A stretch of DNA of 64,000 nt, taken from the NCBI RefSeq assembly GCF_964275005.1, contig NC_092701.1, positions 34,288,520 through 34,352,519 of the forward strand, read 5' to 3'. Under the pieces are notes generated by a model. That model saw only the letters and a list, made by a program, of their open reading frames with translations, had not been told where the DNA came from and did no database searches. The translations under genes and the position numbers were made by a program. This DNA comes from Diadema setosum. Its lineage: Eukaryota; Echinodermata; Echinoidea; Diadematoida; Diadematidae. Positions 1-64,000 of this stretch are shown one piece after another (within the stretch, counting starts at the first letter, position 1; each line of letters opens with the position of its first letter).

Positions 1-477
1 ACCATTTTGGAGCCTACGAGAACCATTTGAGAACCTTTTTTTCTTAGAGTGTAAACGTTGCGAACATACTGTTAGGGATGAATTGAAAGTGACAGAAAGG
101 TCGTCAGGAAAGAAATACATCCATTACAATTAAGATAATTAAATGAGACTTTGAAATGAGAACGAAATTGTATCATCCAATAGTATGACAATGAAAAAAA
201 AGGCCCGTATAGAGAAGTTTGTTGATTGAATTCGAACATTGTTTTCCTACAAATGAAACTGAATCTGGTATTTGACACAAATTTTGAACGTCTATCCAAA
301 TGGCGGGAAAATGAATGCCAACTTTGAGACGTTAAATTGAATTAATTTCTCTCTAAATTTAATGAAAGAAATTCTAAAGGAATGACATGAAATGAAATTG
401 AATACTCAAAGAACTAGAGGGGCCGTCAAAGGCGGCAGACCCACGCCTTAGCGGCGCTACAGAGTAGTTGCAATACT

Positions 478-1056
478 ATACTGTGGAGTCAAAACTACAA
501 GGTCACATAGAATTTCTTACGTCACTTCAGCCAAAACACTCTACAGTGAAAAAGAGTGCGAAGCGATGATCTTAACATATATGGTGATGTGTCCAAATTT
601 CGCCCAAGACTTCAAATTTCGCCCAGTGAGATAGTGCACTACGAAATGGAAGCATACTCACTGCAGTGTGACTGGGACTGAGCAATTTTTCTCCGTGATT
701 GAGCAATGTTCCTCCTCTCTCCCCGACGGAAAAAAGAAAAGAATCATCATTAATATGAAAAATCACCAAATACAGGCCATTTGTGACCATAAATTCAGAA
801 GGACCAGTCCCTAAAATAAACGTAAATTTCGGAATTCTTACGAACATTGAGCAGCGAAGTCCGTCTTCTGGGAGTTCTGTTTTCGTATCAAAGACCGTAA
901 AAGCGCACGTACGCATAGCGCACTGCGTGCGCTTATACTCTTTATTGTTTCGTTTTGCAGTGGAAAATGTGCAAAGTAACGGGAAAATGTTCGGAGTGGT
1001 CACCCTATCATACTACACTATGGGGTCAAAACTATAAGGTCACACAGAATTTGCAA
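478..1056. repeat. Direct repeat pair about 540 bp apart
   Basis: About 37 bases at 481-519 (sharing GTCAAAACTA and AAGGTCACA) recur with a few changes at 1017-1053. The sequence between has no recognised gene. It may be an old insertion flanked by duplicated target or two copies of a short dispersed repeat; the sequence does not decide. Confidence 0.5.
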
Positions 1057-1552
1057 GGGTCAACCGATTATCACTAAAATCTAATCGATTCTTTCCTGTC
1101 ACTATCCAAACATTCCATGAACATTTGGTGCAAATCCGTTCACCCGTTATCTTGTTATCTTGTACACAAATAAACAAACAAACAAACATATGGAACCCTT
1201 TACATAACCCCCTGCAGATTTTCGTGGACGTTGGTAATTAAAATGAACCGTGAGAGTATAGAGCAGTGACCGAAATCGCTTGAATTGAACGCCTTTTAAT
1301 TGATTCGAATGCAAATCTGATGAAATTGGGCGGGAAAACCTATTTATTATTATTATCATCATATACCTATTATCCTCATCGTCATCTTCAGCAGTTTCAC
1401 CTCGTCTTTATTTCCATACTTCTGAGCCCCAGATACTGTTATTTTCTTCTGCCTCTATAATGGGACGGTGTCATGAATTATTTCTCAATAGACGTGCACA
1501 CGGGGATAGAGTAAATGCATAAACCTTACTGTTATTGTTATCATTACTATAG

Positions 1553-1727
1553 TAAGCAAATAATCAACGTTGGTGAAGGTGATGGGACAAACTACCACTT
1601 CCGAGGCGATCTGGATGTAGCTATCTTTCCGAAGCGCAGGTGAGGAAAGATAGCGTACACATTCAGATCGCCGAGGAAGTGATAGTTTGTCTCATTGCCT
1701 GAAACTAAAAGTTGATTATTTGCTTTA
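1553..1727. repeat. Fold-back (MITE-like) element, 175 bp
   Basis: Nearly the whole segment is one inverted repeat. The ends TAAGCAAATAATCAAC and GTTGATTATTTGCTTTA are complementary, and inside them ACAAACTA(C/T)CACTTCC and GGCGATCTG are mirrored around a centre near 1635. TA lies at both outer edges, fitting a TA target duplication, but that is too short to prove. No coding capacity. Confidence 0.75.
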
Positions 1728-1887
1728 TATTCCACATCTAGGGTCCTATATTCCCATTTCATTCCACATCTGACACAGTTTTAGCTGTCTTAGGGTATCC
1801 TCAGGGGTCAGGCTACGTAGTTTACTTTATGACGTATGCGCGTAGATGACAAAACAACAAATTTGCTCCGCGCCCCGCGCGTGGCAA

Positions 1888-1979
1888 CGAAATAAAAGTG
1901 CGTTGCACTGTGGTCTATCACTTGACCCAGGTCAAATGATAGACCACAGTGCAACCGAGTGCAACGCACTTTCATTTCG
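1888..1979. repeat. Long hairpin, about 92 bp
   Basis: The arms CGAAATAAAAGTGCG plus GTTGCACTGTGGTCTATCA are mirrored on the right by TGATAGACCACAGTGCAAC and CGCACTTTCATTTCG, around a 16-base centre that is itself nearly palindromic (TTGACC...GGTCAA). No ORF. Probably a short fold-back transposon remnant. Confidence 0.7.
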
Positions 1980-2336
1980 CGCGTACTCAAAATTGTAAGT
2001 TATATCACGCGTTAGGACTGTGTGGACTAAGAGATCAGCGAAACAATGACTGTCATCATAGAGTGTAACGAACTTTTCTTCTCACGTGATGTGATGGGCA
2101 AAACTACGCTTTATCATGTGATCAGCTCTTCACCAATCCTATAGCAAGATTCTTAGTATGTGGAATATAATATCACTTAACACTTGTCGTATAATCTTGA
2201 AACCAACATAGTAAGCGAGCGCCTTAGTCATTGAAGGGCGCAACAGCATTTGGGCTTTAAACAGCTTTGCACAAGACTGAACCGTTCGGTTTCCATATCA
2301 CTGAATACTTACATTTCTTACTGTTTTGATTTAAAA

Positions 2337-2960
2337 CTTTCTCAAAATTCCACCGAGAGAGTGCACCAGACTGTTAAATTTCAATTCTAAAAATTCAAAT
2401 AATCCTTCGAGAAGGGTGAAATCATTTCACAAATCCCCTTCCCCTCCCCCTCCGCTAGTTCCACTGTCATAAAGTAATTAAAACGCAAAAAAACAGATAC
2501 GCAAAAATTTATTTAAGTCAATCATGTTTGAATATCATCATTAGTTGCTTCTTAAGCTGTTAAATATGAATTGTTCTTAATGTCCCCTGCAAATATGCTC
2601 CAGATTGTTGAGTTTTCAGTTCTATGACGTATGAAAAGGCGCCGACACTACCACATTCACGTTGCCTTGAATGTTCATTTTCTTACTATTCGATTGACAA
2701 AATTCCAAATCTCCCCCAAAAAGTGTGCACCAAATCGTGGAATTTCAGACTTTTTCAGAAATTTCAGAAATGCAAACGTTCCACGTCTTCCCCTTTGGTC
2801 CACCTCCCGTAGCCTTGTAGTACAAAATGAAGACCCACACATGGATTGCAGTGATAGGCCATGTCCTTGAATAGTATTTTTCCCTACTTGATAACAATTT
2901 TTCCAAATATTCCCTCCAAAGTGTGCACCAGATCATTAAATTTCAGTGCTGACGATGCTA
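2337..2960 (+). repeat. Divergent tandem repeat, about four units
   Basis: A motif of the form TGTGCACCAGATCNTNNAATTTCAG, in varied versions, occurs near 2365, 2597, 2722 and 2919, each time after a CCAAA or CTCC-rich lead. Spacing is irregular (about 125 to 230 bases). It looks like a decayed tandem repeat or nested copies of one dispersed repeat. Confidence 0.5.
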
Positions 2961-3116
2961 GTCCGAAAGGGGGATACCCCCCTCATGGACCCTCCCCGTT
3001 CGGTCTTTTCGCTCCCTGGCTTGAGTGTTCCCCACAAAATGATGAATTCATAAATTCTCCCCCTCTCCCCGAAATTGGATCTCCACTTTTCCTATACATA
3101 CGTATGCACATTTTTG

Positions 3117-3169
3117 CGTGTGTGTATGTGTATGTGTGTGTGTGTGTGTGTGTGCGTGTGCGTGTGTGT
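3117..3169. repeat. GT microsatellite
   Basis: Dinucleotide GT run broken by a few TA and GC steps. A second, shorter GT run starts in the donor of the first recognised exon at 3484. Confidence 0.9.
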
Positions 3170-3411
3170 CGTTCATTATTTGAGCAAAGATTGCGATCGC
3201 GTCTTTTGGCCGCAAATCATACCCCCAGGTCTGAGGACCTGTCTACACCGTTGTATAACAGTAAACCGTAGTTATCGGTTCAGATGATTTTGGCCTCGAA
3301 ATTGTGCCTAATAATGTAATGGCTATCTAGCTACATAATATACCTTTTTATAAAATTCTTTGAACATGTTATGGAAATATATTTGACTGCATCTCTGTTT
3401 TTATTATCCAG

Positions 3412-3483
3412 AGAGTGTTATCATCACCATACCAACTGGATCATCCAAGGTAACCGTGACTGGATATGATAATTCCTTTATCG
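3412..3483 (+). CDS. Exon: spacer-like domain, first part
   Basis: Acceptor TTATCCAG and donor GTGAGTG flank 72 bases that enter in phase 1 (two bases complete a split codon) and leave in phase 1. The translation starts with V-I-I-T-I-P-T-G-S-S, the pattern that opens the beta-rich ADAMTS spacer domain. At least one earlier exon is required. Confidence 0.7.
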
Positions 3484-6400
3484 GTGAGTGTGTGTGTGTG
3501 TGTGTGTGTTTTTTAATGATGTAATAGTACCAATTATTCCAATCAACAAGGATCACGTATATCAACATACGCACTTTATTAAGCTGTTTTTGTTTCCATG
3601 TTAATCTTGTTAGTGCATTATTCTATGTCCTTCTTCTTCCCAACAGGCCTAAAAGTCAATGGGACCTTTATTTTTGGACATGACGCCACAACTGGTACTC
3701 GGACAAGAACGGGATTATACTCTGCGGGTAGTATGTCTGTGTTCTACCATCGGTTTGGGTCATTGCTCGTTGTCAACTCAGTGATCCAGTCACTAACCGA
3801 ACCAACAAGCGAAGAGCTCGAAATTATTCTTTACCATGAACAAGCTACTGTGAACGTCGATTATAACTACTGTACAGCTCTGACAAGCACTCAGGGATCG
3901 ATTTCCACCGTCAGTCCTATTGTATCACCTTCAACATCCATGGCGATGTCGTCTGTAGCATCTAGCCATGTCATGATGCCTTCTCCGTCATCGGTTGCCC
4001 CCGAGATGTCTTCAAGTTTCCAGGAGCGGCCAGTTTCATCTGTTGTGTTTTCGCCATCTCCCTCACCGATGACTCGGGTCGTTTCAAGTTCAATTATGTT
4101 GGTTACATCATCTTCTGTTCCTGTGGCACAATCCTCAAGCAATGTTGGTGTAAGTTCCATTGTGACCACCACGCGAGCTCTTTCAGAAGTTCAAATGTCA
4201 TCAACCCATCAATTACCTGGCCCATCTCTGACTCCAATACCGTCTTTGGCATCAACAGTACGATCGTCTACCCTTCACTCGTCAAGTTCTCCTATCGTAG
4301 TCTCACTTCACCCCTCGCAAATAGTCTTTGTCTTGTCAACTACGGAAGTTTTAAGTTCTTCCTTATCACCGTCGCCATTGCCCATGTCAAAAGTACAAGC
4401 GCAGTCAGTTGACATGCTATCGAGTGTCCCTATGGTAACGACAGCTTCGCCGTTGTCAACACCAACACCTCCAGCAAGAACTGAAGCTGCAACAGGTGCG
4501 TTCCCTTCATGTCGTTTAAAATTTAAGCAAACAATGCTGTTTGAGTTTACCATGAAGATAGAATAACTTGCATGATTTTAGCTCGTCTGTACTGAGGCAT
4601 TATACAAGAAAAAATACAGGTTGCCTTACATATTCATATCGGTATATAATAGTTACAAAATGATGGGTTTGACCACGAGACAAGTTGCCTCCATTCTTGT
4701 TAAGTTGTGTTATTTGCGATCAAATCTGCTAAAGTGCAAAGAAAATTATTAGAAAATGAACGATATCTTAACTTAAAATAAGTTCTTTGCAATGTTACAA
4801 CAGAGGTATCACTGGAATTTTTTTTTTTTTTTATTTAGGGTAGTGTTTTCTGATGATGCACGTAAAGTATTTCAAAACTGCGCTTAACCCATTTCAAACC
4901 AAACTCTTCAAAAGGTCTCTGTGTTGTTTGTGAGTAGTCAGCTCTGTTAACGATTTGCACATCCACTTGCATAAGTTACACTTGTGATTGTCTGAACTCT
5001 TATGTTGGCACAAACTGTGATCTTAGTGAGACAGTGTTTCTCTTTATAATCTTGAGCAACAGAACATTTCAGCAAACGTTTCAAAAGTCTATCTTACGAA
5101 CCTGAATCAAATATTAACTTGGAATGTTTATCTATTTGTTATTCAAAAACAAGAACAGTATGTGAAAGACTATGAATAGTTAGCATGAGCAACCAGACCC
5201 TTACACATTTGCAACTACTTTGCAGAAATTGATGCGTGCATCTCTTCACCCTGTCAAAATGGCGGCGCGTGTAGTTCCAGTCGGGGTGTTCACATCTGTG
5301 AATGTCCTGAGACACACGATGGACGTAACTGTGAGACAGGTGAGTCTGCACCACTGGGTTACGAACTATATGTGCTATGAGTATTCTAAAAACTGTGTTT
5401 CTTAAAAGCAAACTCAAGGACGTTTTGCCTGTTTTGTTTTTGTTTGTTTTTTAATCATAAATAGTCACGTCAACAGATAGAGGTGAGTTTAAACAGGGAG
5501 GTGCTAGAGAAGGAGAGACAACTACTGCTCTCCTTTGAAGTCATGCGCGGCGCCGCCGAGAAGTTATGCGTTCAACTACAGGTGTTACCCATGTGCTTTG
5601 ACAAAAGAGAGCATCAATAATCGGGACTAGCGCTCTCACATCTAGAAATACTTGCCCCTACTGCAATTCGCTCTCTCTTTCAATGTGATGGCAACAATGA
5701 ATTTGTGTAACTTGAATTGGAGCAGCGAACCAAAATGCAGTGTAAAACTAACAATTTTAACAGCAAATAGTTTAAAAGCACGCTGGAATACGCTTTAGCG
5801 GAGTACGGTATTTGAAAGATCAAAATATCTCAGAATAAAAGATTAAAAAACTAACACGCACAAATATGCGCATTATAGAAAAATAGTAGGATTTTAAGAG
5901 GGCCTAATTTTCATTTCATTTTGATTTGCGCATTACGAAGAAACTAGAAATACATGTTTATAATATTGAATTCTTTCCTAAACTATTCTAAATCAATTCT
6001 AGTATTTCATTTAAAATTTTACGGTGAAATAAAACTTGTAATTCAACGAAAGGTGAAATGCGTTCTTCGTCTCCGAACTTCGTCTTGCAAACCAGAGCGG
6101 TGCCGAGCATGACTTCAAAGCGTAATGGAATGCTAGACATCCCATTGTAACGCCTTGAACCCAAACATGTGTTTGCATGAATTACGAAGAGTTGCCACTC
6201 CATCTCTGTAACACCTCCCTGGTTTAAACAGACTCTGTGCACAGTCTGTCTGCATGTTGTAATTTTTTGTACCCAGTTTTACATGTGGCTTAAAAAGTGC
6301 TCACAACAGCTCACTGGCTGTTCAAATATGCTTGAAGATAATGAAAAAGTTTAAACACGTTACACACTAGAGAACTATATCTTTGAGTAACATTCTTTGA

Positions 6401-9400
6401 CACCCACCCAAATAGTCCATGGGCCAGGCCAGATATAACCCTTGTATATTCCCTTTGCTGCCTTCAATAAAAACTAAGCGCACCGCGTTTACAACAGAAC
6501 ACATGTGAACATACAGAAGACAGTGCTCTTCTTTGTATAGCGCTTGGTCTCGATTCAGAAGTACAGGGATATAACAACGAGACCAAATTGGTTTAAAATT
6601 CATTTACTATGACTAAGCTACTCATCTGGAAATGCTATCATAGCAGCATATCTATGCCCGACAAACAAAATGACACCAAAAAGGTTTTGCCACCTCGGAT
6701 GGTACCAACAACTCATTTTTTCGGCTCTTGGCCCATGGACTAAAAGTTATTCAGTTGGAGGCAATTTCCTTTACAAACGTTATACGGAACCTAAAGGAGC
6801 GACCTTTGCGTAACCTAAAAGCTCCACCTGTCCTGTCCCTATAATAAGCCGGGAAATATGCAATCACCAGGAAATGTGCAAATAGGGGGAAAAGTGCAAA
6901 CGACGAAATTGTGCAAACGATGGGAAATGTATATAAACGTCTAGTCGCGAAATGTGTAAATCTGTAAAATTGCATCAACGCGATATGTTTAAACATAACG
7001 CTTGGAAGCAAAAGATTAAAGAAATAGACATAGTCAAAACCTTACATAATTATACAACCAAGCGCATATACTCACGCGCGCATGCACATCATACACACAC
7101 GCAGACACACAGACACGCAGACGCAGACGCACACACACACACACACATGCATACGGACATAGACACATCTGTCTTTAGAAGATCCATAATGATAAATAAT
7201 GCGTTTCATTAACATGTTACAATATACACTACTGCCAAATAAACTTACTAAAACATTAATCTAATCTGCCTTTTGAATGTTGACAGTGATGGACATAGGC
7301 CCTATGTACTTTCTGATTATACAATTTGTCCCCAACGTCCTCCACAGGTAAAGGTGTCACATCATTATCATGATTATACTGCTTGGTTTCACCCCTGACA
7401 TAGGTATCAGCTTCTGAGATAAGGACAAAGTAAAACTGGAGGGGGAACTTAAAGGGCGGGTCTTTTAATTTTATAATGCATGATCATATGAAAATACTGT
7501 GTCAATACTATTAGAAATCGCATATACTTTTCTTCAAAGAGATCTGTGAACTTCAAAAAACTCAGTTGAAATCGCCTAAATCGCTCATTTTTCGGGTAGT
7601 CGGGAACGCCCCCAGAAAAAGCAAGGACCGGTCACGTGCCTTGTCAGGTGACACTGTGACGCACCAACAGGAACTCATAGTGCGACTGTCTCGCCTAAAC
7701 TGTACTTCACAGTGCAGGGATCTTGTGTACCGGGGTATTTGTAGGAAAGTTGGAGAAAGTATTTCAAGAAAATGCCGAGGAAGTGTGCCGTCATCACCGC
7801 AGCAAAGACACAAAAGATGGGGTGTAAGTCTGCACAACTTCCCTAAAGATGACGCTACTCGAAAAAAATTGGGTTCGTCGAGAATCATTTGCTGACGCGA
7901 GCCCAGTGCAGTGGCCGGGATAGATGGTCCCTTCTACTACGATGTACATTTAATACTACGCACTAGGTTGTACAGCCTCGTATGGAGTGATCGCTTGTAG
8001 TGGAGCTAAGTAGTGCTGTATACTCGGCTAGGATTTGCGCCCAAAAAGAGGATCCTGCAGCCCATAGCTGTCCCTGTTATCAAGCTGGGAAATGGAAGCC
8101 AAACTCATCGTCAGAGAGCTGAAAAACAAAGCGGATCAGCAGTTCTGAAGCTGGATCAGAGAAAGCGGGTATGTTTTGCCACTGTGTAGACGACTCTTAT
8201 TGTACAGTAGCTATCGTACATGTACCGTAACTATACACAGCCCAGTCGCTGTATAATCGCGACAGGGTTCGCACGGCGTCTGGTCGGCCTATAATTGCTG
8301 TATCACTACTAACAGTTTCACGGTTTCGATACTAGGTTGATAAGCTCCGTCTGTAGCGTTTTGAGTGGAACATCACTCAATGTCAGTAAAATTAAGATCA
8401 TGGAGGGATTTTAATGTACTAGTAGTCAAGTTGTGTGCTCATTAAATCGTACTATACTATGAAGTGAACACCTCTAACGTTACATTACTAGACCTAAAAT
8501 TTATCGAAGATTAGTAAGACATTCACTACGCAACACAGTTACATCGGTACCTGCGTGTAGCTATTGATTCTAGATACCACGTAGTACTTGTATGGGCATA
8601 TGGGGTCAACAGTTACCAACTGAGACCGCGTACCAGCCAGCCAGCCGGGCTGGCTGGCTCTGTATATTTTCATCGCTGCTACATTAGAAGGCTTATCAAT
8701 CATACATATTCAGTAACAGTTAATTCTATGACTCTGACTTTGCTTCCCCATTGAGCTCTAAAACTTGTAGCCGAATGGTTGGATGGTGTGTTCCAAAACA
8801 TATTATTAGATTGAATTGATCCAGGACTGGCCATTATTGTTTGTCTTCACTTGCCCATTAGGCAAGTGAAATCTTCAATGTCCATTTTTTTTTCTTGCCC
8901 CAAAATGTTGCCTATATTAGTTGACTAATGTAATGCGATTACATATTTTACATGTGGAAAAAAAAAAGTCACTTTCCTATCAGACAAGGAACTTTCTGCA
9001 GTCAGTTATTTTCAGTTGTCATCATTACAATTTCACTTGCCCTGGTTATGTGGGGAAGTACCGGTACTAATGGCAGTCATTATTTGTGATTACCGGTATT
9101 TGTTTTTCCCAAGAGTTCCTACATGCATCTAGTTAACCACATTCTTGCAGGCCTACATAGACAATTTTAAAAAAAAATTCAATTCCTCTCTGTGCCATTA
9201 TTACATGTACTTACAGGGTTCATCTGGCAGCATTGCACTACAGTGTACTACACAAATTCTGACAGGCAGTGAGCTCGATAAGAGGTGCAACAGATGATCT
9301 GCTCTACCGGCTTGTGAAGACGAACAATCCTGGCTCTTCTAGCGTGAAGGTTCGTAAAGAACAGCGTAGATATTTTATGCAATATTGGAAGAAAATGAAT

Positions 9401-12400
9401 TCACAGTACTCAGAGGAAAATATTAGAATGGCACAATTTGTCAACTACACGTTTTATTATTTGTTTGTCTCTGTAGAAGCATGGCTTTCTTGACCACTGA
9501 GTACACATAGAATGATCAATTTTAAAAGGTCTAGATATACATTTTCTCTTTTTTGGGGGGTGGGGGGGGGCAGGTCTTATGCCTGTTCCACTAATCAGAA
9601 GTCATAGAAGGGAGGCAGTCAGTTGTCCATTCTGAAGACCAACACTCCACCTGCCATGACCAATGGCTACTTATGCATTCTCAAGTCAAGTCTTTGCATT
9701 GAGGAGGGCAAACCCCAATTTTTATATGAATTTGCAAAGATTTTTGATGTCATTATCAAAGTGGTGGTGTCTGTTCATGACACCTCAAGAAATGTGTTGC
9801 TAAAAACCAGTGCAAACAACTTAATTCCATCTATTTTGTGTGTCCCTTTGTTTCTTTCTGTTGAATTTTCTACAGCACAGGTTGATGATGTCCTTTCTGC
9901 TCTTGTGGAGTACAATGACAAAACTCCTGCACCCTGCCAGCCTTCAACGCCTCCCCTTGTGAATGCCTTTGAGTATCATCCAAAGGAGGAAGTTATTGAA
10001 CATCAAAGGAGACAATTTGCACAGTCTGACAAATGATCTGATGAGTTCAGGAATCCTTGCAATTGAGATTGAAGTTCATACAATGTATTCAATACATGAT
10101 ACTGTGCAAATAGTGTTTAATTGTTGCAGAATGATGTTTCAGAAGACTATTTTCATCTGTTCTTCTGTCAGATGGTAGATACAAACACTCAAAATTTTGT
10201 TACACATACCCTGCATTCTTATACCTTCTATTCATGAGTGATCATTTAAAGACAAGATAAGATCACTGTGGTTACTGTTGTATTGTGTCTGTATAACGTG
10301 TATGTTGCATTTCATCACAAACAATATGATGCCAACTTGATATAGTGTTTCAAAGATCATTTATTTGCCAGTTGAATATTGTCCTTTTGATAGCAAAATC
10401 ACAATTCATTTACAATACAACAGTCATGTGGATACAAAAGGAAAACTGTATTTTTTTTTTTGTTGTTGATGTTTGAAGCATACATGGCCATTTTTATGGA
10501 CAGATGAGCTTGCATGCTAACACAATTCTCTAGAGATATTCAGTGTTGTAATGGTAAGTTTAGAAGATTTCTACATGAATGCTGTCCCACACTATGATTT
10601 TACCATTGAATGTTTGCTGTTAAGATTAGAGCTCACTCTTATGATCAAATATTAATATCTTTGACAAGGTAATTTAGAATAAAATGTGTATGCATTATAG
10701 AACACAACACACTCAAAAAGAGATGGAGAAAAAAATTGTAGTTTTGGGAAGGAATGCAATAATTTACTCTTGGTATATGATTCACAAATTTATGAAAAAG
10801 GAGCACAAGATGTGTGTCTGTAAAGCATTAGCATTTTATATAATCTTCATCTGACATGTTGAAGCAGACTGGGGCCCTGTTACTCAAGTTCTGAGACTTG
10901 GAATGCCTCCACAGGGGGGGGGGGGGGGACCAAATTCATAATGCAATGCTAAGTCTAGTTGGGGAATTATTCTGTTGATTTTTATAATGGTTCTCCATAC
11001 ATAATCATTGAAGTCAAGCATTAAAAGTTAAATAAGCATTGTTTTTTTATGAATATGGTGTCAGGTCTCTTTATGAAAGAACAGTTGCAAGGTCACTCAG
11101 TTTGAGAAAATTTGGTATGAATTGATCTTGCTATGACTGGGACTCAGACATTCATAATCATTCATATCACATCTGCATGCAGAGGTACTTTTGAAAACGT
11201 GCACACAAGCAAACACCCACATGCACATATGCTCACATATACATTCACACATTTTTACACATTTTAAAATATTGTGTGAAAGATTGAATAACATCACTCA
11301 CCTGTACTGTTTTGTATATTTACACGTGCAATGCATGTATTATGTTATCCTGAATTTGAGTTCTGTAATTTCACTGATAGATTTATGTATGAGAAAAAAA
11401 ATCACAAAGCTTTTGATTTAATGTTACATGAGAATGTCTCATAGTATTGATATGAAATATACAGTATGTACATGTATGTGCAAAAGATAACTCTTCTGGG
11501 CTGATTTGATTTCAAATGTGGATGTCACTCATGCATGCTTGACTGACCAGCTGCCATTGTTCCAGTGGAATAAATCCCATTTTGTTCCAACATTAGGATA
11601 TGGAGATAACACACTGGTAGGGTTTTACAATCTCATTCCTGTATAGTACACTCCCCCATCTTTTCCTCATTCCCTGTGACTAATTTTCTTTAGTCTCTAT
11701 ACACACATCAACACACACACACACACACCCTTTGACATACTACATACATACCCACAAATACTTTCAATCAGGCATCATTGGAACACTCCCACCAATATGC
11801 AAATTGCATACAGCTAGATGTACAATTCCATAGAAATCTTACTTAAATACATTGTATGTGCATATCTATGAGGGGATATATCTATCCATTCCATGAAGGG
11901 GGCATCAGACAAACATAGGGCAAATATATCAATGATATATTTGTCCTATGTGTGTCTGATGTTGGTGTGTGTTTGTGCATGTTTGTATCTGATATGCCAG
12001 GCCTGGATATGCATGAGTGTACTGAGGGTGTGTGTATATATGTATGTTTTTGCATTTTCATGGGTCTGTATGAAGCTAATCCATTTCTTTTTGTATATAA
12101 GGATAAATTTACACTACCGGTACATGTACTGTATTACTACAACTACAAATGTATGTATAGAAAACACAATACACTTTTTTTTCCATTTGCTAACAAAATA
12201 TAATTAGTGTAATCAGCTGGAAGGAATGTTTGACAAATGTATACTGGTTCATGACAGAACATTACTATATGAGCCAGTTACATTCCAGTTCAATGAGTTC
12301 GTAACTAGACTTGGTCCTGTTCTCTAAATAGAGGCTGTGAAGCTATTGCCGGAAAGGCCACAGCATCTTAATTGTATCAGATCATTATCTATTTCTTCTG

Positions 12401-13331
12401 ACCATGACTGACAACATAGCTGTTCAACGTGTCAATTCTACACAATCAAAATTATCTTCAGTTGTATGGTTGTGAAAGTGTGATTTTCCAATTGCTAAAA
12501 CATGCAGTAGGTCTACATTACAAAAGAGAGAGGGAGAGCATAGCAAGAGTAAGAATTGAGACAAGAGTGCATTTGACATGCAGTCGAACCTTGTTATAAT
12601 GAGGTCAATGGGACCATAGATATCACCCCTATATATATTAAGATCTTGTTATTACTACAGTTTGTCATATCAGTGCTTATAATATTGAGGTTCCACTGAA
12701 CATGCATCAATATATTACAACAAAATAATACATGATCATTTGTACAGAGAGGCTGAAGTCCAACAGCATGTTTGCCAGTTGTGTGCCTTGATGAGTGGGT
12801 GTTGGAAGCTGCATATCATCAGTATGACCACATAATGGACAAGGTGTCTGACAAAGTATGCATGTGACTTTTGCAATACTTATCTGATGCATTTCTACAA
12901 CCATGTTCCCGTTAAGCAGATCGCAATGTGACAAGTCACATTCTACACCCAATATCAGTGCTGCATATACAGTCTTATTACAGCCTATGCAAAATGAAAA
13001 CGTGTCACTCTTTCTGATGGATAAGTTTATCACATTTTCCTCACAGCAGACGATGGCAGTAGGACTCTCACATTTTGGCCCACAAATTTCCAGCATCATC
13101 TCACCAGTTGCCGGTGTATGAACATGTCTTGATCACCTGATATAGAAACAAAAGTGAAACGAAATGGAATGCAAAAGGAGTAAAATTTGATAATCCTTTT
13201 ATATGACATCATGTGTTCATCTAGAAATTTATCTTGAGAATAGGATTTAAATTAGACAATGTGAATGGGACCCATGGAGTATGGTAGTCATTACTTTGGG
13301 TACCTGGTACAACTGTATAATGGCAGCATAA

Positions 13332-13365
<34 letters not shown>

Positions 13366-16300
13366 GTGTAATAATTGACAGTGCTTATACAGCGCATAAC
13401 ACAAAGTGATAATGTCCCTATGCACTCAAGAAATAAAAAATGAAAAGATTATACAAATATATCCTACAAGGCTACATGTACTTTTGCATTATTTACGAAG
13501 ACAGGTCCAATATATTTGAATAAATTACTGGAGTGCAGGACTGAAATCAGACATGGTGAATTAGATATTGCATTCTTTTGATGGGTGCAATTGCACATTG
13601 GCAGTGTAAACAGCATATTGTCAAGGGAATATAAAATGGCAAATTTGCATTATTTCAGAAGAAAAATTGAAAAATTTGACAAACAAACTCACTCATTATC
13701 TGTGGCATCCGTTCTGGTACCTTCTCCATACTGTTAAGCATATTGGTGATAAGCAGCTTCCAACACCCATTCACCAAGGCAAACGGTGGAAAATCCTGGG
13801 TGTGCCGAGTATACAGTTTATTTGAGCATCTGCATGTCGGCCGGTCGTTGTACTGCTCGACCTCCTCTAAGACCGGGTCAGCCTTGTGACAGCACAATAA
13901 CTCCCGTGTTGTAGGCATTGGCACACAGTTCCCACATTGGCACCTGAAGAAAGAAATACAGGTAAATTCAGGTTTACTTGTTGTGTAACTTAATTAGTTT
14001 TAGTCATGTAGTACTGAGCTGCCACACAGTGATAAATTGAGACCAATCCTTCAAGTTCAACATGCCAACTATTGCCACAGAGATTTACATCTACACCAGC
14101 CTCTTCAGTACTTTAGTCTTTAGTGACTTTACTGTCTTGTCCACACATTCCAAATAGCAGTAAGTCAATAAGCAGTAACTAACTGTGGCATTGGTAAAAA
14201 CTTGTACGTTGTACTATGTAGAGAGTCTAGAGTATTATTACAACTTACAAGCAGCAGTTTTGAACTTCCAACATTTGTGACTTATACTTTTTTTTTCTGG
14301 CCTATAGATATACTACTAAAATAAGTGAGTTACTAAGGTTATATAGAATATAGACTCTCTAAGTAGATAATTACCAATTGTTATTCCCCAATCTTGCGGG
14401 CTCGTTGTCATCACCCCGTCCCCTGAGCTTCCTCACAGCCGACTGCTCCGGGGGCGGGAGGTGCAGCGTCTGGTTCATACTACAATGTATACGGGAGTAG
14501 GACTAAACCCAATCGCTGTTGAGGCCGACCAAGTTCAACGCCAACGGCTGCTTCTCCTGCTTGATCGGGGATCTTCGTCCTCACCATCTCGCTCAACATC
14601 CGACTCTGACTCCCTCTCTGACTCACTCGAAACGGTAGCGGGGCATGAAATGGGCGACTCGATCTCGTCGTCTGAATCCATCATTTATTCACACGTATCT
14701 TATTACTAACAAAGCTACACAGGTCAGCGACAGAGCTGCTAGCTAGCTAGAGCTGAGCTGAGGCGAGCGCTAGCACTAGCGCTATACTCACGATCGATAT
14801 AACATTCTAACATCTACCTACCTTGGATCGAGATATCGATATAAATTTAGACTGTTAACCAGTCTCCCGTAACAATATGTCGTTACGACCTGCACACGCA
14901 CTCACCAGTTGCAATGTACATTCAGCAGTTAAGAGGCTGTCACACACGCCTACTTGTCTTGTTTCCTGAAGGAAATGTTTAGTTTTTTCCAAAATGTAAA
15001 CATGATCCGAAATGACAAATTATTATAAGTAAAATACTCGAAAAATGTCCGAGTCGCCATTAAGTCGCTTCTGGAATGAATTATAAACAACATATTTAAA
15101 TCCTTTCTTGGGATGTGCTACTTGCAAAAATTGTGTATTTTATGATTCAAAAGTAGAAAATCTATCCATCATTGACACGCTAGGGCAATGGTGAGAACTT
15201 CTTGCCTTCGCGGGGGGCTTCCTGTTGGTACGTCAAATCGCACTAGCCAATCAGCGGACAATTTTAGGGGGCGTTCCCACATTTGGGTGGTTTTAGAGCG
15301 ATTTCAGACTACTGGTTACTTTTTAAAATCTAAAAATGTCGAAATCGTGTTAGTGGACCTGTATAGAGTCTTTGTAGACCCAATGTTCACCCTAAAAGAC
15401 CCGCCCTTTAAATATCCCGACTGATTTTAAGGCAAATATTACAGGAAATATAGTGGACAAGGTGCATGCTATTACTTTATACTTTACACTTTAAAGCCTT
15501 ACATATCATTATAAATGCACATACTAGAAAGGAGAATTGATGATAAAGGAAGCTTCTGAAAGTGAGTTTAAAGGTACTAGCCCACATTTGTTTTGCAAAC
15601 CCACGAAAATCAAAACTGCATAAAACAGGTCCAATATGACTTCAAGTACAAGTTATAACAGTAACATACCTCACCTGTTGCTCTTTGTCTATACCATTCG
15701 ATAAAAGAGAGAAAATCATCGTATTAAAATCAATTTTCAAACCGGGTCAACCCGACCCAAAATCGAATTACGAGCGCGGGCTAGCTACGTACATGAACTT
15801 ACACATGTATCGCATGCATGTAGTACGTGCGCGGACCGGAGCTAGCGACCGTTTTTATACGCATGCATACGGTGCATTTTCATTTATTTTTATGAAAGTA
15901 ACGGACTAATTGGAAAGAAATTTTGCACAGGTGTTACGGCAATCATACCCAAACTCCATGCTAACTATGAGACCAATTGCTGCAGGTTTACAAATGTGGG
16001 CTAATACCTTTAACTTTAATGTGCAAATGTCTTTATGATATGCGTTTCGCGTTATTATTCTGATATTCTTTCCAAAACACGGGTGTTCTTAATAAACTTA
16101 ACTTAATAAACTTTCAACATTTTCACTCGGTCAACCCCACTCTAAAAATGACGGCTCTGATTGGTAAAGCAATCTTCCCCTTCTTGTCAGGTCATTCACC
16201 TCAATTTATTCTCTCAAACCTACAATGAGTACGACAACACGAAATTATGCACGAGGTGACAGATAAGACGCCCTAATCAACAAGGCAAAGTCTGCAACAT

Positions 16301-18912
16301 TTTTGAATTATCGCAAATTTCCTTATTTCTTTCTGTGCCCGACTAACATTTCACTAATTGCCTTCTACGTACTTACATTTTCTCGCATGTTTTTTTTTTT
16401 CTTCTTTTTTTATCCCTTTCCCGTTAATCTCCCTGAATCAATCTACAACTCGCTTACTGCAGACGTTGATGAATGCATCATAGGAACTAATGACTGTGAC
16501 GTCGATGCCCTGTGTAGCAACACCATGGGTGGGTTTACGTGCACCTGTTACGAAGGTTTCGATGATGTTAGTCCACCTGAGGAAGGCGCGGGAAGATCGT
16601 GCAGAGGTGAGATATCGTGTTAGGTTAAATCCACCGGCTCTGGATCTCAATCAATGTTAATATGTTGTCTTTGCATCAAACTCTCCTCTATTTTTAGAAA
16701 CAAGACAAACAATTAACTATTCACCTACCGTAACTTCGTGGAAAAAAAAGATATTTCATTCTTTTCCTTTTCCGTTTTCATTTCGGTAGCTCTACCAGGA
16801 AGGTAGATATCAACGGATAATTCAGACAGATTCTTTTGTTACTTTGAATATTGGAATGACCTACTGCTATTCAAATTCATGAAATTTTCCGTCGATTAAG
16901 TTGTTTTATTGCAACTGATTGACAAATTGCTGTACACCGACGTAAATAACCACTGAATTGATCAGTGTTTTAGTAACAGACACGACTCAAGATATTATGG
17001 GCGTATATACTCGAGCAGGATCCTCGACCCAAGTATATATGCCTGTTTGTATGGCTACTACTAAAACACTGATCAATTCAGTACAATTTGCTAATCAGTT
17101 GCAAAAGTTACAAAATGATGGGTTTGATCACGAGACAAGTTGACTCTATTCTTGTTAAAGCTGTGTTATTTGCGATTAAAGCTGCTAAAACACACCCAAA
17201 AAAAAATGAGTAGAAAATGAGCGATATCTTCATTTATGGTAGTGGTATCTGATGATGCACGTAAAGTATTTCAAAACTGCGCTTAACCCATTTTAAACCA
17301 AACTCTTCAAAAGGTCTCTGTCTCGTTTGAGTAGTCACCTCTGTTACGATTTGCACATCCAATTGCATGTTTCACTTGTGAATGTCCGCATTCTTATGTT
17401 AGCACAAACTGTGATCGTGGTGAGACAGTGTTTCTCTTTACAATGTTGTGCAACAGAAAATTTCAACCTGAATTAACTATTAACTTCGACTGTTTATCTA
17501 TTTGTCATTCAAAAATAAAATCAGTAAGTGAAAGACTATGAACAGTTATCATGAGTTACCAGACCCTTACACATCTGTAACTACTTTGCAGAAATTGATG
17601 CGTGCATCTCTTCACCCTGTCAAAATGGCGGCGCGTGTAATTCCAGTCGAGGTGTTCACATCTGTGAATGTCCTGAGACACACGATGGACGTAACTGTGA
17701 GACAGGTGAGTTTGCAACACTGGGTTACGAACTATATGTACTGAGTATTCTAAAACCTATGTTTCTTTAAATCAAACCCAAGGACGTTTTGACAGTTTGT
17801 TGTTGTTTTTTAGATAGTCATGAATGGTCACGTCCACACAAGGAGTTGAGTTTACCGACTCTCTGTGCACAGTCTATCTGTGCATGTTGTAATTATTTGT
17901 ACCCAGTTTTCCATGTGGCTTAGAAAGTGCTCACAACAGCTATGTGGCTGTACAAATGTGCTTGAAGATAATAAAAAAGTTTAAATAACGTTACACACTA
18001 GAGAATCTTTGAGTAAATAAGTTACATTCTTTGACACCCACCCAAAATTGTTCAGATGGAGGCAATTTCCTTTAAAAAAGTTATACGGAACTTAAAGGAG
18101 CGACCTTTGCGTAACCTAAAAGCGCCACCTGTCCTGGCCCTATTATGAGCCGGGAAATATGCAAACACCAGGAAATGTGTAAACAATGGTAAATGTGCAA
18201 ACGACGAAATTGTGTGAACGATGGGAAATGTATAAACGTCTAGCCGCAAAATGTGCAAATCTCTAAAATTGCATGAACGGGATATAATCAAACATAACGC
18301 TTGAAAACGGGCTAACGTTCAGTTTTGGCGGGAGTTGTACAAACAAATCGGACAAATCTTTAAACAATTATTTTACTGCACCAACACTATGTACAGATGG
18401 TTGATAATACTGTATGAAAACTGAGCATGAACCTTTACCATTTTTTATTTCTTGAAAACCCCTTCAGATATGTCACTATACTACCCCTAGGGTAATACCA
18501 TGATCTACATTTATTTAATTGAGCACCCCCCCCCCCGTAAAAAAAAAAAAAAAATGTATTGAGTCCTAAGTCCCAAAATATGTATTTTCAAATCGTTGTC
18601 TGTAGAACCAGGGTAGTGGTGAAAAGACATTGATGACTGTAGTTTCAAGCTTGTATGTGGCACGCCCAGGGGTGCCCTGCATACTGCTTGGGGGGGGGGG
18701 GGGGGTGGGACAGAATTTTTCATTTTTTTCTGCTCCTCCTAGTAAACCTTGTAAATAACGGATTTTCAATATACTTGGCAGACAGCATTCCGCAGATTGA
18801 TGAGTGGGACATTGGGACACTGGGACATTATGGCGGATCCAGGGGAGCCCAGGACGAGGACAGGATTAAATACCGTAGCATAACATGCATGAGGAATATA
18901 TATATATTATAA

Positions 18913-18962
<50 letters not shown>

Positions 18963-21900
18963 CCCTATAGAACCAGATGTGATGGAGCTAATATTGTAAT
19001 ATATTAGTAAGTTAATTTATGAGTGAGAAACCATTAATTTTCAATTGAGAATTTCTATAGCTCACTCGGTAGAGCACCGCGCTGGCAATCTGGAGGTCTC
19101 GGGTTCGAATCCCGATGTAATCCCATCTTCTTTGCTCATTTTTCCACTAATAAATCATAGTCATTCCTGGTCAGTTTCCGTCTCTTTGCGTTTGTTAGAA
19201 TCAGAAGTGATAGAGTCAGTGTAGTACATTGATGATTGAATGAATGCAAGCGGATCTATAGGAGTACCCTCCTCGAAAACCATGGAGTCACAGGGAATGA
19301 AATCGGGACCATATTTTTTTTTTCGTTTTTACGTTTAGAGGTTATTTGTGAAAAAAAAAAACCCATAACGGATTCTACCAAACTAAGATGATAGGATCTA
19401 AATTTGTTCAAACGGGCACCAAGCCCTGGCTTCTGGTCCTTTAAAAGATCTGTAAAAGCTACTTATGTTTGTTGGTTTCGGGTCCCATTAACCGCACTCC
19501 TTCCTCACAGATAGGCCTAAAGCCTGTTGAATAAACTGAGATCGTATTACCCGAGGGGTGCTATCTGCCAAGTGCGTTGAAAATTCGTCATAGGGTTTGA
19601 AGTAGGAGCTGAAAATCTACAAATTCTGCACCATAACCCCCTCCCCCGCTGCTTAACACCATCTGCAGGATTCCCCACGAGCAAACTTGAAACTACAGTC
19701 ATCAAAATCTTCATAGCCCTGACGTATAGTTCTATATCTGTTGGTTCAGAGAAGTAGATCTGAACAAAAAAAAAGTTCTGATGATTCCCCTCCCATTTTT
19801 TTTTTTTTTTTTTGGGGGGGGGGGGGGGGGTACTCAATTTAACACAGTGAGATCCCAGCACTTTAGGGATGCAGTAATGCTGCCTGTCAAGTTTACACTT
19901 ACGCTACGTTAAGCGGTTTTTAAGAAAATGAAAATGGTAAAGGTTCATGTGCGTATTATTATTGTTGAAGTAGAGTAATGATTTGCATATTTGCCGGATG
20001 CGTTTTCACATTTCCTGTCAAAATTTAACGCTTATAAATTTCTCGGCGTCATATTTGCACATTTCCCGATCGAGACGTTTGCACATTTTCCCGCTGTTTG
20101 CACATTTCCCGGCTAAACACCCAAGACTCTATGCCCCCTTCCCAGCCTTACACAAAATGCAGCTACATCTCTTGTATTAAGTTTACAAGTAACAAAAAAG
20201 CTGCTTATCCAAGCAAAAAGAAAAGCAAAAAAGCTGCTTTTCCAAGCAAAAAAAAAAAAGCACAAAAGCTGTTTATCCAATAGTGGCGAGCCAATGGAGT
20301 AAAATGGAGTCAAAGGCACGATGAAAGGGGCCTGAACTTTCGATCCTAACAGAATCTTCGTCAGAGGCGCCTCTGACGAAAATTCTGCTAGGATCGAAAG
20401 CTCAGGCCCCTTTTGACTCCAAGTTTACAACTAAATACATGTACAGTTCGAAAATATCTTGCAGCGCCAGTGTCGCGCTTTCAAGCTCTGTTTTTTTCAA
20501 TCACTGCAAGCCCATACATGCACTGGAAAACAATTAAAATGGTCATTGATTTTCAAAAGCCTCTATTATGTTACTGCAATTTCAGTATGTACCCTATATA
20601 CATTAATATCGTCAATTTGTTTGTTTTTATGCCTCCGCCACGAAGTGATGCCGGAGGCATTGTGTTTTCGGGTTGTCCGTCCGTCCGCATTCGTTTACGC
20701 GATAACTTGAGTAATATTGACTGGAATTTTACCAAACTTGGTCCAAGTATAAGGTATGATGTGGCAATTACTCGATTAGATTTTGGGTGAAATCGGCCAA
20801 AGGCCAAAGGTCAAAGATCAAGGTCAAATCATGAAATTGTATCTCTTTACGCGATAACTCAAGACTGGATCAAGCAAATTTCACCAAACTTTGTCGGAGG
20901 ATGATGTATGGTAAGACAATTACTTGAATTATTTTTGAGTGAAATCGGGCAGAGGTGAAAGGTCAAAGATCAAGGTCAAATCCTAAAATCTATCTGTTTA
21001 CGTGATAACTCAAAACTGGATGAAGCAACTTTCACCAAACTTGGTCCAAGGATGATGTATGATGGGGCAATTAGGTGAGTAGATTTTAGTGACATTGGCA
21101 AGAGGTCACAGGTCAAAAGTTCAAGGTCAAATGCTAAAAATGTTGCTATTTCCCCTATATCCATGCAATGCCTGAAGGTATTTTCTTGAAACTTAGTGTA
21201 GACATGTACTACTGCATAAAGATTCTACAGAGAGAGTTATAAGGTCATAAGGTCAAAGGTCAAAAGGTCAAAGGTTAGGTGAAAATGTTACAATTTCACT
21301 TTTCTGGCAAATGGTCCAATGTATCTTCATGGAACTTGGTACATATGCATGTACTGACTGGTAGGGTATTTAGGGGTCATGGGTCAATAGTCAGGGGGTC
21401 AGAGGTCAAGGTCAACTCATCAAAATTTTTACTATTTCCCTCATATACTAGTATATATGCAATGCTTGCATTATTATTTTTAAAACTTAATATACAATGT
21501 ACATGTATTACCTAATGGAGATTCTCTTAGAAATTTCCTGCCAGATGGTCAAAGGTTAAGGGTCAAGGCCAGGTTTAAATGCAAAAAAAAAAAAAATCTT
21601 TTTTACGCTGTAATTACACTCTTTCTTCATACCTTGAAAATTACTCAGTGCATAAACTTATAAAAGGGTCAGTTAGAAGTCAAGTATAAATCCTCAAGGA
21701 AAGTGAACATTCAAGATATTTCTGACAAACCTGTCATTTCAATATTTTGCCAGTTATGTGAAACTGTCATCACACATTGGGAAGACATTGTACTATACAC
21801 CTATTGGGAGAATCATGCATTATGGCGGAGGCATCAGTCCCCATAGCGACATTTCTAGTGTATTAGTATGTAATTTCACGTTCGTAAAGAAGTTGCAAAC

Positions 21901-24900
21901 CAATAAACAAAATGAAATATGGAAAGTTGGTACTGCTGAGATATACTTTGTCAAAATATTATGAGAGAAAGAGTCTGCATTTCAGCTGCATTGTGTGAAG
22001 ACGTTTCTTTTAGTTAGAGTTTTAAGTAAGAGTACAGGAAATTGTGACAGTCAAGCTGTGGTATTACTCAGTGCTTACTTACCTTTGCCATGTCTATTAT
22101 CATTTTATTTTTATTTTTTAGTGTCCATCTGCAAGAAAAACAATTTGCGTCTTTACATACTGCATACGAACACTGGAATCTATGTGTGAGTACACATGTG
22201 AAATAGATGATTACATACATACATGTGTGTGTTCCTTTTGCCTAAGTCTTCCAATAATTTCTTCATACCTGTGCAGCTAGAGAAACATGCAGCACAGGCC
22301 TAACGCGCTGTCCAGTGAGGGAGACGTGTAACACAGATACCAACTTCTGTAAATGTATCGGCAACAGAGTCCGCAACGAGAACGGGATTTGCCAAAGTAG
22401 GTAACTGCCTGTGGTGTCTTGGGAGTGTTTCATAGTGAGTTGTGATTGATCTTACGCTCGATTTATCTCGGTGAACTGAGCGTAAGTTTGATATTGAGCT
22501 AAGTCCTGTTTCATAAAGACACTTACGCTTGATTTCAAGAAATATCAAGCGTAACTTTCAGTCGATTGAGCGTTATTTGCGATCAATCGCAGGTTGTTAT
22601 GAAGCACTATTTGCGATTGATCGCAACTTACGCTCAATCTTTATGAAACAGAACCCTGTATTAACACGTAGCATAACATTACATTCCATTACATTACATT
22701 ACATTACATTTAGAATTACGTTACATTACATTACAACCTTAAGCAAAAACAGGACTGTGATAGAATCATGAAGCTCCCTAGCAGGACAACAAAAGGAAGT
22801 TAGAGTACATCCTTAAAATATTAACTTGTTGTGTTAGTGTTTTAAATTCACAGGGTTGTTGAAATTGACGGCGTAAATGAACGTGACACGTCAAGTACAC
22901 AAGACTACTTAAACCAAACGTAAAGCACGCTGTCACGCGCCTGACAAGGTACGCCGATTTCTCACTTCATTAGTCCATGGACTAGATTTGAATTATGGAA
23001 GTCATCATAATTACTAGGCCTGCACCTTTGTAACATCGGGCCAGTGTGTTATATCTCATGACATGATAAATTAACACAATAGAACCTAAGTCAAATGTGT
23101 GTATTACTATAATATGTACATTCTTGTTTCTGTGTGCGTGTGTGTGAATGTGTGTGTTGGGCACACTTTGCTTGCATAAATTCATTTATAGATTCAATTT
23201 GATACATGCATTCTAAACGTATTTTTTTCTAAGTTGAACACTACTTCCTTGACTGATATAATCTCTGCCAACAATGGTGAATGAATTATGAGGAAAAAAG
23301 AGATAATTCAAAGTTCTCCCTCGTTCTGAAGCAACGTAGACACGAAATGGTTTATCAACTTAAATTCCTGTGAACAACGTGTGGGATAATGAGATAACGA
23401 CTCCATTATTGCATGCTCTTGTGTCGATTTAGGGAATGCTCTTATGTCGATGTATAGAGGATGCTTTTTTTGTCGTGATTTCCGATGCTGACACTGCTTA
23501 ACATGCCTGACATTAGAATGGTAATGAATGGTTCTATGCAGGGTCAGGTGTGCTACAAATCAGCATCGTGATACTGCTGATCGATGGCGATGATTCCTCT
23601 TTCTTCACCATCATCACAAATCCGACATCATCGACGTCGGTGGACTTTAGACGACGCATAATAGTAGCGGTAAGGCTATCCCGATAGTCTGTGTAGGTTG
23701 CACTGCAAAGTCTGTGGTCTTCTCAATAGACTGACTTTAGGGAATGCTCTTGTAAGGCCAGTAACCAGTATAGGCTAGTGATATTGAGCGTATTGTTACA
23801 CGTTTCTAAAGAATTTTTGGGGAAGGCGGGTTTTTTTTTTTTCCTTTCTCTTTACATGTCAACAGACCCTTTTGACATAAGAATATAACCATCAGCCATC
23901 AGCTATGTGGAGTGCAGGCAGAGCTATATCGGCTATTATTTTGGCATGTCATTCTCCATAGCCTAATGTCTCCCCTTCATCCTTCTCACCAGCTTCAATA
24001 ATCTCGTAAGTCACTTGTAAGTTGTAACCGTGTATAATTTATCGAATCCATGTTAATTGTTTAAAAGGATTGAGTAGGTAGTAAATTGTACCTAAGTATA
24101 GTGACCAAGTAATGTGTAAATTATCATTGAAGTCTTTTGTATGCGCTGTATGAAACTTTTCGCTTTAAATATCCTGTGTCCATCGCAGCTTTCATCCATT
24201 TTCACCAGACGTTTCGGAAATTCATTCTTCGGGGTCAGCCTAACGAGATACCGACTGGGGAGTCTCGAGGTAGATGCCGACCTCCAGTTCGTCAACGACA
24301 CCTTGGAAGTCGTACCCGATCTAGCGGACGTTATGGAGGCATTCACTTCCTCCCTGGACAATGACGTTGTAGAAGGATTCACTATCGATCCATCGAGGAC
24401 CACAGTTACTGGTAAGAAAAGATTGGTGCTTTGCAAGCATGATAATACTTTGTTACCTGCTATTGTTTCGTGAAGTAATAAAGTTAAGTCAATTGAGAGC
24501 CAAAAAAAAAATAAATGCAATTTAGCAAAATGGAAAATGCCTTTAAAACAACATTAAAATAATGTTGTTTTATGTATAGACCCTATGCATACTTTCTGAT
24601 TATACAATTTGTCCCCAACGTCCTTCACAGGTGAAGATGTCACATCATTATACTGCTTGGTTTCACCCCTGACTAAAGTATCAGCTTCTAAGATAAGGAC
24701 AAAGTAAAAGTGGAGGGGGAACCTAAATATCCCGACTGATTTTAAGGCAAATATTAAAGGAAATATAGTGGACAAGGTGCATACTATTACTTTATACTTA
24801 AACACTTTAAAGCTTTACATATCATTATAAATGCACATACTAGAAAGGAGAATTGAAAATGACTTTTACTTTAATGTGCAAACGTTTTTATGATATGCCT

Positions 24901-27900
24901 TTCGCGTTATTATTCTGATATTTCCAAAAACACGGGTGTTCTTAATAAACTTAAGAGTGTTTTTCCATGTCAAATTCTGTTTAATCTTTATTCTACGTTG
25001 ATTACTCCATACCTGAATTATGGTATTCTTGTGTGGGGGAATGCAACTAGAAATCTTCTTGATATACTGTTCCGTATTCAAAGACGCGCCATCAGAAATA
25101 TCGTCCATGTCAGATATTTGTCTCACACGAATGATTTATTTTTTTAAAGTAAAATATTGAAATCATCAGATCTGTTCAGTTACAATGTCGGCATATTTAT
25201 GTATAAATTTTCTGCCAATGAGTTACCGGATGTTTTTACTCGCATGTTCAGGAAAAATTATTTGATTCATAATTATCCTACTCGCCAAAGTGACCCATTT
25301 CACCTTCCACGTACTCGAACAAGTTTCGCTAAAAAAACGATAATGTATACGGGCCCTAGATACTGAAATGACCTCTCCCCCGAAATAACAAGCTGCTCGT
25401 CTTTATATTCCTTTAAACTCAAATCAAAAGAGTCTTTATTGAGTGCATATCTTGCAGACACTGATTAATTGTAATGTCTTAAGTAAAATTGTGGTATGTT
25501 ATTGTCTGATCAAACATTCTTGTCAACAAGCTGCAGATTCCATTTTGGGTCTTCCAATAAGGCTCTCCGAATTCATCATTAGCAATTCCACATTCTACTT
25601 CGTTTCCCTCTCTTCCTCTTTCCCTCTACCTCTCTCTCACTTTCTACTCAGAGCTTGACGGCAGGCACCAGATGCCTTAATAGCTGTACATGTTACTTTT
25701 TGTGTCTGACTGATCATATCCTTGAGATAGTTCTAATGCAACAACAGTTTATAGTGTACATACCAAAGTAGGCTTTATGTGCAAACCATGTTCTACTCCG
25801 GAAACCAATGATAGCTCGGTCACAGTAATGGTTCACATTCTTTAGTATAGTTTTTTTTTTTCTTCTTCTTTTTGACGCATAAGCATACCCCGCTCTTCTT
25901 ATTTGGCACCATTAAATCACCTGGTCTTATCTTCTATCCGTTCTCCGTTTCCTTTTCATAAACACTGATTATTCGGGGCTTACAGCCAAACAAGCTAGCT
26001 TTCATGTAGGTCCCGTCATACTTCTCTTTCATCAATCCCATTTCGATTTTGACCAGTTATCATTACACGTAATTACTGTGTTTTCACCATGTATTTTGTT
26101 TGTTTTCTGCACATTGTTTACAAGGTAAAAAAAAACAAACAAACAAACAAACAAACTTGTATTATTATTTCTGTTGTAATGTTCGTAAATGAGAAGTATG
26201 AAAATTAATGAATTGAATTGAATTGCACCAAGAGCGTTATCAATCGCCTAAAAGTCGCAGTTCCGGGTAAACAAAAAGATACCGCCCTAAACTTACTTAC
26301 AGTTTCATATCACACTTCATGGCTCTCATGGGATACTCAATAGGGACGTTTTCGTACCGAAGCATAATGACCTTTTACAGGTGTCGGAGAACTCTCGCTT
26401 GAATAACCTATACACTGTATTAATGACTCATTCCTGAATTTTTCAATATGACTGTGGCATATATTTTCGACTTACATGTACTTCCATCAGCACTCGTCTT
26501 GTATCTGAAATGTTCATCTGATATCACTGTATTGGTCATTGGAGTGGATTGTTAGAAAAAAAAAATAATCACCCACGCTTTTCTCTTTAATGCCACTTGG
26601 GAATCGCCTTTGGAATACTCAGTCGTTGGTATATCATACAATATTCCGTTGATTTCACCTACATTCCAATCGCTATATGTATGGCTAACTGTCAGTTTAA
26701 CGGACGTTATCAAAGAATAATTGTAATGTTCTCAATCTTCTATTCTAAATAAGGATATCACAAGTATCATACTGTAACTGGTTTTCAATTTGTTGAAATG
26801 GCACCATGTTCCCTTGGCTCAAGGGGCCCCCAGGAAGACCCAAAACCCTTGAATTAATGACATTTGAAAATCTTTTCCAGAACCAATATGAGTGCATCGG
26901 TGGTAGAACACTTTCCAGCATGGGGGGAGGGGGATTGGGGGCAGAGCCCCGAAATTAAGTAATCTTTCAAAATATCCTTCTATAGAACCAAAAGTGATAG
27001 AAGTGATTTAAACATTATAAGTTTTGTAATTTTTATATTTCAACACTGCAGGAACTTATGACCAACTATTTGAATTTCAAAAAGCATTCACTTTGATTAG
27101 TAAGCTTCATTCTTATCCAAATGAAACTTTCAACATTCTCACACGGTCAACCCCACTCTAAAAATGACGGCTCTGATTGGTAAAGCAATCTTCCCCTTCT
27201 TGTCAGGTCATTCACCTCAATTTATTCTCTCAAACCTACAATGAGTACGAGAACACGAAATTATGCACGAGGTGACAGATAAGACGCCCTAATCAACAAG
27301 GCAAAGTCTGCAACATTTTTGAATTATCGCAAATTTCCTTATTTCTTTCTGTGTCCGACTAACATTTCACTAATTGCCTTCTACGTACTTACATTTTCTC
27401 GCATGTTTTTCTTTTTTTTTTTTTCGTTTTTTATCCCTTTCCCGTTAATTTCCCTGAATCAATCTACAACTCGCTTACTGCAGACGTTGATGAATGCATC
27501 ATAGGAACTAATGACTGTGACGTCAATGCCCTGTGTAGCAACACCATGGGTGGGTTTACGTGCACCTGTTACGAAGGTTTCGATGATGTTAGTCCACCTG
27601 AGGAAGGCGCGGGAAGATCGTGCAGAGGTGAGATATCGTGTTAGGTTAAATCCACCGCCTCTGGATCTCAATCAATGTTAATATGTTGTCTTTGCATCAA
27701 ACTCTCCTCTATTTTTAGAAACAAAACAAATAATTAACTATTCACCTACCTTAACTTGGTGGGAAAAAAAAAGATATTTCATTCTTTTCCTTTTCCGTTT
27801 TCATTCCGGTAGCTGTACCAGGAAGGTAGATATCAACGGATAATTCAGACAGATTCTTTTGTTACTTTGAATATTGGAATGACCTACTGCTATTCAAATT

Positions 27901-29834
27901 CATGAAATTTTCCGTCGATTAAGTTGTTTTATTGCAACTGATTGACAAATTGCTGTACACCGATGTAAATAAGCACTGAATTGATCAGTGTTTTAGTAAC
28001 AGACACGACACAAGATATTATGGGCGTATATACTCGAGCAGGATCCTCGACCCAAGTATATGCTTGTTTGTATGGCTACTACTAAAACACTGATCAATTC
28101 AGTACAATTTGCTAATCAGTTGCAAAGGTTACAAAATGATGGGTTTCATCACGAGACAAGTTGACTCTATTCTTGTTAAGCTGTGTTATTTGCGATTAAA
28201 GCTGCTAAAACACACCCAAAAAAAATGATTAGAAAATGAACGATATCTTCATTTATGGTAGTGGTATCTGATGATGCACGTAAAGTATTTCAAAACTGCG
28301 CTTAACCCATTTTAAACCATACTCTTCAAAAGGTCCCTGTGTTGTTTGAGTAGTCACCTCTGTTACGATTTGCACATCCACTTGCATGTTTCACTTGTGA
28401 ATGTCCGCATTCTTATGTTAGCACAAACTGTGATCGTGGTGAGACAGTGTTTCTCTTTACAATGTTGTGCAACAGAAAATTTCAACCTGAATTAACTATT
28501 AACTTCGACTGTTTATCTATTTGTCATTCAAAAATAAAATCAGTAAGTGAAAGACTATGAACAGTTATCATGAGTTACCAGACCCTTACACATCTTTAAC
28601 TACTTTGCAGAAATTGATGCGTGCATCTCTTCACCCTGTCAAAATGGCGGCGCGTGTAGTTCCAGTCGAGGTGTTCACATCTGTGAATGTCCTGAGACAC
28701 ACGATGGACGTAACTGTGAGACAGGTGAGTTTGCAACACTGGGTTACGAACTATATGTACTGAGTATTCTAAAACCTATGTTTCTTTAAATCAAACCCAA
28801 GGACGTTTTGACAGTTTGTTGTTGTTTTTTAGATAGTCATGAATGGTCACGTCCACACAAGGAGTTGAGTTTACCGACTCTCTGTGCACAGTCTATCTGT
28901 GCATGTTGTAATTATTTGTACCCAGTTTTCCATGTGGCTTAGAAAGTGCTCACAACAGCTATGTGGCTGTACAAATGTGCTTGAAGATAATAAAAAAGTT
29001 TAAATAACGTTACACACTAGAGAATCTTTGAGTAAATAAGTTACATTCTTTGACACCCACCCAAAATTGTTCAGATGGAGGCAATTTCCTTTACAACAAT
29101 GGTAAATGTGCAAACGACGAAATTGTGTGAACGATGGGAAATGTATAAACGTCTAGCCACGAAATGTGCAAATCTCTAAAATTGCATGAACGGGATATAA
29201 TCAAACATAACGCTTGGAAACGGGCTAACGTTCAGTTTTGGCGGGAGTTGTACAAACAAATCGGAAAAATCTTTAAACAATTATTTTACTGCACCAACAC
29301 TATGTACAGATGGTTGATAATACTGTATGAAAACTGAGCATGAACCTTTACCATTTTTAATATCTTGAAAACCCCTTCAGATATGTCACTATACTACCCC
29401 TAGGGTAATACCATGATCTACATTTATTTAATTGAGCACCCCCCCCCCCCGTAAAAAAAAAAAAAAAAAAATGTATGGAGTCCTAAGTCCCAAAATATGT
29501 ATTTTCAAATCGTTGTCTGTAGAACCAAGGTAGTGGTGAAAAGACATTGATGACTGTAGTTTCAAGCTTGTATGTGGCACACCCAGGATGCCCTGCATAC
29601 TGCTTGGGGGGGGGGGGGGGATGGGACAGAATTTTTCATTTTTTCTGCTCCTCCTAGTAAACCTTGTAAATTACGGATTTTCAATAAACTTGGCAGACAG
29701 CATTCCGCAGATTGATGAGTGGAACATTTGGACACTGGGACATTATGGCGGATCCAGGGGAGCCCAGGACGAGGACAGGATTAAAGACCGTAGCATAACA
29801 TGCATGAGGAATTGTTACAAAGGAATATATATAT

Positions 29835-29901
<67 letters not shown>

Positions 29902-32900
29902 CCCTATAGAACCAGATGTGATGGAGCTAATATTGCAATATATTAGTAAGTTAATTTATGAGTGAGAAACCATTAATTTTCAATTGAGAATTTCTATAGC
30001 TCACTCGGTAGAGCACCGCGCTAGCAATCTGGAGGTCTCGGGTTAGAATCCCGATGTAATCCCATTTTCTTTGCATTTTTCCACTAATAAATCATATTCA
30101 TTCCTTGTCAGTTTCCGTCTCTTTGCGTTTGTTAGAATCAGACGTGATAGAGTCAGTATAGTACATTGATGATTGAATGAATGCAAGCGGATCTATAGGA
30201 GTACCCTCCTCGAAAACCATGGAAGCACAACAGGGAATGAAATCGGGACCATATTTTTTTTTTCTTTTTTACGTTTAGAGGTTATTTGTGAAAAAAACCC
30301 ATAACGGATTCTTCCAAACTAAGATGATAGGATCTAAATTTGTTCAAACGGGCACCAAGCCCTGGCTTCTGGTCCTTCAAAAGATCTGTAAAAGCTACTT
30401 ATGTTTGTTGGTTTCGGGTCCCATTAACCGCACTCCTTCCTCACAGATAGGCCTAAAGCCTGTTGAATAAACTGAGATCGTATTACCCGAGGGGTGCTAT
30501 CTGCCAAGTGCGTTGAAAATCCGTCATAGGGTTTGAAGTATAGGAGCTGAAAATTTACAAATTCTGCACCATAACCCCCTCCCCCCTCCCCCGCTGCTTA
30601 ACACCATCTGCAGGATCCCCCATGAGCAAACTTGAAACTACAGTCATCAAAATCTTCATAGCCCTGACGTATAGTTCTATATCTGTTGGTTCAGAGAAGT
30701 AGATCTGAAGAAAAAAAGTTCTGATGATTCCCCTCCCATTTTTTAGGGGGGGGGGGGTACTCAATTTAACACAGTGAGATCCCAGCACTTTAGGGATGCA
30801 GTAATGCTGCCTGTCAAGTTTAAACTTACGCTACGTTAAGCGGTTTTTAAGAAAATGAAAATGGTAAAGGTTCATGTGCGTATTATTATTGTTGAAGTAG
30901 AGTAATGATTTGCATATTTGCCGGATGCGTTTTCACATTTCCTGTCAAAATTTAACGCTTATAAATTTCTCGGCGTCATATTTGCACATTTCCCGATCGA
31001 GACGTTTGCACATTTTCCCGTTGTTTGCACATTTCCCGGCTAAACACCCAAGACTCTACGCCCCCTTCCCAGCCTTACACAAAATGCAGCTACATCTCTT
31101 GTATTAAGTTTACAAGTAACAAAAAAGCTGCTTATCCAAGCAAAACGAAAAGCAAAAAAGCTGCTTTTCCAAGCAAAAAAAAAAGCACAAAAGCTGTTTA
31201 TCCAATAGTGGCGAGCCAATGTAGTAAAATAGAGTCAAAGGCACGATGAAAGGGGCCTGAGCTTTCGATCCTAACAGAATCTTCGTCAGAGGCGCCTCTG
31301 ACGAAAATTCTGCTAGGATCGAAAGCTCAGGCCCCTTTTGACTCCAAGTTTACAACTAAATACATGTACAGTTCGAAGATATCTTGCAGCGCCAGTGTCG
31401 CGCTTTCAAGCTCTGTTTTTTTCAATCACTGCAAGCCCATACATGCACTGGAAAATAGTTAAAATGGTCATTGATTTTCAAAAGCCTCTATTATGTTACT
31501 GCAATTTCAGTATGTACCCTATATACATTAATATCGTCAATTTGTTTGTTTTTATGCCTCCGCCACGAAGTGGTGCCGGAGGCATTATGTTTTCGGGTTG
31601 TCCGTCCGTCCGCATTCGTTTACGCGATAACTTGAGTAATATTGACTGGAATTTTACCAAACTTGGTCCAAGTATAAGGTATGATGTGGCAATTACTTGA
31701 TTAGATTTTGGGTGAAATCGGCCAAAGGCCAAAGGTCAAAGATCAAGGTCAAATCATGAAATTGTATCTCTTTACGCGATAACTCAAGACTGGATCAAGC
31801 AAATTTCACCAAACTTTGTCGGATGATGATGTATGGTGAGACAATTACTTGAATTATTTTTGAGTGAAATTGGGCAGAGGTCAAAGGTCAAAGATCAAGG
31901 TCAAATCCTAAAATTTATCTGTTTACGTGATAACTCAAAACTGGATGAAGCAACTTTCACCAAACTTGGTCCAAGGATGATGTATGATGGGGCAATTAGG
32001 TGAGTAGATTTTAGTGACATTGGCAAGAGGTCACAGGTCAAAAGGTCAAGGTCAAATGCTAAAAATGTTGCTATTTCCCCCATATCCATGCAATGCCCGA
32101 AGGTATTTTCTTGAAACTTAGTGTAGACATGTACTACTGCATAAAGATTCTACAGAGAGAGTTATAAGGTCATAAGGTCAAAGGTCAAAAGGTCAAAGGT
32201 TAGGTGAAAATGTTACAATTTCACTTTTCTGGCAAATGGTCCAATGTATCTTCATGGAACTTGGTACATATGCATGTACTGACTGGTAGGGTATTTAGGG
32301 GTCATGGGTCAATAGTCAGGGGGTCAAAGGTCAAGGTCAACTCATCAAAATTGTACTATTTCCCTCATTTACTAGTATATATGCAATGCTTGCATTATTA
32401 TTTTTAAAACTTAATATACAATGTACATGTATTACCTAATGGAGATTCTCTTAGAAATTTCCTGCCAGAAGGTCAAAGGTTAAGGGTCAAGGCCAGGTTT
32501 AAATGCAAAAAAAAAATCTTTTTTACACTGTAATTACACTCTTTCTTCATACCTTGAAAATTACTCAGTGCATAAACTTATAAAAGGGTCAGTCAGAAGT
32601 CAAGTATAAATCCTCAAGGAAAGTGAACATTCAAGATATTTCTGACAAACCTGTCATTTCAATATTTTGCCAGTTATGTGAAACTGTCATCACACATTGG
32701 GAAGACATTGTACTATACACCTATTGGGAGAATCATGCATTATGGCGGAGGCATCAGTCGCCATAGCGACATTTCTAGTGTATTAATATGTAATTTCGCG
32801 TTCGTAAAGAAGTTGCAAACCAATAAATAAAATGAAATATGGAAAGTTGGTACTGCTGAGATATGCTTTGTCAAAATATTATGAGAGAAAGAGTCTCCAT

Positions 32901-35900
32901 TTCAGCTGCATTGTGTGAAGACGTTTCTTTTAGTTAGAGTTTTAAGTAAGAGTACAGGAAATTGTGACAGTCAAGCTGTGGTATTACTCAGTGCTTACTT
33001 ACCTTTGCCATGTCTATTATCATTTTATTTTTATTTTTTAGTGTCCATCTGTAAGAAGAACAATTTGCGTCTTTACGTACTGCATACGAACACTGGAATC
33101 TATGTGTGTGTACACATGTGAAATAGATGATTACATACATACATGTGTGTGTTCCTTTTGCCTAAGTCTTCCAATAATTTCTTCGTACCTGTGCAGCTAG
33201 AGAAACATGCAGCACAGGCCTAACGCGCTGTCCAGTGAGGGAGACGTGTAACACAGATACCAACTTCTGTAAATGTATCGGCAACAGAGTCCGCAACGAG
33301 AACGGGATTTGCCAAAGTAGGTAACTGCCTGTGGTGTCTTGGGCGTGTTTCATAGTGAGTTGTGATTGATCTTACGCTCGATTTATCTCGGTGAACTGAG
33401 CGTAAGTTTAATATGAGCTAAGTCCTGTTTCGTAAAGACACTTACGCTTGATTTCAAGAAATATCAAGCGTAACTTTCAGTCGATTGAGCGTTATTTGCG
33501 ATCAATCGCAGGTTGTTATGAAGCACTATTTGCGATTGATCGCAACTTACGCTCAATCTTTATGAAACAGACCCCTGTATTAACACGTAGCATAACATTA
33601 CATTACATTTAGAATTACGTTACATTACATTACAACCTTAAGCAAAAACAGGACTGTGATAGAATCATGAAGCTCCCTAGCAGGACAACAAAAGGAAGTT
33701 AGAGTACATCCTTAAAATATTAACTTGTTGTGTTAGTGTTCGAAATTCACAGGGTTGTTGAAATTGACGGCGTAAATGAACGTGACACGTCAAGTACACA
33801 AGACTACTTAAACCAAACGTAAAGCACGCTGTCAGGCGCCTGACAAGGTACGCCGATTTCGCACTTCATTAGTCCATGGACTAGATTTGAATTATGGAAG
33901 TCATCATAATTACTAGGCCTGCACCTTTGTAACATCGGGCCAGTGTGTTATATCTCATGACATGATAAGTTAACAGAATATAACCTAAGTCAAATGTGTG
34001 TATTACTATAATATGTACATTGTTGTTTCTGTGTGCGTGTGTGTGAATGTGTGTGTTGGGCACATTTTGCTTGCATAAATTCATTTATAGATTCAATTTG
34101 ATACATGCATTCTAAACGTATTTTTTTCTAAGTTGAACACTACTTCCTTGACTGATATAATCTCTGCCAACAATGGTGAATGAATTATGAGGAAAAAGAG
34201 ATAATTCAAAGTTCTCCCTCGTTCTGAAGCAACGTAGACACGAAATGGTTTATCAACTTAAATTCCTGTGAACAACGTGTGGGATAATGAGATAACGACT
34301 CCATTATTGCATGCTCTTGTGTCGATTTAGGGGATGCTCTTATGTCGATGTATAGAGGATGCTTTTTTGTCGTGATTTCCGATGCTGACATTGCTTAACA
34401 TGCCTGACATTAGAATGGTAATGAATGGTTCTATGCAGGGTCAGGTGTGCTACAAATCAGCATCGTGATACTACTGATCGATGGCGATGATTCCTCTTTC
34501 TTCACCATCATCACAAATCCGACATCATCGACGTCGGTGGACTTTAGGCGACGCATAATAGTAGCGGTAAGGCTATCCCCGATAGTCTGTGTAGGTTGCA
34601 CTGCAAAGTCTGTGGTCTTCTCAATAGACTGACTTTAGGGAATGCTCTTGTAAGGCCAGTAACCATTATAGGCTAGTGACATTGAGCGTATTGTTACACG
34701 TTTCTAAAGAATTTTTGGGGAAGGCGGTTTTTTTTTTTTTTCCTTTCTCTTTACATGTCAACAGACCCTTTTGACATGAGAATATAACCATCAGCCATCA
34801 GCTATGTGGAGTGCAGGCAGAGCTATATCGGCTATTATTTTGGCATGTCATTCTCCATAGCCTAATGTCTCCCCTTCATCCTTCTCACCAACTTCAATAA
34901 TCTCGTAAGTCACTTGTAAGTTGTAACCGTGTATAATTTATCGAATCCATGTTAATTGTTTAAAAGGATTGAGTAGGTAGTAAATTGTACCTAAGTATAG
35001 TGACCAAGTAATGTGTAAATTATCATTGAAGTCTTTTGTATGCGCTGTATGAAACTTTCGCTTTAAATATCCTGTGTCCATCGCAGCTTTCATCCATTTT
35101 CACCAGACGTTTCGGAAATTCATTCTTCGGGGTCAGCCTAACGAGATACCGACTGGGGAGTCTCGAGGTAGATGCCGACCTCCAGTTCGTCAACGACACC
35201 TCGGAAGTCGTACCCGATCTAGCGGACGTTATGGAGGCATTCACTTCCTCCCTGGACAATGACGTTGTAGAAGGATTCACTATCGATCCATCGAGGACCA
35301 CAGTTACTGGTAAGAAAAGATTGGTACTTTGCAAGCATGATAATACTTTGTTACCTGTTATTGTTTCGAGAAGTAATAAAGTTAAGTCAATTGAGAGCCA
35401 AAAAAAAAAAATAAATGCAATTTAGCAAAATGGAAAATGCTTTTAAAACAACATGAAAATAATGCTGTTTTATGTATAGACCCTATGCATACTTTCTGAT
35501 TATACAATTTGTCCCCAACGTCCTTCACAGGTGAAGGTGTCACATCATTATACTGCTTGGTTTCACCCCTGACTAAAGTATCAGCTTCTAAGATAAGAAC
35601 AAAGTAAAAGTGGAGGGGGAACCTAAATATCCCGACTGATTTTAAGGCAAATATTAAAGGAAATATTGTGGACAAGGTGCATACTATTACTTTATACTTT
35701 ATATATTGAAAACATCAGATCTGTTCAGTTACAACGTCGGCACGTTTATGTATAAATTTTCTGCCAATGAGTGACCGGATGTTTTTACTCGCATGTTCAG
35801 GAAAAATTATTTGATTCATAATTATCCTACTCGCCAAAGTGACGCATTTCACCTTCCACGTACTCGAACAAGTTTCGCTAAAAAAGCGATAATGTATACG

Positions 35901-38900
35901 GGCCCTAGATACTGAAATGACCTCTCCCCCGAAATAACAAGCTGCTCGTCTTTATATTCCTTTAAACTCAAATTAAAAGAGTCTTTATTGAGTGCATATC
36001 TTGCAGACACTGATTAATTGTAATGTCTTATGTAAAATTGTGGTATGTTATTGTCTGATCAAACATTCTTGTCAACAAGCTGCAGATTCCATTTTGGTCT
36101 TGCCATAAGGCTCTCCGAATTCATCATTAGCAATTCCACATTCTACTTCGTTTCCCTCTCTTCCTCTTTCCCTCTACCTCTCTCTCACTTTCTACCCAGA
36201 GCTTGACGGCAGGCACCAAATGCCTTAATAGCTGTACATGTTACTTTTTGTGTCTGACTGATCATATCCTTGAGATAGTTCTAATGCAACAACAGTTTAT
36301 AGTGTACATACCAAAGTAGGCTTTATGTGCAAACCATGTTCTACTCCGGAAACCAATGATAGCTCGGTCACAGTAATGGTTCACATTTTTTAGTATAGTT
36401 TTTTTTTTTTCTTCTTCTTTTTTGTCACATAGGCATACCCCGCTCTTCTTATTTGGCACCATTAAATCACCTGGTCTTATCTTCTATCCGTTCTCCGTTT
36501 CCTTTTCATAAACACTGATTATTCGGGGCTTACAGCCAAACAAGCTAGCTTTCATGTAGGTCCCGTCATACTTCTCTTTCATCAATCCCATTTCAATTTT
36601 GACCAGTTATCATTACACGTAATTACTGTGTTTTCACCATGTATTTTGTTTGTTTTCTGCACATTGTTTACAAGGTAAAAAAAACAAACAAACAAACAAA
36701 CATGTATTATTATTTCTGTTGTAATGTTCGTAAATGAGAAGTATGAAAATTAATGAATTGAATTGAATTGCACCAAGAGCGTTATCAATCGCCTAAAAGC
36801 CGCAGTTCCGGGTAAACAAAAAGATACCGCCCTAAACTTACTTACAGTTTCATATCACACTTCATGGCTCTCATGCAATAAAATATATACTCAATAGGGA
36901 CGTTGTCGTACCGAAGCATAATGACCTTTTACAGGTGTCGGAGAACTCTCGCTTGAATAACGTATACACTGTATTAATGACTCATTCCTGAATTTTTCAA
37001 TATGACTGTGGCATATATTTTCGACTTACATGTGCTTCCATCAGCACTCGTCTTGTATCTGAAATGTTCATCTGATATCACTGTATTGGTCATTGGGGTG
37101 GTTTGTTAGAAAAAAATAATCACCCACGCTTTTCTCTTTAATGCCACTTGGGAATCGCCTTTGGAATACTCAGTCGTTGGTATATCATACAATATTCCGT
37201 TGATTTCACCTACATTCCAATCGCTATATGTATGGCTAACTGTCAGTTTAACGGACGTTATCAAAGAATAATTGTAATGTTCTCAATCTTCTATTCTAAA
37301 TAAGGATATCACAAGTATCATACTGTAACTGGTTTTCAATTTGTTGAAATGGCACCATGTTCCCTTGGCCCAAGGGGCCCCCAGGAAGGCCCAAAACCCT
37401 TGAATTAATGACATTTGAAAATCTTTTCCAGAACCAATATGAGTGCATCGGTGGTAGAACACTTTCCAGCATGGGGGGGGGGGGGGGGTGGGGGAGGGGG
37501 ATTGGGGGCAGAGCCCCGAAATTAAGTAATCTTTCAAAATATCCTTCTATAGAACCAAAAGTGATAGAAGTGATTTAAACATTATAAGTTTTGTAATTTT
37601 TATATTTCAACACTGCAGGAACTTATGACCAACTATTCGAATTTCAAAAAGCATTCACTTTGATTAGTAAGCTTCATTCTTATCCAAATGAAACTTTCAA
37701 CATTTTCACCCGGTCAACCCAACTCTAAGAATGACGGCTCTGATTGCTAGAGCAATCTTCCCCTTCTTGTCAGGTCATTCACCTCAATTCATTCTCTCAA
37801 ACCTACAATGAGTACGAACACAGGAAATTATGCACGAGGTGACAGATAAGACGCCCTAATCAACTAGGCAAAGTCTGCAACATTTTTGAATTATCGTAAA
37901 TTTCCTTACTTCTTTCTGTGTCCGACTAACGTTTCACTAATTGCCTTCTACGTACTTACATTTTCTCGCATGTTTTTTTTTCTTTTTTTTATCCCTTTCC
38001 CGTTAATCTCCCTGAATCAATCTACAACTGGCTTACTGCAGACGTTGATGAATGCGTCAATGGAACTAATGACTGTGACGTCAATGCCCTGTGTAGCAAC
38101 ACCATGGGTGGGTTTACGTGCACCTGTTACGAAGGTTTCGATGATGTTAGTCCACCTGAGGAAGGCGCGGGAAGATCGTGCAGAGGTGAGATATCGTGTT
38201 AGGTTAAATCCACCGGCTCTGGATCTCAATTAATGTTAATATGTTGTCTTTGCATTAAACTCTCCTCACTTTTCAGAAAGAACGCAAAGAATTGGTAACC
38301 TACGTGAACTTGATGAAAAAAGATATTTCATTCTTTTCTATTTCCGTTTTCATTCCGGTATCTGTACCAGGAAGGTAAACATCAACTGATAATTCAGACA
38401 GATTATTGTGTTACTTTGAATATTGGAATGACTTACTGCTATTCAAATTCATTAAATTCTCCGTCGATTAAGCTGTTTTATTGCTACTGACTAACAAATT
38501 GCTGTACACCGACGTAAATAAGTACTGAATTGATCAGTGCTTTAGTAGTAGCCATGACTAAAGATATCATGGGCATACATTTTTATACTCTAGCAGGATA
38601 CTCGACGCGAGTATGCCCGTTTGTATGGGTACGACTAAAACACTGTAAATTCAGTGCTTATTTACGTCGATGTAGTACAATTTGCTAATCAGTTGCAATA
38701 AATGATCTACTTCTACTATTCATTTTAAAAGTCAGACTTACAGGGTAAAATGAATCAAATACAAGATACAAACATAATATTGATATGTGCTAGAAGAAAA
38801 TGTTAAAGGCGTTCGTAGACTGTCATTTCTGATGATTTCTGTAGTTTGATAGTTTACAGAGTATTAACCGTAAAATGCAAATAATGGAAGCACATAATAC

Positions 38901-40210
38901 AATTTTCTAACAACTTCCATCCACTTATGACGTGTGAAAATACGGTCAATGGCTACACACATAAGCGGCTGTCCGAACGACTATACAGGGTCTGAACAAG
39001 CGTGCATGACAAACAAGTATCCATCCATCGTCTGGTGAATAACATCAGTACTCTGAATCCAACTCCCAAGTGAAAAATATCATTGTGTATCTATACTTGG
39101 AATTCATCACAAAGGATGAAAGACCTAAAGTAAAGTCACATTTTTACACTTTTCAACTGACTTGAAGATGGCGCCTTGAGCAATGACGAGGTACTGCTTC
39201 TCGCCATCGCCAGCCCATTCGGTTTTGTCCTCCTCGTAACAATCGCCACCTGTTGCATGGTGGTCTTCATCAGAAGGGAACGAGTTCGTCGCGTCAAGGT
39301 CATGTTTAACACTCAGCAAACGGATTTCAATCAGTGGGCGAGTGAGCCACGATTTCAGCTGCACGGAAGACGTTCGCTCTATGTCGGAACTTCGCGCAGC
39401 TCCTACGAGAAGGAGCACATGTACTCAAACTCATCTGTCGTCCGAAATGTTCCGTACGTGCTGGTAAGTTGACTAAGCTTGCTAACAGGCATATCGAAGT
39501 CATTTCTATAAAGACGAATGTCTTCATGATGAGGGTCTTCGTTGGAATATCCAAGTGTTCAATATCCGCATGTCAAAATGGTTAAAAGAATTTGCTCTCT
39601 CTTCTTGATCTGATTGACTTCCATAAAAGCCTTATAAATAGCGATTCGCGTTTTACATCATTACAATAATGATGGTGGTTATGGTGATTATGCTGAAAAT
39701 GATTATGACCAGAATGATCATTACTGTCATCATCACTACTCTCATTATCACTCAGTGACCATAAAGTCATTTCTCGGTTAACTCAAGTTGTGAGTGCCGA
39801 ACGTGCCGCCAACTAACGAACGCGACTAAATGGAAGTACGGTGATCACGGGAAAGAAAACATATTTTCGATGGCTACAACCTCTCGTTGTGGACAATCTA
39901 TGCCTCAGTTCTTCTATACCCATAAAAGAAAGAATTTCATGTATATTAGACACGTTTGCTTACCTAACTACACTTAACCTGAAGTCATGTGACTATGTCA
40001 AAATGTCATATTGTTTGGGATCATTTATCTGGAGAATGTTTCCTGCTCCCCTTACTTCTTCTCATCTCATCTTCTTTGCCACAGAGCGGCAAACCCAGCA
40101 GAAGCAGTAAAAGGTCCACCGGCGAGCAGTGGTACGACAACCCCAGCTTCTCCCAAGCCTACGTGGTGACTGGTGGCGAGTTCCGCCATGAACGGCCTTA
40201 TACACCCTGA
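3412..40210 (+). CDS. Modular EGF/SEA mucin-like type I membrane protein (3' part, 16 exons)
   Basis: Join: 3412-3483, 3647-4495, 5226-5339, 16463-16606, 17592-17705, 22277-22396, 23542-23669, 24189-24411, 27484-27627, 28611-28724, 33197-33316, 34439-34566, 35087-35309, 38042-38185, 39168-39463, 40085-40210. All have AG/GT borders and all phases agree, giving 1018 residues plus stop. Domains in the visible part: ADAMTS-spacer-like (about 1-101), Ser/Thr-rich mucin stretch (102-306), EGF, then twice [cbEGF, EGF, EGF-like, SEA], a third cbEGF, transmembrane helix (about residues 887-907) and cytoplasmic tail. SEA and EGF modules are usual in membrane-tethered mucins. The likely role is a cell-surface or matrix-contact glycoprotein, possibly shed or cleaved at the SEA domains. 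The start and signal peptide lie outside the window. The gene has grown by tandem duplication of an ~11 kb block. Introns are full of transposons, one about 8 kb. Exon joining is inferred, not seen in transcripts. Confidence 0.8.
3647..4495 (+). CDS. Exon: spacer-like end plus Ser/Thr-rich mucin stretch
   Basis: Acceptor CTTCCCAACAG, donor GTGCGT, phase 1 in and phase 1 out. The first ~77 residues continue the spacer-like fold; a T-E-P-T-S-E-E-L-E-I-I-L-Y segment followed by V-D-Y-N-Y-C resembles the end of ADAMTS spacers. The rest, about 205 residues, is Ser, Thr, Pro, Val and Met rich with one dominating Ser content and almost no charge, typical of an O-glycosylated mucin spacer. The open frame runs on to 4566 past the donor. 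The EGF phase class supports splicing at 4495. Confidence 0.75.
4496..5225 (+). other. Intron with start of decayed unit 0
   Basis: From about 4628 this intron matches the intron before the EGF exon in units A (17.09 kb) and B (28.12 kb), including the ATGATGGGTTTGA and GATGCACGTAAAGTATTTC stretches. It contains a short poly-T run. No exon seen. Confidence 0.6.
5226..5339 (+). CDS. Exon: EGF domain (unit 0)
   Basis: A symmetric phase 1-1 exon of 114 bases. It encodes E-I-D-A-C followed by six Cys in EGF spacing, with C-x-N-G-G and a C-E-C-P-E...G-x-N-C end, so a typical EGF fold. The same exon recurs twice downstream at 17592 and 28611 with only a few differences. In this oldest unit the following EGF-like and SEA exons have been lost, so it joins to the cbEGF exon at 16463. 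Confidence 0.85.
5494..6221. mobile_element. 728-bp nonautonomous TIR element with 7-bp target duplication
   Basis: Ends are CAGGGAGGTG and CACCTCCCTG, with imperfect complementarity running about 40 bases inwards. GTTTAAA stands on both sides (5487-5493 and 6222-6228). The homologous intron in units A and B has no insertion here. No transposase ORF. A hAT-like origin is possible from the CAGGG ends, but the duplication is 7 rather than 8 bases, so the superfamily is left open. Confidence 0.85.
6222..7452. repeat. Decayed unit 0, middle part
   Basis: 6222-7015 matches 17.86-18.29 kb of unit A (ending in the GGGAAATGTGCAAA array), then about 275 bases of unrelated DNA with a CA microsatellite (7081-7150) follow. 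7292-7452 matches 24.58-24.73 kb of unit A. The DNA carrying the EGF-like and SEA exons is missing, so this unit lost about 6 kb. Confidence 0.7.
7769..7918 (+). pseudogene. THAP zinc-finger domain, N-terminal part, frameshifted
   Basis: ATG at 7771 opens M-P-R-K-C-A-V, the classical THAP start. Within 20 codons the frame breaks; G-V-S-L-H-N-F-P-K-D-D-A-T-R-K-K continues one frame over, and A-S-P-V-Q-W-P-G continues in yet another after a poly-A run. These are recognisable THAP segments (Cys, then the F-P and W blocks). THAP domains bind DNA and occur in P-element and Kolobok proteins. Either the gene is decayed or the run contains assembly indels; at least two shifts are needed. Confidence 0.75.
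8030..8168 (+). pseudogene. THAP domain, C-terminal part, with donor
   Basis: An open stretch ends at the donor GTATGT (8169). It encodes P-K-K-R-I-L-Q-P-I-A-V-P-V-I, matching the L-K-P-x-A-V-P-T-I end that closes THAP domains, followed by a hydrophilic linker rich in Gln and Arg. About 110 bases between this and the upstream fragment do not translate cleanly. Confidence 0.65.
9270..9493 (+). CDS. Unassigned open stretch inside the transposon
   Basis: 74 codons, basic and Tyr/Asn rich, with no recognised domain (K-V-R-K-E-Q-R-R-Y and Y-W-K-K-M-N). It lies between the THAP exons and the next exon-like stretch on the same strand, so it may be part of the same gene. Not identified. Confidence 0.2.
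9877..10036 (+). CDS. Exon-like stretch, possible C-terminus of the THAP protein
   Basis: A good acceptor (TTTTCTACAG) precedes an open frame of about 53 codons ending in TGA. The frame contains Q-V-D-D-V-L-S-A-L-V-E-Y-N-D and a Pro-rich then Gln/Arg-rich end. No family recognised. Position and strand suggest the last exon of the + strand transposon gene. Confidence 0.4.
10037..12760. other. Transposon interior without recognised genes
   Basis: AT-rich sequence with poly-G at 10914-10928, CA runs near 11200 and 11704 and TG-rich stretches near 11950-12060. A short inverted pair, GGGCAAATATATCA and TGATATATTTGTCC, sits near 11920-11945. No domain was recognised on either strand. Confidence 0.5.
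12760..12862 (+). pseudogene. P2X7 ballast-like C-terminal fragment, + strand
   Basis: One frame reads P-V-V-C-L-D-E-W-V-L-E-A-A-Y-H-Q-Y-D, matching the V-C-L-x-x-W-V-L-x-x-A-Y segment of the P2X7 intracellular domain. It is similar to, but on the opposite strand from, the fragment near 13.75 kb. No upstream part was found next to it. Confidence 0.55.
12863..13100 (-). CDS. Unassigned Cys-rich open stretch in the transposon
   Basis: About 80 codons on - beginning M-M-L-E-I-C-G-P-K-C, with C-C, C-x2-C, C-x4-C and a later C-x2-C. The regular Cys spacing suggests a metal-binding module, but no family is recognised. The same open frame runs on antisense through the adjacent ballast-like fragment, which argues that its end is not real. 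Confidence 0.35.
13330..13365. repeat. AAT microsatellite
   Basis: About eleven AAT units within the transposon, followed by a sequence resembling the AGCGCATAACACAAAG type of dispersed repeat. Confidence 0.9.
13700..13943 (-). pseudogene. P2X7 ballast-like domain, second exon
   Basis: On - an acceptor (TTTCTTCAG) is followed by TGC CAA TGT GGG, which with the split codon reads W-C-Q-C-G-N-C-V-P-M-P, then C-C-H-K and D-R-P-T-C. After a small disruption it continues one frame over as H-P-G-F-S-T-V-C-L-G-E-W-V-L-E-A-A-Y-H-Q-Y before a stop. W-C-x-C-G-x-C, M-P, C-C, H-P-G-F and V-C-L...W-V-L are the hallmark zinc-binding and core segments of the P2X7 intracellular ballast domain. No channel part (P2X extracellular or TM) is present, so it is a free-standing ballast protein. 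Confidence 0.75.
14375..14709 (-). pseudogene. P2X7 ballast-like gene, first exon, frame broken
   Basis: On - an ATG at the right edge of this feature opens an acidic Ser/Glu/Asp-rich N-terminus (M-D-S-D-D-E-I-E-S-P). The frame stops after about 46 codons. A Y-E-P-type segment and a Pro-rich then Arg-rich linker follow in shifted frames, ending N-N-N and the first two bases of Trp at a donor GTAATT. The split Trp codon fits the acceptor exon at 13943 exactly. The acidic start and Y-E-P ahead of the zinc domain are what free-standing ballast proteins commonly show. The gene is damaged. Confidence 0.55.
15408..15571. repeat. Decayed unit 0, continuation after the transposon
   Basis: Begins with the second TTAA and ATATCCCGACTGATTTTAAG, and matches 24727-24856 of unit A directly. 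This continuity proves that the ~8 kb in front is an insertion. Confidence 0.8.
15572..16009. mobile_element. 438-bp MITE with TTAA duplication
   Basis: The TIRs AGGTACTAGCCCACATTTGT and ACAAATGTGGGCTAATACCT are complementary but for one step. TTAA flanks both ends (15568-15571, 16010-16013). The homologous place in unit A (about 24.86 kb) lacks it. It contains no transposase. The TIRs differ from the large element, so it belongs to another TTAA family (Kolobok or piggyBac type). Confidence 0.85.
16463..16606 (+). CDS. Exon: calcium-binding EGF (unit A)
   Basis: A 144-base phase 1-1 exon encoding D-V-D-E-C at the start, the calcium-binding EGF signature, then six Cys and a C-S-N-T-M-G-G-F-x-C-x-C core with the expected Asn and aromatic residue. 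The end is longer than usual (P-P-E-E-G-A-G before the last Cys). Near-identical exons follow at 27484 and 38042. Confidence 0.9.
16909..17104. repeat. Fold-back element, unit A
   Basis: Outer arms TTGCAACTGATT and AATCAGTTGCAA; inner arms ACTGAATTGATCAGTG and CACTGATCAATTCAGT with TTTTAGTA. Copies at 27932 and 38481. The unit C copy keeps a further arm pair (TTATTTACGTCGATGTA), showing that the A and B copies share a deletion on the right side. Confidence 0.8.
17592..17705 (+). CDS. Exon: EGF domain (unit A)
   Basis: Copy of the 114-base EGF exon, phase 1-1, six Cys kept. It differs from unit 0 by Ser to Asn in A-C-N-S-S and a synonymous change at the next Arg. Branch and acceptor (TACTTTGCAG) and donor GTGAGT are kept in all three copies. 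Confidence 0.88.
18903..18959. repeat. TA microsatellite, unit A
   Basis: Alternating TA run next to the SINE; longer in unit B. Confidence 0.9.
19052..19124 (+). repeat. tRNA-like SINE head, unit A
   Basis: A box TAGCTCACTCGGTAGAGC and B box GGTTCGAATCC lie 26 bases apart, with a T-arm CGGG...CCCG that pairs. The anticodon loop would read GGC, but the anticodon stem and acceptor stem pair poorly, so this is a tRNA-derived SINE promoter rather than a tRNA gene. The tail CCCATCTTCTTTGCTC and CTGGTCAGTTT recurs at 60264. Confidence 0.75.
20324..20413. repeat. Near-perfect 90-bp palindrome, unit A
   Basis: AAAGGGGCCTGAACTTTCGATCCTA is mirrored by TAGGATCGAAAGCTCAGGCCCCTTT around a central GGCGCC. 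GGAGTCAAA and TTTTGACTCC extend the stem outwards. A short hairpin-type dispersed repeat. Confidence 0.85.
20629..21834. mobile_element. 1.2 kb TIR element with AGGTCA repeats, unit A
   Basis: The ends ATGCCTCCGCCA and TGGCGGAGGCAT are perfect 12-base inverted repeats. A second GCCGGAGGCAT close to the left end forms a hairpin with it. The interior has CCGTCCGTCCG, then repeated blocks of the form CACCAAACTTNGTC...AAGGTCAAAGATCAAGGTCAAAT. No transposase. A clear target duplication was not seen. Confidence 0.75.
22277..22396 (+). CDS. Exon: third EGF-like module (unit A)
   Basis: Acceptor CTGTGCAG. 120 bases, phase 1-1, with donor GTAGGT. A second possible donor, GTAACT, lies four bases downstream but would break the phase. 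Six Cys are encoded (C-x6-C-x5-C-x6-C-x-C-x10-C region), so an unusual EGF-like module that directly precedes the SEA domain. Confidence 0.75.
22420..22665. repeat. Palindromic MITE-like repeat, unit A
   Basis: TGTTTCATA near the left and TTTATGAAACAG at the right, with repeated mirrored cores GCGTAAG/CTTACGC, GATTGAGCG and TTGCGATCAATCGCA. Starts about 20 bases after the EGF-like exon. The same repeat is in unit B at about 33340-33575. Confidence 0.6.
22676..22734. repeat. ACATT pentanucleotide array, unit A
   Basis: About nine ACATT-type units broken once; only about six remain in unit B (33595-33634). Confidence 0.85.
23542..23669 (+). CDS. Exon: SEA domain, N-terminal half (unit A)
   Basis: 128 bases, phase 1 in and phase 0 out, between TTCTATGCAG and GTAAGG. 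It begins with a hydrophobic strand, then a F-F-T-I-I-x-N-P-T-S segment and a basic V-D-F-R-R-R helix, as in the first half of SEA domains. It joins in frame to the exon at 24189. Confidence 0.75.
24189..24411 (+). CDS. Exon: SEA domain, C-terminal half (unit A)
   Basis: 223 bases, phase 0 in and phase 1 out, between ATCGCAG and GTAAGA. It encodes a long amphipathic stretch, then R-L-G-S-L-E-V-D-A-D-L-Q-F. G-S-L-E-V aligns with the G-S-V-V-V autoproteolysis site of SEA domains, so self-cleavage is possible, though the middle Val is Glu here. The last helix is V-M-E-A-F-x-S-S-L. Joining phases lead straight into the next cbEGF. Confidence 0.82.
24880..26224 (+). mobile_element. Non-LTR retrotransposon 3' tail (CR1/L2/Jockey-like RT end), unit A
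   Basis: Translated pieces read K-N-T-G-V-L-N-K-L-K, Y-S-T-L-I-T-P-Y-L-N-Y-G-I-L-V-W-G-N, I-Q-R-R-A-I-R, then after a stop N-V-G-I-F-M-Y-K-F, N-Y-P-T-R-Q-S and F-H-L-P-R-T-R-T. This is the C-terminal end of reverse transcriptase of the CR1/Jockey-like group. It is interrupted by stops. The 3' end near a GAATT repeat (26210-26224) is typical for a LINE tail. Confidence 0.8.
26790..27030. repeat. Dispersed GC-rich repeat, unit A
   Basis: CAAGGGGCCCCCAGGAAGACC followed by TTGAATTAATGAC and a poly-G/A stretch. Copied at 37370-37580 in unit B with a longer poly-G. Confidence 0.5.
27484..27627 (+). CDS. Exon: calcium-binding EGF (unit B)
   Basis: Same 144-base exon as at 16463, phase 1-1. One visible coding change, Asp to Asn in C-D-V-N-A-L-C, shared with unit C. 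Its flanks match unit A for more than 1 kb on both sides. Confidence 0.9.
27932..28125. repeat. Fold-back element, unit B
   Basis: Same structure as at 16909 with a few substitutions and a two-base contraction near the centre. Confidence 0.8.
28611..28724 (+). CDS. Exon: EGF domain (unit B)
   Basis: Third copy of the 114-base EGF exon with intact acceptor, donor and six Cys. It carries Ser like unit 0 (A-C-S-S-S) rather than the Asn of unit A, which hints at gene conversion or at unit A being the derived copy. Confidence 0.88.
29825..29899. repeat. TA microsatellite, unit B
   Basis: Expanded counterpart of the run at 18903, about 18 bases longer. Confidence 0.9.
29991..30063 (+). repeat. 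tRNA-like SINE head, unit B
   Basis: Copy of the feature at 19052, with the B box changed to GGTTAGAATCC and the loop GGC changed to AGC. The B-box change should weaken pol III promotion. Confidence 0.75.
31249..31338. repeat. Near-perfect 90-bp palindrome, unit B
   Basis: Copy of the palindrome at 20324. One base has changed to improve pairing (GAGCTTTCG). Confidence 0.85.
31553..32755. mobile_element. 1.2 kb TIR element with AGGTCA repeats, unit B
   Basis: Copy of the element at 20629 brought along by the tandem duplication; few differences. Confidence 0.75.
33197..33316 (+). CDS. Exon: third EGF-like module (unit B)
   Basis: Copy of the exon at 22277. The exon body appears unchanged between copies, while the flanking intron has substitutions. 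The same two alternative donors (GTAGGT, GTAACT) are present. Confidence 0.75.
34439..34566 (+). CDS. Exon: SEA domain, N-terminal half (unit B)
   Basis: Copy of the exon at 23542, same phases. Only a few synonymous differences are seen (for example CTG to CTA for Leu and AGA to AGG for Arg), suggesting purifying selection or recent copying. Confidence 0.75.
35087..35309 (+). CDS. Exon: SEA domain, C-terminal half (unit B)
   Basis: Copy of the exon at 24189. One coding change, Leu to Ser, in N-D-T-x-E-V-V; the G-S-L-E-V candidate cleavage site is kept. It joins in phase 1 to the cbEGF at 38042. Confidence 0.82.
35700..36775 (+). mobile_element. Non-LTR retrotransposon 3' tail, unit B
   Basis: Copy of the LINE tail with its first ~350 bases missing. 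An extra in-frame TGA lies in the N-E-x-P-D-V region. An AAAC run and the GAATT tail are kept. Confidence 0.78.
38042..38185 (+). CDS. Exon: calcium-binding EGF (unit C)
   Basis: Third cbEGF exon, more diverged: V-N-G-T replaces I-I-G-T after D-V-D-E-C. No 114-base EGF, EGF-like or SEA exon follows, because unit C ends near 38.7 kb. It is therefore the last extracellular module before the membrane. Confidence 0.88.
38481..38698. repeat. Fold-back element, unit C (fullest copy)
   Basis: Longest and best paired of the three copies: CGACGTAAATAAG on the left is mirrored by CTTATTTACGTCG on the right, an arm pair lost from A and B. Marks the right limit of unit C. Confidence 0.75.
38701..39167 (+). 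other. Unique intron between unit C and transmembrane exon
   Basis: AT-rich, no repeat shared with the units and no exon-like frame seen. Confidence 0.5.
39168..39463 (+). CDS. Exon: transmembrane helix and start of cytoplasmic tail
   Basis: Phase 1 in, phase 0 out (donor GTAAGT). After a short acidic linker (D-G-A-L-S-N-D-E) comes a hydrophobic helix, V-L-L-L-A-I-A-S-P-F-G-F-V then L-L-V-T-I-A-T-C-C, followed by a stop-transfer cluster R-R-E-R-V-R-R. The ~55 cytoplasmic residues are rich in Ser, Arg and Tyr. Confidence 0.85.
40085..40210 (+). CDS. Last exon: cytoplasmic tail end
   Basis: Acceptor TTTGCCACAG, phase 0 in, TGA at the end. 41 residues with S-x-x-S-S-K-R-S and W-Y-D-N-P-S-F. 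The D-N-P-S-F/Y-type sequence resembles tail motifs of vertebrate and invertebrate adhesion proteins, but no partner can be named. Confidence 0.85.
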   Translation, partial: SGKPSRSSKRSTGEQWYDNPSFSQAYVVTGGEFRHERPYTP

Positions 40211-41428
40211 GTGTTTCCGAGATTACGAGCGAGTACCCCCAGGAACCTTAGTTCCATGTCGTCCACGTTGCAATTCATCATGGGATTAGGGCCGTAATTC
40301 TGATGCATGGTATTGGGTTCATGGTAGAATAGAATGGTGACTCCTTCAGGAATGTCACGACGGGTTTTTTTATCCTTATTTCACCTTTAAACATTATCGG
40401 ATACAATTATACTTAAGTGGTCTTCCAGGGCTTCTTCCGTATACTTAGAGAAATAACTTGTGCGTATGATATTGATAGTTGGATATGTAATCGTGCGGGT
40501 ACAGTGTCGCCAAAGACATGCAGAAATCGAGGAGAAAGTTGTTATATCTCTTAAAAAGTGTATTAAGACTTATGGGCATCACCAATTCAGACTCAAGTGT
40601 TGCAAGAAATATCATGGCAGTAAGGTATGGTTTGTTTTGTATACTCGATAATAACTGACAGAAAACACCGTCATAAAGTGAGATTTCATTGTAACTTCCA
40701 AAGACCTAATAAAAAAAAAGTCTCCTTTACATTAAGTAAATACTATTGTGGTTTCCCTCAATGATATTTCTGAAGGTACGAATAGATTTACTCCGGCTAA
40801 ACTTGGGTGTCCTCATTCCCCCCCCCCTTTTTTTTTTCATGCAAGAGTACAAACATTTGTTAATCTTCGAGGTGAACAAAATGTTAAAGATAGAATCCTG
40901 TTACCGTTATAGTGGCCAGCGAAATACGAAGTATTCATCCTCGAACCATATGATAATTCAAACTTTTCTTGAAACATCCAGCATGTCAAGTTTGGCTGGG
41001 TTTTTTTTCCAACAAAACTCATCACAGCTCAAATTAGTTGCAATCAATATCATTACTTTTATTCAGGTACATTATAGTTTCGTCGTTAAACTGGTATTTT
41101 CCTGCTTATTGCTTATTCTTCGTGAAGTTGTTGTGATGTTCTACTTCTTTGTTATATTTTTCCTGAAGTTTTCTTTTTTGTGAGCAAGTCACTCAACATT
41201 CAATGTGTAACCTTGATAAGAGGTAGAGGATCAGCTTGGGAAAATGTCTAAAAAGTAATGTAGTAAGAAATGATTAAAAAGCAACGACAGCTTAAACGGG
41301 AAAGAAAATTCGTTCATGCTCATTAGCTGGCAAGAATTTTTTCTTTTCTTTAAGTGCGACCATATCATAACAAAATTCATCACATTCTCTGAAGACAGCG
41401 GGCCGGCCGAGACGGGAATTCTTTTTTT
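40211..41428 (+). other. 3' flank of the membrane-protein gene
   Basis: No gene seen. A possible polyadenylation signal AATAAA lies at 40708-40713, about 500 bases after the stop. The remainder is AT-rich unassigned DNA. Confidence 0.4.
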
Positions 41429-41860
41429 ATGCCTCCGCCACGAAGTGTCATCGGAGGCATCGTGTTTTCGGGTTGTCCGTCCGTTCATCTTTCTGTCCGC
41501 ATTTCCATCCGTCCTTCTTTCCGTCCGCACGTAATCGATTTTGTGGAGGACGTAAATTAAGAACCGTTTATGATATCGAAGAAACTTGGCATGTGAATGG
41601 ACGAAGCTGCATTTATCATGTTGTGGAAGCACAAGGTCAAAGTTCAAGGTCAAATTGTAAACTGTTTTCTTTCCCTTTATTATCTGCAATGTATACCTGC
41701 ATAGATGTATTACCAAATGCGAATTCCCTATAAAAAATTTTAGGCCATGGGGTCAAAGGTCATACATATGTAAAATGTAAATGCTAACACTTTCCTTTTT
41801 CCTTTATATTGCTGAAAGGTTTCTTCATGAAACTTAGCATATAATGTTATGTTGTCAGGC
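41429..41860 (+). mobile_element. Truncated relative of the 1.2 kb TIR element
   Basis: Begins ATGCCTCCGCCACGAAGTG with the same internal hairpin (CGGAGGCAT) and CCGTCCGTTC run, then AAGGTCAAAGTTCAAGGTCAAA. The right end was not found. An independent insertion outside the duplicated units, more diverged. Confidence 0.65.
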
Positions 41861-41879
41861 AACAATTCCCTTGGTACGT

Positions 41880-42640
41880 CAGCGATTTGCTTTTGGAAAA
41901 ATATAACCTCTTGGAAAAATATAACCCGCGAGGATGCCAAGTATTAAAATCGTACCTCGTAAAGGCAGTATCTGTATAATGTATCCTAAATAAGCATTAC
42001 GAATCATTGTCCAATATATCCAAAATGTACATTTATGCATATTTGATGACAAATATTCTCTTATATAGATCAGGGAGGTGAGAGGAAATGCACCTCCCTG
42101 TATAGATAAATCTCTTTGTGTATAATGTGTTCGGAAAAGCCATTTCTACAAGAAAATCATATTCTAACTCCCGCGGGGATGTCAGAATAATGTCATACAT
42201 GTATATCACACCTCTGAAAAGGCAGTGTCTGTATATTTTGTTGTATCATTTGAAACATGAAATTATGATTTCTATATTCTGATATCTTCTGTAGCCCCAA
42301 AATACATTTATGCTTATAATACTATTAGATTATATGATATTTTTGTGGGTATATGTTTTCGGGGAAATATAATATTTGGAGAAAATTTAATTCCTGCGGG
42401 GACGTCAAGTGTTATACCACACATATCATTTCCATATTTTGATGTAATAATGGCCAGAATCGTCCATATCAAACCAATGTAAGTCTTGTATATTATATTT
42501 TTATGTTTATACGCTTTCGGGAAAATATAATTTCTGGGGAAATTAAAACTCCCCCTGAAATACCAAGTGTTTCATATCACATCACTGAAAAGACAATTTC
42601 TGTAATATGTATTCCATTAAACGTATCATTCATATATTCT
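41880..42640. repeat. Four divergent repeat units around a CGCGGGGATGTCA motif
   Basis: Related blocks near 41925, 42170, 42393 and 42548 contain GAAAATATAA, then CCCGCGGGGATGTCA-like sequence, then CACATC...GAAAAGGCAGT and TATGTATCC. Spacing shrinks from about 260 to 155 bases. An old tandem array. Confidence 0.5.
42071..42100. mobile_element. 30-bp miniature TIR insertion with 7-bp target duplication
   Basis: CAGGGAGGTG, ten bases, then CACCTCCCTG: exactly the termini of the 728-bp element at 5494. TATAGAT flanks it on both sides (42064-42070, 42101-42107). It is effectively two transposon ends with nothing between. Confidence 0.75.
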
Positions 42641-45600
42641 TATACTTTAAAGGCCAATATATAAATTCATGCATTATATATTTGCATTCTGTTGTGTGTG
42701 TATACGTGTTCATCTGTAACGTATAAGTAAACATGTGCAATTGAGTGTGTTTGGGTGATGGTTATCAGGCTATTCACACAGGGGTGTTAGTCACTGTATG
42801 GCAACGGTAAAACGGAACAAAAATGCAAACGTAGATTGACTTTCTCTTCGATGGACCGAAAGCAGTATGACAGACATGCAGACAAGCAGAGCACACAAAC
42901 AAACAAAAAACACATACACGTTAACACTTACTATGTATAGACCTACAGTATGTACATGCATGTGTAAATATTTTACGTGTACACACGAACTTACACGAGC
43001 TCACAAACAAGAAGTCATGCACTGGCATCACTGCCATGACTAGTTCATTAAGACGAACTATGAACAGAGCTACACTAAAACTGCGTTCTTTGAATATAAA
43101 AATTACCTCATCTTCCTTTATTGTTACCCTGCCAAACTCACAATATCTACCTGATATTGGTAGATTATGAATAATCCAAAGATGAGTATAGAAATCATAC
43201 CGGCAGATGGAAAAAGAAATACACAATGACCCATACGGTATCAACTTATAGAATGTATAACACAAATCCAGGCTAATGCGTGCACAGTGCTATCATTCGA
43301 AATATCACTGAATAAGAAAAAAAAAGCACCTTATGAAACCAGTAACATTAAGCACGTTAAGAGGTAGGCCTGCTCATTTTGAATCAAGATATCATACATT
43401 CTCTTCGTTCTTTTATAGAGTAATTCGTACGCATAAAACACGGCGTGCGTCGATTACCCTTCACGCACGCATGCGGACACATACTTCGCATTACTCACAC
43501 AACACCCCATCATTACGTAATGAAGCAATATATTCTTGTAGAATTTTTCTGAAATTAGAATTTCTTATAGATTCCCACAGATCATCACAAAAGTCTCCCC
43601 CTTTTTTTTCTTTTCAGGTATATCTAAGGAATCTTATAAGATTACCTAAACGTTATTCAATCATACCAACATTGAGAGTAACCAAATCGAAAGAGGAATT
43701 TAAAAAAGGAAATTGATCTTATTGCAATACACGTACAAATCAAATGACTCGATTACTGAGGAGGGCTCTTGTAAGAATTATGGTAGTCGGAAACCAACCT
43801 GACAGAACAGTGTTTTGGAGAGTCCAAAGGAACACACCATCGTACCAAATGTAGTTTGTTTTGTATTTTAACTGAATGAGAAGGTGGGACTTTGTCATAG
43901 TTAGACACTTGTCATTTCTACTGTTTGCAGCAACTCTTTCTGAGATGTTGGAACCCTTTTGGGAGAAGTTATTATAAACGGCAACAAAGGAGGATCATTG
44001 ATAAAGAGAGGAAGAAATACCTACCATTATTCACATTATGCATCAATTATCTGGCTTCGATTCTCGTCATCCCTCATAGATGTAGCATGTCTCATTTATT
44101 AACATGATTATGAAAATTATGAAACCAGTCTATTCATCAACATACACGGTTCAAAGTAATTGAAAGAAACAACTTGTTTATGGCAAGATCTGATAGGATA
44201 TTGCAGTTTTAGTTACAGGCAATCTGCGTTGTAAAAAATGCGTTATTTAATGGCTATTGGAGAAGATAATTGCTGATGTTCATAGCAGCAATTAAGAAGC
44301 CATTAATATTATAACATGCCTATAGGTAAGTATGATATACATATATAATCAGAGTACCACTCCATATGGTTTAAATATTTCCCTAACCACAAATATATAT
44401 GAAAAGTAAAACAGGAAGGGGTCATCCACATTAACAGGAAAATGAAACCGAAAATAAATACATCATAAATTTGGATTGAGGGAAATAATTATTAGTACAC
44501 TTCAGCGAATTTTGACGAAAATAGGACAATTCATCGGAAAGTTATGATTTTTATCGACTTGTGAGTGGTTAGTATGTTAAAGATAATAAATCCCCTGCTC
44601 TTTGAAAGAGGTAGGTTAAGTGTGCTTTCATTATGCTAGGAAATTGAAAATATGTTGAATTTTCTTTACATTTCTTTATATGTTTGTATATGCATGGGTC
44701 ATAAATTTTGAAGTCGTCTCATCCAGCAACAGCAGCACTAAAATTTTAAAGACGCGTAAGTTTTGAACGGATTGTCCAAATTTCCTCAAACCTCTTTGAT
44801 ATGTCCTATTGATATTGCTAAATTCACTCAACCGACATAATATTTGGGATTCACACCCTTTCAAGATAGAACGTAGTCAAGTGTATCTTCTATAGTAAGT
44901 AACTACATTGTATTTGGATAAGCAAGCGATAGTTCTTATATGCTTATAATATAGTCTGCATACATAGCCAGAAGAGGGAGGATTCCGCTTCTATTGTGCA
45001 TAGATTCAGGTTGTACCATAATGACCGCGATTGTATATAATTGCTAATTACAGGTGATGGCACTGTATGCTACGTAAAACTCAAGACTGAAGACTCAATG
45101 TCCCTTCATGAAGTTAAAAGGAACAGTAATATCTTCAAGTATTGGTCTATGATTTGTTGTCGGACATGAAAAACAGATCCCTTGTACCCTGCAGAGACCT
45201 GGTGGCGCACTATAGACACTCTCATGTTTCTCAACACAGGGCAGTGGTGGGTAACACTGAACCTTACAATATTCGAGAGTACTGATGGTTCCGATTAGGA
45301 TGTTACCTTGAAACATAAGTATACCTTCTTTTTCCTTCGAGATGTCTCGTTTCTAGAATGCAGCGATGGTAAGGAAAGAAGACGCGATTATCGGTGGTAA
45401 CGTCTCAAAGCAGTCTGTACAGCTGTTTGTTAATCATTCAGCTGTGCAGCATGCCGGGCTACATCAGTCCGGGCTACGTCAGGCCGGAGGCGGTCGTGAC
45501 AGAAACAAAGTTGATGGACAGACTGAGAGGCGTATTAGATAAATGGCATCCGTTCATCAAAGATACTTGTCCTCTCATTATGCATAATGTACAACACATG

Positions 45601-46797
45601 GACCATGTATTCTTTATTGCAACGTGTAACATCTTGCTAACACTCCTTATTAAAGTTATTCCACCGTCCAGCACATTGTAAAGTATGCAGCAAGTACTTT
45701 ATACTTTGGAGTATATTTTATCTATCAGCATAGTGCAGCATAGCACGGGTGACAAACTGCCAACTTAACGTCAAAGTGACTAGCGCTTTTCCCCCATTTC
45801 AATCAATACCCCTTTTTCGGTGGTTCAGGAATGGAACACGTAACTGCTGTTACCGTCGACAACCTATTCGCAGAAATTGCCAATGGCAATCAAATCACAG
45901 TCTTTGGAGGGTTAATGTGCCTCGTCTACGGATCGTCCGTTTCCGTTTCTGACAGCAATGAATACTTAACGGGCTCCTGGCTTTTGGTCTTTTTCTTCCT
46001 CGTTTTCTCGTTTGCCTGTATTCATGGTGGTTGGAGAAAGTCAAGGAAAACAATCGCTTAACAACAAGACAATAACGGCAGATAAAGAAATTATAGGAGC
46101 CTATAAATCTGAAACAATGATTCATTTGGCATTTGGACCATACCTCGCAGTTCTAGGAATGAGCAGACAAAATCCTGGATCATTGAAGAAATGCGAGTGG
46201 CTATCATAAAGCAGGGATAATTCCCCGTGAAGTATCGTGTTTACCCTCCCCAACATTTTGAATGAGCGTTTTCTGCATTAACTAACACTCTACTGAATAT
46301 TTATTTCATAAAGTCTTCGTGGTAGAAAGACTACTACGCAAAGGAGACACATGGAATAATCCAATTCAGATTTACATTTTGCTCATAAGCAGATGAAGAT
46401 CAAATGAGAAAACAAAAAACACAATGAGACACGGAGATGACACGACAATAATGTCATGGACAGCCGCGGTAATGATTTCTTTACATTGCAGTAAAAGACC
46501 ATTCGAAACATTCAAGGCAGCTTGCTAAGATATAATTATATTGGTAAGTTGGACTATCCGTAAGTGGTTTATATCTAGCTGCACGTCTTTTCTTCTCCTT
46601 TTTTTTTTTCGATACTCTAAAATTCGGGATCAATTTGAATCATCGTTATCTGTGAACTGTTCTAGGGTAGATTTCACTGTATAAGCCAACAAACATGAGG
46701 AAATGCAACAAATTTTAACGAATAAACAGAATTGTACTTCATAATGCCAGGACGATAATTCCTCATTTACCTTCCGAAGCGGAAGTGAACTCCTTAC
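42641..46797. other. Intergenic or intronic region without recognised gene
   Basis: Several short open frames on both strands show no domain and no consistent splice sites. The last exon of the MFSD6-like gene should lie here or further left but was not recognised; it may be very short. Confidence 0.4.
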
Positions 46798-47030
46798 CTG
46801 ATACACGATCAACATCACGACAGCGATGACGAAAGATAAAAGAGCGCAGGAGAAGAAAGTCACGGGAGAGCCGTAGACGGAGACACACACGCCGGCAATC
46901 ACGGCCCCAACGCCCTGCCCGAGGTAAAAGACGCCTGAGAGGCAGCCCAGCAGACTGGCAAGATTCTCGGGGTGCACTTCGGAGCTCATGCGCGGCACCA
47001 CGACGTTCCACGTTAGAGCACGTGACATCC
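46798..47030 (-). CDS. MFSD6-like exon 6
   Basis: Acceptor TTTTTTCAG, phase 1 in, phase 0 out at GTAAGG. It encodes the last helices, with G-V-F-Y-L-G-Q-G-V-G-A-V-I-A-G and a final hydrophobic helix ending in V-Y-Q. A C-terminal tail exon should follow. Confidence 0.83.
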
Positions 47031-50000
47031 CTGAAAAAAGAACGAGGAAGTTTCATCGTCACCGGAAATACTTGAAACTGGAGGAAAACTAGTCCACCTG
47101 CAGGAAACATCGTTTGTTATTCATGGTTGAGTACTAATGTCAAAGCAAAAATACTGAGTTCTCTATGGATAAAGGTAAAATCACGTTTCCTCAATATAGG
47201 ATTATCATGTGACGATCATTTATTCATTTCGAGCATTATGTGGGCTTTATCAGACTGTTGCCATCCAGATGATACGTTTGAGGGAATTTTTGAGGTCCGT
47301 GATATTGCTGAACTGTAGCTGTTGTGGGATCCGTTATTTCATGTGATTGTTTCACAAAAGGCAAGTTGTGGATTAGCTACATAATATCGTTTTCTGTGAC
47401 AAATCAGAGGAGATCAGGGGGGTGTTTCATGAAACTTTTTGTCAGTGATTTACACCGACAACTGTTAAAAGCTACTGAAATCCTTGCGTCTGATTGGCTG
47501 ATAGCAGATTTGTCGGTGAAAACCTCCGACGAACTCGTTGATGAAACACCTCCCAGGTTGGCATTTCCTGAAACATTTCAAATTTGTCCGACAAATTTTA
47601 CAGACAAATTTGCTCTCAGCCAATCAGATGCAATGATTTCAGTAGCTTATAACAGTTTGTCAGGGGGAAAAAAGCATCTGACATAAAGCTTTAACAGTTT
47701 GTCAGGGGGAAAAAAGCATCTGATATAAAGCTTCATGAACTACCCTCCAAGACAACTACAAGACCAACCGTGTATGACTTCCACTGCCAGGATCCCTTGA
47801 GGGCGGGGAACAAGAGCGTAGGCAAGAAAGCAGATGAGAGAGCCAGCCGTCCCGGCGATCAGGAGGAACTCGTGGCCACGGTTCTTGATAAGGCCACCAA
47901 GATGAAAGGCGAATGAGAGCTCTGAGATCCCGCTGATGATGCGAGACGCCTTGACCCAACGTTGCGGTGCACCTGCATCAAAAGGAAGATGAAGATTCAA
48001 TTTTAATGACGTCAACAATAAGGATGTAATATAACAAAGAGAGCTGGTAGTTTTGTTTTTGTTGTGTAACAAACATAAAAGTAGATACGCTGCTAAATTC
48101 AGACATTATGAAAGAGGGTTTTTTCTCAAAAATTGAATCTTAATTCAAATGTGGTGTTTTTATCTTGGTCTTCATCTCTTTTGTTCTTACTTACATCACG
48201 TAGTTACCATTTTAACACGTGGTTTTAATTGGGAGAGATATCTGATTAGTGATCGTATTCTTCTCAAGAATATCTTTTATCTATCGAGACAAGTTGGTGT
48301 TCTGTAATCAATGGGTAAAATCATTTAGCTTTTGTCAACGGCCTTCTTGCTTCAGTAGGCCTAATTGCAAGAGAAGCGAGCAGGAATCAGCACGCAAAAT
48401 AGAGTTACTCAACCAACGGGACGAAAGTCTCACTAACGGGTTCGGCTCCCGTCGCTAGCGCGTGATCATGTCAGTGCTAGCAGCGCGAGAGTCTTTGAAG
48501 AGGCTTCTAGCAATTAGGGAAATTGTGCTTTGAAAAGTAAAGATCTAACGGTGGACTGTACGCATAATTATGCCCAACGTATCTCTTTTAGATACACGTG
48601 TACTTCGAATTTCAGTCCTAAATCAGCAATATCGAACTTAATACTACAATGAAAAAGAACAATGAAAAAGAACAAGAGTTCGTTTCCTCAACCCTTCGCG
48701 CTACCTTGTGTGGAGAGATGGAAGGGCAAGAAGACGGTGATAGCGCCCTCATTTGCGGCGAGATACCACAGAACCATCACGATCAGCCCAGGACGAGCCC
48801 TGCCGAAGACTCTTCGTAGGTTTAACAAATTCGTCTCGCTTGGATCTTTATGCTGCAAGAACAAACGGACATTAGGATGGGATAGGGAAATGAGAGACGA
48901 CAAGAACTGAGGACAGAACTTTCTATGGAAAGTAAAATCTAAACGATATAACATGACGCCACAGAGTATATTAGTTTATTCGTTAAGTCATCTTTGTCGT
49001 TCTCAACTGTGTAGCTGTTGCATATTCATGATGGAAGTGGAGAGGGAAGGTCCATCAGTTCTGCACAACGTTATGTGGAACATTTCTGAATACTTCTATG
49101 CTCCTAAGATTCTCTATCGTTTCGATTTTGAGAGAGGAAATGGTCCATTTTATCCGTCACTCTACCTTTCCAAAAAATGTAGATTAATTTTGACGTAATT
49201 TATCCTTAATCGTTCTTCTCTCTGTAGACGTGTTCATAATATCAAATACTTAGTTTCTTTCCTCTCTCTTTATTTCTTTCTCACTACGTCTTGTAAAATC
49301 TCATCTAATCTTCTGAGAGAAAAAAAAAAAACTCTCACATCTCTTTTAACTTCCCATTAGAATTCCGCCTACAAAGAAATAAAAATCCAACAACAGCATC
49401 CACGGATTCTTTTTTCAAATCATTTTCTATCATATTATCATTACACATGCAACTTGGCTACAAAGGAAGCTCAGTCAGGCATCTCCTACACATTTGTTGT
49501 CGTTGTCATTGTCGTTGTCATTTTACCCGTTGTTGCCTATGCACACTGTGGTTGTGAAACTGACCGTAAATTTGATGCAGTAGGCTGAGAGGAGGGCTAT
49601 CGCGCAGCTCGTCGTGCCGAGAAAGATGACGAAGGCTATCCGGTAGTCTTCGACCACGATGTCCACGGTGCAATGCGACCATTTCGTTGAGGACAAGTTG
49701 ATGAAGGTGGTCACTAGAATTATACTGGAGGAGATAGGAAATTTATATTTCGTCTATTCTTTCTTCTTGATTGGGAAAAAAAAAGACATGGCCAAGTAGG
49801 GCCTACGCAACATCATTATGTAATTTGCTTAAGAGAGAAAGGGAAACGGTCGAAAGCTCGAAACTTGAAAGGTGCAGTAACCCCTTGAAATCAAACAATA
49901 GACTTCAGTTGTCTGTGTGTGTATGTGTGTGTGTGTGTGTTATGAGGTTCTGTTATGAGGTATGTAAATTGTTCTCAAAAAATTTGATGAGTCTGCATCA

Positions 50001-53000
50001 ACTTAAATTTCATGTTTGTTTCACACACATTCAGATGAACTCTTATTTTTCGTATGTCTTATGTCTTATGCCTGATTTTGAGTTGATATGACTTGATTTT
50101 TTTCAACACGGTAAAAAGCCTGCTATCAGCTTTGAAGCTGCATTTCAGCAAAGACCGTGCATAAGAATTTACAAATCAAAAGCAAACAGGAACAGGTACA
50201 AGAATAATAAAAAACTGACGAAACACAAGATAAATAACATACAGTGCATAGAACTAAAATTGGAACAAATATGAATACAAGTATAAAATGACTTAGAGTA
50301 AATTATTTTATCTATAATTACATTATCTAATTATGTCTCGGACGAAATCCAGTAAATACTATATACTGAAAATGTGTGTGTGCGAGCAGGCGTGGTGACC
50401 GGGAGTGTGCGATATTTTTGTTTAAGCAAAGTCCGAAAATGAATAATTCAGACACAAGTCCATTGATATACATGCGTTTTTGTATTATATGAGGGGAGGG
50501 AAAGATTTCTTTCACGTCTGTTTATTGTACTTTTGATGTAGTAATGTCATGTTTTCCATGTTAGTTCAAGTACATTTCTACCTTCAAGTAGAAACGTACA
50601 TCAGTGAGTGAAAAGTAAATAAAAAAAAAATCCGGCGGGGGGGGGGGGGGTATGTGATTTAAATACCACTCACTAGATGGCGTATCCCGCGTTGCCAAAC
50701 GCGCGCTGCCACCCGTACTCGCGACTCCGCCTGGGGCCTAACGAGTGCACGGTAGCGGTGTCGGTCAACGACATCGTCGTGCACTGCATCACGTTGGCCA
50801 CGGTGATGAGGGCGAAGACGGCGTAGAAAGAACCGATGAGGCTCTCGTACTCGTACATCCAACCCTGGAAAGTCGCACTTGGACCTGAGGGGATAGATAC
50901 AAGGGAGTTGTATTACGTGTTACATAGTGACAACAAAGCTTGCAGTGGTAGAGACATGGATCATTTTTTTTTTTATTCTATTCTTCTTCTTTCTTTCTTT
51001 TTTAGCTTCCTGAGGTTGGGAAGTGAAAAAAAAAAAAGAATAAAGTTTTAATAGCAAACTAAGATGAGAACTGAGAAAAACCATTTACATCTTCATTCTG
51101 GAAAATTATTTTGAGACATTGAAAAAAAAAGACAAGACTGAGGTATGGAGCTATTGTAGCTCTGTTGTATGATGTATGTAGCAGCTGCGTTGTAGAAATG
51201 TATAGGCCCTATCCTATAAATTATCATTATTATGAAAACAAAGCAAAGAGAAAAGGCAGTGCAGGCATTATTCAAAGATCTACTAGTTTGGCGTCTCTAA
51301 AAGCTTTATGTGTAGATAGCCCATCGGAAGAAAATGAAAAGTTGGCATTATTAAAGATCTGCACTTGACTGATGATCGGTAAAAGACACGGTATACTTCA
51401 TAGGCCATTCATTAGTATCGTGTCGACTGTACCTATACTTGTATTTCCACTCCTATCATATTATTCTAGGCGAGGGTGAAACAAAGAGCATACAGTGATA
51501 GAGTAGACCTACATCATTGAACAGTGTGAAATGTTGGTCTCAATTGTCAAATGCACTAGGGGAATAGCACTCAATGGGAAACTTTACATTTGAATCAAAA
51601 CCAAAAACTGGAGGATCACATGCGTGGTGGGAATAATGGGAGAGGGTTCGTGTTGATTAATCAACAGAATTTCTCTTTCAATTGTCCTTTCCTGCAGTCA
51701 CGAGTCATACTGGACTTCGTTCCGCGAGGAAGGACTACGTAGTTGTTACGGTTTAACCAAAAGTAGACACCACGGCCATCGTAGCTACGTCACGTCCTAG
51801 CAGACTAAACAGGAGATGTGGTAGTGACAGACTGGACTGAATTTGACACAGCTAAATTTACTGTCCCACAATGTAAACGTTCGTTGTTTGAACTTCATTA
51901 AACGAAGAGTTTGAAACGCGCCCAGTGCTTTGCAAGCTAGAATGCAAACATTATTAGGACACTTTAATCAGCTATTATCGTGAGTCACTGTATCAAGCAT
52001 GTCATTTAGCAAACATCACAGATCTACACGAAAGCAAAGCACAACTGTCAAACACTGATTCACCTCTCTTGGAATAGTGTAAAATGGTGCTAGAAGGTCA
52101 CGATACATTGTAGGATTGTACAGTGATAGAACTAAAACAGTAATAGTCATCAGCTTTCGGCAGTAAATAGCTAGTTCATAGTACGATAGTACTCCTTATA
52201 TTCGGCTTTATTAGACACACGGACAAACATTTACACACAACTCAGGTTCTCACGACAATTCACAATGCATGCCTAACTATTCGTTTTAAGTAGCCTTTTA
52301 GGGACCTGCATGTTACAGCTAGCGATTGTGACATGGGCTTTGGTCAGTGCGTATAAACGCCATTGAGTTTTCCCATTGTAATTGGCACTCAGATTACCAC
52401 AAAGGATTAAGTGCAATTTGTGATAAGTTTAGTAGGAGTGGGCGGCACACATTGACAATAATAATACCGAAGTGAACTGATTAGATTTCTTTAAGCATGG
52501 AGGTATTTCTTTGTACCTCCATGCTTTAGGCAAGCTACCGCCGGACCGTAAATAGAGGTTGCGATGGCTTAATTTCAACTCGGAAGGACTTAGACAATGA
52601 GGATAAAGTGCCCTGCCTACATGGAGGCCCAAACCGCTATGTACAGCCAACTACGGGACTTGAAAAGAGTGACCTCATGATAGACAGACTATGGTCTGAT
52701 CCACTCAGCCACAGCAGTTCCTGATAAAATACCACAAATAACATGGAATCTATGCTTCCCCTGGGCGTTTTACCCGTTATTACCCGGGTAATAACATTTA
52801 ATAACGTTGTTATTTATAACGTTGTTATGTACGGTAACACCAGTGGGTAATAACGGGGAAATAGTACATCAATCTTCCCCGTTATTACCAGAACCCGATA
52901 TTTCTCCATTTACCAAATATTACCCGGTATGATGTATACTAACCGATATTTACTGCATTTCCACGTTATTACCAACCGATATTACTGCATTTACCCAATA

Positions 53001-55189
53001 TTACCCTGATATCACTGCATTGCCCCAATACCCAGTAACGTAACCGATATTACCCACATTCCCATGTTATTTCAACACAATATTATTAAAGATAAAGATT
53101 GAGGGTAGTTAAGAGAATATGTTAGGTACAATTTGGGGATTGATATTTCCTACTCATAATCCTCATCCTATCCTAACCTAACCTAGCCTGTTCCTAATGT
53201 CCTACCATCTATACCTACTACATCCTATTCCTAACGGACGTATACTCTTATCACATTCTATATTGCATATACCTGCAAAATGTTGTAATGCGTGAGGACT
53301 TGGTTACTAAAATTAGGTAACACATTTTCTCATTTGAATATTCGTGAATATGCATAATGCATGAATATTACTGTTATTACTCAAGGTTGCAACGTTATTA
53401 CCAATCAAAGCCATTAGACATTACCCATATTACCCCTTATCACCCTGTTGTAACTCAGTAAAATGTTGGTTTCAACAGGTTTCAACACGGTGATAACAGT
53501 AATTTGTGGAACTTGAAAATTTTGCTGGGATTGCTTCGAGATTACTGTTATTACTCAAGTTTGCAATGTTATAACCACTTAAAGCCATTCAAGATTACCT
53601 ATACTACCCCTCATCACCCTGTTGTAAACTCGGTGAAATGTTGGTTTCAACACGGTGATAACAGTAATTTTGTGGACTTGAAAAATTTGCTGGGATTGCT
53701 GTAAGATTACCGTTATTACTAAAGTTCGCAATGTTATAACCAATCGAAACCATTCAGCATTACCCATGTTACCCCTCATCACCCTGTTGCGACTCAGTAA
53801 AATGTCGGTTTCACTGGGGTGATAACAGTAATTTTGGGGGGACTGCAAAATTTCGCTGGGATTGTTGTAAGATTACTGTTATTACTCATGATTGCAAGGT
53901 TATAACCAAACGAAGCCTTTCAATATTACCCATATTACCCCTCATCACACTGTTGTAACTCTGTAAAATTTCGGTTTCATCAGGGTGATAACAGTAACAG
54001 ATGATATAATTTGGGTAATAGCATGGTACTAACGGCAATATTGGTCTTATTCAAATTTCGAGAGGACATTACTGGTAATATCCGGTAATGTTTGTAATCG
54101 GTAACAAATTGCCCAGTGGGAGCCATAAATTTAGGTTTCTTCGTGCCGTTAACAAAAGCATGAATAGATGCTGATTTTCGATAATGAAACTAAACAGCCG
54201 CTCCATTTCATCAAGAAAAATATATTAGACATTAAATTTCACAGCAGAATTCAAATGGAGCCCCATCGCAATATGTATATCACTATCATCAAATTAACGA
54301 TGCCCCCTTTAAAACGACTCTCACCTTGGACCGAGGTTCCGACGGGCACAGTGTTGGAACCCCAGAATTTTCCTCCAGGGTAACACTTCTCCGCCCTCTC
54401 CGACCACAGCGTGCTGGTCACGTGGAGGACGTTCAGCCACGATGGTCGCACGTCGTATCCTTTTGTCGTGACGTTGTCGGAAATCATGCACGTGTCGCTG
54501 GTCTGCCCAAAGTTCCGACTGTACCCGGACATGACGTAATGTGATGGATTCGACATCCACGACGTCGGCCGGCTCATCTTCGTCAGGTTCACCTTAGCAA
54601 TCGAGTGCTGCAGCTGCCTCGCCGCGAGCGCACACGATGCGAGTTTGGGTGCTGGGATAAAGTTTGTCATCAAGGAGAAGAAAACCCAGAGGCAGAGGGC
54701 AAATAGGAGCATCTCTTTGCGGCATTTGAATTTGTCGGCGATGTATCCAACCAGGGGAGTGGTGAAAAAAGAGATGAGGCGGGGGAGTGCGAAGATGAAT
54801 CCCAACTGGACTGGGTTAAATCCTACTTGGAGTCCATACACGGAGAGGTACAAACTCAAACACGCTTCTCCCCCTCTCAAAAAGATGTAGAGGACTTTAC
54901 AGTGCACCAGAGAATCGTCCATTTTCTGCGACAACTGTTGAAGGCACCCGTAACAGCCCGGTGCGTCCTCTTTGTCGTTGGCAGCAAACTTCTCGGAGTT
55001 GCTGTCTTCGACGTCGTCATCTTTTCTGGCGCCTTCTTCCTGCTCCTGCTCGAGCCTCTCCACGGTGTGAGAGTACGCGCTCAGGAGCCGTGCGCGCTGC
55101 TGAGTTTCTTCCGTCAGTAACAGGCATTCCGTCACGCTGGGTAACGAATCGACGGAGCCACTGTCCGTATTGCCACTTCCCAGGGTCAT
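46798..55189 (-). CDS. MFSD6-like major facilitator (six exons found, 3' end missing)
   Basis: Join on -: 54325-55189, 50674-50884, 49565-49724, 48705-48852, 47769-47972, 46798-47030. Phases agree and give 607 open codons. Residues 1-95 are acidic and cytoplasmic, then TM1 (about 98-120), TM2 (128-150), a motif-A-like G-Y-I-A-D-K-F-K-C-R-K (148-158) and TM3 (160-180). A large loop (about 181-290) with N-L-T and N-V-T glycosylation sites follows TM3, then the remaining helices. A large loop early in the protein and W-Q-R-A-F-G-N-A-G-Y-A-I match the MFSD6 branch of MFS_1-like carriers. Vertebrate MFSD6 is a membrane protein of uncertain substrate. No stop codon was reached, so at least one C-terminal exon is missing. 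Introns carry a MITE and a satellite. Confidence 0.85.
47417..47748. mobile_element. MITE, about 330 bp, beside a splice donor
   Basis: The ends GGGGGGTGTTTCATGAAAC and CTTCATGAACTACCCTCC are complementary with mismatches. Inner arms CTGATTGGCTGA / CAGCCAATCAG and AGCTACTGAAAT / ATTTCAGTAGCT pair as well. The right side carries a 42-base tandem duplication (AACAGTTTGTCAGGGGG repeated). No clear target duplication. Confidence 0.75.
47769..47972 (-). CDS. MFSD6-like exon 5
   Basis: Phase 1 in and out. It encodes S-G-I-S-E-L-S-F-A-F, G-H-E-F-L-L-I-A-G-T-A-G-S and V-E-V-I-H-G, a well-kept block. The donor GTTGGT is non-consensus, but phase and family alignment both favour it. A MITE begins 20 bases beyond. 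Confidence 0.8.
47973..48704 (-). other. MFSD6-like intron 4
   Basis: No repeat or hidden exon recognised. AT-rich. Confidence 0.5.
48705..48852 (-). CDS. MFSD6-like exon 4
   Basis: Acceptor TTCTTGCAG, phase 0 in, phase 1 out (GTAGCG). The central cytoplasmic loop (K-D-P-S-E-T-N) is followed by P-G-L-I-V-M-V-L-W-Y-L-A-A-N-E-G. Confidence 0.82.
48853..49564 (-). other. MFSD6-like intron 3
   Basis: Pyrimidine-rich tracts and a short GTTGTCGTTGTC run near 49495; nothing else seen. Confidence 0.5.
49565..49724 (-). CDS. MFSD6-like exon 3
   Basis: Phase 2 in, phase 0 out (donor GTCAGT, weak). The split Tyr codon joins G-Y-A-I to I-I-L-V-T-T-F-I-N, then a short loop and helix F-V-I-F-L-G-T-T-S-C-A-I-A. 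Confidence 0.8.
49725..50673 (-). other. MFSD6-like intron 2
   Basis: Contains the GT run, poly-A at 50621-50630 followed by poly-G at 50637-50650. No exon seen. Confidence 0.5.
49911..49941. repeat. GT microsatellite
   Basis: GT run in an intron of the MFSD6-like gene. Confidence 0.9.
50674..50884 (-). CDS. MFSD6-like exon 2
   Basis: Enters in phase 1 after CCCCTCAG, leaves in phase 2 at GTGAGT. It encodes F-Y-A-V-F-A-L-I-T-V-A-N-V-M-Q, a D-T-A-T-V stretch and W-Q-R-A-F-G-N-A-G-Y-A-I, a conserved block of this family. Confidence 0.87.
52493..52526. repeat. Perfect 13-bp-arm hairpin
   Basis: AAGCATGGAGGTA, an 8-base loop and TACCTCCATGCTT pair perfectly. Too short to be a clear miRNA precursor; could be a transposon end pair. 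Confidence 0.7.
52765..53065. repeat. TTACC/GGTAA-rich low-complexity stretch
   Basis: Many TTACCC, GTTATTACC and AATAACGTT words, with palindromes GTTATTACCCGGGTAATAAC and AACGTTGTTAT. It leads into the satellite and shares its ATTACC vocabulary. Confidence 0.6.
53367..54000. repeat. Satellite of four ~166-bp units
   Basis: Units start at about 53367, 53541, 53706 and 53872 with ATTACTGTTATTACTC. Each runs through CATTACCC, CATCACCCTGTTGTAACTC and GGTGATAACAGTAATTT to GCTGGGATTG. The start and GTGATAACAGTAAT are inverted copies, so every unit is itself bounded by inverted repeats. Confidence 0.85.
54325..55189 (-). CDS. MFSD6-like exon 1
   Basis: Starts M-T-L-G-S-G-N and encodes the acidic N-terminus, three helices and the glycosylated loop with W-S-E-R-A-E-K-C-Y-P-G-G. 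Donor CCAAG/GTGAGA, phase 1. The start is chosen because it is the first ATG in an otherwise open frame; a 5' untranslated exon was not searched for successfully. Confidence 0.87.
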
Positions 55190-57625
55190 AGCACAGGCAG
55201 GAGAATAACGGGATCTCCCGTCGTTCTCTTGAGGTGTATCACACTACGATGAGCTAAGCCAACGCTGAAGGGCTTATAGCTGTCGCCCGTGGCACTGACT
55301 GGTTCGTCACGTCTTCTGGCCATAGATGTACTATCATTGAAAACAAAAGAATAAGGAACAATAATGTTTATTCTAAATGATTCACTCTTTGGCAAGTCTG
55401 TAACTAGTAAGATCATCAGGACCATGATAAAATCAACTACCCTTTTGTAAGTCAATGTTTCTTCCAAAAGTGAAACAAAAGAAAGCGTAGACCTATGCAA
55501 TGCATGACCTCAATGCCTGCATTATGACAATTTGGTTCGTTGAATTATAATTTCCCATTGCAAAGAAAATGAATCTGAGAATTACTTTATAAACTTTTCG
55601 TAATTAATATCAATTTCAACATTCGACACGAGTCTTCAATTGACCATTGTGGTGCATGACAAACAATACAATGGTTACATTTTGATTTGCCCACGTGTAT
55701 TTACGTTGAGCCCGGTAAACTGCATTATATATAATCCAAATACCGAAAACAACTTAATGGCGGTATAGCAAGCCAGAGGAACGCTATCGGCCATCGCAGA
55801 AGCTTTCTAATCTTTTCTACACTTTCGTGTGGTACTTTTCACACAAGACCTAGTCATGCATGTATACCCTCTACATACAATACAACGCCTTCATGCAAAA
55901 CACTTTCAACCAAGTCAGAGTCCGAATGAAAAGCCGTATTTTTCATGTGCGCTTTCTGACAGGGTCATCTGCATGCAACTCTGTTGAATAAGTAAAGGCA
56001 GTACCAATCCATGCGGATAGCACTCTATACCTATACAGTATAATAGCCACATTGCTAAGTTCTTTCAGTTTAAACTGTACTTTACATTGCGAACGTTCCA
56101 GAAAGGTTTCTGATATTAATTCTGCTGACCGTATAGGCCTACCCAGTATCCCGCTGATCTTTACACAAATTCTACGGTTCATGAAAATCCGGTGATCATA
56201 GGCCAAAGTTTAGTTTGCGTGTTCTTGTTCTTCTTTTCTCTTCGTCTTGTTCTTTTCCTTCTTCCTATTTTCTTTCTTCTTCTCCGTATCATTATTAACG
56301 ATACATAAATTACCTACACTGCTATCATTTATTAGTAGCATATCATTATTATTATCATTTGGGCCAACTATTAACATTATTGATATTATTTACAATCGTT
56401 ATCGATGCTGAATATAGTGCTTTAACACATCATGCCTTACAGATTTCAATATAGACTTTCTATAGACCATCTCCCTATGTGTGCGAATTGTTTGTGCTTG
56501 GTCCGGCATAAGGCATGTGTGCCTCTTTGTTACCAGCATTGTTTTTGTGTACCGTGAGGGTCGATGTGGTCTGCCGCTTTTTGGTGTAAGGCAATTCATA
56601 AACAAGCTCATCTCGATCCATGTTACATAATTGTATATTGGCAACTGTTTTGCCAAGAAGTCTATGTATCTCGTATGCTGCTTTGGATTTATGTTTTCAA
56701 AATTGAATGTTTTGGTTCTGGGGTCGATTATTGATAATCTCAGTAGTGCCTCCACAACCATAATATCTGCTACAGGGAATACATAGAAACATGGACTGTT
56801 GTACATATTTGCCTACGTCCACTACATTGGTAGCAGAAAGCATGATGGTTAAAAATGTCTAAACAGAACCCATTAGGGACCTATTTCATAAAAAGTTTAT
56901 ATGATAGCAACTCTTGGTGGAACAGCAATTGTCATGGTAACGACAAGAATCCAGCTTCCTGATTGGCTGTTGCTCTGGGAAATTGTCACTCCAGCAAAAG
57001 TTACTATCCCAACATTTTTATATGTCATGACCGTAAATTATTCCCGAGATTATCGCACAGTGATTGCGCGTGACTTACACCGGTAAAGATCACCTTGGCT
57101 GCAACCAATCTATTGTACTCCAATTGAAGTGGTGCTTTGGCATTGATGATTACTTTAATAGTTACAATAAATCAATATTCTTTCCAAGAGAGAAACACGG
57201 AATATCACTCGGCCCCTACAACATCCAAGAAATCAACACTAATCATTTTATAAGAAACTCAAGGAAAGAGAACAATGCAATAAGTTGATAATTCGTGTAT
57301 TTCATATCAAAATTCATCTTCATTGTCGAAATCATCGCAGCTGCATGTATTTGTATTCCTTCTTATCTCATACAAGACACAAAAATCTCACAGATGTAGG
57401 GCTGTTAAAGATTTTTGTGAAAATCAGTTGATAATGGAAATATGCAAAAACACCCCCCCCCCAAAAAAAAAAAAGGGGGGGGGGTCAGCTTAGAGCTGCT
57501 GGGGATTTTCTGAAACAGGCATGGACAACCTTTAATCACCAGTGATCATTATTTTGGAGGAATGGAAATGTATCTTGTAAAATAAGCGTAAATAAAAGCT
57601 TTGTAGATTTCTCTATCTTTGTATG
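55190..57625. other. Upstream flank of the MFSD6-like gene
   Basis: Presumably holds its promoter and 5' untranslated exons; none could be identified. A 135-codon open frame at 56399-56806 (-) is not recognised. A repeat with CCTATTTCATAAA and CTGATTGGCTG lies at 56877-57030, and a C-A-G homopolymer block at 57449-57484. Confidence 0.45.
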
Positions 57626-58467
57626 CAGGCCCGTAGCCGGGGGGGGGGGGGGGGGGGGTGCGTCGGGTGCGTACGCACCCCCCCCCCCCCAAATTCTGAA
57701 AGGTCCACTTTTTCATAATAACGGCTTTTAGCAATTCTCAAGATAACAATCCAAATAAATATAAAGACACATTATATGCTACGTAAATGTGGAAGAGTAC
57801 GTTTAACAATGTTAAAAATAATTGTACGAAACCCTTTTGTTGTATGAACCATCGGATCGTCCCCATGCACACAAACACAAATGTTATGTATCAATTTGTG
57901 CGAGCTATATATTGGCACTGCATGCCATGGCCCTTGGCGCGTGTGACCGGTGTTTTTTTTTTTTTTTTTTTTTTCCACTGGCCGCCCGAGTACGTGCGAT
58001 TCGTGGATGACATTGAGGTTGACACTTGCATTTTTTCACAGGAACAGAGGTAAGTGGATGAAAATCTAATAGCCTCAAGTTTACATATATGATAAAATTT
58101 AAAGAAATTTCCTCGAAATTACTATAATCGAAAACCTGAGACATTTTATATCTACGTCTCACAAAGATATAGTAGGAAAAGCCTGAATATTGCAAGAGCT
58201 CCGGAGTAAAAACAGTCAGTGAAAAACCCTATGTATGATAGCATTGTGAGAGCGTTAGACTGCATTGTGACGCATCGTTATTTAATTTACATTCTTTATT
58301 GATATATTTTCATAAATATCTCAGGTAATGAGTCGGATTGGATTACAATTCTCACAGCTTTGTAGAAGTCTGAGTCAACAGTATCACACAGTACTTCAAG
58401 AAGTATTATAGTACAAACGATTTCTTGAGCCTGCACCGTTTCAGGCTCTGTTCTGGATACGGCGGTA

Positions 58468-58915
58468 GAAACTCATTCTTTTTTGTTGTTTATTTTATCA
58501 TCATTTACTAATCTCTTTTCTAACTTACAGGTAGCGGATTTCTTTGCAGGCCAAAGTCGGAAATGTAGTGTTGATTATTACTTATACATTTTCTCATGTT
58601 GTGACAGTTCTATTGGTTCTCATTTTAAAGTGAGCCAAAACCTAAGAACATTTTCACTTATAATTTCCAAAGAGTATTATGCAGGCACGCAAACTCATTT
58701 TAGTTGTATTTCATTTAAATGTAATGGGTAAGAGGGTATGAGAGAGAATGGAAAGTGCTGAGCTATGAAGTAAAATGGTAAAGTAAAAAGTTTTTCAGAT
58801 AGTATTACAAAAGAAACTCATTCTTTTTTGTTTGTTTATTTTATCATTATTTACTTATCTCTCTTCTAACTTAAAAGTAGTGGATCTCTTTGCAGCCCAA
58901 ATTCGAAAATGCCTA
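58468..58915 (+). repeat. Internal duplication, two ~100-bp copies
   Basis: GAAACTCATTCTTTTTTG...TCTTTGCAG...CGGAAATG at 58468-58565 recurs at 58812-58915 with about 15% changes. It contains acceptor-like TTTGCAG, but no frame continues. Confidence 0.65.
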
Positions 58916-60110
58916 GAGACAGCTAGTAACCAAATATGCTACTATAATCTAATAAATAAGAAATAACCATTCCAGTATGTATCTTAGTGTGCACAGTAAG
59001 ACAGATCAAATCAAATAGGAAGACATCTGAGCACTAAGCCTGAGGTCTGAATTTGCACTCAACTTCTTCCAATGGCTAACGGATGTTTAATTTTTGAATT
59101 TCACTGACCTCCAAATTTCACAAAGAAAACCTTCTTAGCATGATGGTTAATATGACATTTGACTGATATTGGAGATGTTTGCGAATCGGATCTACTACCT
59201 TTAATATTATTAAATCTAAAATGATTATTTGAGAGTTCGGAAATGCTGGAAATATCCTACCAGAAGGAGGCAAAATATAAATGGTTCACATTTACAATTC
59301 ATTTTGTTTTAAAAATTTTCTTATTTATTTTCGTTTTTGACAAACTCGCATACCAACGGCTGATATACTGTATAGTAAAGTGAATGTTTCATCTTCCAAA
59401 CAGCATCCAATGGGATGGAAAACTCCAACTGAAAGGTGGACACCGTGACCATACTCGCTAAAGAAAACGCGTAATAGGGGTCGTTTTTTCTCACGGATTA
59501 GATGGAAAGTGTGATGTACGAGCGTATATAATCAAAGGGTATCAAAAAGGCCGAAATTTGGGAAAATGGTATATTGTTCAATCATGATGAAGTACTTCTT
59601 TAGGGTGCAGGAAACATTTAAGGAATACTTGTTTTTAAGGCCCGAAAAAAATCATATGATCATTACCCGTTTAGGGGCCATTTTGAAAGTCCATGTATGA
59701 GCATGGTGTCCACCTTTTAATTGTCGCTACCCCTCCCGGGACAGTATCAAAGGACCGTTTTGTTAATTAACGCAATCTCCCCTTCCTTTAAAAATCCTGG
59801 CTTCAGACCTGCTAACGCGGGTATACAATAGAAAAAATAAAAGTTAAAACAACACCAGGAAAATCACTATTCTCAATTTTGCGGCGCGCTACGCGCACAG
59901 AGTCTCGAACACAATTAAACTTTGCAACTTCCTGGCAAAATGAGTTTTTACTATTTCCTAGATGAAATACCGTAACGCGATTGCATGCAACAAACAAAAA
60001 TACAAATTTCCTCGAGACTTTAAAACGTCATTAAAACAGTCAAAATTCACAATTTGCGGCGCGCTTCGCGCGCAAATTCTTATACAACTTTTGTAGTTCG
60101 GTCGTCCAAA

Positions 60111-60111
<1 letters not shown>

Positions 60112-60150
<39 letters not shown>

Positions 60151-60159
60151 GTCCAAAGA

Positions 60160-60208
<49 letters not shown>

Positions 60209-60336
60209 TATAAATAGCGAAAACTTTGAGCAAAGAAAATGGGTTTTCATCCCGATGAAAACCCATCTTCTTTGCTCAAAGTTTTCGCTATTTATTATTA
60301 CAATTGTTTCTGGTCAGTTTTTCCTTCCTTGTTTCA

Positions 60337-60394
<58 letters not shown>

Positions 60395-60396
60395 GT
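60112..60396. repeat. AT arrays around an 84-bp palindrome
   Basis: Three AT runs frame a near-perfect inverted repeat at 60211-60293 (arms with TAAATAGCGAAAACTTTGAG / CTCAAAGTTTTCGCTATTTA and GGGTTTTCATC). The right arm carries the same CCCATCTTCTTTGCTC word as the SINE tails at 19123 and 30062. Confidence 0.75.
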
Positions 60397-60810
60397 GTGT
60401 GTGTGTGTGTGTGTGTGCCATCATTGGTATTGGTGCCGAAGGTCCGTTTTTTTAGTGACCGCACCCCCTTGAAAAATCCTGGCTACGGGCCTGGTATGTG
60501 ACATTTCTCTTTAGAAGATTTACTCAAATGACATGACATGCTGTGAAAATGATTTCAAATTATTCAAACGACTTGAATGTTAAGTTTTCGTAAATTTACA
60601 TGACATTCACCCTGCACACATTCCTATACGTTTCACAAAATACCTGTGGCAAAGTTATCAATGGATGGATCTGCTGATCAAACATATGCCTTGTTAGTAT
60701 AAACGAACTCATTAAAATGCCTATTGCACGTCACGCCCACGACACCCACGAGTCATACAGCCAATGAGTTCGACACTAAGCAAACAAGGCCCACGAGACC
60801 GACACATTAA

Positions 60811-61135
60811 AGGTCGTGTTTACCTTTGGGAGCATAATTATGCGTAGGTCTGTTGTATCACAAAACATCCTACCGTGTAAAATTTTTGCAATAAAGCCTA
60901 AAATATGAGGAGATATGAGTATTTTTCTCATTAAACCGTAACTGTAGACGGTCTAAATAGTCTGGAAACATTTTGATTGTAACTATTGTTCACATTTTGT
61001 ATTTAACAATACTTAACATCGACTACACAAATTCAAATTTTTACAGTGGTTGTTTTTATCCCTAACTCACATTTTAGACCTATTTCAAAGCACTAATGCT
61101 GTTGTTTGTTTCTTCTGCAATGGTAAATTATGTCT
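60811..61135. mobile_element. 325-bp MITE with TTAA flanks
   Basis: TTAA precedes AGGTCGTGTTTACC, and GGTAAATTATGTCT precedes TTAA at the right. The terminal six-base TTTACC core and first AG match, so the TIRs are imperfect. An inverted, diverged second copy begins after TTAA at 62140. Confidence 0.6.
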
Positions 61136-62139
61136 TTAAGCCCCGTGTTGTAGCTGTCGAACTCGTGGGTAGTTTTTACCAAGTGTCTAAGACATGGGCT
61201 TTATTTGCCTATAGTGTCGAACTCATGGGCTGTAATGACTCGTGAGCTGTATGACTTATGGACCTGTATTCAATGTCGAACTCGTGGGCTGTATGGCTCG
61301 TGGGTGTCGGTCTCGTGGGATGACCCCTGATTTTAGTGTTTTCGCGGCGTTGATTCATGCTTTATTTCAATATTTCAGCCGTCTGTCATTTTGTTGTATA
61401 GCCTGGAACATTCGTTTGTCACGGCTCTCCACGATGATGATGTTATGGCTACATGTATACATAAACGTGCATCACCTAAAAAACAATTATACATAGACTA
61501 CGCACACAATGATGTATTTGCCATAATTTGCACACGTTCAGTCTAGTGCAAACTTAGTTCAATAGCTAAGCTACTATTTAAAACACATAAATCTAATCAC
61601 ACAAGATCAAGGCGTGAGAAACTACATTAGTCTACACACATAAAGTCAGGCGCGCTCATGATGTGACAGATTTTCAAGCGAATAGCTGCATAGTGTACAT
61701 AGGTATAAAATTTAGTTTTGCTTTCAAGGTCGTTTTGTAGACAAAATGAATGCGATTCTTTGACTCGCACAGATACCGAGAAAATGAATGCTTAGTCTAT
61801 GAAGAGGCCAGTGATTATGGGATTGGGTGACCTTATTCTATCTTTGTGTGGAAGTGTGTGTGTGTGTGCTCTTGTGTGTGTGCATTTCGTGTACAAAAGT
61901 GTACATGTATATATCTGAGTGCTATTTTGAATTATCATAAGCTTAAATACTAAGCGTTAAGATACATCAGATTACGTTGGATTCCAACAATTCACTTCAG
62001 TAGGCCTAGTGGATAAGGACGAAAACTGGTTTAAAAAATACGATTGAAATACGACTGATCTGGGGCTTCAATGAGCATTGATTTCATGAAATACCGATTG
62101 TTAATGGTGGTAAATCAAAACTTTATGGTGTTAAGTTAA
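61136..62139. other. Spacer between inverted MITEs
   Basis: A repeated phrase meaning TCGAACTCGTGGGCTGTA in variants occurs at 61158-61315 (at least four times), plus a GT run at 61855-61885. No gene seen. Confidence 0.5.
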
Positions 62140-62480
62140 AGGCATAATTTACCATTTACAGATGAAACAAAAAAACAGCGTTAGTACTTTGAAATAGTTC
62201 TAAAATGTGAGTTAGGGACAGAAGCAACCACTGTAAAAATTTGAATCCATATAATCGATATAAGTATTGTTTGATATATAAAATGTAAACAATGATTATA
62301 ATAAGTATGTTTCCAGACTAAACCATCTACAGTTTTTAGATTTTATTGCAAAAAAAAAACAAACAAATACAGTGTATATGGTAGGATATTTTCGGATTCA
62401 ACAGACCTACACAAGTGTATCAAATTTGATATCTTGATTTCTTTCTTTTTTTTTTAAATCACTACTCCCAAAGGTTGACT
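62140..62480 (-). mobile_element. Inverted second copy of the 325-bp MITE
   Basis: Reverse complement of the element at 60811: AGGCATAATTTACC, then CCTAACTC-type GTGAGTTAGGGAC, CACTGTAAAAATTTGAAT, and CTCCCAAAGGTTGAC near the far end, where the terminal TTAA has decayed. Confidence 0.6.
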
Positions 62481-64000
62481 GGATTTGAAATGGCATCTAG
62501 ATCTATGAGCAAAAATATCTTTTTTTGTTCTCGTAAAAGAAAGCAAATGCCATTCTACTTTGAAAATGTTACAGAAAACACCATGATGTTATATAGAACT
62601 ATAAAAGAAATGATCATGGAAAAAGCTAATAATTACAGAGTATATTGGGTGAGAAATGTTTTGATGAACCCATATAGATTCCCATTTTTATTTCTAAAGC
62701 CCAATGCACTTTAGTATTCAGAAAATATGCAAAAGAACATATTGCTTTCATGTAGCGTCACATGTAGTGTTTTGTTGTTGTTTTTTGCGGTAACACGGGA
62801 ATGAAATTAGAAATATCTTCGTGAATTCATTTTGATCTTTTAGAACAAAATGAACTAAAACTGTTGTTTTCTGGCAACTAGAAATATCAAACCCATATCT
62901 GCAGAAAAAAAAATGAAGAAGTGTAAAAAAAAAAATAATAATCATAACCTCCCTATGATCTACATTCTGTACGTTTGACTAAGAGGTGAGTTTTAATTCT
63001 TAATACAAGCGGTTATAACGATTTTGAAGAAGCAAACACTAAATTATTATGGAAACTTCTTTCCAGTCCAGTTTTGATAGAAGAATTAACACTTCACACA
63101 AACCAAATCGTCATTAACACAAGTTCACAAAACCAAAGGTATACATACATGAAGTATACAATAAGACCTAATTTCTCAGTGGGTCAGCGTATTGCACCCT
63201 CCCGCACCCTTCTTTAACTCCGGCAATATTTTAAAGGTACACTATATGTCAATATTCATTTCCTTGCAGATACAGATAGAGATCTAGGAATAGTAAATAT
63301 TTAATTCTCATCATCAGTACTCATGTTTGCTCTCAGACCGTCCCGTCATGTGTTAACCAAGCACTTACAAAAGACACGATAAACTTCACCTTCATGCACA
63401 ACTTGGTGTGACAAAATAATTTCGATATTGTCAAACATTTTCTTGGTCTCCAGCATATTCTATCAGAACAGGGTCTCCGATAAGGAACACTCACACAGAA
63501 TGACTTGAATGTCTTTGCTGGAATATATAGCATTACGTTTGCTGCTATTTTTCCTGTTTGACATGTTTATTACAAGACTTAAAGGCACCTCCATTGCAAC
63601 CGCAGTAATCCCAAAGAATACCGTGCAAACATCGAGATTATCATCTTGTATTTCTTCTTTTTTGAAAGTGTGTGTTTGTCTGGAGTTTCAACTCCGGGGT
63701 TAGAAGAGCAGAATAATAATGAAAAACAAATCCTGAATTCCGGTGGGTTTTTTTTTTTTCTTTTTTTTTTTCAGGCTACCCACTGCGAAACTTTTCATTC
63801 GAAGTAAGGGTGCGCCGATCTTGTTTGTGAGGATATTTGCATGTAAAATGGCTTAACTCTTTCCATAAGCATTGAAGATTTTACTTTGAAAAAACAAGAA
63901 ATATATCTATTACAATAAATCAGAAGTGGTATTCCTTTGATTACAGCCATGACACAGAAATGAAGAATAAAGAAAACGGGATATTGATCTCTTCTCACTT
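62481..64000. other. Unassigned right-end region
   Basis: AT-rich, with poly-A and poly-T tracts (62906, 63747-63770) and short open frames lacking any recognised domain. Confidence 0.5.

Follow-up and report, generated by a model that had tools for sequence, protein, structure and literature searches.

A probable non-autonomous Kolobok transposon of the Kol0 kind with relics of a THAP gene and a P2X7 ballast-like (KolX) gene in the sea urchin Diadema setosum

Is the P2X7 ballast-like gene that lies beside a THAP gene in a TTAA-flanked element of Diadema setosum a component of the transposon, or a host gene caught in a single copy? The locus is part of the window analysed here, a stretch of 64,000 nucleotides (contig NC_092701.1, positions 34,288,520 to 34,352,519). 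According to Kojima and Bao (Mobile DNA 2022, PMC9587614), Kol0 elements of the Kolobok type encode a transposase together with KolX, a protein with the P2X7 ballast fold, from which P2X7 and nanor were derived; the transposon-borne movement of the domain next to other genes, suggested in the preliminary description of this locus, is already in print for these two in that account.

Positions 7449-15411 of the window constitute a single DNA transposon of ca. 8 kb with TTAA on both flanks. The sequence TTAAAGGGCGGGTCTTTTA has exactly two exact occurrences in the window, at 7449-7467 on the + strand and 15393-15411 on the - strand, and the chance expectation for these perfect 19-nt ends is 0.02 with ≤3 mismatches allowed. 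The left end comprises the TTAA target site (7449-7452) and a 15-nt terminal inverted repeat, and the right end the repeat and a second TTAA (15408-15411). Since TTAAAGGGCGGGTCTTTTA is found exactly at both ends, the 15-base repeats and flanking TTAA are as originally described. Inward of the repeats a weaker inverted similarity extends for ca. 220 nt, the left subterminal region (7453..7673, +) sharing interrupted inverted similarity with the right one (15219..15407, -). Two empty insertion sites are present in the window, both in tandem duplicates of the element's flanks (+ strand): at 24576..24856, where the flanks are joined by one 4-nt site, CTAA, and at 35476..35701. TTAA was built into the end pattern of the genome-wide and copy searches, and the empty sites constitute an independent test of the target site; with the single site reading CTAA, they agree with the 4-bp TTAA target site duplication of Kolobok elements. 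The termini, 5'-AGGGCGGG...CCCGCCCT-3', display the 5'-RR...YY-3' pattern of Kolobok.

The exact ends occur 57 times genome-wide, as against 0 for a reversed-pattern control. Fifty of the 57 pair to give 25 elements, all of which (25/25) have a ballast match inside, and each of the seven unpaired ends has such a match within 14 kb. Subfamily A, to which the window's element belongs, has at least 28 copies including that one, 95-100% identical over the left kilobase (40 of 416 candidates were scored), and pairwise divergence among 15 of them is 0.000-0.020; this subfamily has spread recently. Two older subfamilies, B and C, are also present in the genome. Of 20 copies, 13 are in one piece. The ballast gene was found in all six B copies read over the region and in two C copies (L038 and L040), always in the same place and orientation as in A. 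One B copy (L029) differs from A by ca. 16% in the aligned columns. Its similarity to A is mostly 82-88% in the left 5.9 kb and 69-76% in the right third, and this less A-like portion includes the ballast gene. The corresponding values for C (L038) in the right third are 85-93%. The preliminary description held that the idea of a transposon-encoded gene would fall if other copies with the same repeats never contained the ballast-like exons. Because 25/25 paired elements contain them, this test does not refute the idea; and since the gene sits in the same place in B and C, we conclude that it is or was encoded by the transposon, as had been proposed.

The putative THAP gene occupies four blocks on the + strand: a frameshifted first block beginning MPRKCAV and containing GVSLHNFPKDDATRKK (7772..7895), a second with an AVPTIF-like end, KKRILQPIAVPVIK (8030..8185), a third in open frame, GATDDLLYRLVK... 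(9263..9490), and a last block terminating at a stop codon (9880..10036). A reading stitched from three frames, with joins made directly or by X, matched PF05485 at E=1.2e-4 with 23.2 bits against a cutoff of 23.9, while an unstitched and unmodified piece of subfamily C scored 14.7 bits. The plain THAP ORF gave no match in a Pfam profile scan, and the second cysteine of the C2CH motif is not visible in the window reading. The THAP blocks reported for this strand are thus present, as a broken gene. A search of 5.8 billion proteins returned no THAP protein homolog at E≤0.001 among 84 candidates. In the comparison of A with B, six of the seven gaps within 9190-9500 (third block) have lengths divisible by 3; the fourth block has gaps of 1, 2 and 3 nt, and most gaps of the THAP stretch have lengths that break the frame. 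The substitutions displayed no codon-position bias (8/8/9 in the third block and 11/12/9 in the fourth, counted over stretches that extend a little beyond the exons). These substitutions and gaps therefore do not prove that selection once acted on the THAP gene.

The ballast-like gene lies on the - strand. Its first exon (14375..14684), MMDSDDEIESPIS ... NNNW, is frameshifted and is followed by a GT...AG intron (13944..14374) and a second exon (13689..13943) reading CQCGNCVPMPT ... HPGFSTVCLGEWVLEAAYHQYA ... DATDNE stop, with a frameshift between 13841 and 13802. Removal of the intron yields NNNW-CQCGNC, matching a predicted protein of Diadema antillarum. An inverted fragment of exon 2, with 80% identity to 13784-13719, is located at 12781..12845 (+). 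With the exons joined at the splice site, P2RX7_C (PF20478) is matched at E=9.5e-6 with 26.1 bits, which exceeds the cutoff of 23.5, and the match covers two unmended pieces; exon 2 alone gave E=0.46 unstitched and 0.35 stitched. By its sequence, then, this is a two-exon zinc domain of the KolX/nanor type, and at the sequence level it corresponds to the second protein of Kol0. The ballast blocks reported on this strand stand, as parts of a frameshifted two-exon pseudogene rather than of a working gene. Neither of the unmodified ballast exons of the C copy L040 was matched by P2RX7_C.

The 151-aa D. antillarum protein is 65% identical to the stitched query over 84%, with individual blocks at 95, 88, 78, 66 and 58% to the window, the lower values falling at the breaks. 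It scores 22.2 bits on P2RX7_C, below the cutoff, stops before the WVL part, and has a weak sequence match to P2X7 ballast structures (PDB 6u9v, 8tr5, 9e3q; E=0.03-0.04); a structure prediction for it was poor (mean pLDDT 44) and was not used. An extended ballast query returned five proteins at E≤0.001, the Diadema one and four at 36-44% identity. Among 13 stretches of viral contigs none was confirmed as ballast. Other near-identical pairs of ballast pseudogenes, lying on separate contigs of this genome, are in keeping with a ballast domain carried by transposons.

In the majority reading of subfamily A both the THAP and the ballast genes are frameshifted (usable rows, of 21: THAP 18, ballast exon 1 14, exon 2 19), and therefore the copies spread with dead genes. 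Exon 2 is in one frame in three of 18 A copies (L021, L023 and L024). The most open versions of KolX are the D. antillarum predicted protein and the C copies L038, with one stop, and L040, in which the CxC is lost. Copies in which KolX is broken have nonetheless spread, which indicates that a copy does not have to supply its own KolX in order to move.

A DDE, a THAP and an H2CH motif are the usual features of Kolobok transposases (PMC6004289). Here a Pfam scan of 22 ORFs and stitched pieces from the element revealed no transposase, no ORF of ≥150 aa lies within the element, and just the THAP relic was seen; the element is therefore at most a non-autonomous member of Kolobok. Since no transposase was seen, the superfamily call rests on the ends, the target site and KolX rather than on an enzyme, and the copies were presumably moved in trans. 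Membership of Kol0 would follow from KolX homology and the published account.

The family might instead be autonomous, its THAP gene being or having been the transposase, with a catalytic part missed as decayed or divergent. The usual architecture of the enzyme speaks for this, as does the scope of the search in B and C copies, whose ORFs were read by eye. We hold it to be unlikely, given the short ORFs, the scan of the 22 pieces and a stop codon that closes the last coding block alike in the three copies compared, L012 of A, L029 of B and L030 of C. Similarly improbable is a split Kolobok. In this view the lineage retained a short THAP protein and KolX as two free-standing accessories, with no transposase in the same element, and the right third of B, with KolX, was replaced or exchanged; if true, DNA-binding and zinc-ballast helpers would travel apart from the enzyme. 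A piggyBac-type element is very unlikely, although piggyBac also uses TTAA and some of its families reportedly have a KolX-like protein. Kolobok termini follow the 5'-RR/YY-3' rule, in contrast to piggyBac (PMC9587614), and those of this element are AG...CT; the KolX-like piggyBac proteins are described in the same article as lacking most of seven cysteines, whereas CQCGNC...CC is clear here; and the element contains a THAP relic. Least credible is a host nanor-like ballast gene captured by chance in, or nested in, one copy, which would suit the treatment of ballast genes by Rump et al. (2020, PMC7016195) as host genes numbering one or few (<10) per species, and which the 57 exact ends and 25/25 ballast-bearing pairs, with the gene also in B copies so diverged from A, rule out for this genome.

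The reading that we prefer, with considerable confidence, is that of a probably non-autonomous Kolobok transposon of the Kol0 kind. Its ancestor would have had a THAP gene and, on the opposite strand, an accessory KolX gene for a zinc-binding ballast domain, presumably with some role in transposition. Subfamily A would then have spread recently from a master copy that had frameshifts in both genes by that time, the transposase of another element presumably recognising the TTAA/AGGGCGGGTCTTTTA ends and, acting in trans, cutting and pasting the copies into TTAA sites.

MITEs are short, and the present copies, which keep ca. 8 kb including both gene relics, differ in this from the T2-MITEs. They resemble the Xenopus XKol/T2-MITE system, as described by Hikosaka and Konishi (2018, PMC6004289), in TTAA and AGG-type ends, in an old origin with recent activity, and in having non-autonomous copies thought to be mobilised by Kolobok transposases. 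With Kol0 as described (PMC9587614) the element shares TTAA, RR/YY termini, a KolX similar to the P2X7 cytoplasmic ballast and an animal host; unlike Kol0, no transposase was found, the THAP gene stops without a DDE domain being seen, and the amplified copies have a broken KolX. The NANOR/ZCD proteins (PANTHER PTHR36981) also have the ballast cysteine motif in short proteins, and one Ixodes ORF combines a THAP domain (printed TAHP) with the ballast (PMC7016195); those are presented as host genes, few per species, whereas here the gene lies inside a transposon in many copies. The WCQCGNC...CC zinc motif is that of the P2X7 C-terminal ballast, and unlike P2X7 no channel part was seen in the element.

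The family is a new and probably non-autonomous one of the Kol0/KolX kind, the tie between ballast and Kolobok itself having been published in 2022. The spread of copies with a broken KolX indicates that this protein is dispensable in cis. The empty sites, the paired elements and the three subfamilies provide independent copy-level evidence, from a sea urchin, that Kolobok-type transposons carry the P2X7 ballast domain as cargo.

The transposon occupies window positions 7449-15411, a span of 7963 bases that includes both TTAA copies. Its termini are identical (TTAAAGGGCGGGTCTTTTA, comprising TTAA and a 15-nt terminal inverted repeat, or TIR) and are the two matches to this end in the window against 0.02 expected, which bears out the matched ends and flanking TTAA of the preliminary description. 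A weaker inverted similarity extends some 220 bases inward of the ends. Comparison of the window with itself revealed a set of tandem duplications, in two members of which (24576-24856 and 35476-35701) the left and right flanks of the element are joined directly at a single 4-base site, CTAA at these empty sites and TTAA at the filled one. Since the flanks meet at one such site in two duplicates, the unit was either inserted whole or precisely excised from the other two. The empty sites fall within large tandem segmental duplications (16108-38655), with blocks of 6.6 kb (97%) and 3 kb (94%) among them. Elsewhere, an open frame of 330 amino acids (54251-55243) may resemble an MFSD6-type transporter.

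The ballast gene, encoding a KolX/nanor-type zinc domain akin to the tail of the P2X7 receptor, survives on the minus strand as a relic of two exons (14684-14375 and 13943-13689); the self-comparison also revealed an inverted piece of exon 2 at 12781-12845. Splicing of its GT-AG intron joins NNNW to CQCGNC, a junction also present in a 151-residue Diadema antillarum protein. Joined at the splice site, the exons match P2RX7_C with E=9.5e-6 (26.1 bits; cutoff 23.5) over residues 59-105, in two unmended pieces, so that the proposed ballast-like gene is present, but as a frameshifted relic.

The THAP gene relic on the plus strand comprises four blocks (7772-7895, 8030-8185, 9263-9490 and 9880-10036). 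When blocks 1 and 2 were pieced together across several frames, the result scored E=1.2e-4 and 23.2 bits, just missing the THAP cutoff of 23.9. The gene is broken in the majority reading of subfamily A, to which the window copy belongs (18 of 21 rows usable, incomplete rows dropped), and in one copy each of A and the older subfamilies B and C (L012, L029 and L030) the last block ends at a common stop codon. Gap lengths between A and B across the THAP stretch are mostly not multiples of three; in block 3 six of seven are, which hints at past coding constraint. Substitutions in that block show no codon-position bias (8/8/9), and block 4 has gaps of 1, 2 and 3, likewise without bias (11/12/9). 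The element has no ORF of ≥150 amino acids. Of the three domain searches proposed in the preliminary description, P2RX7_C thus exceeded its cutoff, THAP fell just below, and no transposase was found in the 22 pieces scanned (ORFs and stitched pieces, representing part of the element's short ORFs).

In the 912.7 Mb genome at least 28 elements, the window's own included, are 95-100% identical to the left kilobase; of 416 candidates 40 were scored, and two of the 29 rows belong to a single element. Twenty of the other 27 were retrieved and all contain the element, 13 in one piece and seven with an insertion or deletion or outrunning the retrieved stretch. Seventeen of the 20 showed both ends; their flanks differ, and TTAA, which was part of the pattern searched (one change allowed), borders them on either side. 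Ballast matches occur in 18; in L013 and L022 the retrieved stretch stops short of the gene, and genome-wide ballast matches fall inside both elements. The exact end has 57 matches genome-wide against 0 for a reversed control. These form 25 paired elements, 7.5-18 kb long and including one of C type, and whether other copies with the same TIRs hold the ballast exons is answered by a ballast match inside all 25; the seven unpaired ends each have one ≤14 kb away. Two copies, L023 and L024 (C24:27415928-27431827), stand head to tail with a single TTAA common to both, as does a second pair (C4:47860858-47875845), as if one element had inserted at the other's end or the unit had been duplicated. 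In L018 (C7:7638272-7638635) the last 355 bases recur directly beyond the right end and bring a second complete TIR.

Ungapped divergence among 15 A sequences is 0.000-0.020 (mean 0.015), so by sequence subfamily A is young. Set against the D. antillarum protein, the majority reading of its ballast gene (usable rows 14/21 for exon 1 and 19/21 for exon 2, incomplete rows dropped) is still frameshifted. Three of 18 copies (L021, L023, L024) have regained a single frame in exon 2, while their exon 1 is still broken. Because the majority reading is frameshifted, the master copy was most likely dead before the spread, and the A copies were therefore most likely moved by enzymes from elsewhere. The D. 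antillarum protein has no full-length equal among the ballast matches listed in the genome (best 92% over 100 residues); one 28-residue block of the C-type copy L038 is identical to it. The match to this protein points to a diadematid sea urchin as host, probably of a species or strain other than the protein's source.

With three positions left free, the end pattern matched 117 times and the control 6 times. Of the first 100 matches, 45 reproduce the A end exactly and one has a single-base difference from it; the remaining 54 pair to give at least 22 further elements (7.9-25 kb), judged by ends alone. Across the left 5.9 kb the B-type copy L029 is mostly 82-88% identical to the window, with a single 141-base block at 77%; in the right third, where the ballast gene lies, its identity is 69-76%, against 85-93% for the C-type L038 and L040. 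All six B-type copies read over the region (L029, L032-L036) have ballast matches, the best block being 70% identical in most; the stretch of a seventh, L039, falls short of it. L038 and L040 both have exon 1 in one frame; the matched part contains a single stop in L038 and none in L040, though the CxC of the cysteine motif is lost from exon 2 of the latter. The C-like L030, L031 and L037 are cut by insertions and their retrieved stretches lack ballast; genome-wide ballast matches lie farther on beside all three. L030 is interrupted by an apparent retroelement, with reverse-transcriptase- and integrase-like ORFs recognized by eye.

Outside the three subfamilies, at least 21 places at 42-62% identity were found among 150 scored ballast matches of 257 candidates. 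Ten short pieces read included L041 and L042, which lie on separate contigs and agree at every position of a 351-base stretch; L043 and L044 are 96.5% alike, and L045 and L046 are 99.3% alike with in-frame stops in common. These pairs have the appearance of additional dispersed repeats whose ballast genes are dead, and probably represent other transposon families.

Kolobok elements are characterized by TTAA and AGGRR ends, and their transposases by DDE, THAP and H2CH motifs (Hikosaka & Konishi 2018, PMC6004289). Ballast/ZCD genes across animals, including an ORF from Ixodes that combines ballast with THAP (printed TAHP), were described by Rump et al. 2020 (PMC7016195), in whose main text the string "transpos" has 0 occurrences. 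Kojima & Bao 2022 (PMC9587614) assigned to Kol0 Kolobok elements both a transposase and the accessory protein KolX, likened KolX to the P2X7 ballast, and considered P2X7 and nanor likely to be KolX-derived; the conclusion reached from sequence alone in the preliminary description is thus one already published there. Since Kol0 with KolX is in print, the window element is a new family of a kind already known.
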